From positions 744,001 through 808,000 of the forward strand of contig CAJXLB010000001.1 of NCBI GenBank assembly GCA_913055905.1: a stretch of 64,000 bases of DNA. The letters are read 5' to 3'. Of this stretch, positions 1 through 64,000 are shown piece by piece. The notes beneath the pieces were generated by a model. That model saw only the letters and a list, made by a program, of their open reading frames with translations. It was not told the DNA's origin and ran no database searches. The translations under genes and the position numbers were made by a program. Source of the stretch: an uncultured Winogradskyella sp. (GTDB lineage Bacteria > Bacteroidota > Bacteroidia > Flavobacteriales > Flavobacteriaceae). Every line of letters begins with the position of its first letter. Position 1 is the first letter of the stretch.

Positions 1-762
1 GCTAAATATCAAGAAAATGAGAATTCAGCTCAAGTAAGTTTGTTTGGCGATTCTAGTGAGGTCCAGATTGCAGAGCCACAGGTGCCGCCATGTGAGGAAT
101 GGGGAACCATGGAGAAATTGGCTCGTGAAAAAGAAGTGGTAGGGATTTACATCTCTGGTCATCCGCTTGATGACTTTAAAATAGAGATGCAAACCTTCTG
201 TAATGCCAAGTTGAGTTTATTCAAAGACCTAGAGAAGTATGTAAATAGAGAACTCACCTTTGGAGGTGTAGTTACAGATGTTCAGCATCGCGTAAGTAAA
301 AAGGGCACAGGATGGGCGGCATTTACGGTTGAGGATTATACAGATAGTTTTGAGTTCAGGATTTTTGGCGAAGAGTACCTGAAATTCAGGCACTTTTTAG
401 TGCAGAATTCATTCGTTTACATTAGGGCGTTTATTAAAGAGGGCTGGACAAATCAGCAGACCGGTAAAAAAGGAGATCCAAGAATCCAGTTCAATAATTT
501 TCAGTTACTTCACGACGTCATGGATATTTATGCTAAAAAACTATCCGTACAATTAGACATAGACTATCTAGAAAGGGAGACGATTGATAATTTGCAAGGC
601 TTATTTAAGATGCATCAAGGTAAGCACAGCTTAAATTTTGTTATCTATGATAAAAATGAAAAATTGAAATTGACCATGCCCAGCAGAAAACAAAAAATTA
701 AAATATCACAAGAGCTTTTAGGGGAATTGCAACGGTACGATGTGCGTTTTAAATTGAATTAA
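1..762 (+). CDS. dnaE: DNA polymerase III subunit alpha, C-terminal part (partial)
   Basis: The reading frame is open from the first base of the window, so this is the last ~253 residues of a protein of well over 1,000 residues. It begins in the linker after the finger domain (EKEVVGIYISGHPLDDF, the typical DnaE stretch before the OB fold). An OB-fold nucleic-acid binding domain follows (FGGVVTDVQHRVSKKGTGW, then EDYTDSFEFRIFGEEY), and the basic C-terminal domain completes it. DnaE is the replicative polymerase catalytic subunit; the polymerase active site lies upstream of the window. The order dnaE-trxA-DUF58 is, from memory, common in Flavobacteriaceae. No sign of truncation at the 3' end. 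Confidence 0.93.
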   Translation, partial: AKYQENENSAQVSLFGDSSEVQIAEPQVPPCEEWGTMEKLAREKEVVGIYISGHPLDDFKIEMQTFCNAKLSLFKDLEKYVNRELTFGGVVTDVQHRVSKKGTGWAAFTVEDYTDSFEFRIFGEEYLKFRHFLVQNSFVYIRAFIKEGWTNQQTGKKGDPRIQFNNFQLLHDVMDIYAKKLSVQLDIDYLERETIDNLQGLFKMHQGKHSLNFVIYDKNEKLKLTMPSRKQKIKISQELLGELQRYDVRFKLN

Positions 763-826
763 ATCGAAGCGACTAATAATCCTAAACAATAGGTCAATAG
801 CCAAATAGAATATATGAAATGTAAGG

Positions 827-852
827 TTTGGTACTTTTTTTGACTAATTTTG
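827..852 (+). promoter_or_regulatory. Candidate Bacteroidota promoter of trxA
   Basis: A TAnnTTTG-type -7 box (TAATTTTG, 845-852) with TTTG at 827-830. The spacing of 14 nt is shorter than usual, so the upstream box is uncertain. It lies about 40 nt before the trxA start codon and fits the primary sigma factor of Bacteroidota. Confidence 0.55.
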
Positions 853-892
853 CATAATTAATGAAATTACAAATATCTTAAACTAAAATATT

Positions 893-1210
893 ATGGCATT
901 AGAAATAACAGATGCAACATTTGAAGAAACTGTGCTAAAGAGCGATAAGCCAGTTATGGTAGATTTTTGGGCTGCTTGGTGTGGTCCTTGTCGTATGGTT
1001 GGGCCAATCATCGATGAAATTAGCAATGAGTATGATGGCAAGGCCATTGTGGGCAAGGTAGATGTAGATGCTAACCAAGAGTTTGCTGCTAAATATGGTG
1101 TGCGCAATATACCTACGGTATTAGTTTTCCAAAATGGAGAAGTAGTAGGTCGCCAAGTTGGTGTGGCACCAAAAAATGCTTACGCAGAAGCTTTAGATGC
1201 CCTATTGTAA
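893..1210 (+). CDS. trxA: Thioredoxin
   Basis: A 105-residue protein covering a whole thioredoxin fold with the WCGPC active site (C30, C33), the buried acid (D24) and the cis-proline loop NIPTVLVF (P74). It reduces disulfides in cytoplasmic proteins such as ribonucleotide reductase. There is no signal peptide, so it acts in the cytoplasm. It follows dnaE by 130 bp, has its own -7 box and its own rho-independent terminator, so it is probably a monocistronic unit. Length and motifs are exactly those of canonical TrxA. Confidence 0.97.
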   Translation: MALEITDATFEETVLKSDKPVMVDFWAAWCGPCRMVGPIIDEISNEYDGKAIVGKVDVDANQEFAAKYGVRNIPTVLVFQNGEVVGRQVGVAPKNAYAEALDALL

Positions 1211-1233
1211 CAAAGAGCTCTAAAAGAAATGAT

Positions 1234-1264
1234 AAAAGGTTTGCTGTAATGGCAAACCTTTTTT
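1234..1264 (+). terminator. Rho-independent terminator after trxA
   Basis: An 11-bp stem (1234-1244 with 1252-1262) and a 7-nt loop, running into a T tract. It ends only 12 bp before the DUF58 start codon, so the DUF58 gene either depends on readthrough or has a promoter inside the trxA region. Confidence 0.8.
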
Positions 1265-1276
1265 AGTTTCGATATT

Positions 1277-2206
1277 ATGGATTTACAATTAGAACTCAAT
1301 AAAGCCGGAGGATTTAAGAATCTGGACTTATTGGCTAAGCAGGTAGTGGAGGGTTTTATTGCAGGGATGCATAAAAGCCCGTTTCATGGTTTTTCGGCAG
1401 AGTTCGCAGAACACAAAATTTATAATCAGGGCGAAAGCACAAAACATATTGATTGGAAGCTTTTTGCAAAAACGGATAGATTATATACCAAACGCTATGA
1501 TGAAGAAACAAATCTGCGCTGTCATATTATATTGGATAACAGTACGTCCATGCATTATCCCGAAGATGCTGGACTCTCCATACAAAATCTTAATAAGATT
1601 GGGTTTTCTGCACTAGCAGCGGCAGCCCTAATGCAAATATTAAAAAAACAACGTGATGCTGTAGGTCTCAGTATCTACAGTGATAAGTATGATTTTTACG
1701 CACCTGAAAAGGGTAGCGAACGACATCGGCAAATGCTTTTGTCCAAACTCAGTGCAGCGGTGGAAACCAGACCACAGACGCAAAAGACCGAAACCTATTT
1801 GTATTTGCATCAAATTGCCGAAAAAATTCATAGGCGCTCTTTAATATTTGTATTTACGGACATGTTTCAAACTTCAGAAGACGATGAAAAAATCTTTGAG
1901 GCGTTAAGGCATTTAAAGCACAATAAACATGAGGTAGTTCTTTTTCACGTCATGGATAAGTCCAAAGAACTAGAGTTTGAGTTTGATAACGCACCGAAAC
2001 GTTTTATAGACGTTGAGACGGGAGAGTTCATTAATTTATATCCAGATAATGTAAAGGAGAACTATGAATCAGCAGCTTCAGAATACTTTAAGGCCTTGAA
2101 ACTAAAATGTGGGCAATATCGCATAAAGTATGTTGAAGCAGACATAAAGGCTGGTTTCAGTAACATCCTTACCACCTATATGATAGAACGCCAGAAATTT
2201 GTTTGA
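1277..2206 (+). CDS. DUF58 domain protein (VWA-like)
   Basis: A 309-residue cytoplasmic protein of the DUF58 family. The hallmark stretch around residues 37-66 is present (HGFSAEFAEHKIYNQGES followed by HIDWKLFAKTD). It is followed by a von Willebrand A-like fold with a MIDAS-type DNSTS motif at 87-91. Family members are usually encoded beside MoxR AAA+ ATPases and are thought to act as metal-dependent adaptors in cell-envelope stress or aerotolerance; no MoxR gene is in this window. It lies just after trxA with a terminator between. The exact substrate is unknown. Confidence 0.85.
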   Translation: MDLQLELNKAGGFKNLDLLAKQVVEGFIAGMHKSPFHGFSAEFAEHKIYNQGESTKHIDWKLFAKTDRLYTKRYDEETNLRCHIILDNSTSMHYPEDAGLSIQNLNKIGFSALAAAALMQILKKQRDAVGLSIYSDKYDFYAPEKGSERHRQMLLSKLSAAVETRPQTQKTETYLYLHQIAEKIHRRSLIFVFTDMFQTSEDDEKIFEALRHLKHNKHEVVLFHVMDKSKELEFEFDNAPKRFIDVETGEFINLYPDNVKENYESAASEYFKALKLKCGQYRIKYVEADIKAGFSNILTTYMIERQKFV

Positions 2207-2231
2207 TGGCTTTATTTTTTAAAGGTTTTTA

Positions 2232-2262
2232 TTTGCCATATTAAAAATGGAATGTATATTTG
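2232..2262 (+). promoter_or_regulatory. Promoter of tRNA-Asp
   Basis: TTTG (2232-2235), 19 nt, then TATATTTG (2255-2262). This matches the Bacteroidota -33/-7 consensus closely, and the mature tRNA begins 18 nt after the -7 box. Confidence 0.85.
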
Positions 2263-2280
2263 CCCTCGCAATTACGCAAC

Positions 2281-2354
2281 GGTCTGGTAGTTCAGTTGGT
2301 TAGAATATCTGCCTGTCACGCAGGGGGTCGCGGGTTCGAGTCCCGTCCAGACCG
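2281..2354 (+). tRNA. tRNA-Asp (GTC)
   Basis: A 74-nt cloverleaf with acceptor stem GGTCTGG / CCAGACC and discriminator G. The anticodon loop CTGTCAC has GTC at 2315-2317, and the T arm carries the GGTTCGAGTCC signature. CCA is not encoded. A strong promoter precedes it, and a hairpin-rich trailer rather than a simple terminator follows. Confidence 0.97.
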
Positions 2355-2379
2355 CTTAAATACTCACTAAGGTGGGTAT

Positions 2380-2530
2380 CTCATTAAACAGATGCTTTTA
2401 AGTTTAATGAGGTTCCCTTTTGCAAGGGAATACTAACGTGTTGTGTTGTTTATCTCTAAAACAATTGAGATAAATTGTAGTGAGACTTCCAATTAAATTG
2501 GAAGCTTCCGATGAAAGGCTTTCCTTTTTT
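2380..2530 (+). other. Hairpin-rich trailer downstream of tRNA-Asp (possible small RNA)
   Basis: No open frame is seen here. Four consecutive inverted repeats are visible: 2380-2389 with 2402-2411 (10 bp), 2413-2419 with 2424-2430 (7 bp, loop TTGC), 2451-2456 with 2467-2472 (6 bp), and 2486-2494 with 2496-2504 (nested, effectively 8 bp with a TAA loop). A T tract at 2525-2530 then follows GGAAGC...GCTTTCC. The tRNA promoter would transcribe the block, which could be a structured tRNA 3' trailer or an independent RNA. No known family is recognised. Confidence 0.45.
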
Positions 2531-2592
2531 CTTTATCAGAAAATCGGGATGCTTTTTTGTTTTAAGGACTTTGCTGTTTATTGAAACTTTGA

Positions 2593-3378
2593 CTAGTCTG
2601 ATAGAGAATTCAAGAAATTTAAGCTGGTATAGTTAAAAATTTGAGACTGCTCTACATTAACAACATGACCACATTGTGGGATCACATGCAAGGAAGCAAG
2701 TTTATGCTGTCCTACGATCTTTTTTACATTGGGCAGGAACAGATGGTCTTGGTCGCCCATAATATACATCGTAGGTATAGCAATATCATTTAACCTAAAA
2801 AAGCGCAGCAAGGGATTTATTTCAGACGCTAGTTTAAACCATCTCATAAATTCCTTTTGGTACAGCTTCTTTGCCTCGTTGATAAAGAGAAGCCTAGAGG
2901 CCTTATGGTTTTTTCGTGGCATGATGATAAAAGCAAATAGCTTGTACAGGTACATATAAGGAATTACCGACTTAAAAACCACGCCAAAGCGCATTAACAC
3001 CTGAGATCTAAAATTGAGTTTAAGTATGGCGCCACCCATAATCATGCTTTGTACACGTTGTGGATGGATTTCAGCTAAATTCCTTATTAATATGGTTCCC
3101 AAAGAAATACCAACAAAATGGGATTTTTCAATCTTTAGATGATCCAGGACCTCTATGATATCTTTGGTAATGGCATTAAAGGTGTAATTGGTGTTAAGGG
3201 CATCGCTCAACTTTGGTTTGCTTCTACCATGACCTCTCAAGTCCAATACTAAAACATTGAAGTGCTCACGAAAAGAGCGAATCTGCTTAAACCATATGCT
3301 CGAGCTTCCTCCGGCACCATGAACAAAAGTGACCCACTGGCTATGACCTTGCTTTATGTAAGTGTAATGATTAAGCAT
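2593..3378 (-). CDS. Alpha/beta-fold hydrolase
   Basis: A 261-residue alpha/beta hydrolase with the oxyanion loop HGAGG (20-24), the nucleophile elbow GISLG (S92), an acid in GDQDH (D209 or D211) and the catalytic histidine in CGHVV (H238). There is no signal peptide, so it is probably cytoplasmic. A basic and hydrophobic cap domain lies between residues ~120 and 190. The substrate cannot be inferred; relatives include esterases, haloperoxidase-like and lipid hydrolases. It is a single gene, transcribed toward the tRNA-Asp trailer and divergent from the secreted-peptide gene. Confidence 0.85.
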   Translation of the reverse strand: MLNHYTYIKQGHSQWVTFVHGAGGSSSIWFKQIRSFREHFNVLVLDLRGHGRSKPKLSDALNTNYTFNAITKDIIEVLDHLKIEKSHFVGISLGTILIRNLAEIHPQRVQSMIMGGAILKLNFRSQVLMRFGVVFKSVIPYMYLYKLFAFIIMPRKNHKASRLLFINEAKKLYQKEFMRWFKLASEINPLLRFFRLNDIAIPTMYIMGDQDHLFLPNVKKIVGQHKLASLHVIPQCGHVVNVEQSQIFNYTSLNFLNSLSD

Positions 3379-3787
3379 TTTTTTACGAAGTTAAAGATAG
3401 GATTTTTGTTTTACGTAGTTTTTAACAGAGGTATAACGCAAGGGAAGATTTTAAGTTTTTGGGCTTTGCATTCAGTGATGTTTCTATAAAATTACCCTGA
3501 AACTAGTATTTAAACGATAAAAAAATACATTTTACCGATGAAATTCTTTTTTGTATCATTATAAAAGCTATATTTGAAGTCCTTCATAAGTCCTCAAATC
3601 GCTTATCAAGGTATTAATTATATCCATTTTACAGTTAGACTAGACTAGTCTGAAAAACTTCCCTCGTTTTTTAGTACAATTTTTGGCTTGTCCAAAATAG
3701 TTAATTATCCATTCCCTTCCCTCAGCGCAAAACATTGTTTTGCACCAAATAATGTATTAACTATTGTTAACCCTAAATTGATACCAT
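3379..3787. promoter_or_regulatory. Regulatory intergenic region ahead of the secreted peptide / TPR kinase
   Basis: About 410 bp with no convincing gene. It holds a TATATTTG -7 box at 3569-3576 with TTTG at 3550-3553 (15-nt spacing), a perfect AGACTAGTCT palindrome at 3642-3651, and a 17-nt inverted repeat GCAAAAC-ATT-GTTTTGC at 3727-3743, 44 bp before the 56-codon gene. If the -7 box is used, the leader is about 200 nt. The inverted repeat is a candidate operator. Confidence 0.4.
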
Positions 3788-3958
3788 ATGAGAACTATGA
3801 AAATTACCTTAGCATTATTAGCCATTGTTGTATTAACTGTATCTGGTGTACAGTCAAATGACATCGTTAATGATCAACCAACCATTGAGAAGACCTCAAC
3901 GAATATTGATTTGTTAGCTCACGGGAAAGCAGAAATAAAGGTTCCAACTAGAGGATAA
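3788..3958 (+). CDS. Small secreted peptide (56 aa), unknown function
   Basis: A 56-codon gene beginning ATG AGA ACT ATG; the second ATG at 3797 is an alternative start. Residues ~4-22 form a signal peptide (basic start, then LALLAIVVLTVSGVQS). The remainder is a short polar tail of ~33 residues ending KVPTRG. A rho-independent terminator follows immediately, so it can be made as its own short transcript, and a TPR histidine kinase starts 122 bp further on. The placement suggests a signalling or accessory role for that kinase, but this is inference. No family is recognised. Confidence 0.65.
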   Translation: MRTMKITLALLAIVVLTVSGVQSNDIVNDQPTIEKTSTNIDLLAHGKAEIKVPTRG

Positions 3959-3984
3959 ATTCGCTCTATTTTATAATATAATTA

Positions 3985-4010
3985 GCTCTTGCAATGTTGC
4001 GAGGGCTTTT
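3985..4010 (+). terminator. Terminator after the small secreted peptide
   Basis: A 10-position stem (3985-3994 with 3997-4006, including G-T pairs), a 2-nt tip and TTTT. It separates the peptide gene from the kinase and would allow the peptide to be made in excess of the kinase. Confidence 0.65.
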
Positions 4011-4080
4011 GGTGCTTGTTGGAGGTGTGCACAAATTGGAAATTTAGTTTTAAATTTGATGACAAAGACATCCCATTTAA

Positions 4081-6117
4081 TTGAAAATAGCAAAACACTC
4101 CCTTTTTATAATCCTACTCGTAATTTCTGTAAGGATAGATGCTCAGGAATCTTCTGTAATAAGGGATTCTGTTAAAGCTCTTATACAAAACACGGATAAC
4201 TTAGATTTTCCAACGGATGAACGATTAACATATGGCCTTCGGGCTTTATATTTGGCCAGACAGTTACAAAATGATTCAATTGAACTGCAAGCGCAAAGCA
4301 AATTGATGAATGTCTATTTTGATAGACAGGATTTTGACGCTTACATTTCAACAAATCATCAAATAGCGCTTCTGTCCAAGAAGATAAAGGATTCCTTACG
4401 TCTGGGTCGTGCCCTTTTCGCCTTGGGTTACGCATATCAAATGACCCAAGAAATTGATAGTGCGTATTATAATTATTCAAAGTCCGCACAAGTTTTTGAT
4501 GCCATAAAAAACAACGAGGAGTTATCTTATAGTTTGGGAAATTTATCTCAAATACAGTTTGAGGGGAAAGATTATTTTGGGGCAGAGGAGAATGCGGTGA
4601 GAGCTCTCAAAGCCATTGAGAATAGTGACAACACGAATGACATTCTTGACCAAAAATGGATACTTAATACTGTTTTAGGAAATATTGCAAATTCCTTACG
4701 TAACTACAACAGTGCTATTGAATATCACAATAGGGCCCTAGAATATGGGAAAGACCTAGGTAAAACCAATGATTATGATTTATATTCTTTAAACAATATC
4801 GCTTATGCTAAGCGATTGCAAGGCAACTATGAAGAATCAAAAACTATATTTGCCGAGCTACTGGATACAGAGAATTTATTAGAGGAAAATCCGTCATTTT
4901 ATGCCCTTGTTGCCGAGAATTTGGCGTATTCGACATTCTTAACGGGCGATTTTAAGGAAAATGACATAATCGAATTATTTAAAACATCTTATGCCATTTG
5001 CGATAGTATAGATGATGACTTCACCAAGACTGGTACGGTAATCAGCTGGGCAAAGTTCAATAAGGGTATAGGAAACAAGGAAAGAGCAAAGAAATTGGCT
5101 AGAGAAGCTTATGGCTTGGCCAAAAATGTGGAGTCTAATGAAATCCTCCTTGAGGCCATGCTGCTTTTATCCGAGCTTGAAGATAGTGAAGAAGGGAAGG
5201 CCTATCTTAATGAACATATTAAACTAACCGACAGCCTGTTACAAGTGGAACGTAAGGTTAGAAACAAATTTGCGCGTATAGAATTGGAAACAGACCGTCT
5301 TGCGGCAGAAAACGAACAAATATCACGCGAGAATCTGTATTTGGTTATTTTGTCTATTGGCTTATTGCTCACGGCCATTCTGGTTTATGTAGTCATTTCA
5401 CAACGTGCTAAAAATAGAAGACTTAAGCTCATACAGGTGCAACAAAAGGCCAATGAAGATATTTACAACCTTTTGCTTCAACAACAGGACAAGGTTGAAG
5501 AGGCCAGAACCGCAGAGAAAAAGCGCATATCAGAAGAACTGCATGATGGTGTTTTGGGGCGATTATTCGGAACGCGTTTAAGTTTGGATAGCATCAATTT
5601 TAAAGATGGAAAAGAGGCTGTACTCACAAGAGCCAATTATATAGCTCAATTAAAAAATATTGAGGACGATATTAGAAAGATATCACACGAGTTAAATACC
5701 GATTTTGTTGCTGGATCTAGTTTTATGGATATCGTAAGTGAACTTATTGAAAACCAGACCAAAGCTTACGGACTTTCATACAGCTTTAATTTCACGGACG
5801 ATATTAGTTGGGAAGTAGTGCCTAATAAAATTAAAATTAATTTATACCGCATTATCCAAGAGTCTATGCAGAACATCTATAAACACGCCCAAGCCAAAAC
5901 CATTGAGATTAGCATATCACTGGAAAATAATGTAATTTGCTTAGAAATTACCGACGACGGAAAGGGCTTTGATACCTCAAGGAGTAAACGAGGAATAGGG
6001 CTTAAGAATATGGCCTCAAGAGTTGATGATGTTGGCGGTACTATTGAATTCTCCTCCCAAATTGGAACGGGAACATCGGTTAATGTAAAAATACCTTATA
6101 TACACCACACGGCATGA
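4081..6117 (+). CDS. TPR-domain sensor histidine kinase (HisKA_3 / NarL-type)
   Basis: A 678-residue kinase starting at TTG; an in-frame TAA lies immediately upstream, so this start is forced and gives a clean signal peptide (residues 1-21, ending IDAQ). A periplasmic array of TPR-like helices spans ~60-400, one transmembrane helix ~420-441, a coiled coil, then the dimerisation helix with phospho-acceptor H488 (RISEELHDGV). The HATPase domain carries EITDDGKGFD and RGIGLKNM. The architecture fits the two-component sensors of Bacteroidota that sense periplasmic ligands through TPRs. It overlaps the response regulator by four bases (ATGA), so the two are translationally coupled. The ligand is unknown. 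Confidence 0.92.
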   Translation: MKIAKHSLFIILLVISVRIDAQESSVIRDSVKALIQNTDNLDFPTDERLTYGLRALYLARQLQNDSIELQAQSKLMNVYFDRQDFDAYISTNHQIALLSKKIKDSLRLGRALFALGYAYQMTQEIDSAYYNYSKSAQVFDAIKNNEELSYSLGNLSQIQFEGKDYFGAEENAVRALKAIENSDNTNDILDQKWILNTVLGNIANSLRNYNSAIEYHNRALEYGKDLGKTNDYDLYSLNNIAYAKRLQGNYEESKTIFAELLDTENLLEENPSFYALVAENLAYSTFLTGDFKENDIIELFKTSYAICDSIDDDFTKTGTVISWAKFNKGIGNKERAKKLAREAYGLAKNVESNEILLEAMLLLSELEDSEEGKAYLNEHIKLTDSLLQVERKVRNKFARIELETDRLAAENEQISRENLYLVILSIGLLLTAILVYVVISQRAKNRRLKLIQVQQKANEDIYNLLLQQQDKVEEARTAEKKRISEELHDGVLGRLFGTRLSLDSINFKDGKEAVLTRANYIAQLKNIEDDIRKISHELNTDFVAGSSFMDIVSELIENQTKAYGLSYSFNFTDDISWEVVPNKIKINLYRIIQESMQNIYKHAQAKTIEISISLENNVICLEITDDGKGFDTSRSKRGIGLKNMASRVDDVGGTIEFSSQIGTGTSVNVKIPYIHHTA

Positions 6118-6782
6118 AGCACATAAATATCCTTATGGTAGACGACCATCCTATTATTATAGAAGGCTATCAAAATGTGTTAATGGCTACAAAAGAAGAT
6201 GATCAAACGCTGTTAATAGACACGGCAAATAATTGTGACACGGCTCAACTCATGATTAATAAAGCGGCCAAAAACACGCCTTACGATGTTTGTTTTTTTG
6301 ATATCAGCTTGCCGCCTTCGGAGGATGGAAAATACACCTCAGGTGAAGATTTAGCATTGCTCACCAAGCGTGTTTTACCCAATGCAAAAATTATCATTCT
6401 CACCATGTTTAATGAGTCCTTCAGGATTCATAATATTATTAAGGAAATTAATCCTGATGGGTTTTTAATAAAAAGTGATTTAACATCGATAGAGTTGGCA
6501 GATGCGTTTCAGCATATTTTGAAGTATCCTCCCTATTACAGTAGTACGGTCAATAATTATGTAAAGCAAACCATAACGAGCGAAATTTACGTCGATGATA
6601 TCAATAGGAAAATCCTTCACCTACTGTCCCAGGGAATAAAAACCAAGAACCTAAAGGAATACGTGCCTTTATCCATGAGTGCCATAGAAAAGCGCAAAAA
6701 GCAACTCAAATTGTTGTTTTCAGTATCGGACGGAAAGGATGAAACCCTCTTAAATGAAGCTAGGGAAAAGGGCTATTTATAA
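6114..6782 (+). CDS. Response regulator, receiver plus LuxR/NarL-like HTH
   Basis: 222 residues. The receiver domain has the acidic pair D10/D11 (MVDDHP), the phospho-acceptor D63 (CFFDISLPP) and the conserved Lys in FLIKSD. The C-terminal ~60 residues form a helix-turn-helix of the LuxR/NarL sort, somewhat diverged (ILHLLSQGIKTKNLKEYVPLS). It is the cognate partner of the upstream TPR kinase: the genes overlap and the kinase is of the class that pairs with NarL-type regulators. Targets are not evident; the inverted repeat at 3727-3743 before the peptide gene is one candidate. A bidirectional terminator closes the operon. Confidence 0.92.
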   Translation: MKHINILMVDDHPIIIEGYQNVLMATKEDDQTLLIDTANNCDTAQLMINKAAKNTPYDVCFFDISLPPSEDGKYTSGEDLALLTKRVLPNAKIIILTMFNESFRIHNIIKEINPDGFLIKSDLTSIELADAFQHILKYPPYYSSTVNNYVKQTITSEIYVDDINRKILHLLSQGIKTKNLKEYVPLSMSAIEKRKKQLKLLFSVSDGKDETLLNEAREKGYL

Positions 6783-6981
6783 CAATTACGACAAAAATCA
6801 GGTGTTTTTAGCTTTCGAAAAAACGCTTGAATCCCTTGAAAATAATGAGAACTACGGTTTTTCCGTATCAATATTGAGGTTTTACCGCAGCAAAAAGTGA
6901 TTTCAATACTATAGTTTTACATCAAGTCAACAAGAATTAATTAATCCCTCTTAAGAAATTGTTGAGTTAATAGCAAGAAAG

Positions 6982-7012
6982 AAAACCCAATGGTGCTAGC
7001 CATTGGGTTTTT
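6982..7012. terminator. Bidirectional terminator between response regulator and DUF456 gene
   Basis: A stem of 10-12 bp (AACCCAATGG at 6984-6993 with 7000-7009) with a short loop, T-rich on the + strand (7008-7012 and beyond) and also on the - strand. It serves both convergent genes. Confidence 0.85.
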
Positions 7013-7030
7013 GGTTTTTATAAAATTAGA

Positions 7031-7528
7031 TTAAAATAGGCTGCCACTATGCTCTGAGAGTTTTACCAAAAAGAAGCCGAGAAAAATCAAGGCCACTATA
7101 AATTTTAAAAACGTAGAGGCCAAGAATCCCACAAAAGAGCCAAAAGCTGCTTTGGTGGCTTTGTTAAAATCATTCCGTTGCGTCATCTCACCAATAATCG
7201 CTCCCAGAAATGGTCCAATAATTATTCCGAAAGGAATTGGAGAGAATAGGCCTACTAGCAGGCCAATAGTTGTTCCGATCATTCCAGCTCTGCTTCCACC
7301 AAAACGTTTGGTTCCAACTACCGGAATGATATAATCCAGAACAAAAATAAACAGGGCGACCAAAAATGTAACGACTAAAAAAGTAGTGCTCATTTCTATG
7401 CCTTCAGTGAAATGCAGCACCAACAGTCCCAGCCAACTGGTCAATGGTCCTGGTATAATGGGTAGAAAACTACCAGCAATACCAAGTATTATAAGGAGAA
7501 ATGCGATTATGATTAAAAGTAGCTCCAT
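7031..7528 (-). CDS. DUF456 family membrane protein
   Basis: A 165-residue, very hydrophobic protein with five or six transmembrane segments and the glycine/proline-rich motifs of DUF456 (GIAGSFLPIIPGP near the N terminus and FGIIIGPFLGAIIGE in the middle). Family length and layout match. The biochemical function is unknown. It stands alone, convergent with the response regulator across a shared terminator and divergent from the BlaI operon, with which it shares the intergenic region. Confidence 0.85.
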   Translation of the reverse strand: MELLLIIIAFLLIILGIAGSFLPIIPGPLTSWLGLLVLHFTEGIEMSTTFLVVTFLVALFIFVLDYIIPVVGTKRFGGSRAGMIGTTIGLLVGLFSPIPFGIIIGPFLGAIIGEMTQRNDFNKATKAAFGSFVGFLASTFLKFIVALIFLGFFLVKLSEHSGSLF

Positions 7529-7581
7529 AAAATTTAAGCTATAACAAATAAGACGTACTCTGAAAGAATTTGTTACATTTT

Positions 7582-7648
7582 AACTAAATAATTAGTTTAA
7601 ACTAAAAAATTAGTTATATTTGAAATCTAATGAACTAAAAATTTAGTT
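7582..7648 (+). promoter_or_regulatory. BlaI-type operator array and promoter
   Basis: Three copies of AACTAA-N4-TTAGTT at 7582-7597, 7600-7615 and 7633-7648. The centres are 18 and 33 bp apart. A TATATTTG -7 box (7615-7622) sits between copies two and three. Copy three ends 4 bp before the repressor's ATG, so it covers the transcript start or leader. This is the layout expected for autorepression by the BlaI-family protein encoded next. Confidence 0.85.
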
Positions 7649-7652
7649 GAAA

Positions 7653-8012
7653 ATGAAGCAACTCACCAAGGCAGAAGAGGAAATTATGCAAGCCTTATGG
7701 CAACTAAAAAAGGCCAATGTTAAAGCTGTAATTGAATTATTACCAAAGCCAAAACCAGCTTACAACACTGTTTCAACAATAATTAGGATCTTGGAGTCTA
7801 AAGGATTTGTGGATTATGAAAAACAAGGCAAAGGACATCTTTATTTTCCCATTATTGACAAAGCATCCTACAGCAACCAGTCCATAAATAAGTTGCTGGA
7901 TAATTATTTCCAAGGGTCATTTAAAAGTATGGTGTCGTTTTTTGTAAAGAAAAATGATATTGACTTAGACGATATAGAAGGCTTGCTCAAAGAAATCAAT
8001 AAAAACAAATAA
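7653..8012 (+). CDS. BlaI/MecI/CopY family transcriptional repressor
   Basis: 119 residues from the ATG at 7653; an in-frame TTG two codons upstream lies inside an operator palindrome and is less likely. The N-terminal winged helix (~residues 1-75, LTKAEEEIMQALWQLKKANV... PAYNTVSTIIRILESKGFV) is diagnostic of the BlaI/MecI family, followed by a short C-terminal dimerisation region. Such repressors bind palindromes and are inactivated when a cognate M56 membrane protease is triggered. The M56 gene follows by 2 bp and three palindromes precede it. No beta-lactamase is nearby, so the regulon is probably a cell-envelope response. Confidence 0.93.
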   Translation: MKQLTKAEEEIMQALWQLKKANVKAVIELLPKPKPAYNTVSTIIRILESKGFVDYEKQGKGHLYFPIIDKASYSNQSINKLLDNYFQGSFKSMVSFFVKKNDIDLDDIEGLLKEINKNK

Positions 8013-8014
8013 CC

Positions 8015-10294
8015 ATGCTCTATTCTATTATTCAAATTATTGCGTTTCAGGCCTTGTTCTTATTGGTTTACGATTTGTTTTTGAGAAAGGAGACTTTTTT
8101 CAATTACAACAGGGCCTACTTATTAATTACCTCACTACTGTCTTTAGCGCTTCCATTTATAAAATTTAAAAAATTAAAGGATCTGACCACTCAGAACCTG
8201 GTGATTCATTTGCCCGAAGTTTTTATTGGCGAAAAAACCCTTAGAGCGCAACATATACAAATGGCAGAGCAGACAGGCGTGGTTTTAGAGCAGCCCTCCA
8301 TTCCAATATGGCAAATTAGTATCGGTATTGGCATGCTGATCACTTTAGTGATCTTTGTTGTCAAAATCTTGAAGTTGTATCGGCTAAAAGCTACGAACCC
8401 CAAGCTTCGAAAAGGGAACGTGCTTATCGTTAAGCTTTTAAAAAGTAGTGCTGCGTTTTCATTTTTTAATACCATTTTCCTTGGAGAGCGAATACCTAAG
8501 GAGGAGCGTCCGACTATTTATAAACATGAGTTAATCCATATTAAGGAATGGCATAGTTTGGATTTAGTGTATTTTGAAGTTTTACGCATCGTGTTATGGT
8601 TCAATCCCGTTGTATATCTATACCAAAACAGAATTAAAGAGCTCCACGAATATATTGCTGATGCCAAAGCTGTGAAGCAAGATGATAAATCAAATTACTA
8701 TCAGACTTTACTCAATCAAATATTCGAAGTTAATAATACCTCGTTTGTCAATACTTTTTTTAAAACATCATTAATCAAAAGACGAATCGCTATGTTACAA
8801 AAATCTAAATCCAAACAATATCGTGTATTAAAGTATGGACTGCTCATTCCGCTAGTTTTAGCAATGCTGGTCTATACGTCCGCTGAGGTTAGGGCACTTC
8901 AGGGAGTGGAGGTAACCCAACAAAAATCTCAAGAACCGAGTGAGGAAGAATTGATAAAAAAATATTATGATGAAATGATGGCTATGGAAAAGAAAGGCGC
9001 CAGTTTTATGGAGATTTCTGCTCATGCAGGTTTTGGTAAGTATAAACCTGAAAAGTATATCCTTTCCAAAGAAGAATTTTTAAAGTCTAAAGCCTACATG
9101 CGCTACCTAGCTGACGGTATGATAAAGCGTAAGTCTGAAAAAGGAACTTTAGAGAATCAGGACTTTGATACAGCAGAGCTTATGAAGCAAAAGGGAAAAA
9201 GTTATGCAGAATATCGCTCTTGGAAAAAGACGAACGAAGCTAAGGATCTTTGGGAAGCAAGCATTAAAGATGGTGAGCGCAAACTATTTGTAGAAGATAT
9301 GCAGAATAAAACTGAAGAGGAACAGAATCGATATGATGCTTTATTGAATCAATTGGAAACCGACGAATCGGTTGAAAAAGTAATAATAACGGATGGAAAA
9401 AGTTTATTAATTCTCTACCCAACCCAGAAAGATGAACTGCACGAAATAAACATACCTGCAGAAACTTCCGTTGAAGTCCCTTTTTCAGTTATAGACGAAG
9501 TACCAACTCTTAAAGGTTGCGATGAATTGGCAACCAATGAAGAACGCAAGAAATGTATGAGTGATTTTATAGCAAAACATATTAATAAGAACTTTAATAT
9601 TGGGTTGGCAGATTCACTTGGTATTACAGGGAGGCAGCGTATTTTCGTTAACTTTAAAATAGATAGGCAGGGCTTAATACAGGATATAAAAGCCAGAGCA
9701 TCGCATTCAGAATTGGAAACCGAGGCTATACGTGTTATCAAAACACTACCTCAATTTATTCCAGGAAAGCATAAAGGAGAGACCGTTATTGTCCCATACT
9801 CCTTACCAATTGTGTTTCAAACCAAGGCAAAGCAGAAGGGTTCTCTATCACCTAAAGACAATAATCCCAGAGATTCCATAAGAAAATCAGTTCTTCAGAA
9901 AGAAGGCTATTATTCCGCTTATCAAAACCAAGCAACTGTATTTAGTGAAGTTGATGTTGCACCAATCTATGAAGATTGTAAATCTGTTACTGATGAAGTA
10001 GAGCGAAGACGTTGTACAAGTATTGCGGTTTCAGAATTTGTGAATGCAAATTTTAATCTAGATGTAGCAAAGTCTTTAGATTTAAACGGAGAGACCCAAA
10101 GAGTGTTTACTAAGTTTATTATAGATACCTCAGGCAAGGTAAAGGCTATTAATGTGAGGGCAAAGCACCCTGAATTAAAGAAAGAAGCTATTAGGGTTTT
10201 AAACCTTTTACCTCAGTTTGTCCCTGGAGAACAAAATGGTAACCCCGTAAACGTAGCATATAGCTTACCAATTAATTTTACCCTTAAGAAGTAG
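8015..10294 (+). CDS. M56 (BlaR1-type) membrane protease with two TonB-like C-terminal modules
   Basis: 759 residues. The N-terminal part has four transmembrane helices (about 1-20, 30-50, 98-120, 270-292) and an M56 zinc-protease site HELIH (171-175). The periplasmic region carries two repeats of a TonB C-terminal-like fold: roughly 495-605 (NFKIDRQGLIQDI... LPQFIPGKH... VPYSLPIVF) and 648-759 (KFIIDTSGKVKAI... LPQFVPGEQ... VAYSLPINF). Each is preceded by a CX11C pair (C502/C514 and C655/C667). By analogy with BlaR1/MecR1 it should sense an envelope signal and cleave the BlaI-type repressor. The ligand is unknown; no penicillin-binding domain is visible. Confidence 0.9.
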   Translation: MLYSIIQIIAFQALFLLVYDLFLRKETFFNYNRAYLLITSLLSLALPFIKFKKLKDLTTQNLVIHLPEVFIGEKTLRAQHIQMAEQTGVVLEQPSIPIWQISIGIGMLITLVIFVVKILKLYRLKATNPKLRKGNVLIVKLLKSSAAFSFFNTIFLGERIPKEERPTIYKHELIHIKEWHSLDLVYFEVLRIVLWFNPVVYLYQNRIKELHEYIADAKAVKQDDKSNYYQTLLNQIFEVNNTSFVNTFFKTSLIKRRIAMLQKSKSKQYRVLKYGLLIPLVLAMLVYTSAEVRALQGVEVTQQKSQEPSEEELIKKYYDEMMAMEKKGASFMEISAHAGFGKYKPEKYILSKEEFLKSKAYMRYLADGMIKRKSEKGTLENQDFDTAELMKQKGKSYAEYRSWKKTNEAKDLWEASIKDGERKLFVEDMQNKTEEEQNRYDALLNQLETDESVEKVIITDGKSLLILYPTQKDELHEINIPAETSVEVPFSVIDEVPTLKGCDELATNEERKKCMSDFIAKHINKNFNIGLADSLGITGRQRIFVNFKIDRQGLIQDIKARASHSELETEAIRVIKTLPQFIPGKHKGETVIVPYSLPIVFQTKAKQKGSLSPKDNNPRDSIRKSVLQKEGYYSAYQNQATVFSEVDVAPIYEDCKSVTDEVERRRCTSIAVSEFVNANFNLDVAKSLDLNGETQRVFTKFIIDTSGKVKAINVRAKHPELKKEAIRVLNLLPQFVPGEQNGNPVNVAYSLPINFTLKK

Positions 10295-10299
10295 AAACC

Positions 10300-11445
10300 T
10301 TGAACAAACCCATTAATACCATTATTTATTTTTTGGTTTTCCTCCTCATTCATTATGGTCTTAACGGACAAGAGGGCATCGAAAAAGCTGATGAATTATA
10401 TGCACTTGGAAACTATTCTAAAGCTATTGAACATTATAAAGCTTTGGATAAGGTTGAGAAAGTTTATGATAAAATCGCTAAAGCTTACGTTGCCATTGGT
10501 AATTATGGAGAAGCCTTAAACTATTATAAAAAAGCTATCGAGGCTAATTCAAACAATAGTCTATTGCAATATGAATATGCCAAGCTATTGAAGCGTACCA
10601 AAAACTATGATGAATCCAAACAAATACTGCTCAATCTTATTGCGGCAGATAGTCTTAACCCTAACTTTCATTATGAATTAGGTTTAATTTTGGAAAGGCA
10701 GAGCGATACGCTAGCAATCGAAGCATTTAACAAAACTTATACCTTAGACCCATCACATCAAAAAGCTATTTTTAAAATCGCAAAAAATCGAATTATAAAA
10801 GGGAAATACAAAGACGCTCATGGACTAATTGATAAAGGCCTAAAATCGTATCCAGACAATATTGAGCTAATGAGTTTAAAGGCGCAAGCTTATTATTTTC
10901 AGGAGTATTATACACATGCGGTAGATTGGTTTAAAAAACTAATCGATAGAGGAGAGCTATCAGAATTTATCCATGAAAAATTGAGTTTGAGCTATGCACA
11001 AAACTCAGATTATGAAGATGCAATTTACCATAGAAAAGAAGCCTTAAAATACAATCCTTATGATGCTAATGCCATTTTTGTGATAGGTAGTTATTATGAG
11101 CGGCTTGGAGACTACGAAAACGCGGAAACCTATTACAGAAACTCATTGGCTATTCAAGATGTGTCCTTGTCTCATGAATATCAAAAATTGGGTATTGTTT
11201 TAAATCGCCAGAAGAAATACGATGAAGCTATTAAGGCCTTTCAAACCTCACTTAAGGAAGATCCTAGTGATATCATGACCGAGTTTTTTTTAATTAGAAC
11301 TAAGGATGAGTATTATGCAGATATCGACACAAAAATCAATCTTTACGAAAAGTTTAAGGAAAAGCATAAAGGCACCCCTTTTTCGGCTTTAGCCGATCGA
11401 CGGTTACAAGAACTCAAGAAAGAAAAATTTCTAGAGAAAAACTAG
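10300..11445 (+). CDS. Secreted/periplasmic TPR-repeat protein
   Basis: 381 residues starting at TTG 5 bp after the M56 stop codon; no ATG gives a signal peptide, whereas this start does (residues 1-23, IIYFLVFLLIHYGLNGQ). The rest is an almost continuous array of about nine TPR units (for example LYALGNYSKAIEHYKAL, AIGNYGEALNYYKKAI, RLGDYENAETYYRNSL). It is a probable protein-protein interaction scaffold in the periplasm, possibly a partner of the M56 sensor given the tight operon. No enzymatic motif is present. Confidence 0.85.
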   Translation: MNKPINTIIYFLVFLLIHYGLNGQEGIEKADELYALGNYSKAIEHYKALDKVEKVYDKIAKAYVAIGNYGEALNYYKKAIEANSNNSLLQYEYAKLLKRTKNYDESKQILLNLIAADSLNPNFHYELGLILERQSDTLAIEAFNKTYTLDPSHQKAIFKIAKNRIIKGKYKDAHGLIDKGLKSYPDNIELMSLKAQAYYFQEYYTHAVDWFKKLIDRGELSEFIHEKLSLSYAQNSDYEDAIYHRKEALKYNPYDANAIFVIGSYYERLGDYENAETYYRNSLAIQDVSLSHEYQKLGIVLNRQKKYDEAIKAFQTSLKEDPSDIMTEFFLIRTKDEYYADIDTKINLYEKFKEKHKGTPFSALADRRLQELKKEKFLEKN

Positions 11446-11486
11446 AATTTAAAAAAATTGTACTTTTCGGTTTCAGAATTTTAAAC

Positions 11487-11963
11487 ATGAGGCCTGTACG
11501 ACTTCTACTTCTCTTCCTAATTCTATCATCATGCCACTATCTTGAAAAAAAGAAAGTGCAGTCAGAGGATTTACTTAATGAAGAACTACAGACTTTTAAT
11601 TGGAACGATGTAGATATCTACCCAACGTTTGATAGTTGTGACTCTATTACTGATAAAATGGAGAGTAAGGCCTGTTTTCAACGAATCCTTCTCAATAAGG
11701 TGTCTAGCTATCTTAAAGAACAAAACATTGTGGTATCGGAAGACGTTAACGATACCGTTAAGATGCATTTGGAAATCAATAAATTGGGAGATTTAAAGGT
11801 TCAAGAAATCCATATGGCCACTGAAACGCGAACACATATTCCAGAGTTGGATAGTTTACTGCGTCAAAGTCTTGAAGAGCTTCCTAAGATATATCCAGCT
11901 ATAAAACGCAACCAACACGTCACTACGGTTTTTGAACTTCCTGTCATTGTAAGGATAAAATAA
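11487..11963 (+). CDS. Lipoprotein with a stand-alone CX11C TonB-like module
   Basis: 158 residues with a type II signal peptide (lipobox LSSC, C16). The mature region (45-158) aligns by eye with the two C-terminal modules of the M56 protein: C51/C63 in the same CX11C spacing, then HLEINKLGDLKVQEI and the ending VTTVFELPVIV. It is the last gene of the BlaI-M56-TPR operon, 41 bp after the TPR gene. It may compete with or bind the sensor's modules at the membrane; this is inference. No separate family name is known to me. Confidence 0.75.
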   Translation: MRPVRLLLLFLILSSCHYLEKKKVQSEDLLNEELQTFNWNDVDIYPTFDSCDSITDKMESKACFQRILLNKVSSYLKEQNIVVSEDVNDTVKMHLEINKLGDLKVQEIHMATETRTHIPELDSLLRQSLEELPKIYPAIKRNQHVTTVFELPVIVRIK

Positions 11964-11990
11964 GCCTAATGTCTTGGCTCTAATTGGTCT

Positions 11991-12728
11991 TTAAAAGCGA
12001 ATGGCCAGTTTTTGCATCAATCGCAATACTTCTACATAGAGCCAGATTAGAGTGGCCAACAAGCCCCAAGTTGCCAACCATTCCTTGTACTTTGGAGCCT
12101 TGTTTTTGTAGCGTTCTATATAATCAAAGTCTAAGAGCAGTGCGAATGAAGCCACAATGGCAGCCAAAATATTAAAGACAATGGCTAACCAAGACGTGCC
12201 CCAGATATAGCTTTTTATGCCAAAGAAACTTAAAATAAAAGAAATGAGATATACGACCATGATGCTAATGGTAGCTGTAATAATGACACTACGTAATTTT
12301 TTGGTAACAACAATAATGCGCAATTGGTATAGTACCAACATGACAACAAACGTAACAATGGTAACACCTATAGCCTGATACGGTAGCTCTGGAAAATTAT
12401 TATGAGCGTAAGAAGAGAATCCACCTAAGAAAATACCTTTGGCCACAACATATAAGGGCACTAAAATATGAGCCCAATTCTGTTTATAGGAAATCAATAT
12501 GCCTATGATTATAGCACCCAACATACCGCCTAGGGTGAACCAGCGCATGGACATTCCAGATTCACTTAGTTGCCATAGGTAAACCGTTATGGCAGCAATG
12601 ACAAGAATACCTACTATGGATTTTATGAAAATTCCCAACACGGTCATGGTTTGAGAAGAAGATTTACCATCCTCCCAGAAATAACCGTTAAAAGCAGGGT
12701 TAGAGGTTTTAAAATTCCGCAGGCTCAT
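11991..12728 (-). CDS. Bax inhibitor-1 / YccA family membrane protein
   Basis: 245 residues with seven predicted transmembrane helices and the YccA-like N terminus (NPAFNGYFWEDG), a pattern I recognise in the bacterial Bax inhibitor-1/YccA group. The C-terminal segment DFDYIERYKNKAPKYKEW is characteristic. E. coli YccA modulates the FtsH protease and BI-1 homologues conduct calcium; the role here is undetermined. Its start codon overlaps the stop codon of the preceding outer-membrane protein gene by one base. Confidence 0.9.
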   Translation of the reverse strand: MSLRNFKTSNPAFNGYFWEDGKSSSQTMTVLGIFIKSIVGILVIAAITVYLWQLSESGMSMRWFTLGGMLGAIIIGILISYKQNWAHILVPLYVVAKGIFLGGFSSYAHNNFPELPYQAIGVTIVTFVVMLVLYQLRIIVVTKKLRSVIITATISIMVVYLISFILSFFGIKSYIWGTSWLAIVFNILAAIVASFALLLDFDYIERYKNKAPKYKEWLATWGLLATLIWLYVEVLRLMQKLAIRF

Positions 12729-13585
12729 TACAGATTAAATTTATAGCCAATGGAAATGTCTGTTGGAAAGTTGCCTTGGTTCTCTAAGAATACAGCAAAT
12801 AATTCGCCATAAATAATCGTAAGGTAACCCTTGTTTCCAATTTTGATATCCGAGCCTAACCCAAAAATAAAGGGAATGTCAAAAGCGGTATTCGAAAGTG
12901 AAGTTTCCATACTATTGGCATCTAAAAATGTGGCGTTGGTAAAATTTAAAGTCGCAAATTTCACTTGCCCGTAAATAGAAAACGATTCACGATTAATAAC
13001 TCTATATCTATAGCCTAAGGATAACTCCGTAGCAGAATACTCGAAGTCATCTGTTTCAAAGGAATGTCTTACTTGTAAAAAGCCAGAGTGTCTTGGAAGC
13101 TTGTTCTCTTCATAGATTTCCAATTCACCACCCAATAAAGGTGCTAATGCATTATCTGGGTTTCCTACAAAAGGATTGTTGGTTACGCCTCCAGAAAATC
13201 CTAATCGCAGTCCTAACTTGCTTTTTTTGGAAACTGGTGTATATGAACTATCTACAGAAGCGTTATAGTCGTCTAGAAACTGTCTTAAACTGCCAAGTGT
13301 TAACTTTAGTTTGCTCGTATCCCATCCTGTAAGGTCACTTAAAACCGTTTTGTATTCCTCCTGAAATTTATTGGCTGCACCTCTGGTGTTTTTAAGCTCA
13401 ATCACGGTATCATCCTCTGTTTTTACAAAATACCTAAACTCATCATCTATGACATTCCAGAGTAAATCTAACTTACCTTCAATATCTTGTTTTAATTGAA
13501 ACGTCTCGGATTCGTAAGTTATGGTTTGGCCATAATGCCATTGGCTTAAAAGTGCAACTAGAAAAATTAATACGGTCTTTTTCAT
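12728..13585 (-). CDS. Putative outer-membrane protein with signal peptide
   Basis: 285 residues with a signal peptide (1-19, ending HYG-QTIT). The first ~115 residues look alpha-helical and charged. The C-terminal ~160 residues alternate hydrophobic and polar positions, with turns and a final strand ending in F-x-L (IGYKFNL), as in an outer-membrane beta barrel. Length and ending fit the diverse Bacteroidota outer-membrane beta-barrel families. Function unknown. One-base overlap with the Bax inhibitor-like gene suggests a two-gene operon. Confidence 0.65.
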   Translation of the reverse strand: MKKTVLIFLVALLSQWHYGQTITYESETFQLKQDIEGKLDLLWNVIDDEFRYFVKTEDDTVIELKNTRGAANKFQEEYKTVLSDLTGWDTSKLKLTLGSLRQFLDDYNASVDSSYTPVSKKSKLGLRLGFSGGVTNNPFVGNPDNALAPLLGGELEIYEENKLPRHSGFLQVRHSFETDDFEYSATELSLGYRYRVINRESFSIYGQVKFATLNFTNATFLDANSMETSLSNTAFDIPFIFGLGSDIKIGNKGYLTIIYGELFAVFLENQGNFPTDISIGYKFNL

Positions 13586-13633
13586 TTATTCTAATGGATA
13601 GTTATAGTAAATCTACCAAAATTATTTAATTGT

Positions 13634-14770
13634 TTAGTACTTATAGCTTCGGCCTTTCCAATTGAAGGCTGCAAACAAGGACAAAAAGACTATGTAAACA
13701 CTAAAAAAAGGATAGATAAGGCTTGCAATTGGATACGATACCAAGAGCTCTTCTTGTTTAAAAAACCTACTAGCTTTAAAAAGTAATAGAAAATCAATGC
13801 TGAATTTTAGGATGAACAGAAGTACACCTGTTCTTGGGTTAACTGTACTTAAAACAGCCAATGGAATGAGCAAAACACAAGATAAATTGGCCAAAAATAC
13901 AATTAGCCCAACAAGCTTTGTAAAATTGTTAGAGGTCTTACTTGTTTTCGAAGCCCATCTGAGTCGTTGTTGGATAAGATGTTTTAAACTTTCTTCTGGG
14001 CCAGTGCCAACAATACATTTGTCGTTTTTTAAATAGCCGACACTTTTTTTATTATGACCTAGAAACTTTTCTAACAAGAAGACATCGTCTCCACTAGCAA
14101 TATGGTTATTTCCGTTGTAACCGTTTAAAGATTCAAATTCATGCTTAAGATAAGCCATATTGGCGCCATTACTTAGGAAAGGACGTTTTATACCAAAGCC
14201 ACCAATCGTAACACCTTGTAAACTGAGAAAATCCAAGCCCTGAAACCTTTGAAAGAACGATGAGATGTTTTTAATTGAAACCGGACCTATAACACAATGC
14301 ACCTCATGTGATTGAATATACTCGTCATAGGTATCTAGCCAATATTTAGGCACTATACAGTCAGCGTCTGTCGTAATGATCCAATCGTATTTGGCTTGGG
14401 AAATGGCCGTCGTAATGGCATCTTTTTTTGGGGATTTTGACACCCTAACGTTTTTAGTGATACGTATTTGAAAATTGGATGTTGCATTAGATTTTAGCAC
14501 CTTTTGAATGACTTCCAGCGATTTGTCTTCGGAATCGTCGTCAACCAAAATGACCTCGAAGAGGCTTTTTGGGTAATTGAGGTTCATCAATGATTTCAAC
14601 AAAGTATCTAGGTGGTTTTGTTCATTTCTAAATGGGATAATAATGCTGAATGCCGTTTTAGGTACCTTGTCGCTGAGGTTAAACGCTGTAATCTTATCAA
14701 AGCCATTGGACAGCATACCAATTAGTGCTAGATAGATTAAAATGATTATGAGAATAACGGTAGAAATCAT
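13634..14770 (-). CDS. Membrane-bound glycosyltransferase family 2
   Basis: 378 residues. An N-terminal transmembrane helix (1-20) is followed by a GT2 (GT-A) catalytic domain: IIIPFRNE (43-50), VDDDSED (76-82), the metal-binding DAD (135-137), GDD (227-229) and the QQRLRW motif (267-272) found in processive synthases. Three or four transmembrane helices follow (285-375). The donor and acceptor sugars are unknown. Its ATG overlaps the stop of the YbhN-like gene (ATGA), and GT2 plus LPG-synthase-like membrane proteins often work together in making or flipping a lipid-linked glycan. Confidence 0.9.
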   Translation of the reverse strand: MISTVILIIILIYLALIGMLSNGFDKITAFNLSDKVPKTAFSIIIPFRNEQNHLDTLLKSLMNLNYPKSLFEVILVDDDSEDKSLEVIQKVLKSNATSNFQIRITKNVRVSKSPKKDAITTAISQAKYDWIITTDADCIVPKYWLDTYDEYIQSHEVHCVIGPVSIKNISSFFQRFQGLDFLSLQGVTIGGFGIKRPFLSNGANMAYLKHEFESLNGYNGNNHIASGDDVFLLEKFLGHNKKSVGYLKNDKCIVGTGPEESLKHLIQQRLRWASKTSKTSNNFTKLVGLIVFLANLSCVLLIPLAVLSTVNPRTGVLLFILKFSIDFLLLFKASRFFKQEELLVSYPIASLIYPFFSVYIVFLSLFAAFNWKGRSYKY

Positions 14771-15735
14771 TGATGTGCTTCGGGTAACTTAAAGTTTAAA
14801 ACATAGTAACTGCCAAAAATACTAGGGATAGCAAAATTTAAAAGCCACATTATCGTAGTTATTGATAAAATGGTAAGCTCATTGACTCCTACGTAAGAAA
14901 ACAGAAAAAGCGCAATGCTCCCTTTTATGACCACATCAAAAAGAGAAATGGTTGGCACTATCGAAGCTAGTAGATACATGGTACTTATGACTACCATAGC
15001 ATTGAGATATGCGACTTCGACACCAAATAGAAGCAGTAAATAATAAAATTGGAATGAAAACACAAGGTAACGACCAATGGAGAATGCTAACGTTTTTAAA
15101 TGGTAAGAGAAAGATAGATCTTTAAAAAAAGCCGTTATTTGTTTAAGTCCGAAACCCCTTATTTGAATAGCCTTTGTTTTTCTTCCTATGAGAAAAAAGG
15201 CTCCAATCATCACCAAAATAAGAACGACGCGACCTAATTTATAATAGTCAATATCTACTGTATAGCGAGAAATAAAAATGATTAAACCAACAGCTCCAAA
15301 AAGAATAGTCGCACTCATTTGAGATATATTGCCAAGGAGGTTCAGTAGCACAATTTTCTTGCGTAAGGCTTTAGGGTAGTAGACAGCCTTCGCGCCGTAA
15401 TCACCAATACGATTGGGTGTGATCAATGCTGCTGTTTGTCCTCCGAGACTCTGTTCCAAGGCATTGGTAAAGCGTATGGATTGTATAGGTTTTACTATAT
15501 ATTGCCATTTGAGGGTTTCCAATATCCAGTTAACGGCCGAAAGAAAAATGAGTATACCAACCGTTTTAAGCGTTAATGACTTTTGTGCTTTAACAAAGTC
15601 TATGAATTCCCGGAGATCTAAGCCTTCATTATCTGAGATTTTGGAATAAATGAAGTATAATGCTCCAGCTACTATACTTAATTTAATGAGTACAATAAAG
15701 AATTGCTTAGTTTTGTATGGTACCTCATATGGCAT
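14767..15735 (-). CDS. YbhN/UPF0104 (LPG synthase TM-like) membrane protein
   Basis: 322 residues with about eight transmembrane helices and the family signatures: GGQTAALITPNRIGDYGAKAVYYP (residues ~107-130, the PxR(I/V)GE-type loop) and IVPTISLFDVVIKGS (~260-275). Relatives act as putative flippases or lysyl-phosphatidylglycerol synthase membrane domains. It is co-translated with the GT2 gene. Its 5' end lies only 26 bp from the divergent outer-membrane protein gene, whose promoter appears to lie inside this coding sequence. Confidence 0.88.
   Translation of the reverse strand: MPYEVPYKTKQFFIVLIKLSIVAGALYFIYSKISDNEGLDLREFIDFVKAQKSLTLKTVGILIFLSAVNWILETLKWQYIVKPIQSIRFTNALEQSLGGQTAALITPNRIGDYGAKAVYYPKALRKKIVLLNLLGNISQMSATILFGAVGLIIFISRYTVDIDYYKLGRVVLILVMIGAFFLIGRKTKAIQIRGFGLKQITAFFKDLSFSYHLKTLAFSIGRYLVFSFQFYYLLLLFGVEVAYLNAMVVISTMYLLASIVPTISLFDVVIKGSIALFLFSYVGVNELTILSITTIMWLLNFAIPSIFGSYYVLNFKLPEAHQ
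15708..15715 (+). promoter_or_regulatory. -7 box for the outer-membrane protein gene
   Basis: TAGTTTTG matches TAnnTTTG and lies 46 bp before the chosen ATG at 15762, inside the 5' coding end of the divergent YbhN-like gene. No clear TTTG -33 box was found. Confidence 0.45.
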
Positions 15736-15761
15736 GTGGCAAAATAAATATTAACGCAAAG

Positions 15762-16397
15762 ATGCTCCAATTTTTTAGATTTTCCTTTATTCTGCTGTTG
15801 GTTATGTCTTGGTCTTATGCAAATGCTCAATTCAAGCAGACCAGTAAATGGAAAGCCTTAGTGGCTCTAGGATTTAATTATCCAACTACAGATGGGTTTG
15901 TCGATGGTACCTTTGCCCAGCCCATAAATTTTCCAACCGTGAATCTTGGAATTCAGCATATGTTTAAAAAGGAATATGGCGTAAAGTTGGATTATGGGTT
16001 TAATAGATTTAAAAATGATAATGATTCTCCGGAATTTAAGGTAAATTATTCTCGGGTTAATGTGCAGTTTGTTTTTGACCCTACGGATTATTTAGGTATT
16101 ATACCTAGACGAATGCGAACCATTTTGCACGCAGGTCCAGGCTTTTCTTTTACGAGTCCTTTGGGAAATCTTGGCGATAATAAGCAATCGTATCTAAATG
16201 TATTGGGTGGTCTAGAGCTGCATTATGCCATTAACGAAAAAGTTTCCATTTTTACGGACATAGCTTATATATACGGATTAACTTCTTTGGAAGACTACAA
16301 CCCACCTTTAGATGGCTTGGGAGCCTTTAACGGAAGTGTTTTCAATGTAACTTTGGGCTTGGCCATTTCTTTAAGTGGTTGTCAATATTGCGATTAG
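15762..16397 (+). CDS. Outer-membrane beta-barrel protein
   Basis: 211 residues from ATG 15762; the frame is open 15 codons further upstream, but only this start places the signal peptide at the N terminus (MLQFFRFSFILLLVMSWSYA, cleavage near ANAQ). The mature protein shows amphipathic strands with tight turns (KWKALVALGFNYPTTDG, VNLGIQHMFKKEYGVKLDYG, LHYAINEKVSIFTDIAYIYG) of the OmpA/OprF-like small barrel sort. A short Cys-containing C terminus (SGCQYCD) is odd for a barrel. The function is unknown. The gene ends one base before the ruvC start. Confidence 0.75.
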   Translation: MLQFFRFSFILLLVMSWSYANAQFKQTSKWKALVALGFNYPTTDGFVDGTFAQPINFPTVNLGIQHMFKKEYGVKLDYGFNRFKNDNDSPEFKVNYSRVNVQFVFDPTDYLGIIPRRMRTILHAGPGFSFTSPLGNLGDNKQSYLNVLGGLELHYAINEKVSIFTDIAYIYGLTSLEDYNPPLDGLGAFNGSVFNVTLGLAISLSGCQYCD

Positions 16398-16398
16398 A

Positions 16399-16953
16399 AT
16401 GAGTAAAGAGAAGATTATTTTAGGGATAGATCCTGGAACAACCATAATGGGTTTTGGGCTTATAAAAATTGTTGGGAAACAGATGCAGTTTATGCAGTTA
16501 AATGAACTTCAATTAAAAAAATACGATGACCATTACTTAAAATTGAAACTTATTTTTGAACGTACCGTAGAGCTTATAGACACCTACCACCCGGATGAGA
16601 TAGCTATCGAGGCTCCTTTTTTTGGCAAGAACGTACAGAGTATGTTAAAATTGGGTAGAGCGCAGGGTGTGGCCATGGCAGCAGGGCTTTCAAGGGAAGT
16701 CCCAATTACGGAGTATTCCCCAAAAAAGATAAAAATGGCCATCACCGGAAATGGCAATGCGAGTAAAGAACAGGTCGCCAAAATGCTGCAGAGCGTACTT
16801 CAATTAAAGGAATTACCAAAGAATTTAGATTCCACAGATGGATTGGCCGCAGCGGTTTGCCACTTCTATAATCAAGGAAAGGTTAACGTGGGAAAAAGCT
16901 ATACAGGTTGGGCTGCTTTTGTAAAGCAAAATGAAGCCAGAATAAAGAAATAA
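16399..16953 (+). CDS. ruvC: Crossover junction endodeoxyribonuclease RuvC
   Basis: 184 residues from ATG 16399. It carries the RuvC nuclease acid residues: D11 (LGIDPGT), E71 (IAIEAPFFGKN) and D144/D147 in LDSTDGLAAAVCH. It resolves Holliday junctions with RuvAB during homologous recombination. Upstream in-frame starts would overlap the barrel gene and were not chosen. It shares one base with the hemW start codon, so the genes are probably co-transcribed. Confidence 0.95.
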   Translation: MSKEKIILGIDPGTTIMGFGLIKIVGKQMQFMQLNELQLKKYDDHYLKLKLIFERTVELIDTYHPDEIAIEAPFFGKNVQSMLKLGRAQGVAMAAGLSREVPITEYSPKKIKMAITGNGNASKEQVAKMLQSVLQLKELPKNLDSTDGLAAAVCHFYNQGKVNVGKSYTGWAAFVKQNEARIKK

Positions 16954-18086
16954 TGGCTGGAATTTATATTCATATACCATTTTGCAAGCAAGCTTGCTAC
17001 TATTGTGACTTTCATTTTTCTACCTCATTAAAGAAAAAAGATGAGCTTTTGGCAGCTCTTAAAAAAGAACTTCAATTACGTAAGAACGAATTTGAGGATA
17101 CTACGGTTGAGACTATTTATTTTGGAGGTGGTACGCCATCACTTTTATCTCAGAACGAATTGGAAGAAATTCTAGACTCTGTTTACGATAATTACAGTAT
17201 TGTTAATAATGCTGAAATAACATTAGAGGCTAATCCGGACGACTTGTCCAAATCTAAAATTTTAGATTTATCAAAGAGTGCGGTAAACAGGCTTAGTATT
17301 GGTGTCCAATCGTTTTTCGATGCCGATTTAAAACTCATGAACAGGGCGCATAGTGCTGTAGAAGCTGAGTTGTCCTTAGAATTGGCTCGTGACTATTTTA
17401 ATAACATTTCAATAGATCTCATCTATGGAATTCCTGGAGCTAGCAATGAACAGTGGACTCAAAATATCGAAAAGGCTTTGAGTTTTAAAGTGCCACATAT
17501 TTCTAGCTATGCATTGACTGTTGAGCCCAAAACGGCTTTGGCATCATTTATTGAAAAGGGCCTTGTTGAAAATGTAGATGATGAAAAAGCCCATGACCAA
17601 TTTCATTTGCTTAAGGCAAAATTAGAGGATGAAGGTTTTGTGCATTACGAGCTATCCAATTTTGGAAAAGAAGGTTATTTTAGTCAAAATAATTCGGCCT
17701 ATTGGCAGGGGAAACCTTATCTAGGGATAGGTCCATCTGCACATTCCTTTAATGGAATACAACGTGGCTGGAATGTAAGAAACAACACCAAATACATTAA
17801 GACACTACAACAAAACCAACTGCCCATAGAGCAAGAGACCTTAACGACAACAGATCGATACAATGAATATATAATGACTGGCTTAAGAACTATTTGGGGT
17901 GTGTCTTTAGACAAAATAAAAAATGATTTTGGTACCATATATTTAGATTACCTCTTTGAACAGGCTCAGGTTTTTATAAATGAACATTTATTGTATATTG
18001 ATGATAGCCATTTACGAGTGACTAAAAAAGGCCAATTTTTAAGTGATGGTATCGCTTCACAACTTTTTAAATTAAATTTATCTTGA
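16953..18086 (+). CDS. hemW: HemW-like radical SAM protein (oxygen-independent coproporphyrinogen oxidase homologue)
   Basis: 377 residues. The radical SAM cluster motif CX3CX2C is at C11, C15 and C18 (IPFCKQACYYCDFH), followed by YFGGGTPSLL and the HemW-type C-terminal domain (NNSAYWQGKPYLGIGPSAHSF split around GKPY). HemW is a haem chaperone rather than a true oxidase; family members have long been misannotated HemN. The one-base overlaps with ruvC and the next gene indicate an operon. Confidence 0.92.
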   Translation: MAGIYIHIPFCKQACYYCDFHFSTSLKKKDELLAALKKELQLRKNEFEDTTVETIYFGGGTPSLLSQNELEEILDSVYDNYSIVNNAEITLEANPDDLSKSKILDLSKSAVNRLSIGVQSFFDADLKLMNRAHSAVEAELSLELARDYFNNISIDLIYGIPGASNEQWTQNIEKALSFKVPHISSYALTVEPKTALASFIEKGLVENVDDEKAHDQFHLLKAKLEDEGFVHYELSNFGKEGYFSQNNSAYWQGKPYLGIGPSAHSFNGIQRGWNVRNNTKYIKTLQQNQLPIEQETLTTTDRYNEYIMTGLRTIWGVSLDKIKNDFGTIYLDYLFEQAQVFINEHLLYIDDSHLRVTKKGQFLSDGIASQLFKLNLS

Positions 18087-18832
18087 TAGCAACAATACAA
18101 TTTAGGTCCAAAAAGCTAAAAATCAATTTAGCAGACCCCTTAGATCTTTCTATTCCACTAAAAGGCAATGCCTCTAATGTTAATGCCTGGTATATTGGTC
18201 CACCTAAAATTGAAGCTGAAGTTGTAGATGGGAAAACCATAAGTGTCACAGAAGGCGCTTCAGTGAATTTCAATACAATAACATTTAATCCACATGCACA
18301 CGGAACGCATACCGAGACCATTGGGCATATAACAAAGGAAGACTATCCTATAAACAAATATCTAAAAGAGTTTTTCTTTTTAGCAGAGGTCATTTCCGTA
18401 GCACCTGAAAAATCTGGTGATGATTATGTTATATCTGCAAAACAATTACAGTTTGCCATCGGGAACAAAAAAAGGGATGCCCTTGTTATTAGAACCTTGC
18501 CAAATATGAACGACAAAAAGTCTAAGCAGTACTCACATACAAATTGGACGTATTTAGAAAAAGAGGCCGTTAAATTGTTGGTAAGAAAGGGAATTAAGCA
18601 CTTATTAATCGATACGCCCAGCATAGATAAGGAAGAGGATGGTGGCGAGTTGATTGCGCATAAGACGTTCTGGTATCAAAATGGCAAAAAGCGTACTGAT
18701 GCCACCATTACCGAGATGATTTATGTCCCAAATAAGATTGATGATGGCCAATATATTTTAAATTTACAAATAGCTCCATTTGAAAATGATGCTTCGCCAA
18801 GCAAACCTATTCTTTATAAAATTATAGAGTAA
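18083..18832 (+). CDS. Cyclase-family (kynurenine formamidase-like) metal hydrolase
   Basis: 249 residues, starting at TTG overlapping the hemW stop codon (TTGA). The PF04199-type metal motif is present as HAHGTHTETIGH (H71, H73, H76, E78, H82), close to but not identical with the HxGTHxDxPxH of kynurenine formamidase. LLIDTPSID (~residues 173-181) and AHKTFW match the rest of the fold. It probably hydrolyses an amide or lactone; whether the substrate is N-formylkynurenine is uncertain, since no tryptophan-catabolic neighbours are present. Confidence 0.8.
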   Translation: MIATIQFRSKKLKINLADPLDLSIPLKGNASNVNAWYIGPPKIEAEVVDGKTISVTEGASVNFNTITFNPHAHGTHTETIGHITKEDYPINKYLKEFFFLAEVISVAPEKSGDDYVISAKQLQFAIGNKKRDALVIRTLPNMNDKKSKQYSHTNWTYLEKEAVKLLVRKGIKHLLIDTPSIDKEEDGGELIAHKTFWYQNGKKRTDATITEMIYVPNKIDDGQYILNLQIAPFENDASPSKPILYKIIE

Positions 18833-18878
18833 TTATTAAGTTTCCTTGGTTTAAGTTCAGCTCATAAAAAAAGAAATA

Positions 18879-19487
18879 ATGGAAACCTTCTTTATAATTA
18901 TAATAAGCATATTGGTTACGTTAGGAATCGTAACAGTATATAAGCAGTGGAAGACCAAACAAGTGGCAACCGCACAATCTGCCATTTTATTGGATAAAAT
19001 TAAAAGGGTCTATAAGTTTATTACTGTGGAAGGCGATTTTGCAGAAATCTATCATTACGAAGATGTAAAGGAGAAATTTTTAAAATTAATATCAAGCAGA
19101 AAAAAGGCTCTTGTCATTATAAACGCCAAGGCGCATGTGGGTTTTGATATGTCTAAGATAAAGATGAAGACCAACCCGAAGACCAAAACGGTTGTTCTGT
19201 CTCATTTTCCACAGCCCGAAGTGTTATCCATAGAGACCGATATTAATTATTACGATAAAAAGGACGGCATGTTCAATAAGTTTTATGCTTCGGATTTAAC
19301 CGAACTACATGCGCAGGCCAAAATTCATATCCAAGATAAGGTGCCAGAAAGTGGATTGTATGAAGTAGCCCGAGGTGAAGCCTTAGAAGCTATTCAACTT
19401 ATTGAAAATATCGTTGAAACCATTGGATGGACATTGGATTATTCGGCATTGAAGCTAGAAGGAGACCATCAAAAAAAGCTTGAATGA
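18879..19487 (+). CDS. DUF4230 domain protein
   Basis: 202 residues with one N-terminal transmembrane anchor (3-22) and a single DUF4230 domain (LDKIKRVYKFITVEGDFAEI, then KALVIINAKAHVGFDMSKIK). Family proteins are found across Bacteroidota and Firmicutes with unknown function; the soluble part should face the periplasm. It overlaps the following MmcQ/YjbR gene by four bases (ATGA). Confidence 0.85.
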   Translation: METFFIIIISILVTLGIVTVYKQWKTKQVATAQSAILLDKIKRVYKFITVEGDFAEIYHYEDVKEKFLKLISSRKKALVIINAKAHVGFDMSKIKMKTNPKTKTVVLSHFPQPEVLSIETDINYYDKKDGMFNKFYASDLTELHAQAKIHIQDKVPESGLYEVARGEALEAIQLIENIVETIGWTLDYSALKLEGDHQKKLE

Positions 19488-19846
19488 ATATAGAGGACTT
19501 CAGAAATTATTGCATAGCTAAGGCACAGGTAACCGAACACTTTCCTTTTGACAATGATACATTGGTTTTTAAAGTTTGCAATAAGATGTTTGCTTTAGCT
19601 TCTTTAAAAAAGTGGGAAGAAGGCAATGCTTTTATTAATTTAAAATGCGACCCTGATTATGCTCAAGAATTACGTGCCGAGTACGATAGTATTAAACCCG
19701 GTTACCATATGCACAAACAACAATGGAACAGTGTGTACATTCACTCAGGCGAGCTATCGAGGGAACTGATTCTTAGCCTTATTGACCATTCCTATGATAT
19801 GGTGGTTAAAGGCCTTCCTAAAAAGATGCGAGATACTTTAAATTAG
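19484..19846 (+). CDS. MmcQ/YjbR family protein
   Basis: 120 residues matching the MmcQ/YjbR double-wing fold: an N terminus of the MNIEDFRNYCIAKAQVTEHF type, the central KMFALASLKKWEEG, and the ending SYDMVVKGLPKKMR. The family is annotated DNA-binding on structural grounds; its cellular role is not settled. It is co-translated with DUF4230. Its last bases overlap the stop codon of the small convergent membrane protein gene. Confidence 0.88.
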   Translation: MNIEDFRNYCIAKAQVTEHFPFDNDTLVFKVCNKMFALASLKKWEEGNAFINLKCDPDYAQELRAEYDSIKPGYHMHKQQWNSVYIHSGELSRELILSLIDHSYDMVVKGLPKKMRDTLN

Positions 19847-19998
19847 TCTTCAGAACCTTTATCACCATCTTTTTTCTTGAATAGTGAAAAGCCTAAAGGT
19901 AGAAACAGCACGAAAAACAAATAGCGTCCCGTAATAAGGCCATAAATGGTTACTACAGCGAGTACTATCCAAAGAATATATTGCCATTGGGATTTCAA
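19843..19998 (-). CDS. Small membrane protein (51 aa)
   Basis: A 51-residue gene, convergent with the MmcQ/YjbR gene and overlapping its stop by four bases. The start is TTG with an in-frame stop eight codons further upstream; no ATG gives the full helix. The product has two hydrophobic helices (YILWIVLAVVTIYGLI and YLFFVLFLPLGFSLF) and a charged tail KKKDGDKGSED. It resembles small uncharacterised inner-membrane proteins that I recall seeing beside other Flavobacteriia genes. Function unknown. Confidence 0.6.
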   Translation of the reverse strand: MKSQWQYILWIVLAVVTIYGLITGRYLFFVLFLPLGFSLFKKKDGDKGSED

Positions 19999-20174
19999 TC
20001 TAAAGTATTTTTAGGTTTAAAGTTTATTTTTCTTACAAGCCAGAGGGTTTAAAAATATGTCTTTTATCGAGAAAATCTGACGTGCCATTCGTCTTATCTA
20101 GCAAAATCTATCATTTATCGATTATATCAAATACTGTGTTAAATATATTATGATATTTAGGGTAACCCTCGATA

Positions 20175-20206
20175 ATTAATAGCCCAAATTTACAGATTAA
20201 TAGCCC
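20175..20206 (+). promoter_or_regulatory. Pair of 11-bp direct repeats upstream of the STAS gene
   Basis: ATTAATAGCCC at 20175-20185 and again at 20196-20206, exactly 21 bp apart (two helical turns), each followed by an A/T-rich AAATTTA-like tail. The second copy ends 33 bp before the STAS start codon. The geometry suits a dimeric activator such as a response regulator. Confidence 0.5.
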
Positions 20207-20239
20207 TAAAAATTTATTGATGAATTAACATTATGTCTT

Positions 20240-20554
20240 ATGGATCTTCAAATTACTAATTACAACAACAGGTTTCATATCAAGGGAACTCTGAACAAAC
20301 TTAGCCTTAAAATCTTTAATGATGAATTTAAGAACATCTTTGAACGCATGGATGATGTCTTTATAGATATTGGAGGCGTGGAAAGTATAGATAGAGCTGG
20401 AGTTGTTGCTTTAGCGAGACTTCACAATGAATCTATTACAAAATCCAAGCGTTTATCTATAGTAGGTTTAGGCTGTAAAGAGCTTTACGATCACTTTAAG
20501 TCTCAAGAAGAAACAGTGCAAGGGACAATAGAAGGTCGAATGTCAGTGGCCTAA
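20240..20554 (+). CDS. STAS-domain protein (anti-sigma factor antagonist-like)
   Basis: 104 residues, essentially one STAS domain: an ITNYNNRFHIKGTL strand, DVFIDIGGVESIDRAGVVALARLHN (~residues 38-62, the phosphorylatable-loop region with S49 in place of the usual Ser) and LSIVGLGCKELYDHF. Such single-domain proteins act as antagonists of anti-sigma factors or as membrane-transport regulators. No cognate kinase or phosphatase gene is adjacent. It is flanked by direct repeats upstream and a terminator downstream, so it is probably a monocistronic, regulated gene. Confidence 0.8.
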   Translation: MDLQITNYNNRFHIKGTLNKLSLKIFNDEFKNIFERMDDVFIDIGGVESIDRAGVVALARLHNESITKSKRLSIVGLGCKELYDHFKSQEETVQGTIEGRMSVA

Positions 20555-20574
20555 TTAACTAAAATATTAAATTG

Positions 20575-20628
20575 AAGTGTTTTTATACGTTTATGGTGAT
20601 AGATAGACGTTTTTAAAAACACTTTTTA
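20575..20628. terminator. Terminator between the STAS gene and the SnoaL-like lipoprotein gene
   Basis: An 11-bp inverted repeat (20575-20585 AAGTGTTTTTA with 20614-20624) with a ~28-nt loop that can itself pair (ACGT ends), followed by T residues. It serves the + strand gene and, as A-rich sequence, possibly the - strand gene too. Confidence 0.6.
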
Positions 20629-20630
20629 TT

Positions 20631-21110
20631 TTAACAGGACATATCGGCAACAATTTTCCATTGCCCATTAATTTTTTTGAATATCAACATAAAGATACCA
20701 TCTGCATTTCCGATGTTGCGCTCTAAGTGAAATGCACCCATGACCCAATAGGAATTACCTTCAATCCTTGAAATATCCTTGATGTTAAAACTTAGTATAC
20801 CACTTTCGGCTTTTGTTGGGTAATTCTTTCTGTACCGCTCCAAGGTGGCATCCCAGCCCAGGGTAAGTCCACTTTTCCCGTAAAATTTTAATTCGTCACT
20901 TTTCCAATATCCTTGCATAAAACCTTCAAGGTCATGGTCATTCCATGCTTTTATTTGCTGCTCTAGAACAAGTCTTATGGCAGCTTCCGCAAGGTTATTG
21001 TCCTCAGGCGAAATTACTTTGGCTTCACTTTTTGTAGCGGTGACGTCTGTTCTAACGCTAATACAGGATACACATATACATGACAGTGCTAGGATTAGGA
21101 GGTGTTTCAT
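20631..21110 (-). CDS. SnoaL/NTF2-like (DUF4440-type) lipoprotein
   Basis: 159 residues with a lipoprotein signal (CICVSC, C16). The mature part is one cone-shaped NTF2-like domain: IRLVLEQQIKAWNDHDLEGFMQGYW, LTLGWDATLERYRKNYP and WKIVADMSC. This pattern is typical of DUF4440/SnoaL-like secreted proteins in Bacteroidota. A ligand-binding pocket is likely but the substrate is unknown. It is in the same orientation as DUF4407, 40 bp away, so the two may form a unit. Confidence 0.8.
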   Translation of the reverse strand: MKHLLILALSCICVSCISVRTDVTATKSEAKVISPEDNNLAEAAIRLVLEQQIKAWNDHDLEGFMQGYWKSDELKFYGKSGLTLGWDATLERYRKNYPTKAESGILSFNIKDISRIEGNSYWVMGAFHLERNIGNADGIFMLIFKKINGQWKIVADMSC

Positions 21111-21150
21111 TTTGGAAATGATTTAATGGAATAAAGTTACTAACTTAATC

Positions 21151-22251
21151 TCAAAGCGCATTTTTCTGGGCTTTAAAAAACGCTTCGGCTTGCAGTTGCA
21201 TTAGTTCCTTGGCTTTTTTTCGCTTGTGTGCCAAGACATCGTCCTCATCTGCAATTTCGGTATAAACTTTATTATTGATGTCATTATCCGTTTTAAGAAG
21301 TAAGTCGCGTTCTCTTACTTTTTGCGTTGTCCAAGTTTTAACCGTTGTTTCTTGGTCTTCTAGACGATAATCATATTCACCCTTAGGAGAGATAAGTTTA
21401 GCAAAAATAGGAGACGTTTCTATGGCAAGGAATAACAGGAAAATAAAGAACGAAGGAAGACATGGCAGTTGCCCTAAGGCATGTACTCGTGCCATAAGAC
21501 CATCAAAGTTGTCTATTATGGGCTGCGAATCCGAGACTCTTGTTTTATACTTGTTTTGAAGTGTAGAAATTTCAGACTCTAATAGCTCGATTTTGGCTTT
21601 ATTTTCAGTTTTGAGGTTCTGCAAATCTTTTAGTGCCGCATCGTGCTTTTCCCGCTTTTCTTTGTAAACAGGGCCTTTTCCTAACTTCATGGTGCCTGCC
21701 GTTCCTTCAGCTTCAGAAATATAGGTGTCGTATAAGGCATTAACTTCGGTCTCTTTGGTGTCTATTTGAGCTTGCAAATTGGATATTTGCGATTTTAAGT
21801 CTTCAATTTTTGGATTGTACTGTGCTGCAATTTGGTTCTGGTTGGCAAGCGTTAATTCATTCTTTTGCTCCAATAAAACCTGATTAATCTCCTTTTCAAA
21901 AATCTTTAATTCCAAGGGTTTGGAAATTACTATAGCTATTATCACCGCTAATAAAATTCTAGGTGTTGCTTGTAGGAGTTCATCTAAAGCGCTATTACGT
22001 TTTTTGATGGTAGACACAATATAACGGTCTAAATTAAAAATGAGCAAGCCCCAAATAAGGCCAAAAGCAATAGATGTGAAAATGTTATCAAAAACCGTAT
22101 AGAGGGCGTAACTACAGGCGATGGTTGCCATTAGTGCCGTAAAAAATACAGTAGCGCCTACACCAGCGTACTTGTTTTGTTCGCCATTGGAGCAGTTATC
22201 CAAAATATGGGAATCTGCACCAGAGCAGAGCATAAAGAATTGCTTTAACAT
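21151..22251 (-). CDS. DUF4407 membrane protein with coiled coil
   Basis: 366 residues. Three transmembrane helices lie in the first ~115 residues (VFFTALMATIACSYALY, IAFGLIWGLLIFNLDRYI, ILLAVIIAIVISKPLELKIF). A long charged coiled coil (~120-245) follows, then a fourth helix (FFIFLLFLAIETSPIFAKLI) and a polar tail. The motifs FNLDRYIVSTIKKR and ETSPIFAKL are characteristic of DUF4407. Function unknown; the layout suggests a periplasmic coiled-coil arm between membrane helices. Confidence 0.88.
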   Translation of the reverse strand: MLKQFFMLCSGADSHILDNCSNGEQNKYAGVGATVFFTALMATIACSYALYTVFDNIFTSIAFGLIWGLLIFNLDRYIVSTIKKRNSALDELLQATPRILLAVIIAIVISKPLELKIFEKEINQVLLEQKNELTLANQNQIAAQYNPKIEDLKSQISNLQAQIDTKETEVNALYDTYISEAEGTAGTMKLGKGPVYKEKREKHDAALKDLQNLKTENKAKIELLESEISTLQNKYKTRVSDSQPIIDNFDGLMARVHALGQLPCLPSFFIFLLFLAIETSPIFAKLISPKGEYDYRLEDQETTVKTWTTQKVRERDLLLKTDNDINNKVYTEIADEDDVLAHKRKKAKELMQLQAEAFFKAQKNAL

Positions 22252-22475
22252 AATATGTTCGATTTTGATTGATAGTATTAGAACGCTAAATACCTGTAAA
22301 TGTTACACAATCGAAGCCTAAAAACAGGATTTCAAAATACAGGAATAGAGAGAATTGGGTTAGGGCTTATCAAATAATTACACAATTAAACGGCATGGCA
22401 TCAATTAGGGTCATTACATATCTATGTTTATCTATCTTCACAAATGCTTATATTTACAAGCCCTAATTTGTTATT

Positions 22476-23867
22476 ATGATTCGAACATTAACAATAGTTT
22501 TTCTCTCCTTTTTTGGAATTCTTCCTCTTTCAGGTCAAAGTGTACAAGATCTTATAGACGAGGTAAACACATCCAATTTGGAGCAAATGGTAGCAGAATT
22601 GTCTGGAGAACAGCCAGCAACAATCAATGGTACAAGTCAAACCATAACCAGCAGGGTTTACAATGTAAACGATCTTGCTGCAGATTATCTTGAGGAACGC
22701 TTCTCGGCATTTCCCAATCTCAATGTCGAAGTGCAAAATTTTAATACCTCTGGAAAGAATATTGTAGCAACTCAATTAGGTCAAACCAATCCTGATGAGA
22801 TATACTTGGTTTGTGCGCATTATGATTCCGTAACCACGTATTGCGCGGATGATAATGCAACTGGTGTGGCCGCTGTGCTTGAAATCGCCAGGATATTAAG
22901 CACACAATGTATGGATAAAACCATAGTTTATGCCCTTTGGGATGAAGAGGAAATTGGTTTGAGAGGTGCTAATTATTATGCACAACTAGCTGCTGATACT
23001 AGCAATGGCAATACACGGGATAACATCCTTGCTGTGATAAACATGGATATGATTGGTTATGATGGCGATGCTCCAGGAACACCTGGCGATAACGATTTTG
23101 ACATTGATGTTCGTGATATAGCCAACTCTATTGCAATAAAAGATGATTTATTAAACCTCTTAACTACCTACACTTTTGATTTAAATCCTATTGTCGTAGA
23201 TCCAGGTACTGTGGCCAGCGATCATTCACGTTTTTGGGCTCAGAACTATTCGGCTGTTTTGGTAGGCGAATCCTGGGAAACGAATGACCAAACACCAGAT
23301 TATCATACAAGCGATGACCGTATAGATGATATTGACTTCCCTTACATGACTGAAATAACAAAACTCGTTGGTGCATATCTCGCTACGAAAGCACAATTGG
23401 TCAATGTGGACAATACAGTTACCATAGATGGAAACAGTTTAAGTTCAAATGACTTAAATGCTAGTTCTTACCAATGGATCAATTGTGACACCAATAATGC
23501 TATTCCTGGCGCAAATCAACGTGTTTTTATACCAAGCGCTAATGGAAATTATGCTGTTGAGGTTAGTAATGGTAGCTGTGTGGAGCAAAGTGCCTGTGTA
23601 AATTTCAATGTACTATCAATTGAGGCCTTTTTGCCAAACGAAATTGAAGTGTATCCAAATCCAATCAAGTCAACAGTATTTATAAAGAATGTCTTAAAAA
23701 CAGACTTAACTGTAGAAGTTATTGATATCTCTGGAAGGCATATTACAAGCTTAAAATCTGCAAAGGAAACGATTGAATTAAGTTTAGGCAATCACCTTGA
23801 CGGTATTTATTTTATCAAGGTATCTACTAGTTCAAAATCTTCTAGTTTTAAAATCGTGAAGGAATAG
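22476..23867 (+). CDS. Secreted M28 family metallopeptidase with T9SS sorting domain
   Basis: 463 residues with a signal peptide (1-21, PLSGQ). The M28 zinc-aminopeptidase domain spans ~95-320: H115/D117 (AHYDSV), D126 (ADDNATG), catalytic glutamates in WDEEEIG (157-159), D191 (NMDMIGYD) and a final ligand in SDHSRFW. A short Ig-like segment follows, then a C-terminal T9SS type A sorting domain (EVYPNPIKSTVFIKN... GIYFIKV). It should be exported to the surface or medium and cleave peptides. The gene stands alone; the next gene converges with a 2-bp gap. Confidence 0.92.
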   Translation: MIRTLTIVFLSFFGILPLSGQSVQDLIDEVNTSNLEQMVAELSGEQPATINGTSQTITSRVYNVNDLAADYLEERFSAFPNLNVEVQNFNTSGKNIVATQLGQTNPDEIYLVCAHYDSVTTYCADDNATGVAAVLEIARILSTQCMDKTIVYALWDEEEIGLRGANYYAQLAADTSNGNTRDNILAVINMDMIGYDGDAPGTPGDNDFDIDVRDIANSIAIKDDLLNLLTTYTFDLNPIVVDPGTVASDHSRFWAQNYSAVLVGESWETNDQTPDYHTSDDRIDDIDFPYMTEITKLVGAYLATKAQLVNVDNTVTIDGNSLSSNDLNASSYQWINCDTNNAIPGANQRVFIPSANGNYAVEVSNGSCVEQSACVNFNVLSIEAFLPNEIEVYPNPIKSTVFIKNVLKTDLTVEVIDISGRHITSLKSAKETIELSLGNHLDGIYFIKVSTSSKSSSFKIVKE

Positions 23868-23869
23868 TA

Positions 23870-25123
23870 TTAGCGATTATAGGGACGTTCGTTTATCCAA
23901 TTGAATCCCCTTGAAGTGAGCGGAAAGTCGTCTAAATTCTTTAAGCTTAAATACACATCTATACTATCTTCTTCCAATATACCTTTAAGATGTAAGGTTT
24001 TGGTTTTGTACGTATAAGAAATGTTAAGACTGTCCTTATCACCATCTGGCTTATACATACTTAATTTTTGTTGGAGGGTATCAACTTCAAAATAGTAGCG
24101 CTTTAGCTCGTCGGTCATGGTTTTTACTGTAGATTGGCCCTTACGTTCGAGAATCAAATAGCGCCAATAATCATTGTTAGTGATTAGAGGTAGTAGTGTA
24201 TCTCCATTTTTGATAAAGTGTTTAGTCTCCCAAATGCCATAAAACTCAGAAAGATTTGCTGGATTGTTTGGGCCCATTTTCCTCTCGGTATTATAGCCAA
24301 AAATTATGGCAAAACTTAGGATAAAAATGAGTCCTACCAGTTTAATCCAAAATACAATATAGTGGTAATCCTTTTCTTTAACGGGATGGTAAGAGGTTTG
24401 GAACGCATATTTTTTATCGTTTATAAAGGCATAAAAAAACCGTTTACTATCCGAAACAAAAAGGACCATAGCCATAAGGACTAAATGGATGGAAAACAAT
24501 TTTACAGGAATATCGAAAGTAAAGTTCATCATGGCTACCTGAGTCATAACTCCGATAATGACGAAAGCACCCAAGGCAATAGTTCGCCTAGGAATCAATA
24601 GAATACCACCAACAATTTCCATGATGCCTGCAAATGCACCAAACCCTTTGGAATAGCCCATGTAAGTCCATGCAAGACCCATAGGAGACATTTCTCCTAG
24701 AGGCTGTAGCAAACGGATTAAGGAAGGACTTTGAAATTGAATCTGAAAAACTTTCACAAAGCCATAAGTGAACATAAAGAAAATGAGAAAAATTCTGAGT
24801 AAGACCTTAAACCAATAGTAGAACTTATTATAGCTGGCACGTTTTCGGTCCAAAAAGGACCATGTCGCAAAAATGATAAGTGCAAAAACGATATTGACAA
24901 ATAGGCTAACGTAGGCATAAGTGTTATCACCACTGCCAAAGCCGCTGCGGTCATACTCATAGGTGATGTTTAAAATGTTGGTGCCTATCCAACGAAAGGG
25001 TGTTTCGAAAAAACCACCAAAAAACATCAAGAAAATATACATCAAAAAGTAGCTGCAGACGAGTCTAAAGCTAAGTTTAGACCAAATATCCCATGAGCTG
25101 TGGTTCGAGGAATCCAATAGCAT
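23870..25123 (-). CDS. DoxX-like multi-spanning membrane protein
   Basis: 417 residues. The central ~100-290 region has four transmembrane helices in the DoxX/SURF4-like pattern (FMFTYGFVKVFQIQF, GFGAFAGIMEIVGGILLIPRRTIALGAFV split by charges). An N-terminal helix and a C-terminal soluble domain of ~130 residues (FYGIWETKHFIKNGDTLLP...) flank it. Oxidoreductase-associated roles are proposed for DoxX proteins, but no biochemical function is certain here. Its start codon overlaps the stop codon of the upstream M20 dipeptidase by one base, so they form an operon. Confidence 0.75.
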   Translation of the reverse strand: MLLDSSNHSSWDIWSKLSFRLVCSYFLMYIFLMFFGGFFETPFRWIGTNILNITYEYDRSGFGSGDNTYAYVSLFVNIVFALIIFATWSFLDRKRASYNKFYYWFKVLLRIFLIFFMFTYGFVKVFQIQFQSPSLIRLLQPLGEMSPMGLAWTYMGYSKGFGAFAGIMEIVGGILLIPRRTIALGAFVIIGVMTQVAMMNFTFDIPVKLFSIHLVLMAMVLFVSDSKRFFYAFINDKKYAFQTSYHPVKEKDYHYIVFWIKLVGLIFILSFAIIFGYNTERKMGPNNPANLSEFYGIWETKHFIKNGDTLLPLITNNDYWRYLILERKGQSTVKTMTDELKRYYFEVDTLQQKLSMYKPDGDKDSLNISYTYKTKTLHLKGILEEDSIDVYLSLKNLDDFPLTSRGFNWINERPYNR

Positions 25124-26511
25124 TAAACACTCATTTCTGTGAAGTATTTATAGAACCATGGAATGGTCTCTATACCCTTAAGGTAGTTCCACACCCCAAA
25201 ATGTTCGTTCGGTGAATGTATGGCATCGCTATCCAATCCAAATCCCATTAGGATGGTCTTGCTGCCGAGTTCTTTTTCAAAGAGTGATACAATAGGAATG
25301 CTACCACCGCTACGTTGCGGTATAGGTGTTTTTCCAAAGGTTTGCTCGTAAGCTTTAGATGCGGCCTTATAGCCAATAGTATCTATAGGTGTGACATAGC
25401 CTTGTCCTCCGTGGTGAGGCGTCACTTTCACCTTCACGCCTGCCGGAGCAATACTTTCAAAATGAGTTTTAAACAGTTGGGTGATTTCTTTCCAGTCTTG
25501 ATGTGGCACAAGTCGCATGGATATTTTTGCATAAGCCTTGCTGGCAATAACTGTTTTTGCACCTTCACCAATATAGCCGCCCCAGATGCCGTTGACATCC
25601 AAGGTAGGACGAATACTGTTCCGTTCATTTGTAGTGTAACCTTTTTCGCCATAAACGGCATCAATATCTAATGCCGACTTATAGTCTTCTAAAGAAAATG
25701 GTGCTTTTGCCATTTCGGCACGTTCTTCCTTGGATAATTCCTCAACCTTATCGTAAAATCCAGGAATGGTGATATGGTTATTTTCATCATGTAACGAAGC
25801 AATCATTTTAGCCAGCACATTAATAGGGTTAGCAACCGCACCTCCATAAAGTCCTGAATGTAAATCCCTATTTGGTCCCGTAACCTCTACTTCGACATAA
25901 CTTAGACCTCTTAGTCCTGTGGTAATTGAAGGTACATCTTTAGCTATCATACCAGTATCGGAAATAAGAATAATGTCGTTAGTAAGTTTTTCTTTGTTTT
26001 TAGCAACAAACTCAGCTAAGTTTTCACTACCTACTTCCTCTTCGCCCTCAATCATAAATTTAACGTTACATGGCAATTGGTTTTCCTTGGTCATATATTC
26101 CAAAGCCTTCACATGCATGTACATTTGGCCTTTATCGTCACAGGCACCTCTGGCAAAAATGGCGCCGTCAGGATGTAATTTCGTTGCTTTAATAACCGGT
26201 TCAAAAGGTGGCGACGTCCATAACTCTAAAGGGTCTGGCGGTTGTACATCATAGTGTCCGTAAACTAAAACCGTTGGTAAGGATTTATCTACTATTTTTT
26301 CGCCATAAACAATAGGATAGCCTTTGGTTTCACAGATTTCTACTTTATCACAACCTGCTTTTGTAAGACTAGATTTGACCGCTTCGGCCGTTTTTAGAAC
26401 ATCATTTTTATAGGCTGAATCTGCACTAATTGATGGGATTTTAAGAAGATTGATCAGTTCTTCAATAAAACGGTCTTTATGATTTTGAATATAAGCTGAA
26501 ATGGAGGTCAT
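25123..26511 (-). CDS. M20 family dipeptidase
   Basis: 462 residues from ATG 26511 (MTSISAYIQNHKDRF); a 13-residue longer start exists but overlaps likely promoter sequence. M20 di-zinc residues are H86/D88 (VYGHYDVQPPDP), D in ARGACDDKGQ, the Glu pair in IEGEEEVGSEN, D in ISDTGM, and the late His in SDAIHSPNE. There is no signal peptide, so it is a cytoplasmic dipeptidase of the CNDP/PepV-like branch. It is the first gene of a two-gene unit with the DoxX-like protein. Confidence 0.92.
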   Translation of the reverse strand: MTSISAYIQNHKDRFIEELINLLKIPSISADSAYKNDVLKTAEAVKSSLTKAGCDKVEICETKGYPIVYGEKIVDKSLPTVLVYGHYDVQPPDPLELWTSPPFEPVIKATKLHPDGAIFARGACDDKGQMYMHVKALEYMTKENQLPCNVKFMIEGEEEVGSENLAEFVAKNKEKLTNDIILISDTGMIAKDVPSITTGLRGLSYVEVEVTGPNRDLHSGLYGGAVANPINVLAKMIASLHDENNHITIPGFYDKVEELSKEERAEMAKAPFSLEDYKSALDIDAVYGEKGYTTNERNSIRPTLDVNGIWGGYIGEGAKTVIASKAYAKISMRLVPHQDWKEITQLFKTHFESIAPAGVKVKVTPHHGGQGYVTPIDTIGYKAASKAYEQTFGKTPIPQRSGGSIPIVSLFEKELGSKTILMGFGLDSDAIHSPNEHFGVWNYLKGIETIPWFYKYFTEMSV

Positions 26512-26576
26512 AGTATAGTTTTTCGATTTAGTCAAAAATACAAAAACCAAGACTCTTTTTTCTTAAATAAAAGGAG

Positions 26577-26606
26577 TTTGAATATTCAAACTATTGTTTA
26601 TATTTG
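26577..26606 (+). promoter_or_regulatory. Promoter of the tRNA-Leu region
   Basis: TTTG (26577-26580), 18 nt, then TATATTTG (26599-26606), a near-ideal Bacteroidota promoter. It lies 11 bp before the broken first tRNA-Leu copy; no comparable box precedes the intact tRNA, so the intact copy is probably expressed from here. Confidence 0.8.
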
Positions 26607-26617
26607 CAGTCCTTATT

Positions 26618-26680
26618 GCGGGCGTGGTGGAATTGGTAGACCTGTCTGCCGACAGGCAGGCACGCTAGAATAGTCTAGCG
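26618..26680 (+). pseudogene. Degenerate tRNA-Leu copy, 5' part, interrupted by a palindromic repeat
   Basis: Bases 26618-26640 are identical to the first 23 bases of the intact tRNA-Leu (26729-26751). A 20-bp repeat (26641-26660) follows, after which the match resumes with CACGCTAGA. The anticodon loop and everything beyond are replaced: CGCTAGA-ATAG-TCTAGCG forms a hairpin (26663-26680). The acceptor 3' strand is missing, so no functional tRNA can form. Confidence 0.8.
26641..26660 (+). repeat. Short palindromic repeat inserted in the D-loop of the tRNA-Leu remnant
   Basis: CCTGTCTGCCGACAGGCAGG, in which CCTGTC pairs with GACAGG and, alternatively, CTGCC with GGCAG. It breaks the tRNA-Leu homology exactly at the D-loop. 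From memory this type of motif (its complement CCTGCCTGTCGGCAGACAGG) recurs in Flavobacteriaceae intergenic regions; a genome search would confirm this. Confidence 0.65.
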
Positions 26681-26728
26681 TTTAAAAAGGTTGAGCAGTT
26701 TAATCACGGTTGTTTTAAGGAAAATATT

Positions 26729-26810
26729 GCGGGCGTGGTGGAATTGGTAGACACGCTAGACTTAGGATCTAGTGCCGCGAGGTGTGGGAGTTCGAGTCTC
26801 CCCGCCCGCA
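26729..26810 (+). tRNA. tRNA-Leu (TAG)
   Basis: An 82-nt class II tRNA with acceptor GCGGGCG / CGCCCGC and discriminator A. The anticodon stem CTAGA / TCTAG encloses the loop CTTAGGA with TAG at 26763-26765. A short variable arm follows, with a standard T arm (GGGAGTTCGAGTCTCCC). CCA is not encoded. It is the only intact copy in a three-copy cluster and is followed by its own terminator. Confidence 0.96.
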
Positions 26811-26824
26811 CGATTTAAAATTGG

Positions 26825-26851
26825 AGCTTCTTGGAAACGAGAGGCTTTTTT
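26825..26851 (+). terminator. Terminator after tRNA-Leu
   Basis: A 7-bp stem AGCTTCT / AGAGGCT (one G-T pair) with a T tract to 26851. A near-copy of this terminator recurs after the downstream tRNA remnant. Confidence 0.75.
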
Positions 26852-26877
26852 GTTTTAAATAATATTAAAAAGGAATT

Positions 26878-26930
26878 GGGAGACGAGAAGCCTGTCCTGA
26901 GCGCAGACGAAGGGAGTCTCCCCGCCCGCA
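26878..26930 (+). pseudogene. Degenerate tRNA-Leu copy, 3' part, T-loop interrupted by a repeat
   Basis: GGGAG (26878-26882) starts a T arm whose loop is expanded by 26883-26911, including a REP-like element. The end 26915-26930 (AGTCTCCCCGCCCGCA) is identical to the 3' end of the intact tRNA-Leu, including acceptor strand and discriminator. The 5' half is absent. A second terminator hairpin follows, as after the intact gene, which supports a duplicated tRNA-plus-terminator unit that decayed. Confidence 0.75.
26891..26913 (+). repeat. REP-like element (CTGAGCGCAG core) inside the tRNA-Leu remnant
   Basis: The core CTGAGCGCAGACGAAGG resembles the repeat at 50312-50329 (CTGAGTGCAGTCGAAGAG) within this window. 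It occupies what would be the T-loop of the degraded tRNA. Such CTGAG-GCAG-CGAAG elements are, from memory, dispersed in many Flavobacteriaceae genomes. Confidence 0.6.
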
Positions 26931-26945
26931 CAGAATAACAAAACG

Positions 26946-26972
26946 AGCTTCTCTAATTGAGAGGCTTTTTTT
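26946..26972 (+). terminator. Second copy of the tRNA-Leu terminator
   Basis: An 8-bp stem AGCTTCTC / GAGAGGCT (one G-T pair) with a 5-nt loop and a T tract (26966-26972). It closely resembles the terminator at 26825-26851. Confidence 0.75.
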
Positions 26973-27042
26973 ATGACAAATCTTTTTTTTAGCGCACACT
27001 TGAAAGATAGTCGGTATTACGTGAATACGCCTTGCAGCGATT

Positions 27043-28017
27043 TCAATCTATTTTAAACGCAAATGAAGTTTCTTGCCTATAAATGTCCCCAGGTTGTAAT
27101 AATGTTGATGGAAAATGCTCATGATGCGGCGAATCTGGGAAATGTTGCGTTTCAAAACAAATGGCTGGAAACTTAGAATAGACAGTAGCATTCTTAAAAT
27201 TAAAATTAGGGAATTCTGGAGGCGTAAATACCACCATGGCAGGTTGGTCGGAATACACGTGCATTTCTATTCCACTAGATTCTGATTTTAGTATAGCTTT
27301 TAACCGGTCGTTCCTTGTTATAAAAGTGTCATCTAGACCAATAAAACTTGGTTGGTCAATTGTTTTGAGATGCGTGTAGTCGTACCTTGAATGCTTCACT
27401 TGGAGAATTTGTCCGGTTGGAATTAATCTATTGTCGACTTCAAGATATTCGTCACTTAGTATTTTTAATTTGTGGTTTAGAATAGTGCCCTCTCCATTTA
27501 GATTAAAATATGAGTGATTGGTTAAATTGACATGAGTAGTCCTATCCGTTTCGGCTACATAATGTAGTTTCAGTTCATTGCTTTCAGTAATAGTATAGGT
27601 TAAAGAAACTTTTAAATTCCCTGGGTAGCCTTCCTCCATATGAGGACTGAAACAGGTTAATACCGCTGAATTTTTAGAGTGGTGCTGAACGGACCATAGC
27701 TTTTGATCAAATCCTTTTTTACCACCATGAAGATGAACACCGTTAAGGTTATATAATGGGTATTTGATATTGTCAATTTCAAAAAACCCTTTTGAAATCC
27801 GACCTGCATATCTGCCTACAGTACTGCCGAGATACAATCTTTCCTTGAGGTAGCTTTTAGAACTGTAGTCTCTTTGATTTTCTAAAGTTGCAACAACATT
27901 TATTGGTTTACCGTTTTTATTTGGAACCAAGAGTTGCGTTATAGTGGCACCAAGGGTGCTAAGTTCTAATGTTATTCCGTTAGCGTTACTTAAAGTAAGT
28001 ATATCTGAATCAGTCAA
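27043..28017 (-). CDS. galM: Aldose 1-epimerase (mutarotase)
   Basis: 324 residues with the GalM beta-sandwich and both catalytic residues: His in NLTNHSYFNLNGEG and Glu in AICFETQHFPDSP, with the substrate Asp in FIGLDDTF. It interconverts alpha and beta anomers of galactose or glucose. There is no signal peptide, so it is cytoplasmic. It is 14 bp downstream of the sodium/sugar symporter gene and completes the GH53-DUF4174-symporter-GalM run. Galactose liberated by GH53 is one substrate; beta-glucose from the GH65 phosphorylase is another. Confidence 0.93.
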   Translation of the reverse strand: MTDSDILTLSNANGITLELSTLGATITQLLVPNKNGKPINVVATLENQRDYSSKSYLKERLYLGSTVGRYAGRISKGFFEIDNIKYPLYNLNGVHLHGGKKGFDQKLWSVQHHSKNSAVLTCFSPHMEEGYPGNLKVSLTYTITESNELKLHYVAETDRTTHVNLTNHSYFNLNGEGTILNHKLKILSDEYLEVDNRLIPTGQILQVKHSRYDYTHLKTIDQPSFIGLDDTFITRNDRLKAILKSESSGIEMHVYSDQPAMVVFTPPEFPNFNFKNATVYSKFPAICFETQHFPDSPHHEHFPSTLLQPGDIYRQETSFAFKID

Positions 28018-28031
28018 TTTTTATGTGTTTT

Positions 28032-29684
28032 TTATTTCCAAAAGATGGCGTAAAGAGCCGCTAAAACAAGAAGTACGGCAAAAGAACCAATGTTAAATAG
28101 CGGTGTTGTTCTAAAAAGATCTCTTTTTAAGGTTATGCCTTTGTCATCGTCCTTGCCTCGGTTTTGATTGAGACTTACTAACACAATAACAAGAATCGTT
28201 AATAAGGCTGTATATCCCATTTGGTCCATCCACGGGACATTCACAAAAAAAGAGTGATCAGACCAACCTTTGGGAGCGACTTTAAAATAAAGCGCAATGG
28301 GAATTGAACTAAGGGCACCTATGATTGCAGCCCTATTTGTAGCTTTTTTCCAGAAAAGTCCTAAAAAGAAAACGGCGAGGATTCCAGGGCTAACAATCCC
28401 AGTGTATTCTTGTATAAATTGAAAAGCCTGATCCATACCTCCCAATAGTGGCGCCATAATTGAAGCAATAATTAGGGCTACTGCTGCAGAAATTCGGCCA
28501 ACCCTTACAGTAATTTTGTCATTGGCCTTGGTATTAACGTATTCTTTGTAAATATCCATGGTGAAAATGGTAGAAGTAGAATTTAACATGGAAGCCAAAG
28601 AAGAGACAACAGCTGCGGCTAAGGCAGCAAAAGCAAGGCCTTTTAATCCTGCAGGAAGCAATTGCAGCAACCATGGATAAGCCTTATCGGCTTGCTCAGC
28701 TGATGGCAGGTTTTGCATGCCAATCTCACCGAGATTATTTAACATCTCAGGGTCATTGACAATTACATAAGCCGCTATACCAGGAATAACCACAATCAAG
28801 GGGATTATTAATTTTAAAAATGCTGCGAACAATATTCCTTTTTGAGATTCTTTAAGGGATTTTGCCGCTAGAGTCCTTTGAATAATATATTGATTAAATC
28901 CCCAATAATATAGGTTAGCCACCCAAAGCCCACCTACTAACACACCTATACCTGGAAGATTGTTGTATTCAGGGTTAGACTCGTCTAAAATCATGGCAAA
29001 TCTATCAGGGACGGTATTATAAATCGTCTTAAACCCCTCTAACATTCCATTACCATTAGAGACCGTGTCTAAAGCTAAAAAGGTAGTGACAAGGCCACCT
29101 AAAACTAAGAAAACCACTTGGATAACATCGGTCCACGCCACTGCAGATAGACCACCATAAAGAGAATATGCGGCAGCAAACAGGGCGAGTCCCAAAACAC
29201 CATATATTAGGGGAATTCCGATGATTGTTTCAAGTGCCAGAGCACCGAGGTAAAGAACAGAAGCGAGGTTTACAAATACATACAACCCTATCCAGAACAC
29301 GGCCAAAATAGTTTTGAGTTGGGTTGAATAGCGCTTTTCTACAAATTCTGGAATCGTATAAAGTCCTTTTTCAATAAAAATGGGCAGAAAGTATTTTCCA
29401 ACAATGATCAAGGTTAGGGCAGCCATCCATTCATAGGATGCAATGGCCAATCCAACTGCGAAACCAGACCCAGACATTCCTATGAACTGTTCGGCAGAAA
29501 TATTTGCGGCAATTAATGAAGCACCTATAGCCCACCACGGAAGCGATTTACTTGCCAAAAAATAGTCTTCGGCATTTTTTTGATGCCCTTCTTTATCTCT
29601 AGATACCCACAAACCAACACCTAAGATTAAAGCGGCATAGCAGGTAAATATAATGTAATCAATAAGTTCAAAATGTCCTGTCAT
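28032..29684 (-). CDS. Sodium:solute symporter (SSS family), SGLT-like sugar transporter
   Basis: 550 residues with about 14 transmembrane helices. SSS hallmarks are IGASLIAANISAEQFIGMSGSG near the N terminus, the YNLPGIGVLVGGLWVANLYYWGFNQ segment (sugar-binding region of SGLT/vSGLT, split here) and AALAAAVVSSLASMLNSTSTIFTMDIY. It resembles Vibrio vSGLT, a sodium/galactose symporter of the inner membrane. With GH53 upstream and GalM downstream it is likely a galactose or glucose importer; the exact sugar cannot be read from the sequence. Confidence 0.9.
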   Translation of the reverse strand: MTGHFELIDYIIFTCYAALILGVGLWVSRDKEGHQKNAEDYFLASKSLPWWAIGASLIAANISAEQFIGMSGSGFAVGLAIASYEWMAALTLIIVGKYFLPIFIEKGLYTIPEFVEKRYSTQLKTILAVFWIGLYVFVNLASVLYLGALALETIIGIPLIYGVLGLALFAAAYSLYGGLSAVAWTDVIQVVFLVLGGLVTTFLALDTVSNGNGMLEGFKTIYNTVPDRFAMILDESNPEYNNLPGIGVLVGGLWVANLYYWGFNQYIIQRTLAAKSLKESQKGILFAAFLKLIIPLIVVIPGIAAYVIVNDPEMLNNLGEIGMQNLPSAEQADKAYPWLLQLLPAGLKGLAFAALAAAVVSSLASMLNSTSTIFTMDIYKEYVNTKANDKITVRVGRISAAVALIIASIMAPLLGGMDQAFQFIQEYTGIVSPGILAVFFLGLFWKKATNRAAIIGALSSIPIALYFKVAPKGWSDHSFFVNVPWMDQMGYTALLTILVIVLVSLNQNRGKDDDKGITLKRDLFRTTPLFNIGSFAVLLVLAALYAIFWK

Positions 29685-29767
29685 AATTGAGAATCGATTT
29701 ACTTAGCCATGAAATTAAGGGTTTTGAAATCTACCATTAAAATATAGATAATAAACACGCTCTGTAA

Positions 29768-30193
29768 TTAATTTTTAGTCATTTCAGCCTGGCGCATGGG
29801 CATACTGTCAATCAATGTATATAATTCCTTTCGCGAGAGTATTTTGTTTTGCCTTAGCTTAACGCCTCCATCTAATCCTATAAGTATTATTTGAAATGTT
29901 TCTTTTTTATCTATGAAATGGTTGTAGATTCTTTCGCTTACGATAACATCTTCTTGTTTTTCTAGTGAATCAATGTCATAAGGGTGAATTCTAAAAATCT
30001 TTAGCTTTCGTTCAGTGAGGCCTAATTTATCTGCTTTTAAAATTTTGAGTTGGTCATTTAAAACGTCTGAATTAGGGTCATTTGAAAGAATAAGGATGAG
30101 TCTATTTTTCCATGTATAGTCCTCAAAATATTGACCGTGCATTGATGTCATAAATAACAAGGTTAAAGTTGTAACAAAAAGTAAGTTTTTCAA
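29768..30193 (-). CDS. DUF4174 domain protein, secreted
   Basis: 141 residues with a signal peptide (1-20, FMTSMHGQ). The mature protein is a single DUF4174 domain: YTWKNRLILILSNDP, QIILIGLDGGVKLRQ and ELYTLIDSMPMRQAEM, the hallmark ending. The fold is thioredoxin-like in appearance but lacks cysteines. Its function is unknown. It starts 11 bp after the GH53 stop codon and precedes the symporter, so it is in the galactan run, though the family occurs in many unrelated contexts. Confidence 0.82.
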   Translation of the reverse strand: MKNLLFVTTLTLLFMTSMHGQYFEDYTWKNRLILILSNDPNSDVLNDQLKILKADKLGLTERKLKIFRIHPYDIDSLEKQEDVIVSERIYNHFIDKKETFQIILIGLDGGVKLRQNKILSRKELYTLIDSMPMRQAEMTKN

Positions 30194-30204
30194 ATTCTAT
30201 ACAT

Positions 30205-31350
30205 TTATTCACCAAAAGCGTTGTTGTAAAACTGCATCCCTTTTGTTGGGGTGCCATCAGATTTAAATAAGGTGGCATTATCCCAATGAGATCCTTGGCC
30301 CCATAATGTTGAGCAACATGTAGAAACCCAGGCTGGCTCCCAGTAAACCAAACCCTCTCCACCTGCACTTTTAATTATTGCATATAATTCATTGAGATAG
30401 TCTAGTTGTCCTTGTTCTGTTGCAGGGATGCCATTTGTTAAAGCGCTCTCTCCCATGATATTGTTGGCAGCGTCTACATTATCCAAAGTAAACGGATAAG
30501 CCGTTTCAACAACCATTAGTCTTTTGTTGTAGGTATTTATTAAGGTTCTTAACGGAGTTTCTACCTCATTAAGATCATAGTCAGACCAGGTAGGGTAGTA
30601 GGATAGTCCAATCCAATCAAAGTCTGTAACACCATTTTCACTCGCCTGTTCAAACCACCATAGACCATTTTCAGGTTGGGCAATATGAAGCATGACATCA
30701 ATAGTTTTATTTTTCTCCGTTGAAATTGCTCTCACAGCTTCGATACCTTTATTGATAAGATAAGAATTTCTTTCCCAATCGATGGGCCAAACCAATTCGC
30801 CTTGTTGCAAGATCATTCCATTAATTTCATTGCCCACCTGCACGATATCTGGGAGTAAATTATCTTGTGCGAGACTATCAAGGGTGTTATAGGTATAATT
30901 ATAGAGTAAAATGCCTAAATTCTCTGTGTTATTGATATCTGCGAGCCAAGCTTCTGGAATTTCCTGTTTGTCAGGGTCTGCCCAAGTGTCACTGTAGTGA
31001 AAGTCTAAAAGGACTTTTAGTCCCTTTGCTTTTGCGCGTTCTATGGCATATTTAACATCTGTATAATTGGAGTAGTTGGTCCAGGTTGGGTTATGCCACA
31101 GCCTAAGCCGGATTAAATTGGCACCTTCAGTTTTAAAAATTTGATAGACGTCTCTAGGCTCTCCATTTTTGTCTTTATAAACAGCACCGCAATCTTCCAT
31201 TTCATTCACGTAGGACAAGTCCGCACCGTAAAAAAATGAGATGTCTTGATTACTCAATGCTGGTAGTATTGTTTTAGATGATGAATTGCATGATACTATA
31301 TGCAGTGCTAAGCTAAATAGACACGCAAAAGAGAAGTATTTTCCTGTCAT
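30205..31350 (-). CDS. GH53 endo-beta-1,4-galactanase (arabinogalactan endo-galactosidase), lipoprotein
   Basis: 381 residues from ATG 31350. A 28-codon longer frame exists but would run through the terminator hairpin at 31411-31441 and hide the signal peptide. The lipobox ends HIVSC (C21). The GH53 TIM barrel shows FYGADLSYVNEMEDCGAVY, RLRLWHNPTW, the acid/base E175 in VGNEINGM and the nucleophile E282 in VVETAYPF. It cleaves beta-1,4-galactan (pectic arabinogalactan I) endo-wise. The residues after Cys (NSSSK) are not acidic, suggesting periplasmic rather than surface placement. Its neighbours DUF4174, the symporter and GalM fit galactan use. Confidence 0.93.
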   Translation of the reverse strand: MTGKYFSFACLFSLALHIVSCNSSSKTILPALSNQDISFFYGADLSYVNEMEDCGAVYKDKNGEPRDVYQIFKTEGANLIRLRLWHNPTWTNYSNYTDVKYAIERAKAKGLKVLLDFHYSDTWADPDKQEIPEAWLADINNTENLGILLYNYTYNTLDSLAQDNLLPDIVQVGNEINGMILQQGELVWPIDWERNSYLINKGIEAVRAISTEKNKTIDVMLHIAQPENGLWWFEQASENGVTDFDWIGLSYYPTWSDYDLNEVETPLRTLINTYNKRLMVVETAYPFTLDNVDAANNIMGESALTNGIPATEQGQLDYLNELYAIIKSAGGEGLVYWEPAWVSTCCSTLWGQGSHWDNATLFKSDGTPTKGMQFYNNAFGE

Positions 31351-31410
31351 ATCTAAGATGTTTACGGCATCAAATACCTCTAAGATAAGTATAAAATTTG
31401 CCTTTATTAG

Positions 31411-31441
31411 AAATAAAAAAGAGCTTCTAATCAAGAAGCTC
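31411..31441. terminator. Terminator between the T9SS GH13 and GH53 genes
   Basis: An 8-bp perfect stem GAGCTTCT / AGAAGCTC (31421-31428 with 31434-31441) with a 5-nt loop. On the - strand it is followed by T6 plus ATTT, so it ends the GH13 transcript; a T tract on the other side makes it look bidirectional. Confidence 0.85.
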
Positions 31442-31474
31442 TTTTTTGCTCAACTAACACTTAATAATTAATAA

Positions 31475-34327
31475 TTAGAGTTTGACTAACTTGGTTGTCA
31501 GACTTTGGTTATTGCTATTATCAATTTTTACGATATACATTCCTGAATTAATATCAGAAATATCAAAAGAATCATTTTTGGTAAAATCACCATTAAATGC
31601 TTTAACGCGTTTACCTGTAATGTCATAAATCTCAACATTAGACACATTTAAATTGACTTTAAATGAGGTCTGTGCTGGATTAGGATACAGGCTAAAACTT
31701 GTCAACTCTTGGTCATCAATACTTAGAGCGGATGCTTCTGCATTACCGTAAATTCTAAATTCACCAGCTGGAATTAATATAGGACTATTAGTGCTGGTTA
31801 TATTCACGGGCGAATTATCCATTAAATCATACCAAGTACCTGTAAACGGAAAATCTGGAATGATGTTTTGGTCTATAGTTCTAAAATTAGCTAATATCAC
31901 TACATTTCTCAATGAGTTAGCAGGGAGGGAATTGTCAAAAATGAATACCCTTACAGATTGTGTTGCGCCCTCGAGAACATAATCACCTTCAAAAACGGGT
32001 TCGTTAATCTTCAAGTTGATTAATTTAGACCAAGTGTCGTAAAGTGCTCCACGATCAGCGTCTCCAAGCCAATTTTCGGCCCATTGAGGCTGAGGTTTGG
32101 TGTCTAATTTACAATCAGGGTTGTTTACGGTAACGCCATCAGAACAGGTAAAAATAGAGTCATCCATGCCCAATTCTGCAAAATGCCAAATCATTTTAGG
32201 TCCAGGCAAGGTAAGACTTACAGCTCCCATAGACGCCATACGAGTAAGTGCCACGCTTAAGTTACGTGGATTATGAGCAGGGTTTGAATTATTACCAAAC
32301 TCTACGGTTTCATACATAACACGTTCCTCATCATGGCTCTCTGGATACATCATAAGCCTAGGAGCACTAAAGCCTCTACTTTGATGTGTTGCTCTATTGA
32401 TATTATTAGGAAAACCTTGTACAAGGTCTGTATATTCTGAGGTCATTTTTCCCCAGAGCATAATACCCTTGCCTTCTCCTATTCTATAGTCTGCCCACTC
32501 GCGCTCTTCGTTATCACCACCAAGATGTTCAAAAATAGCATAATGCGTATCGTCTAAAGACCACGAATAGTCAGCATATTCTTTTAGGAGTTGAACACGG
32601 TCTGGTTGAAACTGATCGGTACAGCCAGCAGGTGAACCAGGTCCACAATTCTGAGTGAATCCTTTTGTTAAATCCCAGCGGAAACCGTCAATTTTGTACT
32701 CGGTAATCCAGTGCTCTACAACTCTTCTTGTGTATTCTTGGGTTAATGAACTCTGATGATTGAAGTCATTAAATACATTATAATCGTGCCTAGGAACCGT
32801 GTTAAAATATGGGTTCTCACTAGAAGGGCCTCCCCAACCATCGTTGTCTGGGTCATTCATCCACATTCTTACAAGTGGATTTCTACCTGTAGCATGATTT
32901 AAAGCAATGTCTAAAATTACAGCAATACCATTTTGGTGGCATAAATCAACAAATTCCTTGAATTTTTCTGATGTGCCATAATATTTGTCTAAGGCCATAT
33001 GGAAACCTGTATTATAGCCCCAAGATTCATTGCCATCGTATTCCATAATTGGCATCAGCTGAATTGCGTTGATATTCAAATTTTTAAAATAGTCAATGCG
33101 GTCGATAAGATCTTGATAATTCCTGTCGGCATCAAAATCACGAATCAGGACTTCATACACAACAAGGTCTTCTTTCTTTGGTTTTGTAAAATTATCTACC
33201 ACCCAATCGTAAGGTGTTTGTCCTGTTTGTAGCACTGTAACCTCTCTTTCTTGTCCAGCTGGATACGCTGGCATGTTTGGATATGAAGCGGATGGAATAC
33301 CACCATCATCAAATGGCGAAAGTACCAGCGTTGAAAATGGGTCTGCTGTTTTAACTAAGCTCGGTGATCCGACAATAGGAGTTTCATCTACAACCCAATA
33401 CTGATACGTTTCTATTTGTCCTGGCGTTAAACCTGTGAGCTCTAACCAATACAAATCATTCTGAGCAGTATCTCGGCGCATGACATAACTGTCGTTAAAC
33501 GCGTAACCATTAAAACTTCCTGCCACATAGATATAGTCCTTATTAGGTGCTCTTAGGGCTACAGTTGCCTTGGTCGGGTCGTTAGGATCATAGTTAATGC
33601 CTTCCCTTACTCCTGGAGGAATACTTTGTGTTATCACAGTAGGAGGAACAACGGCTTGAAATGTGCGTACAATAGTTTCACCACCTGCAGATGCTTCTAA
33701 CTCATAAAACGTTGTAGCATTTACCGTAGGGTTAAAACTGAAGTTCTGTGTATTGGAACTTGTGCTTATGGAAGTTCCATTGGCTTTTAAGTTAAAATCT
33801 GCAGGCAAGGTTGTTGTCGCTTGCACTGAAATACTTTGTCCCGCATTAAGGAATGTTACAGGCTCAGTTGGGCTTGTTAAATCTAACTGAAACGCACCAA
33901 CAGGGGCAAAAAAATCATCACAACTAGCGTTGTTCTTCATTTCTTGCGTTCCGTTTGCATTTCTGAAAACAAAACCAAGTTGGGTAACATTTTCTTGTTG
34001 GGTAGGAGTTAAATTATAGTATGTAGCTGGTGTAATGGTAATCGCCCAAGTAGAACCAAAAATATTAACCATTTCTCCAACGCCATCGTCTTCTCCCCAG
34101 TTTCCAACAACACTAAACCCAAAGGCATTGACGTCATCTCCTGCACCAGAGTGCATATAGACCTTTGCAGGATTTTGATTTCTTAAACCATTACATCCAG
34201 TATCAGCGTTAATGTCTACTGTAATGGTAATTTGATCGGTCACTTCAAAGGGATTTGGACTTATGGTGACTTGACCAAATCCAAATAGTGAAGCGATTAA
34301 AAATATTAAGAGGGTAGCTTTTTTCAT
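31475..34327 (-). CDS. Secreted multidomain GH13 alpha-amylase-family enzyme with T9SS tail
   Basis: 950 residues. Signal peptide 1-18. Two N-terminal beta domains (~20-150 and 150-230), a CBM48/E-set-like domain (~240-345, YIYVAGSFNGY), then a GH13 barrel (~385-790): ILDIALNH (472-478), nucleophile D552 (DGFRWDLTKG), acid E600 (AIFEHLGG) and D666 (PESHDEERV). The C terminus (~875-950) is a T9SS type A sorting domain (FSLYPNPAQTSFKVN... GMYIVKI). It should be the extracellular glucan-degrading enzyme of this locus, taking the place of the SusG lipoprotein of Bacteroides. Terminators on both sides make it a partly separate unit. Confidence 0.93.
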   Translation of the reverse strand: MKKATLLIFLIASLFGFGQVTISPNPFEVTDQITITVDINADTGCNGLRNQNPAKVYMHSGAGDDVNAFGFSVVGNWGEDDGVGEMVNIFGSTWAITITPATYYNLTPTQQENVTQLGFVFRNANGTQEMKNNASCDDFFAPVGAFQLDLTSPTEPVTFLNAGQSISVQATTTLPADFNLKANGTSISTSSNTQNFSFNPTVNATTFYELEASAGGETIVRTFQAVVPPTVITQSIPPGVREGINYDPNDPTKATVALRAPNKDYIYVAGSFNGYAFNDSYVMRRDTAQNDLYWLELTGLTPGQIETYQYWVVDETPIVGSPSLVKTADPFSTLVLSPFDDGGIPSASYPNMPAYPAGQEREVTVLQTGQTPYDWVVDNFTKPKKEDLVVYEVLIRDFDADRNYQDLIDRIDYFKNLNINAIQLMPIMEYDGNESWGYNTGFHMALDKYYGTSEKFKEFVDLCHQNGIAVILDIALNHATGRNPLVRMWMNDPDNDGWGGPSSENPYFNTVPRHDYNVFNDFNHQSSLTQEYTRRVVEHWITEYKIDGFRWDLTKGFTQNCGPGSPAGCTDQFQPDRVQLLKEYADYSWSLDDTHYAIFEHLGGDNEEREWADYRIGEGKGIMLWGKMTSEYTDLVQGFPNNINRATHQSRGFSAPRLMMYPESHDEERVMYETVEFGNNSNPAHNPRNLSVALTRMASMGAVSLTLPGPKMIWHFAELGMDDSIFTCSDGVTVNNPDCKLDTKPQPQWAENWLGDADRGALYDTWSKLINLKINEPVFEGDYVLEGATQSVRVFIFDNSLPANSLRNVVILANFRTIDQNIIPDFPFTGTWYDLMDNSPVNITSTNSPILIPAGEFRIYGNAEASALSIDDQELTSFSLYPNPAQTSFKVNLNVSNVEIYDITGKRVKAFNGDFTKNDSFDISDINSGMYIVKIDNSNNQSLTTKLVKL

Positions 34328-34339
34328 ATTCTTTTTTTT

Positions 34340-34373
34340 AAAAAAAAAGGCTGAAGATACATCAGCCTTTTTT
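34340..34373. terminator. Terminator between the SusE/F-like and GH13 genes
   Basis: A 10-bp stem (34345-34354 with 34362-34371, core GGCTGA / TCAGCC), flanked by an A tract and a T tract, so it is functional in either direction. It separates the susCDE-like transcript from the T9SS GH13 gene and could set their relative expression by partial readthrough. Confidence 0.8.
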
Positions 34374-34389
34374 GTAGCAATTGATAATA

Positions 34390-35853
34390 TTAGTTAGGAA
34401 TAATAACGTAGCTTCCGTCTAAGTCATTAAACCAAACATCGTAATTTCCAGATGGTGCAGTGAAAGGGAAATTATCACCACTTCCGGCTAAGTTAGCTTG
34501 GCCAAAAAGTTCATCTGAACCAGTATATCTCCATACACCATTATTCCAATCGTCATTAGGTCTAATCAAGAATTCTTCTCCATTGGTGAAGGCAACATCC
34601 GAAGCATACCAAAGATGTGGATTGTTAACTGGGTCTCTCTGTATAAGCTCAATTTCATCTGCATCTCCCCATCCGCCAATAGCCTGACCTATTAGACCAA
34701 TGCTATTGTATGTTGGTGCGGCTGAGGCATCATAAGCTGTAATCGTATATTCAGCACCTTCTGTCAAAGATGGGATGGACATTGTATAATATCCAGCTGA
34801 TGGTACATCAAATATTCCTGGGTCAGATCCATCTCCTGGATTAACGCCTAAGGTAGAACCATCATTAGTTCCCCATTGTGGTTGCCAAGACCCAATGTTT
34901 TCAAGAATCTTAAATCCGCCTGGTTCAAAATATCCTATAAACTCATATGAGTTTGGTGTTGTTTGACTTCTGAAAACGGCAGGATTAATATTATTATTAG
35001 ACCATCCTGCTGCCGTACTAGCACCAACTAAATAAATATATGGGAAAGCCACATTGTAAGGCGTTACATTTATTGTAATTGGGTCAGATACTCTTTCATA
35101 CGAATTACCGCTAGAATTAGTGGTTACAGAAACAATTCTTAGGTCGATATCAGCTGCGGTCTCAGGAGCTATTCCAAGACCAAGAGCTACACCATTTAAA
35201 TCACTGTGTGTTACATCGAGTGAATTGGCATTTGAAACTGCACCCACTGGGATAGTTGTTGCAAAATCTGTCCCAGCTAAAGCTGCTTCAACAGTATAAT
35301 CAACATTATCTGCTGTTGTCAAGGCGGCATCTTCCCAAGTAAAACTGAAAAGTACCAAGTCTTGTGAAGCTATATCCAAAACAAAGGCATCATCTTGTGA
35401 AGGGCTCGTTATCATAGCAGGGTCTATTGGATAGGCATCCACTAAAACTAATACTGTATTACTTACAGCAGAGCCTGCTTTTACTCTTAAATAAACAGGT
35501 TGGTCTGTGAAATTTTCAGGACCAGCACTGTTAATGGCCATATTAAAGTCCATTACATTAATAGAAAATGAACTTCCTGTTGCGTTTCCTAACAGAACAG
35601 GAGCGTCAAAAGCGTCTGTCAGAGCCATTTCAACATCGTAGCTCGAACTTCCTGTAACGTCGTCATTCCAAGTAAGGGTAAGCGCTGGATTAGTTGGTAA
35701 ACCAAAGTTTAGGTTTATACTTGATATTCCAGGCTCCTGCAACTCAAAAGCTGCATCTGGTTGTGTAATAATCAATGTCTCCTCATTCTCACAAGTGAAG
35801 AATAAAAGCGCAAAGACTATTAACAGTCGATTGATTTTATTATACATTTTCAT
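34390..35853 (-). CDS. SusE/SusF-like surface glycan-binding lipoprotein
   Basis: 487 residues with a lipoprotein signal (LLFFTC, then ENEE, an acidic surface-export-type signal). Two SusE-type Ig-like domains (~25-270) precede a starch-binding module (~275-385: IYLVGASTAAGW, GYFEPGGFKILENIG, WQPQWGTNDG). A final module ends with VWFNDLDGSYVIIP. In Bacteroides, SusE and SusF bind starch at the surface without catalysis. The product shares its binding module with the preceding SusE-like gene, so the two are tandem paralogues of unequal length. It is 10 bp from that gene in the susCDE operon. Confidence 0.88.
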   Translation of the reverse strand: MKMYNKINRLLIVFALLFFTCENEETLIITQPDAAFELQEPGISSINLNFGLPTNPALTLTWNDDVTGSSSYDVEMALTDAFDAPVLLGNATGSSFSINVMDFNMAINSAGPENFTDQPVYLRVKAGSAVSNTVLVLVDAYPIDPAMITSPSQDDAFVLDIASQDLVLFSFTWEDAALTTADNVDYTVEAALAGTDFATTIPVGAVSNANSLDVTHSDLNGVALGLGIAPETAADIDLRIVSVTTNSSGNSYERVSDPITINVTPYNVAFPYIYLVGASTAAGWSNNNINPAVFRSQTTPNSYEFIGYFEPGGFKILENIGSWQPQWGTNDGSTLGVNPGDGSDPGIFDVPSAGYYTMSIPSLTEGAEYTITAYDASAAPTYNSIGLIGQAIGGWGDADEIELIQRDPVNNPHLWYASDVAFTNGEEFLIRPNDDWNNGVWRYTGSDELFGQANLAGSGDNFPFTAPSGNYDVWFNDLDGSYVIIPN

Positions 35854-35863
35854 AGAATTTATT

Positions 35864-36964
35864 TTATAAGTTTAATGGAATCATAATATAATCTCCAGTA
35901 AGGTCATTAAACCAAATATCGTATTCATCTCCTACGATAACTGGGATATTTGCTCCTCCATCAGTTGCTGTACCAGAGAAGGAAGTATCACTACCCCAAG
36001 TAGAGCCTAAATTTGTAGAGAAAGCCAAGTCTCCTGTCCCTAAAGTAACACCATTGGCATACCAGATATGGCTATCGTTGGCACTTAACCTTGTCATGGC
36101 TACAGGAGCGTCTAAGGCAGAACCTTGAACCTCAATAGACGTATAGTCAGTGGCACCACTCGCGTCGAATGGTTCAAAATCAAAGTCATTACTACCAAAA
36201 TTAATAGTAAACGTATAGAAGCCACTTACACCTATATCACTATTGTTATTAGGGAAGGTTCCTGGATCTGAAGTATCTCCAGGATTTACATCTATAGTTG
36301 TTCCATCATTAGTTCCCCATTGTGGCTGCCATAAACCTTTTACTTCCAATACCTTAAACTGACCGTTGTTAAAGAAGCCTGTGTAGGTGTATAAATTAGG
36401 GTTGTCAGCAGATCTAAATAATGCAGGATTGTTATTGTTGTTGTTCCAATCTGCAGCTGTTGCGTTACCAACCAAATAATAATCCTTAAATGGATAATTA
36501 AAGTATGGATATACTTGGAATGTAATCACATTAGATGGTACTTCAACACTATTTTGAGTACCTAAGCTAGATACAATTCTGGCATAAAGTGTATTCCACT
36601 CAAATGGCGGAAGTCCAACATTACCTGCAGCAGCATTAAGCTCTCCTACAGATAAGGTAAGGGTATTATTACCGCTTACAGTACCAGGAATTACTGGATT
36701 AGTAAATGCTTCATCTGCTGATATTTCCAAAGCGTACCTTTCAGATGCTGGCTGTCCATAATCTGCGACAGTCCAATTGAAAGTTACTGCTGGATTACCT
36801 GTATTTACAGCATCCAACTCAATCATTGAGATGCTGAGTTCTGATAAACTTACCGGTTGCGCTTGGCTCACGGTAAATTGGTCCGAATCATCCTCACATG
36901 CCATGAAAAGAAACAAGGCAAAAAAGGACGATAAAAGAATTGATATTTTACGTGTCATTTTCAT
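35864..36964 (-). CDS. SusE-like surface glycan-binding lipoprotein
   Basis: 366 residues with lipobox FMAC followed by EDDSD, a strongly acidic export signal for surface display. One SusE N-terminal domain (~30-150) is followed by a starch-binding module (YYLVGNATAADWNNN, GFFNNGQFKVLEVKG, WQPQWGTNDG) and a second beta module ending DIWFNDLTGDYIMIP. The binding-site tryptophans are conserved with the paralogue downstream. It follows susD by 11 bp. It is non-catalytic and binds alpha-glucan for delivery to SusCD. Confidence 0.9.
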   Translation of the reverse strand: MKMTRKISILLSSFFALFLFMACEDDSDQFTVSQAQPVSLSELSISMIELDAVNTGNPAVTFNWTVADYGQPASERYALEISADEAFTNPVIPGTVSGNNTLTLSVGELNAAAGNVGLPPFEWNTLYARIVSSLGTQNSVEVPSNVITFQVYPYFNYPFKDYYLVGNATAADWNNNNNNPALFRSADNPNLYTYTGFFNNGQFKVLEVKGLWQPQWGTNDGTTIDVNPGDTSDPGTFPNNNSDIGVSGFYTFTINFGSNDFDFEPFDASGATDYTSIEVQGSALDAPVAMTRLSANDSHIWYANGVTLGTGDLAFSTNLGSTWGSDTSFSGTATDGGANIPVIVGDEYDIWFNDLTGDYIMIPLNL

Positions 36965-36975
36965 TTCAATTTTAA

Positions 36976-38580
36976 TTAGTACCCTGGATTTTGAGTTAAA
37001 TTAGGGTTAGATGATAAACTTAAATTAGGAATAGGATAGAGGTCAAAATGAGATGGTATTGAAATTCCATTACTTCCATTACCTTTCCATGCCCAGTTAT
37101 AATTTCCACCAGTATATAGACCAAAACGAATTAAATCTTGTCTTCTGTGTGCCTCCCAGTGTAATTCCCTAGATCTTTCATCTATAATAAAATCTAGAGT
37201 TAAATCACTAGCGCTAATAAGATTAGGGTTATTGGCACGGGTCCTTAGATCATTAACTAAATCTACCGCTGTTGCCAATGATCCACCACCACCTCTAAGG
37301 TGTGCCTCAGCATACATTAAGTATACATCTGCTAGTCTGTATAGAGGGAAGTCTGTGTCAACGAATGTTAAGTCAGAACCGAATCCTCCTGTAGACGTGG
37401 CATTTGAATACTTTTGAATAATGTAACCGGTATCTCTATCAGAGATATCAGTTATATCAATTGGTCTATTATTGGTTATTAGTGTGTTTCTTTCATCTGA
37501 AGAGAATAAACCTCCTTCAAATAACTCAGCAAATTCCTTACGAACGCGTAATGCGCCACCCCAGCCACCTGCTGTAACACCTACTTCTTGTCCGTTCACT
37601 TCTAAGCTACCAACGGAACCATTAATCATAACCGTTGTTGGTCCGAAATTCTGTGTAGAATTTCCATCTGAAACTATAGGGAAGATAATTTCATTAACTG
37701 CCGAGTTAGTGTTATTATCTGCCATGAAGTTATGTAAATAGGAAGTTGCAAGGGAATAGTTGGAATTCAAGATATTTTCGCAGTATGTTATACAGTCTGC
37801 ATATCTGTTCTCTCCAATGTATACTTCTGCATTTAGATAAATTTTAGCTAAAATCATCCAAGCCACACCTTTATCTGCTCTTCCGTATTCATTCTGGTTA
37901 GCATCGATAAGGTCGTCTTCAATAGCCAACAACTCACTTTCTATAAATTCAAATAACTCAGCTCTTTCTATAACTGGAGGTACTGAATTTATGGCTGTTG
38001 CCTCAGTAGTGAAATTAGCTTTACCAAAAAGGTCCATCATGTAATAGTAAGACATCGCTCTTAGTAGTCTTGCTTCCGCTCTATAATTTACAATCTGCGC
38101 TCTTACACCTTCTGAAACATTTCTACTGTTTAATTTCTCTTCAGTTGTTTCGCGTAAGAAGTTGTTCGCAAAAGCGATTGTAGCATGCGTTCTACTATAC
38201 ATTCCAAGTATAACCGGATTTTGAGCTGTCCAAATATTTCTCTGGATTTCTCTTGTTCCAGGGTCATTCTCATAAGACCAAATCATTTGGTCTGCTGATA
38301 AGGTTTGCAAATAAAGTAAAACCCGTCCAAATTGGCTGGTACCAGCATCTAGTCCTTGGATATTGGAACTACCAGCACCATCGGTTCCTGTTAATGCTAA
38401 ATTAGCATAAACTCCAGCTAGCAATTGTTCATAGGCACCTTCGTCTGCGAAGGCTTCGTCTGCTAGCAAGGTATCTTCATCATTTGGTATAATGTTTAAA
38501 TCATCAGTACATGAGACCATAAACACCACAACAAATAATAAGACACCAACTTTCTGTAATTGTTTTAATCTTCTTTTCAT
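36976..38580 (-). CDS. susD: SusD-like glycan-binding lipoprotein
   Basis: 534 residues, lipobox VSC (C24) followed by TDDLN. The SusD/RagB fold is clear: the TPR-like helical bundle (YRAEARLLRAMSYYYMMDLFG; ADKGVAWMILAKIYLNAEVYIG) and the C-terminal stretch FPLYRLADVYLMYAEAHLRGGG... ELHWEAHRRQDLIRFG. SusD caps the SusC barrel and binds the oligosaccharide. It sits 6 bp downstream of susC and ahead of two SusE-like genes. The operon content (GH13, GH65, GH31, GH97) points to alpha-glucan. Confidence 0.95.
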   Translation of the reverse strand: MKRRLKQLQKVGVLLFVVVFMVSCTDDLNIIPNDEDTLLADEAFADEGAYEQLLAGVYANLALTGTDGAGSSNIQGLDAGTSQFGRVLLYLQTLSADQMIWSYENDPGTREIQRNIWTAQNPVILGMYSRTHATIAFANNFLRETTEEKLNSRNVSEGVRAQIVNYRAEARLLRAMSYYYMMDLFGKANFTTEATAINSVPPVIERAELFEFIESELLAIEDDLIDANQNEYGRADKGVAWMILAKIYLNAEVYIGENRYADCITYCENILNSNYSLATSYLHNFMADNNTNSAVNEIIFPIVSDGNSTQNFGPTTVMINGSVGSLEVNGQEVGVTAGGWGGALRVRKEFAELFEGGLFSSDERNTLITNNRPIDITDISDRDTGYIIQKYSNATSTGGFGSDLTFVDTDFPLYRLADVYLMYAEAHLRGGGGSLATAVDLVNDLRTRANNPNLISASDLTLDFIIDERSRELHWEAHRRQDLIRFGLYTGGNYNWAWKGNGSNGISIPSHFDLYPIPNLSLSSNPNLTQNPGY

Positions 38581-38586
38581 AGTTTT

Positions 38587-41499
38587 TTAAAATTTAAAGT
38601 TAGCTCCTACTAAAAAGTTTCTTGTTCTTGGGAAAATAGCATTATCGATACCATTTTCGCCTACTTCAGGGTCTAAACCACTGTAATCTGTTATAATGAA
38701 GGCGTTTTGTACACCTGCCCAAATTCTTAAGCTCTTAAGATATTGAGATATATCACTGAAAGTGTATCCCAATGTTATGTTATCCATTCTAAGGAATGAT
38801 GCATTTTCAACATATAAGTCAGAAATGATAACGTCTGCTGTTCTTTGGAAATTGGTTTCAAAAACAGATGTTGGAATATTTCCTAAAACGGCATTGTCTT
38901 GCAGCAACTCATATTGAGCTCTAGAAGAATTTATGTTGTTATAAACATAACCTCCTAAACTAGCTCTTAAGTTAAATGAGAAGTCAAAATTCTTGTAATT
39001 AAAGTTTGATTGGAAACCAAGAAGCGCGTTCGGTCCTGGATTTTCCTTAATATATCTGTCTTCATCATTGATAACGTTATCGCCATTTAAATCGGCATAG
39101 GCACCTTCAATTGGGTTACCGCTTGGGTCATATAGTTGTTTGAAAACGTAGAACGAATTTGGTGCCTCACCCTCTCTCTGTAATTGGATGAAGTTACCAG
39201 TACCACCAGCAATTCCTCCAGTTGTCACATCTTGGCCAAATGCCAATTCAGTAATCTCTCTGTCTAGGAAAGTAGCGTTAAAGTTTAGGTTCCAGTTCAT
39301 GTTTTCATTATTGATAACACTACCATCAATACTAAATTCTAAACCTCGAGTTTCTAATGTTCCAATATTCTGAACAATATTATTTGTAAAGTTAGCACCG
39401 TCTGCTACGGGAGCATCAAATAACAAATCGTCTGTAGTTCTTAAGAATACACCTATAGTACCGTTAATACGATTATTAAATAAACCATAGTCTAAACCAA
39501 ATTCTAGAGTTGCTGTTTCCTCCCATTTTAAATCTGGGTTTAAAGCAGATGGAATTAAGGTAGGTACAATGGAGTTACCAAATTGGAATTGAGAATCTGG
39601 ACGTCCTCTACGTAATCTGCTTAAGAATATATCTCTTGCAGGAATGTCTTGTTGTCCTGTTAGACCGTAACTAGCTCGTAGTTTTAAATTAGAGATGGTG
39701 TTGGAATCTTTAAGAAAATCCTCATCACTAATTTGCCAGGCTCCAGCTACAGACCAGAAATCGCCCCATTGATTCTCTTCGCTAAAACGAGAGGTTCCAT
39801 CACGTCTATAGTTTAAGGTTAAGCGATATTTATCCAAGAAGTTCAGGTTTGCTCTACCAAAAAATCCTATTAATACGATATCTGGATCTGCAAACGTATC
39901 ACCTACAGCTTGTGGGTCAAAAATGTTTCCGGTAAACGAACCTTCGTTGGTAAATCGTTGGTAAGAATAACCACCTGTAACATCAAAACCAAAGTTTTCG
40001 TAATCCTTGGTATAAGTTAAGAACCCGTCTAAAGACTCGTTAACACGCTCTTGTTGACTTTCAGAACGCTCACGAGTTATATTGTCTTGTGTCGCAAATC
40101 TTGCATTAATTCGAGTTACGGACTCAGAACGGTCGTATCCTAAATTAAGAACCGCTCTCAATTCTGGTAAGAAATGGAATTTGTAATCAAGGTTAATGTT
40201 ACCAAAAACCCTATTTACATCACCAATATCTCTACGATTAACCAAGTTGAATACAGGGTTAGTCGTACCATTTTGAATTAAACCATTAGCATCTACATGC
40301 TGGTAGAAACCTCCAAAATCTGGATTGCCGTCTCTCACAGGTTGTGTAGGGTCGTAACGCAACGCGCCACCAAGTTGCCCTACATCCGCAAAGCGGTTAT
40401 CTTCAAATGCCATGTTAGCATTAACGTTGATTTTCAAATGGTCATCAAACATTGTAGGGTTCAATGCTAAAGATAAGTTACGTCTTTCGTTCAAAGAGGT
40501 AAGTATTGCACCTTCTTGTCTAGTCGTACCGAAAGAAAAACGCGTTGGTATCGCATCAAAAAGCGACCCTCTCAAGGTGATGTTATGAATAGCAGAAGTT
40601 GTACTTCTTAAAATTTCATCCTGCCAATCTGTACTTGCATTACCAAGTAAACTTGTATTTAAAGTTGTACCATTAATAGGTTGTGAGGTTACCAATTCTC
40701 TAAATTGATCTGCAGACAGCACATCAATAGTATTGTCAATTTCGCCAAAGGTAAATTGCGTGTCTAAATCTGCACTAAAAGTGTCGCGTCCTTTTTTAGT
40801 TACAATAATTATAACACCGTTTGCCGCACGCGAACCGTAAATAGCGGTAGCAGAAGCATCCTTTAAGATAGAGAATGACTCAATGTCGTTAGGGTTGATC
40901 GTACTTAAAATACCACGAGAACCACCAACGCCATCATTGGTAATTGGTAAACCATCGATAACAATCAACGGGTCGTTGGATGCGTTAATGGAAGAACCAC
41001 CACGAATACGAATGGTACCTGTACCACCTGGACGACCACCATCGGTTGTGATGTTAACACCAGCAACACGACCAGCGAGTAAGTTCTCTGGCGTTACGAT
41101 ATTACCACGAGTAAAATCTTTAGACGTTACTGATTCCACAGAACCGGTAGCATCCTTAACTGTTGTGGTACCATAACCAATAAGTACTACTTCGTCTAGT
41201 TGGGCAGCATCCTCCACAAGGGCAACATCAAGTCGTGCTTGCCCAGTATAAGTAATTTCTTGCGTGGTGTAGCCAAGATAAGATATCACTACAACTTCAC
41301 CCTCATTTACCTCAAGAGAAAAGTTCCCATCGAAATCGGTTGATGTTCCTCTTGCGGTGCCTTTTATAACAACGTTTACGCCAGGTAAAGGCATGGCGTT
41401 TGCTTTATCCGTTACCGTTCCAGTTACAGTCGTTTGTGCAAACAGCGTGGCTGGCACTAGAATACAACAGAATAGTAAAGCATTTAAGAATGTTTTCAT
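38587..41499 (-). CDS. susC: SusC-like TonB-dependent oligosaccharide transporter
   Basis: 970 residues. Signal peptide 1-21 (ATLFAQ), a carboxypeptidase-D-like regulatory domain (~24-100, VTGTVTDKANAMPLPGVNVV), a TonB box and plug (~105-230: DEVVLIGYGTTTVKDATGSV; ITTDGGRPGGTGTIRIRGGSS), and the outer-membrane barrel ending with FLVGANFKF. It imports oligosaccharides through the outer membrane, energised by TonB. It is the first gene of the leftward operon, with a LacI-type operator palindrome 108 bp upstream. The length is normal for the family. Confidence 0.96.
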   Translation of the reverse strand: MKTFLNALLFCCILVPATLFAQTTVTGTVTDKANAMPLPGVNVVIKGTARGTSTDFDGNFSLEVNEGEVVVISYLGYTTQEITYTGQARLDVALVEDAAQLDEVVLIGYGTTTVKDATGSVESVTSKDFTRGNIVTPENLLAGRVAGVNITTDGGRPGGTGTIRIRGGSSINASNDPLIVIDGLPITNDGVGGSRGILSTINPNDIESFSILKDASATAIYGSRAANGVIIIVTKKGRDTFSADLDTQFTFGEIDNTIDVLSADQFRELVTSQPINGTTLNTSLLGNASTDWQDEILRSTTSAIHNITLRGSLFDAIPTRFSFGTTRQEGAILTSLNERRNLSLALNPTMFDDHLKINVNANMAFEDNRFADVGQLGGALRYDPTQPVRDGNPDFGGFYQHVDANGLIQNGTTNPVFNLVNRRDIGDVNRVFGNINLDYKFHFLPELRAVLNLGYDRSESVTRINARFATQDNITRERSESQQERVNESLDGFLTYTKDYENFGFDVTGGYSYQRFTNEGSFTGNIFDPQAVGDTFADPDIVLIGFFGRANLNFLDKYRLTLNYRRDGTSRFSEENQWGDFWSVAGAWQISDEDFLKDSNTISNLKLRASYGLTGQQDIPARDIFLSRLRRGRPDSQFQFGNSIVPTLIPSALNPDLKWEETATLEFGLDYGLFNNRINGTIGVFLRTTDDLLFDAPVADGANFTNNIVQNIGTLETRGLEFSIDGSVINNENMNWNLNFNATFLDREITELAFGQDVTTGGIAGGTGNFIQLQREGEAPNSFYVFKQLYDPSGNPIEGAYADLNGDNVINDEDRYIKENPGPNALLGFQSNFNYKNFDFSFNLRASLGGYVYNNINSSRAQYELLQDNAVLGNIPTSVFETNFQRTADVIISDLYVENASFLRMDNITLGYTFSDISQYLKSLRIWAGVQNAFIITDYSGLDPEVGENGIDNAIFPRTRNFLVGANFKF

Positions 41500-41534
41500 A
41501 CAAAGTTTTTAAAATTAATTGCTTAGTTAATTGT

Positions 41535-41551
41535 TTATATTTTCACTTCTT
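41535..41551 (+). promoter_or_regulatory. 17-bp motif shared with the MFS-transporter leader
   Basis: TTATATTTTCACTTCTT, 36 bp upstream of the susC start codon. The same 17 bases occur at 42886-42902 before the MFS gene. It is a candidate binding site or untranslated-leader element of this locus. Confidence 0.5.
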
Positions 41552-41607
41552 GGGTTAAAAATATGTAAATTTAGCATCATCGAAACGTTAAAAAACCTGA
41601 CATTAGT

Positions 41608-41625
41608 CACGAAAACGTTTTCGTG
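41608..41625. promoter_or_regulatory. LacI-family operator (perfect 18-bp palindrome)
   Basis: CACGAAAACGTTTTCGTG is a perfect palindrome containing the GAAAACGTTTTC core typical of LacI/MalR-type operators. It lies between divergent susC (start 41499) and the LacI-type regulator (start 41781). A weaker GAAACGTT half-like site is at 41582-41589. Confidence 0.8.
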
Positions 41626-41780
41626 TTAAAAACTTTTTAACAAAAATTAACATCAACAGAAAAATATAGAAAAATTAGGAATTTCACAATTTTTAATAGT
41701 TAAATCTAATGATGTCGTAAATTTTCAATGATAAGACTTTCGGTTTAACGTACTATAATTGTAACCAGTTAATACTCAAA

Positions 41781-42830
41781 ATGAAGAGAAAAATTACCCT
41801 CAAGCAAATTGCCAAAGAGCTGGATGTTTCCATATCCACAGTTTCAAAGGCACTGAGAAATAGTCCTGAAATTAGTGCCGACACCAAACAAAAGGTTCAA
41901 GCTTTTGCGAAGCTTTACAATTACAGGCCAAATAATATTGCGCTTAGTTTAAAAAACAGGAAAACAAACACTATTGGTATCATCATACCTGAAATTGTAC
42001 ATCATTTTTTCTCAAAGGTTATTAGAGGGGTAGAATTGGTGGCTAATAAAAGAGGCTATAATGTCATCATTGGTTTGTCCAACGAGTCCTTTTCTAAGGA
42101 AGTTATAAATATGGAAATGCTTGCCAATGGCAGCATCGATGGTTTTATTTTATCGATTTCTAAAGAAACACAGCAGTTACAGGATTACCATCATTTTAAT
42201 GAAACTATGAGCCAAGGCATGCCTATAGTGATGTTTGATCGCGTTGTATCGGATATTAAATGTGACAAGGTCATTGTCAATGACTTCGGCGGTGCCAAGT
42301 CTGCTGTAGAAAAGCTATTATCAAATGGCTGTAAGTCTGTTGCCCTTATCACCACCAAAGATTATGTAAGCGTTGGTAAATTGAGAACACAAGGTTACAT
42401 GGAAGCACTTCGGGATGCTGGGCTTGAGTTAAAGTCAGAACTCATCTTAAAGTTGGATGATCGGTTGGATTATGAGGTGCATCTTGATGCCTTGGAACAG
42501 GAAATAGAACAATTGTTTAAAACTAACAAGGTTATCGATGGTGTTTTTGCCGTAAATGAACTGTACGCTTTGTCTGCCATGAAAGTTGCGAGAAATTTAG
42601 GTTACAGCGTGCCCGATGATGTTCAGGTCATTGGATTCACGGATGGTGTATTATCAAAACACGCAACACCAAGTTTAACAACAGTAAGCCAGCATGCGCA
42701 AATTATGGGAGAAAAAGCAGCTAATTTATTGATAGACAGGTTAGAATCCGATTACGGTGAAAATGATGAAGACAACTACTCAACGGTGGTTATTGAAACA
42801 GATTTAATAGAGCGGGAATCTACTAAATAG
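41781..42830 (+). CDS. LacI-family transcriptional regulator of the alpha-glucan locus
   Basis: 349 residues. The N-terminal LacI helix-turn-helix (TLKQIAKELDVSISTVSKAL, residues 6-25) and hinge (NIALSLKNRKTNTIGIIIPE) are followed by a periplasmic-binding-protein-like ligand domain (GFILSIS, PIVMFDRV, QVIGFTDGVLSKHATPSLTTVSQ). It probably senses maltose or a phosphorylated/glucose intermediate and controls both divergent operons through the palindrome at 41608-41625. It heads the rightward gene run and is followed by a leader inverted repeat before the transporter gene. Confidence 0.94.
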   Translation: MKRKITLKQIAKELDVSISTVSKALRNSPEISADTKQKVQAFAKLYNYRPNNIALSLKNRKTNTIGIIIPEIVHHFFSKVIRGVELVANKRGYNVIIGLSNESFSKEVINMEMLANGSIDGFILSISKETQQLQDYHHFNETMSQGMPIVMFDRVVSDIKCDKVIVNDFGGAKSAVEKLLSNGCKSVALITTKDYVSVGKLRTQGYMEALRDAGLELKSELILKLDDRLDYEVHLDALEQEIEQLFKTNKVIDGVFAVNELYALSAMKVARNLGYSVPDDVQVIGFTDGVLSKHATPSLTTVSQHAQIMGEKAANLLIDRLESDYGENDEDNYSTVVIETDLIERESTK

Positions 42831-42878
42831 AAATTTAACATTGCCAATTTAAAATCATTACCTATCTTTAAACCCGAA

Positions 42879-42916
42879 TCAAAACTTATATTTTCACTTC
42901 TTCAGGTAAGTTTTGA
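42879..42916 (+). promoter_or_regulatory. Inverted repeat enclosing the 17-bp shared motif, upstream of the MFS gene
   Basis: TCAAAACTTA (42879-42888) and TAAGTTTTGA (42907-42916) are a 10-bp inverted repeat around an 18-nt centre. The motif TTATATTTTCACTTCTT (42886-42902), also present before susC, overlaps it. No T tract follows, so this is not a normal terminator. Confidence 0.5.
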
Positions 42917-42960
42917 TGAGCTTTGCTTATCAGAATAGTATTAATTAAACTATACTATTT

Positions 42961-44319
42961 ATGCAAAAGCGTAGATTAAGCTTTTGGGAAATCTGGAACT
43001 TAAGTTTTGGTTTCCTGGGAGTTCAAATGGGCTTTGCCCTACAAAATGCCAATGCCAGTAGAATATTACAAATTTTTGGAGCTGATGTCCATGAATTGTC
43101 ATGGTTTTGGATTGTTGCGCCTTTAACAGGTCTAATTGTTCAGCCTATAATTGGTCATTACAGCGATAGAACCTGGACCAGACTCGGACGCCGCCGCCCT
43201 TACTTTTTGGTAGGCGCTATTATGGCGTCTTTAGGGTTGATACTCATGCCCAACTCGGACATGTTTACGGCCTACATGCCAGCCTTATGGGTGGGAGCAG
43301 GAATGCTAATGATTATGGATGCGTCCTTCAATGTGGCCATGGAACCTTTCCGTGCCTTGGTTGCAGACGTGCTACCATCAGACCAAAGAACTTTGGGATT
43401 TAGCGTTCAGACCGTCTTAATAGGCGTTGGTGCCGTAATCGGTTCCTGGTTACCTTATGTATTGGCAAATTGGTTTGGTGTTACAAACCAGGCAAATGTA
43501 GGAGAGGTGCCCTTAAACTTATTATTGTCATTTTTTATAGGTGCTGCGGTTTTAATTGGTAGTATATTGGTTACTGTAATTACCACAAAGGAATACTCCC
43601 CAGAGGAAATGGTGCTCATTCATGCTGCCGAAGGAGAAGATGTTTCGGAAGAAGAGTCATCTAGTTTATTGAACATTTTTTCAGATTTTGCTAAAATGCC
43701 AGAGACAATGAAGCAACTTGCGTGGGTGCAGTTCTTTTCCTGGTTTGGTCTTTTTGGTATGTGGGTTTTTGCAACGCCTGCAATAGCCTCTCACATCTAT
43801 GGATTGGATATTAGTGACACCCATAGTAAAGGCTATCAAGATGCAGGTGACTGGGTAGGGATATTATTTGGTGTATACAACGCTGTGTCGGCCGTTTATG
43901 CATTTTTCTTACCAGCGATTGCAAAACGCTTCGGCAGAAAGAAAACACATTCGTATTCTCTTATTATTGGTGCTTTGGGACTAATGTCATTATATGTGCT
44001 TCCCGACAAGAATTGGCTCATTTTGTCCATGGTCGGAGTAGGTATTGCTTGGGCAAGTATTCTCGCAATGCCTTATGCCATCTTGGCTGGCTCTATTCCA
44101 GCCAAGAAAATGGGTGTGTATATGGGGATTTTTAACTTTTTTATCGTATTACCCCAAATCTTAAATGCCCTAATTGGTGGCCCAATGGTAAAGCACCTTT
44201 ATGATAATAGACCAATTATTGCCTTAGTAGTAAGTGGTTTGTCTTTTATAATCGCCGCTTTGCTCGTCGTTAGGGTTAATGATGAAGATGATACGGTAGT
44301 AATAAAAGTAGATGAATAA
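42961..44319 (+). CDS. MFS sugar transporter (maltose/disaccharide type)
   Basis: 452 residues with 12 transmembrane helices. The first intracellular loop has HYSDRTWTRLGRRRPYF, the signature of the GPH/SLC45-like disaccharide transporters, and a similar basic motif (RFGRKKTHSYS) occurs between the halves. It is an inner-membrane carrier, most likely for maltose or maltodextrin given that beta-phosphoglucomutase and GH65 phosphorylase follow. There is a 130-bp gap after the regulator carrying the inverted repeat and shared motif. Confidence 0.9.
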   Translation: MQKRRLSFWEIWNLSFGFLGVQMGFALQNANASRILQIFGADVHELSWFWIVAPLTGLIVQPIIGHYSDRTWTRLGRRRPYFLVGAIMASLGLILMPNSDMFTAYMPALWVGAGMLMIMDASFNVAMEPFRALVADVLPSDQRTLGFSVQTVLIGVGAVIGSWLPYVLANWFGVTNQANVGEVPLNLLLSFFIGAAVLIGSILVTVITTKEYSPEEMVLIHAAEGEDVSEEESSSLLNIFSDFAKMPETMKQLAWVQFFSWFGLFGMWVFATPAIASHIYGLDISDTHSKGYQDAGDWVGILFGVYNAVSAVYAFFLPAIAKRFGRKKTHSYSLIIGALGLMSLYVLPDKNWLILSMVGVGIAWASILAMPYAILAGSIPAKKMGVYMGIFNFFIVLPQILNALIGGPMVKHLYDNRPIIALVVSGLSFIIAALLVVRVNDEDDTVVIKVDE

Positions 44320-44320
44320 C

Positions 44321-44974
44321 ATGAAAAAAGGATTTATTTTCGACTTAGACGGTGTAATAGTGGATACTGCCAAGTATCACTTTTTAGCATGGAAAAAATT
44401 AGCCAACAGTTTAGGAATCGATTTTACAAAAGAAGAAAATGAACAGCTCAAAGGTGTAAGCCGAGTTCGTTCGTTGCAGAAAATATTGACTTGGGGTAAT
44501 AAGTCATTGTCATCAGAAGAATTTACCGATCTCATGGCAAAAAAAAATGATGACTATCTGGGTTATATTGATAAAATGGACGCTTCTGAAGTGCTTCCAG
44601 ATGTGCATAGAGTTTTGAACTATTTGAAACAGAAGCATCAGCCTATTGCACTAGGTTCAGCAAGCAAAAATGCCAAACCTATTTTACAAAAGGTAAACTT
44701 GCTATCGGATTTTGACGCTATTGTAGACGGCAATGATGTTTCTAGGGCAAAACCTGATCCAGAAGTATTTGTGACGGCCGCCAACCTATTAAAGATTGAA
44801 CCCAAAGAATGTATCGTTTTTGAAGATTCGGTAGCAGGTGTTGAAGCCGCCAACGTTGCCGGAATGGTATCTATCGGTATCGGAAGTGAGACTGTTTTAG
44901 GGCATGCCGATCATGTCTTCCAAGATTTTACACAAATTTCGGAGGAGTTTTTAAATCAACTAATTAACAATTAA
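44321..44974 (+). CDS. pgmB: Beta-phosphoglucomutase
   Basis: 217 residues from ATG 44321. An ATG nine bases earlier overlaps the transporter gene, but this start places the HAD nucleophile at the usual distance (D8, D10 in GFIFDLDGVIVD). Further HAD motifs are ALGSASKN (phosphate-binding Ser), KPDPEVF (Lys) and CIVFEDSVAGVEAA. It converts beta-glucose 1-phosphate, made by the GH65 phosphorylase next door, to glucose 6-phosphate. The cap-domain histidine region (SRVRSL) is also family-like. Confidence 0.94.
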   Translation: MKKGFIFDLDGVIVDTAKYHFLAWKKLANSLGIDFTKEENEQLKGVSRVRSLQKILTWGNKSLSSEEFTDLMAKKNDDYLGYIDKMDASEVLPDVHRVLNYLKQKHQPIALGSASKNAKPILQKVNLLSDFDAIVDGNDVSRAKPDPEVFVTAANLLKIEPKECIVFEDSVAGVEAANVAGMVSIGIGSETVLGHADHVFQDFTQISEEFLNQLINN

Positions 44975-45010
44975 AAAGGTATCTCTTAATATACCGAAAC
45001 AGAAAATATT

Positions 45011-47317
45011 ATGAATCTAGATTATATCAAACCAAATAACTGGTCGATAATAGAGGAAGGATTCGATGTAGATCGCGTTAAAGCATCAGAAAGTCTATTC
45101 AGCATTGGAAATGGGGCCATGGGGCAACGAGCCAATTTCGAGGAAAAGTATTCTGGACCAACATTTCAAGGTAGCTACATTGCTGGTGTTTATTATCCAG
45201 ATAAAACCCGTGTTGGGTGGTGGAAGAACGGTTATCCCGAATATTTTGCAAAAGTGTTGAATGCACCGAGTTGGATAGGTATAAATGTGTATGTCAATGA
45301 TGAAGCCTTGGATTTGTTTAAGTGTAAAAAAGTCCAAAACTTTAAGCGGGAACTCAACATGAAAGAAGGTTGGCTTTCGCGCAGTTTTACAGCCACCTTA
45401 CAAAACAATATTGAGGTAGAGGTTAGTGTCAAGCGCTTTCTAAGTTTGGATTTAGATGAATTAGGCGCTATAGATTATTCAGTGACTCCTTTGAATGCTC
45501 CCGCAACCATTACTTATAGACCTTATATAGATAGTGGTATTACCAATGAAGACAGTAATTGGGACGATAAGTTCTGGGACACCATGAGTGTTTCCTACAA
45601 GGAGCAAAGGGCTTTCATTCAGGCTAAAACCATGAAGACCAATTTCTACACGTGTACGTTCATGGAATCGCAATTGTTCCTAAATAATGCGCCAATGGAG
45701 TTGACTCCAGAATTGGATAAATCATCGACCTATTTTTCGTTTGGTTATACCTATAAGGTCAATCAAGGCGAAGCATTTAAAATCCAGAAGTTCGGAGGTT
45801 ATACCGTCGATCGAAATCACGATAAGTATGAATTGGTAGACGCTGCTCATGCCGTTTTGGATCAAGCCAAAGATTTAGGATTTGAGAAACTGCTTGAAAA
45901 ACAAAAAATAGCATGGTCAAACATTTGGGATATGGCAGATATTACCATAAGTGGTGATGTTAAGGCACAACAGGGTATTCGTTTCAATATTTTTCAGTTG
46001 AACCAAACTTATTTGGGAACTGACGCAAGATTAAATATAGGTCCAAAAGGATTTACTGGCGAGAAATACGGAGGTAGCACGTATTGGGATACAGAGGCTT
46101 ACTGTATTCCGTTTTATATGGCAACCAAAGACCAAAGTGTAGCAAGAAGTCTTCTGGAATATCGTTATAACCATTTGCAGAAGGCCATAGAAAATGCAGA
46201 GAAATTAGGATTTAGCAATGGAGCAGCCCTTTATCCTATGGTTACCATGAATGGTGAAGAATGTCATAACGAATGGGAAATTACCTTTGAGGAGATTCAT
46301 CGTAACGGTGCTATAGCCTTTGCAATTTATAATTATTACAGATACACAGGTGATTATAGTTATATACCGGAAAAAGGGCTAGAGGTATTAATTGGTATCG
46401 CTCGCTTCTGGCACCAAAGAGCCACCTTTTCAACTGCAAAAAACAAGTATGTCATTCTTGGTGTTACAGGTCCTAATGAGTATGAAAATAATGTGAATAA
46501 TAACTGGTATACCAATTACATAGCACAGTGGTGTATTAATTATGCTGTTGAGAACATTGAGAGGATCCAATCTGAATATCCAACGGATTATACGCGAATC
46601 ATGCACAAGGCCAAACTTTCAAAAGCAGAGATTAAGGAATGGCAAAAAGTGGCGGATGAGATGTACTTTCCTTATTCAGATGAGCATAAGGTGTATTTGC
46701 AACAAGATGGCTTTTTAGATAAAGAATTGATTACGGTTGCAGACTTAGACCAATCCCAACGGCCTATAAACCAAAAATGGTCTTGGGACAGAATTCTGCG
46801 CTCACCTTATATCAAACAGGCAGACACCTTACAAGGCTTCTATTTTTTTGAAGACCATTTTACCACTGAAGAATTAGAACGCCATTTTGATTTTTACGAA
46901 CCCTTCACGGTCCATGAGAGCTCCTTATCTCCTTGTGTACATAGTATCCAAGCGGCCAAGCTTGGCAGAATGGATCAGGCGTATACCTTCTATTTAAGAA
47001 CATCGCGTTTAGATTTAGATGATTATAATCATGAAGTACATGAAGGCTTGCATATTACATCCATGGCAGGAACATGGATGAGTATCGTAGAGGGATTTGG
47101 AGGAATGAGAGTAAAAAATGATAAGTTAACCTTTGAGCCTAAAATCCCTGAGCAATGGGAAGGCTATTCATTTAAGGTGAATTTCAGGCATCAAATTCTT
47201 AAGGTAAATGTATGTCAAGGTCATACACATTTTGAGCTAGAAGGTGATAAGGATTTGGAAATAATGGTTAATGGAACGTCAATAACTATAACGCCCAATA
47301 ACCTAGTCACGGTGTAG
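45011..47317 (+). CDS. GH65 maltose phosphorylase (or related alpha-glucoside phosphorylase)
   Basis: 768 residues, the normal length for GH65. The N-terminal beta-sandwich (GNGAMGQRANFEEKYSG near residue 33) leads to the (alpha/alpha)6 barrel with the catalytic acid E490 in GVTGPNEYENN. The phosphate-site Ser run is in FTVHESSLSPCVHS. No signal peptide, so it is cytoplasmic. It phosphorolyses maltose to beta-glucose 1-phosphate plus glucose. The adjacent pgmB and MFS transporter agree with maltose; kojibiose or trehalose phosphorylase cannot be excluded without alignment. Confidence 0.9.
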   Translation: MNLDYIKPNNWSIIEEGFDVDRVKASESLFSIGNGAMGQRANFEEKYSGPTFQGSYIAGVYYPDKTRVGWWKNGYPEYFAKVLNAPSWIGINVYVNDEALDLFKCKKVQNFKRELNMKEGWLSRSFTATLQNNIEVEVSVKRFLSLDLDELGAIDYSVTPLNAPATITYRPYIDSGITNEDSNWDDKFWDTMSVSYKEQRAFIQAKTMKTNFYTCTFMESQLFLNNAPMELTPELDKSSTYFSFGYTYKVNQGEAFKIQKFGGYTVDRNHDKYELVDAAHAVLDQAKDLGFEKLLEKQKIAWSNIWDMADITISGDVKAQQGIRFNIFQLNQTYLGTDARLNIGPKGFTGEKYGGSTYWDTEAYCIPFYMATKDQSVARSLLEYRYNHLQKAIENAEKLGFSNGAALYPMVTMNGEECHNEWEITFEEIHRNGAIAFAIYNYYRYTGDYSYIPEKGLEVLIGIARFWHQRATFSTAKNKYVILGVTGPNEYENNVNNNWYTNYIAQWCINYAVENIERIQSEYPTDYTRIMHKAKLSKAEIKEWQKVADEMYFPYSDEHKVYLQQDGFLDKELITVADLDQSQRPINQKWSWDRILRSPYIKQADTLQGFYFFEDHFTTEELERHFDFYEPFTVHESSLSPCVHSIQAAKLGRMDQAYTFYLRTSRLDLDDYNHEVHEGLHITSMAGTWMSIVEGFGGMRVKNDKLTFEPKIPEQWEGYSFKVNFRHQILKVNVCQGHTHFELEGDKDLEIMVNGTSITITPNNLVTV

Positions 47318-47358
47318 CACATAAGGCTCTAGTAGGCAAGAATTAAACACTTGGAATT

Positions 47359-49305
47359 ATGAAACATATAGGAAAGCTCATTTTAATTGCACTAATACTT
47401 GTATCTTCCTGCAAGGAGCAGCAAACCCAACCTACTAAAGTTTCTATTTCCAAGGAGACTCTAGAAAATGCGCAACCCATTGAAAAGACAGAGCCACCAC
47501 ATTGGTGGACAGGGTTTAAAAATCAAGAGCTACAATTGCTTATTAAGCATCCTAACGTAGGAGACACCGAAACGGTAGAAATATTTAGCGACCAAGTTGA
47601 GCTCAAACAAACCCATAAGGCAGATAGCCCAAATTACTTATTCCTTGATTTAGAAATTGCTGAAAATGCCCAACCGGAAGAATTTAATATCGTATTTACT
47701 TTAGCAGACGGTACTGAGTTTATAGAATCTTACGAACTTAAACCCAGAGAAAAAAAGGCTGATGAGTATATAGGTTTCAATAGCAGTGATGCTATTTACT
47801 TAATTACACCTGATCGTTTTGCCAACGCTAACCCATCTAACGATTCGTTTGACTACCTGAATGAAACGGGAATAGACAGGTCTGATAATTATGCCCGACA
47901 TGGAGGTGATATCGAGGGCATAACAAACCATTTAGACTATATAAAGGATTTAGGATTTACCGCTATTTGGCCTTGTCCACTATTAACTAATGACATGCCA
48001 AGTAGTTCCTATCATGGTTATGCCATTACCGATTATTACCAAGTAGATCCTAGATTCGGTACTTTACATGAATACCAAACTTTGGGAGAGGAGTTAAGAA
48101 AACGCGGTATGAAATTGGTAATGGACCAAGTGGCTAACCACTGTGGTTTGGGTCATTGGTGGATGCAGGATCTGCCGTTTAAAGACTGGGTTAATTTTCA
48201 AGACAATTATCTTCAGAATCAATCGCAGTGGGACAATTCTAAAGTCATTACCTCGAATCATGTACGTACTGCCAATCAAGATATTTATGCTTCCAATACA
48301 GATAAGAAGCTCATGTCCGATGGTTGGTTTGTAAGCGGTATGCCGGATTTAAACCAGCGTAACCCATTTATGGCCAAATACCTAATACAGAACAGTATTT
48401 GGTGGATTGAAACTCTTGGACTTGGTGGTATTCGACAGGACACCTATCCGTATCCCGATAAAGATTTTATGAGTGCTTGGGCAGGTGCTATAATGACTGA
48501 GTATCCCAATTTTAATATTGTGGGAGAGGAATGGTCTACCAATCCGCTGTTAATAGCCTATTGGCAAGAAGGTCATGACAATCATGATGGGTACAAGTCT
48601 AATTTACCATCTACGATGGATTTTGCCATGCAGGAACAATTGGTCTCTGGGCTTAAAAATCCAGAAACTTGGGGTACAGGATTAAAAGAAATCTATGTGG
48701 CGCTGGCTAATGATTTTAGCTATGCCAACCCTCAAAGAATTATGGCATTCCCAGATAACCATGATATGAGTCGCATCTTTACACAGTTAGAAGGCGACAT
48801 TACAAATACTAAAATGGCGCTGAGCTATTTAGCTACGATACCACGGATTTTTCAGATGTATTATGGGACTGAAATTTTAATGGATGATTTTGAAAAACCT
48901 GGCGACCATGGGCTTATTAGAACTGATTTCCCTGGTGGTTGGGAGGGAGATGCTGTAAATGCCTTTACGGGCGAAAATTTGGAAGCATCAAAAAAGGATA
49001 TGCAAGAGTTTATCAAAAAGTTAGTCAATTTCAGAAAATCTTCCGAGGCCATACACACAGGGAAAACCATGCATTTTGGACCAGAAGACAATACGTATCT
49101 TTTGGCTAGGTATAATGAAGATGAAACCGTTGTCCATATTCTGAATAAAAACGAAGAGCCCTTTGATTTAGAACTCGACCGCTTTAAGGAACTTGGACTA
49201 GACGGAAAGACCTTAAAAAATGTCTTCACTGGCGAAACGGTGACCTGGACAGAAAATTTGACCTTAGACAAAAAAGGAAGTTACTTATTCACCACAAAAC
49301 TGTAA
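47359..49305 (+). CDS. GH13 cyclomaltodextrinase/neopullulanase-like lipoprotein (SusA-like)
   Basis: 648 residues with lipobox VSSC (C18). The cyclomaltodextrinase N-terminal domain (~47-130, PPHWWTGFKNQELQLLI) precedes the GH13 barrel: YLITPDRFAN (147-156), MDQVANHCG (255-263), nucleophile D361 (GGIRQDTYP), acid E390 (NIVGEEW) and FPDNHDMSR. A C-terminal beta domain closes it. It hydrolyses cyclodextrins, pullulan or maltodextrins in the periplasm. The residue after Cys is Lys, not acidic, consistent with an inward-facing lipoprotein. It is 41 bp downstream of the GH65 gene. Confidence 0.93.
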   Translation: MKHIGKLILIALILVSSCKEQQTQPTKVSISKETLENAQPIEKTEPPHWWTGFKNQELQLLIKHPNVGDTETVEIFSDQVELKQTHKADSPNYLFLDLEIAENAQPEEFNIVFTLADGTEFIESYELKPREKKADEYIGFNSSDAIYLITPDRFANANPSNDSFDYLNETGIDRSDNYARHGGDIEGITNHLDYIKDLGFTAIWPCPLLTNDMPSSSYHGYAITDYYQVDPRFGTLHEYQTLGEELRKRGMKLVMDQVANHCGLGHWWMQDLPFKDWVNFQDNYLQNQSQWDNSKVITSNHVRTANQDIYASNTDKKLMSDGWFVSGMPDLNQRNPFMAKYLIQNSIWWIETLGLGGIRQDTYPYPDKDFMSAWAGAIMTEYPNFNIVGEEWSTNPLLIAYWQEGHDNHDGYKSNLPSTMDFAMQEQLVSGLKNPETWGTGLKEIYVALANDFSYANPQRIMAFPDNHDMSRIFTQLEGDITNTKMALSYLATIPRIFQMYYGTEILMDDFEKPGDHGLIRTDFPGGWEGDAVNAFTGENLEASKKDMQEFIKKLVNFRKSSEAIHTGKTMHFGPEDNTYLLARYNEDETVVHILNKNEEPFDLELDRFKELGLDGKTLKNVFTGETVTWTENLTLDKKGSYLFTTKL

Positions 49306-49309
49306 TGAC

Positions 49310-50281
49310 ATGAGAACGTTTTGGATGATAATCTGTTGTTTAGTGGTCTTTACCTCATGTAAACAAAAGGAAAGTGAAGGTGAAAAACCAACAACTAAGG
49401 CTATCGCGCCTGAGATGTTATTTCAAAAGGTTGATACTGCGAAAATAGCTTCTGGGACCTTACTGCGTGTTGAAAAATATCCTTCGAAATTTATTGTTCC
49501 AAGACCAGTAGATGTGTGGCTGCCTGATAACTATTCGGGAGACAGGACCTATGACGTTCTGTATATGCACGACGGTCAAATGCTTTTTGATAGCACCACG
49601 ACTTGGAATAAACAAGAATGGAAAGTAGACGAATGGGCTTCTCAGCTCATGAGTAGCAACAAAACCAAAGATTTTATTGTGGTGGCGGTTCATAATATTC
49701 CAGAACGGCGCTGGGAGGATTTATTTCCAGAAAAGGCTATTGGTTTTCTGTCTGAAGAAGAACTAAAAACGGTTAAGGATATTTCTAACCGAGCTGATTA
49801 TACCTTAAATGGCAATAATTATTTAAGGTTTATGGTAGAGGAATTAAAACCAGACATAGATAAAAGTTTTTCTACCAAAACAGATGCATCTCATACGTTT
49901 GTTATGGGTTCTAGTATGGGGGGCCTCATGTCTATGTATGCCCTGAGCGAATACCCAAACGTCTTTGGTGGCGCAGCTTGCTTGTCCACACACTGGCCTG
50001 GTGCCGTGCCAAGTGACAACCAACTGTTACCCAATGCTATTTTTAAGTATATGGAAACCAATTTACCCAATGCAGGTACCCATAAACTGTATTTCGATTA
50101 TGGTGACCAAACCTTGGATGCTTACTATCCACAGTATGGTCCGATAGTAGATGAGATATTGCAATCTAAAGGTTATACAGATAAAGATTCGAAAAATTTA
50201 TTTTTTGAAGGTACAGAACATTCTGAGAATTCTTGGAACGAGCGTTTAGACCAGCCTTTGGTGTTTTTGTTAGGTAACTAA
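49310..50281 (+). CDS. Putative esterase (PF00756-type alpha/beta hydrolase), lipoprotein
   Basis: 323 residues with a lipoprotein signal (FTSC, C16). The esterase D/CE1-like fold has DVLYMHDGQMLFD (oxyanion region, ~80-92), the nucleophile elbow GSSMGG (~201-206, FVMGSSMGGLMSMYALSEYP) and a late His in FEGTEHSENSW. It starts 4 bp after the GH13 gene, so it is in the operon. Its job in a glucan locus is unclear; it may remove acyl groups from decorated glucan, or be an enterochelin-esterase relative with another substrate. Confidence 0.85.
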   Translation: MRTFWMIICCLVVFTSCKQKESEGEKPTTKAIAPEMLFQKVDTAKIASGTLLRVEKYPSKFIVPRPVDVWLPDNYSGDRTYDVLYMHDGQMLFDSTTTWNKQEWKVDEWASQLMSSNKTKDFIVVAVHNIPERRWEDLFPEKAIGFLSEEELKTVKDISNRADYTLNGNNYLRFMVEELKPDIDKSFSTKTDASHTFVMGSSMGGLMSMYALSEYPNVFGGAACLSTHWPGAVPSDNQLLPNAIFKYMETNLPNAGTHKLYFDYGDQTLDAYYPQYGPIVDEILQSKGYTDKDSKNLFFEGTEHSENSWNERLDQPLVFLLGN

Positions 50282-50292
50282 ATCCATTACTT

Positions 50293-50329
50293 GTCATCCT
50301 GAAACGTCACACTGAGTGCAGTCGAAGAG
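50293..50329 (+). repeat. REP-like element (CTGAGTGCAG core)
   Basis: GTCATCCTGAAACGTCACACTGAGTGCAGTCGAAGAG spans 50293-50329, with the core CTGAGTGCAGTCGAAGAG at 50312-50329. It lies in the 74-bp gap between the esterase and GH31 genes. The core resembles the element at 26891-26913. It sits within the operon rather than at its end. Confidence 0.65.
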
Positions 50330-50355
50330 TTGTTTTAGGACCTTATTAAATTATT

Positions 50356-52788
50356 ATGAAACACATCATTCTATACCTATCTATTTTATTCATTGCAGTG
50401 TCAGTAACTGCACAGAATTCAAGTCGTATCTACCAATCGCACAGTGAAGAAAATGGTACGTTAACGGTATCCACCAATGATGGCAAGTACGTTTTTCAGG
50501 TGTATTCAGATGATATACTGGAAACCACTTTTATTCCTAGTGGTGAGGATGAAAATAAGGATTCTCACGCTGTTATATTAGACCCTAAAAAGCAACCTGT
50601 AACCTATGGTTATTTTGGTGATGATATCATTTACAGTGGTAAGAATATTTCCGTAACCATAACAAAACAGCCCTTCAAAATTGTTTATAAACACAAGGGA
50701 GAACCTATTATTTCAGAAAAAAGGGGCTACTACAAAAGTAAGCACGAACCCATGGAAATGGTAGAAGGCAACATCATTGCCGATTCCACGGAAAAAATAG
50801 AATTTAATTTATCCAAAGATGAAGTCCTTTATGGAGGAGGAGCCAGAGCTTTGGGTATGAACCGTAGAGGGCATCGTTTGCCATTATTCAATCGTGCGCA
50901 CTATGGTTACGAAACCGATTCCAAAATCATGAACTACACCATGCCAATTGTGCTGTCTTCAAAGCAGTATATGATTCATTTTGATAATGCACCAATCGGA
51001 TACCTGGACTTAGACAGTCAAGGCGATAATACCTTAACTTACGAGACCGTTTCAGGTCGTAAAACTTATCAAATTATTGTAGGGGATACGTGGTACGATA
51101 TGCTTGATAATTACACCAACTTGACCGGAAAGCAACCAATGTTACCACGTTGGGCACTTGGTAATTTTTCCAGTCGCTTTGGCTACCACTCACAAGAGGA
51201 GGTAGAGCAGACTATTGCTAAGTTTGAAGAGGAACAAATTCCTGTAGACGCGATAATTCTAGATTTATACTGGTTTGGAAAAGAGGTAAAAGGGACTATG
51301 GGCAACCTTGAAGTGTTCCGCGATTCCTTCCCAGATTTTGAGGGTATGGTAAAACGTCTTAATGATAAAGGGGTTAAAACCATTCCGATTACGGAACCCT
51401 TTGTTTTAACCACGTCCAAAAAATGGGATGACGCTGTTGCCAGTAATGTTTTAGCTAAGGACTCGGTGGGACAACCGGCACGATACGATTTTTACTTTGG
51501 AAATACAGGATTAATAGACATTTATAAACCCGAAGGCGAACAATGGTTTTGGAACATTTATAAAGAATTAGCCAATAAAGGAGTAGCTGGTGTTTGGGGT
51601 GATTTAGGTGAGCCAGAAGTGCATCCACATTGGGTGCAACATCATACGGGTTCGGCTTCAGAAGTACGCAATATCTATGGACACGATTGGGCACGTTTAG
51701 TCTTTGAAGGCTATCGTCGCGATTTTCCTGAGGTAAGACCTTTTATTTTAATGCGGGCTGGCTATTCAGGTTCCCAACGGTATGGCATGCTTCCTTGGTC
51801 TGGCGATGTTAACCGTACTTGGGGAGGTTTACAATCGCAACCAGAAATTGCGTTGCAAATGGGTATGCAAGGTTTAGCCTATATGCACAGTGACTTAGGC
51901 GGATTTGCAGGGGCCAACTTAGATGACGAGCTTTATGTACGTTGGTTACAATATGGTGTTTTTAATCCTATTTACAGGCCACACGCTCAAGAGGATGTGC
52001 CCAGTGAACCCGTATTTAGAAGTCAAAAAGCCAAAAAATTAGCAAGTGCTGCTATAATGATGCGCTACTTGCTTTTACCCTATAACTATAATTTAGTCTA
52101 TGAAAGTCACACTAGAGGCACACCCTTAATGCGCCCTTTGTTTTTTGAAGAGCCAGATAACATAGAATTATATGACTACTCGAAGACTTATCTCTGGGGT
52201 AACGATATTTTAGTGTCGCCAGTTCTAGAAGCAGGTAAAAAGAATCAGGAGGTCTATTTCCCAAAAGGGTCTAAATGGTTTAATATTAAAACAGATGAGA
52301 TTATTGAAGGCGGACAAACCATAGAGGTCGCCTTGGACGAAGCTTTTATTCCTACTTACGTTAGAGCTGGAGCTTTTATTCCTATGGCGAAACCAATGCT
52401 TAATACAGAGAAATACGACGACACCTATCTAGAATTACACTATTATTATGATTCAAGTATAACGGAGTCTGAGCGGGAATTTTATTTTGATGACGGCAAG
52501 ACAACAGCACCTGTAGAAAAGGAAGTATTCCAAATCATTGAATTTGAAGCTGAAGTTGAAGGAAATTGGTTAGAAATTGATTTTGAAGCGGAAACAGGAA
52601 GCAATTATTTACGTAAAACCAAGACTTTCGATGTCATAATTCACAATATGGAAAAAGAGCCCAAGCGTATCAAGTCAGATAAGGAACTCATTGAAGCTAC
52701 CTACGATAAAGAGCAAAAAATACTCTCATTTCAAATCACTTGGGATACCTCAGAAGAAAAAGAAGTACAAATAAAACTTGGCAAATAA
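50356..52788 (+). CDS. GH31 alpha-glucosidase family enzyme
   Basis: 810 residues with a cleavable signal peptide (1-19, VSVTAQ). The N-terminal beta domain (~30-260, LYGGGARALGMNRRG) precedes the GH31 barrel (~265-600): VDAIILDLYWFG, nucleophile D416 in GVWGDLGEP, acid/base D484 in WSGDVNRTWGG, and GFAGANLDDELYVRWLQYGVFNPIYRPH. A C-terminal beta domain follows. It cleaves terminal alpha-glucose residues from oligosaccharides, probably in the periplasm. Linkage preference (alpha-1,4 or alpha-1,6) is not readable. The next gene starts 1 bp after its stop codon. Confidence 0.93.
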   Translation: MKHIILYLSILFIAVSVTAQNSSRIYQSHSEENGTLTVSTNDGKYVFQVYSDDILETTFIPSGEDENKDSHAVILDPKKQPVTYGYFGDDIIYSGKNISVTITKQPFKIVYKHKGEPIISEKRGYYKSKHEPMEMVEGNIIADSTEKIEFNLSKDEVLYGGGARALGMNRRGHRLPLFNRAHYGYETDSKIMNYTMPIVLSSKQYMIHFDNAPIGYLDLDSQGDNTLTYETVSGRKTYQIIVGDTWYDMLDNYTNLTGKQPMLPRWALGNFSSRFGYHSQEEVEQTIAKFEEEQIPVDAIILDLYWFGKEVKGTMGNLEVFRDSFPDFEGMVKRLNDKGVKTIPITEPFVLTTSKKWDDAVASNVLAKDSVGQPARYDFYFGNTGLIDIYKPEGEQWFWNIYKELANKGVAGVWGDLGEPEVHPHWVQHHTGSASEVRNIYGHDWARLVFEGYRRDFPEVRPFILMRAGYSGSQRYGMLPWSGDVNRTWGGLQSQPEIALQMGMQGLAYMHSDLGGFAGANLDDELYVRWLQYGVFNPIYRPHAQEDVPSEPVFRSQKAKKLASAAIMMRYLLLPYNYNLVYESHTRGTPLMRPLFFEEPDNIELYDYSKTYLWGNDILVSPVLEAGKKNQEVYFPKGSKWFNIKTDEIIEGGQTIEVALDEAFIPTYVRAGAFIPMAKPMLNTEKYDDTYLELHYYYDSSITESEREFYFDDGKTTAPVEKEVFQIIEFEAEVEGNWLEIDFEAETGSNYLRKTKTFDVIIHNMEKEPKRIKSDKELIEATYDKEQKILSFQITWDTSEEKEVQIKLGK

Positions 52789-52789
52789 T

Positions 52790-54688
52790 ATGTGTTTAAG
52801 ATATTTAACTACCCTAATTTTAGCTACAACTATTGTTTTGAGTTGTAAAAATGAGAACAAAAAAGCGTCAATCAATAATGAATTAAAAGTTAATTCAGTG
52901 CAACAGAACATGAAAAAGAAAGAAGTCGTATATCAAGTCTTTACACGTCTATTCGGAAATACAAATACCAACAACAAAGCTTGGGGAACTCTTGAAGAAA
53001 ATGGCGTTGGTAAATTCAATGACTTTACAGATAAAGCGCTTGCGGAAATCAAAGATTTAGGGGTAACGCACATTTGGTACACAGGAGTTCCACATCACGA
53101 TGTCATTACAGATTATACCGCATTTGGTATTTCTAATGACGACCCAGACGTGGTGAAAGGAAGAGCGGGCTCACCGTATGCGGTTAAGGATTATTACAAC
53201 GTGAATCCAGATTTAGCCGAAAATGTAGATAATAGACTTCAGGAGTTTGAAGCCTTGATTGAGCGTTCGCACAACGCAGGTTTAAAAGTATTAATTGATA
53301 TTGTACCAAACCATGTGGCGCGGAATTACCAAAGTTTAACGAATCCGGAAGGGACCTCAGATTTTGGGGCTAATGACGATACTTCAGTCACCTATCACGT
53401 TAATAATAACTTCTATTATAATCCAGGTGAAGCTTTTATAGTTCCCGAATGGAAGAATGGCTATCAACCTCTAGGTGGGGAAGACCATCCTCTAGCCGAT
53501 GGAAAATTTGAAGAGAATCCAGCTAAATGGACAGGCAACGGCTCTCGAGCCTCACAGCCTGATATGAACGATTGGTACGAAACCGTAAAGGTGAATTATG
53601 GTGTAAGACCAGATGGCAATAAAGACTTTGACGAGTTACCAGAAGGTTTCGATAACAAAGATTATAAAGCACATTTTGAGTTTTGGAAAGATAAGGTCGT
53701 TCCAGATTCATGGGTCAAGTTCAAAGATATTGCCTTGTACTGGACGGCAAAAGGTGTTGACGGTTTCCGATTCGATATGGCCGAAATGGTTCCTGTTGAG
53801 TTTTGGAGCTACATGAATTCCAACATTAAAATGGCCAATCCAGATGCCTTTTTACTAGCTGAGGTATATAACCCAAGTTTGTATAGAGCCTATATTAAAA
53901 AAGGTAAAATGGATTACCTCTACGATAAAGTACAGCTTTATGATACGCTTAAACACGTGATGCAAGGCCATGGCAAAACCGATAATATTCCACCAATTCA
54001 GGATGACCTCATGGACATTGAGCATCATATGCTGCACTTTTTAGAAAATCATGACGAGCAACGCATTGCGAGTCCAGATTTTGCTGGCGATGCCTTAAAG
54101 GGTAAACCAGCTATGGTGGTGTCCGCAACCATAAGTACCTCACCAACCATGGTGTATTTTGGTCAGGAGTTTGGTGAAAAAGCCGAAGAAGATTTGGGCT
54201 TTGGGGACCCAACACGTACCTCTATTTTCGACTATGGTAGCGTGCCAAGTGTGGTACGTTGGGTCAACAACAAACAATTTGATGGTGGCCAATCCACTGC
54301 CGAAGAACTGGAGTTAAGAGACTTTTACAAGCGTTTGCTCAATTTTACGATTAACAGTTCGGCTTTAATGGGTAACTATCAGGATATTCATCTATACAAC
54401 CAACAAAACACTGAATGGTACAACGACAAAGTGTTGAGTTTTGTCCGTTGGTCTGAAGATGAACAACTTATTATCGTTTCAAACTTTAATGCAGATAATT
54501 CCTATGGATTTGAACTACAATTGCCTGAGGATTTAGTCAAGAAATTAGGACTGAGCGATGGCGAATACGATGTTAAGGATGAGCTCTACGGTAATTATAC
54601 CTCTGTTTTAAAAGTTGAAAATGGAAAGGCTGAGGTACGTATCGACATTAAACCTTTAGAATCATTTATTCTGAAGATTAAAGACTAA
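52790..54688 (+). CDS. GH13 alpha-amylase-family lipoprotein (first of three)
   Basis: 632 residues from ATG 52790; a TTG 12 bases earlier overlaps the GH31 gene and is not needed. Lipobox VLSC, followed by KNEN. GH13 regions: DIVPNHV (170-176), nucleophile D329 (DGFRFDMAE), acid E358 (LLAEVY) and ENHDEQRI. A long inserted B-domain (~180-300) sets it apart from the neighbouring amylases. It is likely a periplasmic maltodextrin-degrading amylase. It is 4 bp upstream of the next GH13 gene. Confidence 0.92.
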   Translation: MCLRYLTTLILATTIVLSCKNENKKASINNELKVNSVQQNMKKKEVVYQVFTRLFGNTNTNNKAWGTLEENGVGKFNDFTDKALAEIKDLGVTHIWYTGVPHHDVITDYTAFGISNDDPDVVKGRAGSPYAVKDYYNVNPDLAENVDNRLQEFEALIERSHNAGLKVLIDIVPNHVARNYQSLTNPEGTSDFGANDDTSVTYHVNNNFYYNPGEAFIVPEWKNGYQPLGGEDHPLADGKFEENPAKWTGNGSRASQPDMNDWYETVKVNYGVRPDGNKDFDELPEGFDNKDYKAHFEFWKDKVVPDSWVKFKDIALYWTAKGVDGFRFDMAEMVPVEFWSYMNSNIKMANPDAFLLAEVYNPSLYRAYIKKGKMDYLYDKVQLYDTLKHVMQGHGKTDNIPPIQDDLMDIEHHMLHFLENHDEQRIASPDFAGDALKGKPAMVVSATISTSPTMVYFGQEFGEKAEEDLGFGDPTRTSIFDYGSVPSVVRWVNNKQFDGGQSTAEELELRDFYKRLLNFTINSSALMGNYQDIHLYNQQNTEWYNDKVLSFVRWSEDEQLIIVSNFNADNSYGFELQLPEDLVKKLGLSDGEYDVKDELYGNYTSVLKVENGKAEVRIDIKPLESFILKIKD

Positions 54689-54692
54689 CACG

Positions 54693-56099
54693 ATGAGAAA
54701 ATTATTAGGTATTTGCCTTGTGTTATTTTGCTGTATAAGTTGTGATAACGTTAAAAATGAAGAAAAACAAACTGTAGAAGAAACCAAGGATAGTATGAGC
54801 GTTTATGAGCCCGAGGAGTATGTTAAACTTACCCATCCAGAATGGAGTAAAAATGCGGCCATTTATCAGCTCAATACGAGGCAGTTTTCAGAAGAAGGCA
54901 ATTTTAAAGCGGCCCAAGAGCAGTTGCCCAGACTTAAAGACTTGGGCGTAGACATCATTTGGCTCATGCCTATACATGCCATTGGTGAAAAAAATAGAAA
55001 AGGCACTTTAGGTAGTCCGTATGCGGTCAAAGATTATTATAGCGTTAACCCAGAATTTGGAACCCTAGAAGATTTAAAGAATTTTGTAAATGCGGCGCAC
55101 GAGCAAGGGATGTACGTTATTTTAGATTGGGTAGCCAATCATACGGCTTGGGATAATGTTTTGGTAGAGCAGCATCCAGACTGGTATGAGAAGGATTATA
55201 AAGGTGATTTTAGGCCTACACCATGGTGGGATTGGTCTGATATCATTGATTTGGATTACAGTAAACCCGAAGTTAGAAAGTATATGACGGAAGCCTTAAA
55301 GTATTGGGTGAAAGAGGTTGATATCGATGGCTATAGATGTGATGTTGCCGGTTTTGTCCCTCTTGAATTTTGGAACAATGCTCGTAAGGAACTTGATGCC
55401 ATAAAACCTGTTTTCATGTTGGCTGAGTGGGAATCCAGAGATTTACATGCCGAAGCATTTGACGTGACCTATGCTTGGAGCTGGAACGAAAAAGTGCACC
55501 AAATATGTATGGGCAATGCCGATGTTAATCAGCTTTATATTTACTACTCATGGAATGAAAGTGCCTATCCTACGAACAGTATGCGCATGACCTTTGTAAG
55601 CAACCATGATAAAAACGCTTGGGAAGGCACCATGTACGAGCAGTTTGGTGATGGTCTCGAAGCTGCTATAGCTTTATCAGTCGTTGGTGAGGGAATGCCA
55701 TTAATTTATAATGGACAAGAAGCAGGCAACACTAAGCGTTTGGCATTTTTTGAAAAGGACGCGATACAATGGAAAGAACATGCCATTGGTGAGCTCTATA
55801 GGGATTTGTTTACCCTAATGAAATCAAATACGGTTTTATGGCACGCTAAATGGGGCAGTAGAATGATTAAAGTACCCAATAATGATGAGGCTAAGGTGTT
55901 CAGTTTTGTAAGAGCCAATCATAAGGATAAGGTCTTTGCAGTTTTCAATTTTTCTGCCGAGCCCAAAGAGGTGGTTTTTAAAGAACAACTTCATTTTGGT
56001 GAGTACAGCCAATTTAAAGATGGCATTAGCATTACCTTCAATGAGAATTCCAAAATTAGTCTCCAGCCATGGGACTATAAAATCTATATTAAAGAATAA
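54693..56099 (+). CDS. GH13 alpha-amylase-family lipoprotein (second of three, compact)
   Basis: 468 residues, short for GH13. Lipobox CISC (C17), followed by DNVKNEE. Regions: DWVANH (145-150), nucleophile D217 (DGYRCDVAG), acid E245 (MLAEWE) and SNHDKNAW (~308-315). The B-domain is small (~151-185), and the C-terminal domain is short and beta-rich. It probably takes small maltooligosaccharides. Tandem placement with two other GH13 genes without gaps suggests one transcript. Confidence 0.92.
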   Translation: MRKLLGICLVLFCCISCDNVKNEEKQTVEETKDSMSVYEPEEYVKLTHPEWSKNAAIYQLNTRQFSEEGNFKAAQEQLPRLKDLGVDIIWLMPIHAIGEKNRKGTLGSPYAVKDYYSVNPEFGTLEDLKNFVNAAHEQGMYVILDWVANHTAWDNVLVEQHPDWYEKDYKGDFRPTPWWDWSDIIDLDYSKPEVRKYMTEALKYWVKEVDIDGYRCDVAGFVPLEFWNNARKELDAIKPVFMLAEWESRDLHAEAFDVTYAWSWNEKVHQICMGNADVNQLYIYYSWNESAYPTNSMRMTFVSNHDKNAWEGTMYEQFGDGLEAAIALSVVGEGMPLIYNGQEAGNTKRLAFFEKDAIQWKEHAIGELYRDLFTLMKSNTVLWHAKWGSRMIKVPNNDEAKVFSFVRANHKDKVFAVFNFSAEPKEVVFKEQLHFGEYSQFKDGISITFNENSKISLQPWDYKIYIKE

Positions 56100-56110
56100 A
56101 CAGTGATATA

Positions 56111-57775
56111 ATGAAAAGAATAGTAGCAATCACCTTAATACTTATAACGTTGAATTGTAAGGAACAACCCAATAAACCTAAGGTTACAACTAGTCCCTCA
56201 GTTGAAAAGGCGCCATTTGTCTGGGAAGGTGCTAATATCTATTTCTTATTAACGGACCGCTTTAACAATGGTGATACATCCAATGACATCAATTTTGATA
56301 GAACTAAAGAAACAGGTGTCCTACGTGGATTTGAAGGCGGTGACATAAAAGGTGTAACCCAAAAAGTGAAAGAAGGGTATTTTACTGACTTGGGTATTAA
56401 TGCCATTTGGATGACACCAATAGTAGAACAGATTCATGGCGCAACAGATGAAGGTACTGGAAATACTTACGGATTCCATGGCTATTGGGCCAAAGACTGG
56501 ACCAGCATTGACCCTAATTACGGAACAGCTGCAGATTTGCACGAGCTCGTAAAAGAAGCCCATGCTAGAGGGATAAGAATTGTACTGGATGCCGTTATCA
56601 ATCACACAGGTCCTGTAACCGATAAAGACCCAGTTTGGCCAGAAGAGTGGGTGCGTACCGACAAACAATGTAGCTATGACAATTACGAGAATACCGTAAG
56701 TTGTACTCTTGTGGCTAACTTACCAGACATTCGGACAGAGTCTAATGACAATGTAGATTTACCACCACAATTGGTTGAAAAATGGAAGGCAGAAGGACGC
56801 TATGAGCAAGAAATGGCAGAACTCGATGCCTTCTTTGAGCGCACAGGTCATCCGAGGGCACCACGTTTTTATATCATGAAATGGCTTACAGATTACATTA
56901 CCGAATTTGGAATCGATGGCTACCGCTGCGATACTGTAAAGCATACCGAACCTTTTGTGTGGGAAGAGTTTAAAACAGAATGTGATTACGCCTTTGCAGA
57001 ATTTAAAGCCAACAATCCTGATAAGGTTTTGGATGATAATGAGTTTTATTTGGTGGGCGAGGTCTATAATTATGGCATTTCTTCTGGAAAAGCCTTTGAT
57101 TTTGGCGATAAGAAGGTCAACTATTTTGACGATATGTTTACAAGCCAAATCAATTTTGAATTTAAATGGAATGCTGCACAAATGAAAATTCAAAACCTAT
57201 ATACTAAGTATAACCAGAAACTTCAAGCCGACCTTAAAGGCTATGGTGTTCTCAATTATATGAGTTCCCACGATGACAGCAGTCCATTTGACCCTCTGCG
57301 CGAAAAACCATTTGAGACAGGAACAAAATTGTTGTTGGCGCCAGGAGCATCACAAGTCTATTATGGTGATGAGTTAGCTAGAATCCTAAAGGTTGAAGGA
57401 GCAAAAGGCGATGCTAATTTGCGCTCCTTTATGAATTGGGAGGAGCAAGAGGCTAATGAAGCGATATTGACGCATTGGCAAAAACTAGGACAGTTTAGGG
57501 CCAAACATCCAGCGGTTGGTGCGGGAGTTCACAAACAGATATCGAGTTCGCCTTTCGTCTTTTCAAGAATCTATCAAAAGGGGAACTATAAAGATGCGGT
57601 TGTCGTGGTGTTGAATGCAAAAAAAGGTAAAAAGGTAATCGACGTGTCAGGAGCGTTTGAAGAAGGGTCTACAGTGTTGGATGCCTATTCACAGCGAGAA
57701 GCGACTGTGAACGAAGGAAAAGTCGAGCTCACCTCAGATTTTGATATTGTTTTACTTGAAATTAAACAGTCATGA
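56111..57775 (+). CDS. GH13 alpha-amylase-family lipoprotein (third of three)
   Basis: 554 residues with lipobox LNC (C16). Regions: DAVINHTG (160-167), nucleophile D274 (DGYRCDTVKH), acid E317 (LVGEVYNYG) and MSSHDDSS (~381). A segment with two Cys (C187, C198, SYDNYENTVSC) lies in the B-domain and could form a disulfide in the periplasm. It has a compact C-terminal domain. The overlap of four bases with the GH97 gene shows tight co-translation. Confidence 0.92.
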   Translation: MKRIVAITLILITLNCKEQPNKPKVTTSPSVEKAPFVWEGANIYFLLTDRFNNGDTSNDINFDRTKETGVLRGFEGGDIKGVTQKVKEGYFTDLGINAIWMTPIVEQIHGATDEGTGNTYGFHGYWAKDWTSIDPNYGTAADLHELVKEAHARGIRIVLDAVINHTGPVTDKDPVWPEEWVRTDKQCSYDNYENTVSCTLVANLPDIRTESNDNVDLPPQLVEKWKAEGRYEQEMAELDAFFERTGHPRAPRFYIMKWLTDYITEFGIDGYRCDTVKHTEPFVWEEFKTECDYAFAEFKANNPDKVLDDNEFYLVGEVYNYGISSGKAFDFGDKKVNYFDDMFTSQINFEFKWNAAQMKIQNLYTKYNQKLQADLKGYGVLNYMSSHDDSSPFDPLREKPFETGTKLLLAPGASQVYYGDELARILKVEGAKGDANLRSFMNWEEQEANEAILTHWQKLGQFRAKHPAVGAGVHKQISSSPFVFSRIYQKGNYKDAVVVVLNAKKGKKVIDVSGAFEEGSTVLDAYSQREATVNEGKVELTSDFDIVLLEIKQS

Positions 57776-59901
57776 AACTAAAAGGGTACGTACTTCTATT
57801 GTTGCTACTAGTCTTTTCCTGTGCTATTGGAGATGATAATCAGGTCACTTTGTCCACATCGTCACCGAATGGAGACATTAAAGTAAAGTTACAGCTCAAT
57901 ACTGAAGGCGCACCTTTCTATACCGTAACCTTTAAGAATACTACAATTGTTGATACGTCGTTTTTAGGATTTGAGTTTCTCAAAGCGCCAGAATTGAAAA
58001 GTGGCTTAAAACATATTCAATCTGAAGTCAGCAGCTTCAATGAAACTTGGGAAATGCCATGGGGAGAACAACGTCTCGTAGAGAACAATTATAAATACAT
58101 AAAAGCGACCTTTGAAGAAATCCAGTCACCAAATAGACAAGTCATTATTGAATTTCGTGTTTATAATGATGGTATTGGGTTCAGATATGAGTTCCCTGAA
58201 CAAAAGGGCTGGACAGAAGCCTTAATAAAAGAAGAACACACCGAATTTAATCTAACAGAAAATTATAAAACGTTCTGGATTCCTGGCGACTGGGATATTT
58301 ATGAACATCTATACAGTACTACCAAACTCTCAGAGATTGATGCCCAATCCTACATTCCAAAAACCAATTTGGCACAAAGTTATATTCCAGAAAATGCTGC
58401 AAATACACCTGTGACTATGGTGGGCGAAAACGGACTGCATCTCAGTTTCCATGAAGCAGCTTTAATAGATTACTCAGGGATGACCCTTAAAGTAGATACT
58501 GCCAATTTAACTTTGAAAAGTAGTCTCGTAGGTTCAGAGAATACGGCCTATAAAGTAAAGCGAACGCTACCGTTTCACACACCTTGGCGTACTATTCAAA
58601 TTACAGATAATGCACCAGGTTTAATAGCATCCAATCTTGTTGTTAACCTCAATGAGCCCAATAAACTGGGAGATGTGTCTTGGTTTACGCCAATGAAATA
58701 TACTGGTGTTTGGTGGGAAATGCACTTAGGAAAATCCACTTGGGATTACGGTATGGAGCTCGTCGATGGAAAATGGACGGATACAGGAAAAGCGCATGGA
58801 AAACATGGTGCAACGACCGAAAATGTAAAACGGTTCATAGATTTTTCAGCAAAAAATAATATTAAAGGTGTTTTGGTTGAAGGTTGGAATACAGGTTGGG
58901 AGCGTTGGATTGGTTTTGAAGACCGCGAAGGTGTATTTGATTTTGTCACACCATATCCCGATTACGATATAGATGAGGTAACACGCTATGCCAAGGAGAA
59001 GGGAGTCCAAATCATCATGCACCATGAAACGTCGGCAGCAACACAAACCTATGAAAAGCAACAGGATACAGCTTATGCCTTAATGAAAAAGTATGGCATG
59101 CATGCGGTGAAGTCTGGCTATGTGGGTAAAATTTTACCCAAGGGCGAATACCATCATGGCCAGTACATGGTGAATCACTATAACAATGCCGCGATAAAAG
59201 CCGCCAAATATCAAGTCGCCGTTAATGCCCACGAACCCATAAAAGCAACAGGTTTGCGTCGTACTTATCCAAATATCATTTCGCGCGAAGGTTTGCGAGG
59301 ACAGGAATTTAACGCTTGGGCAGGAGATGGAGGCAACCCTCCAGAGCACTTGCCTATTGTGGCTTTTACTAGAATGTTGGCTGGTCCCATAGATTTTACA
59401 CCTGGAATTTTCAATATAAAATTTGATGACTACCGTAAGGATAATCAAGTGAATACCACCTTGGCGCAACAATTAGCATTATATGTAGTGATATACAGTC
59501 CAGTGCAGATGGCCGCAGATTTGGTGGAGCATTATGAAGCTAATCCCGAAGCTTTGCAGTTTATCCGAGATGTTGGGGTAGATTGGGAAAAATCGGTAGT
59601 ATTACACGGTAAAGTAGGTGACTATGTGACCATTGCACGCCAAGAACGAGATACTGGTAACTGGTTTGTTGGTGGCATAACTGATGAAAATTCTGTATCT
59701 TTAGAAGTGGATTTTGGGTTTTTAGATGAAGATGCGGTGTACGAAGCCATCATTTATAAAGATGGCAGCTTGGCACATTGGAATGATAATCCACTCGATT
59801 TACAAATAGAGAAGCAAACCATAACCAAAGCCTCTAAACTAACCATAAAGTTGGCCGAAGGTGGTGGTTTTGCCATAAGTTTAAAAAAGAAGTTGAATTA
59901 A
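57772..59901 (+). CDS. susB: GH97 alpha-glucosidase (SusB-like), lipoprotein
   Basis: 709 residues with a lipoprotein signal (VFSC, C17). The GH97 N-terminal beta domain (~25-280, SSPNGDIKVKLQLNTEG) precedes the barrel (~285-590): MKYTGVWWEMHLGKSTWDYG, GVLVEGWNTGWERW, the E419 motif IIMHHETSAAT, the E506/E512 stretch REGLRGQEFNAW and E525 in PPEHLPI. The HHE motif and the later glutamates fit the SusB-type inverting subgroup; alignment is needed to assign each residue. It releases glucose from maltooligosaccharides. Confidence 0.92.
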   Translation: MKLKGYVLLLLLLVFSCAIGDDNQVTLSTSSPNGDIKVKLQLNTEGAPFYTVTFKNTTIVDTSFLGFEFLKAPELKSGLKHIQSEVSSFNETWEMPWGEQRLVENNYKYIKATFEEIQSPNRQVIIEFRVYNDGIGFRYEFPEQKGWTEALIKEEHTEFNLTENYKTFWIPGDWDIYEHLYSTTKLSEIDAQSYIPKTNLAQSYIPENAANTPVTMVGENGLHLSFHEAALIDYSGMTLKVDTANLTLKSSLVGSENTAYKVKRTLPFHTPWRTIQITDNAPGLIASNLVVNLNEPNKLGDVSWFTPMKYTGVWWEMHLGKSTWDYGMELVDGKWTDTGKAHGKHGATTENVKRFIDFSAKNNIKGVLVEGWNTGWERWIGFEDREGVFDFVTPYPDYDIDEVTRYAKEKGVQIIMHHETSAATQTYEKQQDTAYALMKKYGMHAVKSGYVGKILPKGEYHHGQYMVNHYNNAAIKAAKYQVAVNAHEPIKATGLRRTYPNIISREGLRGQEFNAWAGDGGNPPEHLPIVAFTRMLAGPIDFTPGIFNIKFDDYRKDNQVNTTLAQQLALYVVIYSPVQMAADLVEHYEANPEALQFIRDVGVDWEKSVVLHGKVGDYVTIARQERDTGNWFVGGITDENSVSLEVDFGFLDEDAVYEAIIYKDGSLAHWNDNPLDLQIEKQTITKASKLTIKLAEGGGFAISLKKKLN

Positions 59902-59912
59902 TTTTTATCCCT

Positions 59913-60374
59913 ATGAGAAAGATTACATTTATGCTTAGTCTCTTTTTGGGCTTCGCCCTGAGTGCCCAAGTGGGTATTAATACAGATACACCATTAAGTA
60001 CTTTGGATATTAATGGGAATTTGTCGGTTAAGCACGTCTCATTGACTGGTGCTGGAACACCGACTTTAATTGATGATGGAGTTTATATTTCGGTCAATCC
60101 ACAAGCAAATAATCAAGACTTTCAATTACCTGACCCGAGAAATTTCCCAGGACGTATTTATATTATTCGTAATGTCTCAGATACTACTAACGCTGATATT
60201 GTAATGGATCCGGCTGCAGTTACTGACGGAGTGCTCTTTTTTGCTGGAGATAGTTCTACGGGTAGCGCAGGACCCATTAATATGAATACTGCTTTAGGGG
60301 GAGGACATCGAAGTAAAACACTCATCTTTATAAGTGATGGCTCTAATTGGACTTATGGTCAATTAGGTTTTTAG
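59913..60374 (+). CDS. Small secreted protein with VGINTDTP motif, unknown function
   Basis: 153 residues with a signal peptide (1-18, FALSAQ). The mature start VGINTDTPLSTLDINGNLSV is a motif common in large Bacteroidota surface and tail-fibre-like proteins; here it forms a short single-domain protein ending HRSKTLIFISDGSNWTYGQLGF. It is 11 bp after GH97 and before the terminator, so it is the last gene of the operon. No catalytic motif. It could be a surface-exposed adhesive or glycan-binding component, but nothing in the sequence proves this. Confidence 0.75.
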   Translation: MRKITFMLSLFLGFALSAQVGINTDTPLSTLDINGNLSVKHVSLTGAGTPTLIDDGVYISVNPQANNQDFQLPDPRNFPGRIYIIRNVSDTTNADIVMDPAAVTDGVLFFAGDSSTGSAGPINMNTALGGGHRSKTLIFISDGSNWTYGQLGF

Positions 60375-60400
60375 ATTACATCAAAAAACATTTGTAAGAT

Positions 60401-60424
60401 AGTCGCCTAAAGAGCGACTATTTT
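60401..60424 (+). terminator. Terminator of the rightward glucan operon
   Basis: A 6-bp stem (AGTCGC / GCGACT, 60402-60407 with 60415-60420) with a 7-nt loop, followed by TTTTATTATT. It ends transcription after the small secreted protein gene. Confidence 0.7.
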
Positions 60425-60432
60425 ATTATTAG

Positions 60433-60440
60433 TACCTTTG
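60433..60440 (+). promoter_or_regulatory. -7 box for the GAF-domain gene
   Basis: TACCTTTG matches TAnnTTTG and lies 19 bp before the ATG at 60460, giving a very short leader. No clear TTTG -33 box was seen. Confidence 0.5.
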
Positions 60441-60459
60441 GTAGTCATAATTTCACTGC

Positions 60460-62832
60460 ATGGATATAAATGCCAATACCGAGTCGCCTTTTGAAATGAA
60501 GGTGAGTTTTAATCGCTTGCTAGAGCAATATGAGCAGCTTACATCGTCTAAGAGCCAGCATATAGCGGAGCATGCCCAAAAAGTGCTTGACATAGCGGCT
60601 GAGCATCCTGTTCTTAGAGAAGGGTTTAGTGATTTAGATTTGCTGGAAACCTACAAGACAGAAATAGACATGCTCTTACAAGATGCCTTTAGCAGTCTAT
60701 TGACACACAATGAGATTAAAACGGCGCAGGTTCCTTTTTTTAACCACATTTTTAAGTCGTCTCAACGTTTTAAGGATATATTGAGCAAGGTTGGTCCTGA
60801 TTTTGAGCTCAAGGTGAAGAACATGCCCACAGACCAGACCTATATTATCGCATGCTCCATAATCTTAAAGGCCTGTTATGGTTACGACCTCAATTTTAAA
60901 CGTCCCTTTTTCTATGAAATTCCAGATGCCAATGGCATCATGCGCTACTATAAAATTCTCTACAATGCTGACTTTACAGAAATTATCCCAAAAGATAATG
61001 CTGTTTCCATTACGCAGCAAGATTATGATGAATTGTTGGACAACTTTGAGAATATTGATTTGTGGAAAGAGAAATTCCCACCAAAAAGTTATGAATTTAA
61101 AGGCTTTTTAATTTGCAATATTTTCGATGTCACGGACGATCAGTCCATTTCCAATATTAAAACAGCGTTAATACACGAGAATAATAGGCAGAACGAAATT
61201 TTTATGAAAGATTTCCAGAATATCTTTCGTTCGCTATTCGGATTAAAAACTATTAAAGTCGGTTTTTCTATTTACAATAAAAGTGAGGATACATTTGAGC
61301 AAATTCATGGAAACGGTATCAAAAGCTTTTTGTTGAATAAAAGAGATGCTGCGGCCTGCAAGGATGCCCTATGTGGCCAATCGTATAAGAAATTGTTGAA
61401 ACAAAATAAATATTTCTCTGTTTCGAATGTAGACGTTCTTTATGAGAAGTCCCAAGGTAAGGCACCGCACATAGCCGCAATGCACCAACAAGGCATAAAA
61501 AGTGCCATTTTTGCTCCGGTTTCCAATGAAGACGGTCTTATGGGCGTTTTGGAAATCGTATCAGAAACACCAAAGGACCTCAATAGCATAAACGCCAACA
61601 AGCTCGTTGATGTTATGCCTTTTATTGTATCGGCTGTTGAGCGGTCTAAAAAAGAGGAAGAAAACCTTATTGAGGCCATCATACAAAAAGAATGTACATC
61701 CATACACCAAAGCGTCCATTGGAGGTTTGAGCAAGAAGCAAAAAACTACATCAAAGACCAACGAAATGGTAAGGAGCCTTCATTTAAAAAGATTGGTTTT
61801 GAAAATGTTTATCCTTTGTATGGACAAATGGATATTAAGGGGTCTTCAAAAGCAAGAAATCTAGCCACACAGAAGGACTTGTTATTGCAGTTAAAATCTA
61901 TCAAGACCTTGGTTGTTGAAGCTCAGAAGCAAAGAAATCTTCCCATTTATGAGCAGTACGTCTTTCAAATCAACACTTACATAGACCAGTTAAATGAAAA
62001 TTTCCAAGTAGACACCGAGCAGCAGATCGTGTCTTTTATTAAAGAGGAAATTGAACCTGTGTTAAAACATGTGGTAAAATCAAGTTCTTTAAAGCAAGAG
62101 GTTGACAAATATTTTGAACTTATTGACCATACAACACGTTCGGTGTATTATTACAGAAAAGAATATGATAAATCGATTGCTCTAATCAATAACGAAATGT
62201 CTTCATTGCTCGATTTTAAGCAGCAAGAGGCACAGTCCATGTATCCACATTTTTTTGAGAGATACAAAACCGATGGTGTTGAGCATAATATGTACATCGG
62301 AGAGTCCATAACAAAGGAAGACAGCTTTAATCCTGTTTACCTGTATAATTTAAGATTGTGGCAGCTCCAGGTCATGATAGAAATGGAAAATGCGTATTAT
62401 CTTATGAGGTCAAAGCTTCCAGTAAGCTTGGATGTAGCTTCAATGATTTTGGTTTTTAATCAGCCATTGACCATTAGTTTTAGAATGGATGAAAAACAAT
62501 TCGATGTAGATGGTACGTACAACGCGCGTTATGAAATAGTGAAAAAACGTGTAGACAAAGCTTTTATAAAAGGAACGAAAAAACGCGTAACCCAAAAAGG
62601 GAAAATTACTATTGTCTATTCTCAAAAAGAAGACGAGCGCGAGTACCTCAGGTATATTAGATTTTTGCAAGCAAAGCAGTATTTAGATACAGATGAGGAG
62701 GTTGTAGAGCTTCAAGACCTGCAGGATGTAACAGGACTAAAAGCCATAAGGGTTAGTGTACTTTATCACAAAGACCAAGACTCCAATGGGCTTTACACTT
62801 ATGAGGATCTCATGAAGGAGATTGCAGACTAA
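60460..62832 (+). CDS. GAF-domain-containing protein
   Basis: 790 residues, no signal peptide, so it is cytoplasmic. A helical N-terminal part (~1-235) is followed by a GAF domain (~235-395: FSIYNKSEDTFEQIHGNG... FAPVSNEDGLMGVLEIVSE), then the conserved KKEEENLIEAIIQKECTSIH / VHWRFEQEA stretch and a long helical C-terminal region. This architecture occurs in Flavobacteriaceae, but the ligand and output are unknown; no kinase, cyclase or DNA-binding domain is visible. Its stop codon overlaps that of the convergent HD-PycTM gene. Confidence 0.8.
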   Translation: MDINANTESPFEMKVSFNRLLEQYEQLTSSKSQHIAEHAQKVLDIAAEHPVLREGFSDLDLLETYKTEIDMLLQDAFSSLLTHNEIKTAQVPFFNHIFKSSQRFKDILSKVGPDFELKVKNMPTDQTYIIACSIILKACYGYDLNFKRPFFYEIPDANGIMRYYKILYNADFTEIIPKDNAVSITQQDYDELLDNFENIDLWKEKFPPKSYEFKGFLICNIFDVTDDQSISNIKTALIHENNRQNEIFMKDFQNIFRSLFGLKTIKVGFSIYNKSEDTFEQIHGNGIKSFLLNKRDAAACKDALCGQSYKKLLKQNKYFSVSNVDVLYEKSQGKAPHIAAMHQQGIKSAIFAPVSNEDGLMGVLEIVSETPKDLNSINANKLVDVMPFIVSAVERSKKEEENLIEAIIQKECTSIHQSVHWRFEQEAKNYIKDQRNGKEPSFKKIGFENVYPLYGQMDIKGSSKARNLATQKDLLLQLKSIKTLVVEAQKQRNLPIYEQYVFQINTYIDQLNENFQVDTEQQIVSFIKEEIEPVLKHVVKSSSLKQEVDKYFELIDHTTRSVYYYRKEYDKSIALINNEMSSLLDFKQQEAQSMYPHFFERYKTDGVEHNMYIGESITKEDSFNPVYLYNLRLWQLQVMIEMENAYYLMRSKLPVSLDVASMILVFNQPLTISFRMDEKQFDVDGTYNARYEIVKKRVDKAFIKGTKKRVTQKGKITIVYSQKEDEREYLRYIRFLQAKQYLDTDEEVVELQDLQDVTGLKAIRVSVLYHKDQDSNGLYTYEDLMKEIAD

Positions 62833-64000
62833 ATAAGGGTGCTTGCTGGTCTTTCCGACAGTGCAAAAGCTAGTCCAAAAGCAATGACACTGACCACGAT
62901 ACCAACCATAAAAACGGTATAAGTAATCCTGAGTAGATTATATTTCCTGTTTAAAACAAGACCTAGAAAATACAAATCCTTAGTCAAAGATCCGTACAGG
63001 TAATTCTTGTCTTGCATCATTTCTTGCATGGCCCATTCAAATTCATTCAATGGCATTTGATGAAAATTACCAAAAAAGAGCAAATTCACTTTCTTTTTGG
63101 CCACATCGTCCTTGGTAAATTGCCCTTTGGTAACATTGGGCCTCGTAGCCAGTACGGATAGAACAATACAGGCCACGGTAAAACACAAAAATATGAGTGT
63201 TGGATATATAAGATAGGTGTTAGAAGGGTTGTCTAACTTTGGCAATAGATTAGATAAGGCTACCGAAATAATGATGGCATTAACTGATAATAAAATATTC
63301 GCTTTGGTATCTGCAATATCACTTAAGGTGATATGGTTCCTCAAGGCCACCCTGAACATGGTCTCAATACCGCGATCTGGTAGGTCTAGTTTTTCTTTTT
63401 TGAACTTTAGTTCAGCCTTTTTTTGTTTAAGTTTTTCTGTCCTAGACTTTATTTTATTTTGACTCTGAATGAGCTGCGCCAGATTCCTACCTTTTCGGTC
63501 TTGCCATTTTTTCATGGCCACTTGCGAATAAAAGGTGTGCTTGGTTAAGAAATCTATATTTTGTTGAAGCCAATCAGCCCTGGAGATTTTTTTCCCCTGA
63601 GTCAGTTCCCACTCTTTGCGCAAAAGTGAGGCATAATCTTCGTACCTTTTGCTAGAGACATGAGCAGAATCAGCATCTCGGATAAGCCCTTCCAATTTAT
63701 TTTGTGGTTCATACGCCATCTCTGTGGCCAAAATAATTTTCTCTACCGCTTCTATATCCGATGCTTCTAGCCCTTGATTTTTTAAAAAAGAGGCTGCTAT
63801 TTTAGCACTGGCAATTTCGTGTTCTTCAATGGTCTCGGTAAATCCGGTATCATGAAACCACGCCGCGATGAGTAAGTGTTGTTCTTCGGTTTGGGTAAGG
63901 TCACTCTCTTCAATAAGCTCTTTTAATTTGCTGACAACCCTTTGGGTATGGGCTAAATTATGATAAACAAATTTTGGGTCGAGATGAGAATTTAGATACT
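62829..64000 (-). CDS. HD-domain protein with C-terminal PycTM (DUF5706) membrane domain (partial, 5' end outside window)
   Basis: The frame is open to the window edge, so the N terminus is missing; 390 residues are visible. The visible N-terminal part is an HD phosphohydrolase: LAHTQRVV, WFHDTGF and LIRDADSAH hold the metal-binding His/Asp residues. A charged linker with coiled-coil character follows (QSQNKIKSRTEKLKQKKAEL). The PycTM domain is at the end: SDIADTKANILLSVNAIIIS, a second hydrophobic helix, and a final helix (YTVFMVGIVVSVIAFGLAFAL). PycTM domains are known effectors of the Pycsar antiphage system. HD fusions like this are common chromosomal proteins in Flavobacteriaceae, so a defence role is not shown. 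Confidence 0.85.
   Translation of the reverse strand, partial: YLNSHLDPKFVYHNLAHTQRVVSKLKELIEESDLTQTEEQHLLIAAWFHDTGFTETIEEHEIASAKIAASFLKNQGLEASDIEAVEKIILATEMAYEPQNKLEGLIRDADSAHVSSKRYEDYASLLRKEWELTQGKKISRADWLQQNIDFLTKHTFYSQVAMKKWQDRKGRNLAQLIQSQNKIKSRTEKLKQKKAELKFKKEKLDLPDRGIETMFRVALRNHITLSDIADTKANILLSVNAIIISVALSNLLPKLDNPSNTYLIYPTLIFLCFTVACIVLSVLATRPNVTKGQFTKDDVAKKKVNLLFFGNFHQMPLNEFEWAMQEMMQDKNYLYGSLTKDLYFLGLVLNRKYNLLRITYTVFMVGIVVSVIAFGLAFALSERPASTLI

Follow-up and report, generated by a model that had tools for sequence, protein, structure and literature searches.

How did a single intact tRNA-Leu(UAG) gene come to stand between two incomplete pieces of itself, each carrying a palindrome at a loop of the tRNA? 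The initial annotation of the window (the whole 64,000-nucleotide stretch of DNA analysed here, from an uncultured Winogradskyella sp.) read the locus as three tandem gene copies, two of which had decayed when wandering palindromes landed in their loops.

Anatomy of the array at tRNA-Leu(UAG)

All parts of the array lie on the plus strand. A promoter-like region, TATATTTG, read from the sequence at about 26577-26606 and presumably of the Bacteroidota type, precedes the broken head, as had been claimed. A sigma-70 scan of 26500-27100 found no plus-strand promoter, and the Bacteroidota promoter type lies outside that scan's model. The 5′ head copy (26618-26640) comprises the 5′ acceptor strand and the D-arm up to the end of the D-loop, and lies inside a 28-nt exact repeat (26614-26641 and 26725-26752). 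It is plugged by the 20-bp palindrome CCTGTCTGCCGACAGGCAGG (26641-26660), inserted after head nucleotide 23 or, because of one C in common, equally writable after nucleotide 24. Beyond the plug, the 3′ D-stem strand and an anticodon-stem strand are closed as a hairpin (ACGCTAGA-ATAG-TCTAGCGT, 26661-26680), and a spacer with partial complementarity to the head (26681-26728) leads to the intact tRNA-Leu(UAG) at 26729-26811. This tRNA was found by ARAGORN and by the Rfam covariance model RF00005 (60 bits), and tRNA calling with both returned no other tRNA at the array.

Terminator 1 (26823-26851) follows the intact tRNA. Further downstream come the left strand of a plugged T-arm, GGGAGAC (26878-26884), which in the fold meets the complementary GTCTCCC of the tail; a REP-like T-loop plug with a core matching the pattern GAGAAGYYTRTSCTGAGCGNAGNCGAAG (26885-26912); the 3′ tail copy (26914-26931), an 18-nt exact repeat of 26794-26811; and terminator 2 (26945-26972), which has 13 nt exactly in common with terminator 1. 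A terminator scan places the two sites at 26823-26848 and 26945-26967, against a shuffle mean of 0.5. Because of the 28-nt and 18-nt exact repeats, the pieces can be traced to the tRNA-Leu(UAG) gene. The remnants with outer ends identical to the intact gene, the palindrome in the D-loop, the REP-like element in the T-loop and the one terminator per tail were thus all described correctly at the outset, but the count of three gene copies was not. Neither remnant is a whole copy: the left one runs from the 5′ end through the anticodon stem, and the right one consists of the T-arm and 3′ acceptor strand only. Moreover, 29 tRNA-Leu(UAG) loci from relatives, in which two or three intact genes had been envisaged, contain one intact gene each.

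Set against the regions upstream of the single tRNA-Leu(UAG) in six relatives, the 75 nt 5′ of the plugged head show 0.65-0.85 identity, whereas the 75 nt 5′ of the intact copy reach only 0.55-0.60. Because the upstream sequence of the head matches the relatives better, this comparison places the plugged head, together with its promoter, at the ancestral position of tRNA-Leu(UAG). In a search of 397 family genomes, the exact head element of the window occurred in one genome only, its own; a near copy, with a near-identical hairpin beside the plug, is present in Galbibacter sp. (L232).

The spacer at 26681-26728 is the place where other cassettes used for comparison (L002/L107) carry a GIY-YIG gene, and it contains no GIY-YIG ORF. 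None of the PF01541 matches listed falls in 26661-26728 or 26812-26884, intervals that are too short for such a gene, and the spacer shows no recognisable relic of one. Because its own array lacks the nuclease gene, the window can represent at most a derivative of a full GIY-YIG cassette. At Rfam gathering scores, no known RNA family was found at the plugs of the window and 17 further loci; a group I intron in the tRNA gene was rejected on the same scan, in which no intron structure appeared there.

The plugged head and tail could also be working parts of RNA or DNA, such as a selected leader, operator or processing signal, which may control a nuclease or insulate the tRNA while it folds. The leader (26616-26728) folds with z = -6.0 and its hairpin beside the plug is retained in another genus, and the plug conservation and T-arm pairing described below also favour this reading. 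However, the fold of the window's T-arm alone is unremarkable (z -0.64), and mean acceptor pairing, which is 0.80 for the tRNA alone, is 0.43 with the plugged head and 0.37 when the plug is deleted in silico. The plug improves pairing in 13 of 52 and worsens it in 2, so that equilibrium folding lends weak support at best to the idea that it protects the folding of the intact tRNA, and this idea was set aside. The nuclease gene described in the next section would also be left unexplained by functional parts alone, and we regard this reading as rather unlikely.

Plugged heads and the nuclease genes behind them

The genome to which the window belongs (2.95 Mb, with 35 tRNA matches above the family cut-off) contains the 18-nt core of the palindrome, at up to two mismatches, at two sites, both of them D-loops of tRNA-Leu heads. 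The second site, 602 kb from the window array, is a head of tRNA-Leu(CAA), in which the same plug sequence occupies the same position and an 83-aa GIY-YIG ORF lies between plugged head and intact tRNA. The ORF of this sister cassette (168364-168567, contig 1) matches PF01541 with 60.3 bits, above the cut-off of that family; in NCBIfam the protein matches only TIGR01453, with 21-22 bits against a cut-off of 56. In front of tRNA-Arg(UCG) in the same genome are two tandem GIY-YIG copies, each behind a head plugged by another hairpin, and in the leftmost head 2 of 7 acceptor bases deviate from the intact tRNA-Arg. When the flanks of 32 distinct tRNA sequences of this genome were scanned, head copies appeared at Leu(UAG), Leu(CAA) and Arg(UCG), and a tail copy solely at tRNA-Leu(UAG).

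With the tRNA-Leu(CAA) GIY-YIG protein of this genome as query, a search of the genus at E<=1e-12 returned eight matches in 6 of 68 genomes, at Leu-CAA (3), Arg-UCG (3), Met (1) and Arg-ACG (1). Read by eye, all eight have a plugged head before them and an intact tRNA after them, which one of them reaches via a tandem copy. A family search of 219 genomes (218 genera) at E<=1e-10 gave 65 rows in 38 genomes; 30 of these rows were taken up as loci in a combined analysis of 35 loci from both searches, among which L332 gave no copy. The 46 GIY-YIG copies found have a head copy upstream in 35 cases and a plugged head in 33 (26 loci). The position of the plug is nearly constant: 28 of the 33 plugged heads carry the insert after nucleotide 22 (class I tRNAs) or 24 (Leu), and the other five after nucleotide 6, 9, 11, 16 or 18. 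In several heads the 5′ side of the D-loop contains a further insert. Plug sequences are very diverse, yet 24 of the 30 distinct inserts fold so well that no more than 10 of 200 own-letter shuffles equal them.

For 13 of the 46 copies no plugged head was scored, including five without a downstream tRNA. These five, at four loci, are placed after a tRNA or tRNA tail, and the 1.4 kb downstream of them contain no tRNA; nuclease relatives downstream rather than upstream of a tRNA or tRNA tail are seen in L324, L330, L331 and L340. Tandem nuclease copies are spaced at 300-368 bp. Between head and intact tRNA, the acceptor strand shows 4 mismatches in 7 bases in L108 and L320, 2 in L067 and 1 in L232. 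On the minus strand of L232 (Galbibacter sp. EGI 63066, about 1354-1705), three successive tRNA-Leu heads of two acceptor types precede an intact tRNA-Leu(UAG), which looks like cassettes inserted one after another. In L042 (G008) and L043 (G006), a small hairpin stands at the end of a tRNA-Leu(UAG) head, and the full tRNA-Leu(UAG) that comes next has another acceptor stem, an apparent replacement of the tRNA.

A second survey started from DNA. The pattern TTGGT-N(0-3)-palindrome, scanned in GTDB genome contigs, occurred in at least 114 stretches and at least 123 sites. Among the matches listed, 63 of 123 sites are tRNA heads with the plug at the D-loop end, the test being agreement with a neighbouring tRNA at 11 or more of the 14 bases in front of the palindrome. 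The plug position is partly built into this count, because the pattern fixes the distance on the left; the right side is unconstrained, and in 54 of the 63 heads among the matches listed the four bases after the palindrome equal the next four of the tRNA. A GIY-YIG ORF, sought in the interval from 40 bases ahead of the plug to 700 bases beyond it, is present at 39 of these 63. In the first 86 sites among the matches listed there were 45 heads, 37 with the same next four bases and 26 with a GIY-YIG ORF. The tRNAs of the 63 heads among the matches listed are Leu (46), Asn (7), Ile (3), Val (3), Phe (2), Met (1) and Thr (1). By taxon, these 63 comprise Bacteroidota (39), Omnitrophota (4), Ignavibacteriota (1) and Pseudomonadota (1), the rest being mostly Patescibacteria-type candidate phyla; single-case taxa could be binning errors, because many records are metagenome-assembled genomes (MAGs). 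The 60 of 123 sites among the matches listed that fail the head test include 10 with a GIY-YIG ORF, and some of them (L181, L237, L249) look plugged by eye. In a gammaproteobacterial MAG (L188, 2230-2863), a plugged tRNA-Ile head lies within the 16S-23S spacer of an rRNA operon.

The nucleases behind these heads group together. In 32 aligned rows, the residues Y, Y.G, R, H and E are kept at 90%. On a tree of 84 domains built from 68 columns, the 32 head-type nucleases, from several phyla, need 2 label changes against a shuffled mean of 25.9, and 48 other GIY-YIG rows, a sample taken entirely from the genus with a tRNA in the stretch for a few (L159, L161, L165), fall apart from them. Between 31 head-type ORFs, one duplicate being left out, pN/pS is below 0.5 in 85 of 85 pairs at 65-97% identity (median 0.29), and by this measure the ORFs are under purifying selection. 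GIY-YIG proteins in general are not a tRNA-linked group: the best 30 PF01541 loci of the genus include none with a tRNA within about 1.5 kb. Among 19 further GIY-YIG loci, hand-picked partly for tandem copies, seven have a tRNA.

The plug is conserved as well. In ten Leu(CAA) cassettes found by protein, seven of ten plugs are identical and mean plug identity is 0.96 (36 equal-length pairs), in a comparison that required plugs starting with CC and ending with CAGG and left out L323, where the 3′-side plug is gone, and L324. The heads of the same cassettes are 0.73 identical, some being displaced by a second plug, the spacers 0.37 and the upstream regions 0.30, and pS of the ORF is 0.70. A neutral landing scar should not be conserved to this degree, to judge from plug identity set against spacer identity and the pS of the adjacent gene.

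These observations bear on neutral decay, in which a tRNA gene is duplicated in tandem, dispersed palindromes hit the redundant copies and insertions in the needed copy are purged. Outside tRNAs, members of the same palindrome family are indeed scattered through other genomes of the genus, decay is visible in some tails (L289, L292), and the five aberrant inserts among 33 heads suit such a process. In the window's own genome, however, the palindrome core occurs only in two tRNA heads, and random insertion should often strike stems, anticodon and variable arms too, whereas the plugs keep to nearly one point, are conserved in sequence and are associated with one nuclease lineage, whose gene often lies between the tRNA pieces. 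By the initial annotation's own reckoning, remnants at unrelated sites would speak against decay, and the plugged-head structure does stand at other, unrelated tRNA sites. The decay account holds in part: the duplicated tRNA ends, the palindromes in loops and the one intact copy are there, but unguided decay by wandering palindromes does not fit plug positions that are found again at many tRNAs and in numerous lineages. Given that the plugs are non-random, we judge neutral decay unlikely. Instead, the array and its recurrences look like the trace left by a mobile element resident in tRNA genes, because the pattern recurs at many tRNA genes and in distant bacteria, often with a nuclease gene.

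The T-loop element on the 3′ side

The core GAGAAGYYTRTSCTGAGCGNAGNCGAAG occurs in the genus in 23 rows from 16 of 68 genomes, at 22 distinct sites. At 17 of the 22 it is followed by a copy (10 or more of 14 positions) of the tail of the upstream tRNA, which is Leu-UAG, Thr-UGU, Met, Trp or Gln. The remaining five sites are a tandem pair in L288, where no tRNA was called; degraded tails in L289 (Gln) and L292 (third Thr copy); and in L307 a tail of Met type, again with no tRNA called. Reading by eye gave 17 of 17 for a pattern with some of the tail built in, a count biased by design. In the arms around the core, 81 of 96 positions pair over 16 distinct pairs in the genus, against 70.2 when shuffled, with 3 of 5000 shuffles as high, the register being the best of six.

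In G023, identity to the region downstream of the single tRNA of G007 is 0.91 for the DNA behind the tail copy and 0.64 for the DNA behind the intact tRNA; for G020 against G007 the values are 0.79 and 0.65. Against G019 neither side stands out (G023 0.64 and 0.65; G020 0.61 and 0.69). Because of the comparison with G007, which is one genome, the plugged tail looks like the old end of the gene and the end of the intact tRNA like the new one, at least in G023.

An ordinary origin of this element would be placement by a RAYT (Y1) transposase, as for other REPs. The core does resemble a dispersed REP-like sequence downstream in L083, and a Y1 transposase is encoded in 4 of the 16 genomes that contain the T-loop core; yet with Y1 in 12 of 68 genomes an overlap of 4 is close to the chance expectation of 2.8, and the genome of the window (G000) gave no Y1_Tnp match at E<=1e-8. 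In addition, a tRNA tail copy follows 17 of the 22 sites, and to our knowledge tail duplication is no part of REP transposition. We set RAYT aside as the driver of the T-loop element, and consider such an origin very unlikely.

The scars of integrase-driven islands, which would have used the tRNA as attachment site before being lost, offer another source of displaced tails. In G002 (L044, 700-1000), a 3′ half of tRNA-Leu(UAG) about 43 kb from the intact gene resembles such a site and is probably the attachment site of an integrated island. Hairpin plugs and restoration on the head side, however, are not features of att sites as far as we know, and this source seems to us most improbable for the array.

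The overlap between the two element types is 3 of the 6 head-type GIY-YIG genomes among the 16 genomes with the REP-like core. Nuclease-bearing T-arm cassettes were found at two loci of G090 (L157, L158), with hairpins other than the REP type; no nuclease could be linked to the REP type itself. In L158 (880-2050), two tRNA-Pro copies have the T-arm replaced by a hairpin and are each followed by a GIY-YIG ORF; an intact tRNA-Pro and three hairpin-tail copies continue this array. In a cluster of 18 tRNAs with a phage-like look (L087, G079:C17), a T-loop REP element separates tRNA-Leu(UAG) from the tRNA after it.

A candidate tRNA-invading cassette and its known relatives

We lean towards the view that the window array goes back to a SegB-like homing cassette that invades tRNA genes, of which it is a nuclease-free derivative, and consider this moderately probable. 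A full cassette consists of a small GIY-YIG gene between a D-loop-plugged 5′ copy of a tRNA and an intact tRNA. The nuclease would cut a tRNA gene at the D-loop, and repair would copy the cassette in, restoring an intact tRNA downstream. The resident 5′ end would remain as a plugged, uncuttable head, and the plug, which in the head position data sits at the inferred cutting site, would both mark and protect the old site. In a mirror type, a T-loop-plugged 3′ end would be left behind, with a second terminator. The tRNA of the window array shows the D-loop type on its 5′ side and the T-loop type on its 3′ side; the nuclease gene would have been lost from this array, and the sister cassette at tRNA-Leu(CAA) could act in trans. 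Such mobility would be that of a homing cassette which inserts a copy of itself into a tRNA and brings a functional tRNA with it, and the tandem nuclease copies, one-point plugs and acceptor-mismatched heads fit this picture. The intact tRNA keeps an unplugged D-loop and would need another reason for escaping cutting.

More tentatively, and with a little less than even confidence, we propose an apparently undescribed class of mobile elements in which one GIY-YIG lineage cuts the D-loop and a second lineage the T-arm, the tRNA is restored or replaced, and the displaced half is sealed by a hairpin and made uncuttable. The class would extend over Bacteroidota, Patescibacteria-type phyla, Omnitrophota, Ignavibacteriota and Pseudomonadota, and the window would show both seals on one tRNA. 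If this is true, a very small selfish element of definite anatomy invades, and sometimes replaces, tRNA genes in several phyla, which bears on the movement of tRNA genes between species. It would also provide a compact candidate nuclease with a predicted target among life's most conserved sequences, and account for some of the tRNA fragments and short 'GIY-YIG' ORFs that genome annotations list.

The closest known counterpart is a phage enzyme. T6 SegB is described as a GIY-YIG homing endonuclease that cleaves within tRNA genes; tandem tRNA-segB arrays, which arise by recombination, depend on it, and its motif RAWTSGAAC, present at 23 of 83 cleavage sites, is preferred but not required (PMC13096335). 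The reverse complement of this motif, derived here, is GTTCSAWTY, a T-loop pattern to which the T-loop of the window, GTTCGAGTC, fits at 8 of 9 positions. SegB, free-standing in the tRNA region of phages T4/T6, resembles the bacterial cassettes in its GIY-YIG domain and in a gene that adjoins tRNAs. It differs in being a phage gene, whereas the bacterial cassettes encode single-domain proteins of about 83 aa and carry a duplicated, hairpin-plugged tRNA head.

A viral source for the bacterial elements was considered and rejected. A tblastn search of 50,697 phage records with the protein of the window's genome gave no match at E<=1e-5, and a scan of IMG/VR found one contig with the D-loop pattern (L285) and no contig with the REP pattern of the T-loop. 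At 1182-1416, L285 has a D-loop-plugged head and a GIY-YIG ORF, with a group I intron further on.

Mitochondrial endonuclease elements, such as that at atp6 of Allomyces, also insert an endonuclease gene that supplies a new end of the host gene and displaces the resident one. They concern a protein gene in an organelle, whereas the bacterial cassettes concern a tRNA gene, and we know of no hairpin plug in them. The RtT repeats at tyrT of Escherichia coli are tandem repeats that each contain a 3′ tail of the tRNA gene; neither a D-loop or T-loop plug nor a nuclease is known to us from that locus. REP palindromes and their RAYT transposases (PMC3733652) share with the T-loop core the form of short palindromes, whereas the T-loop element is tRNA-bound with tail duplication and stands in a genome without a Y1 transposase match. 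The consulted part of a phylogenomic study of GIY-YIG proteins (PMC1564403) mentions tRNA three times, never in connection with plugged heads, and the titles and abstract openings of the open-access literature, subscription papers lying outside this search, yielded no description of plugged tRNA heads with GIY-YIG genes. The cassettes apparently belong to a known kind, that of free-standing homing endonuclease cassettes, and their new part is apparently the hairpin-plugged tRNA halves.
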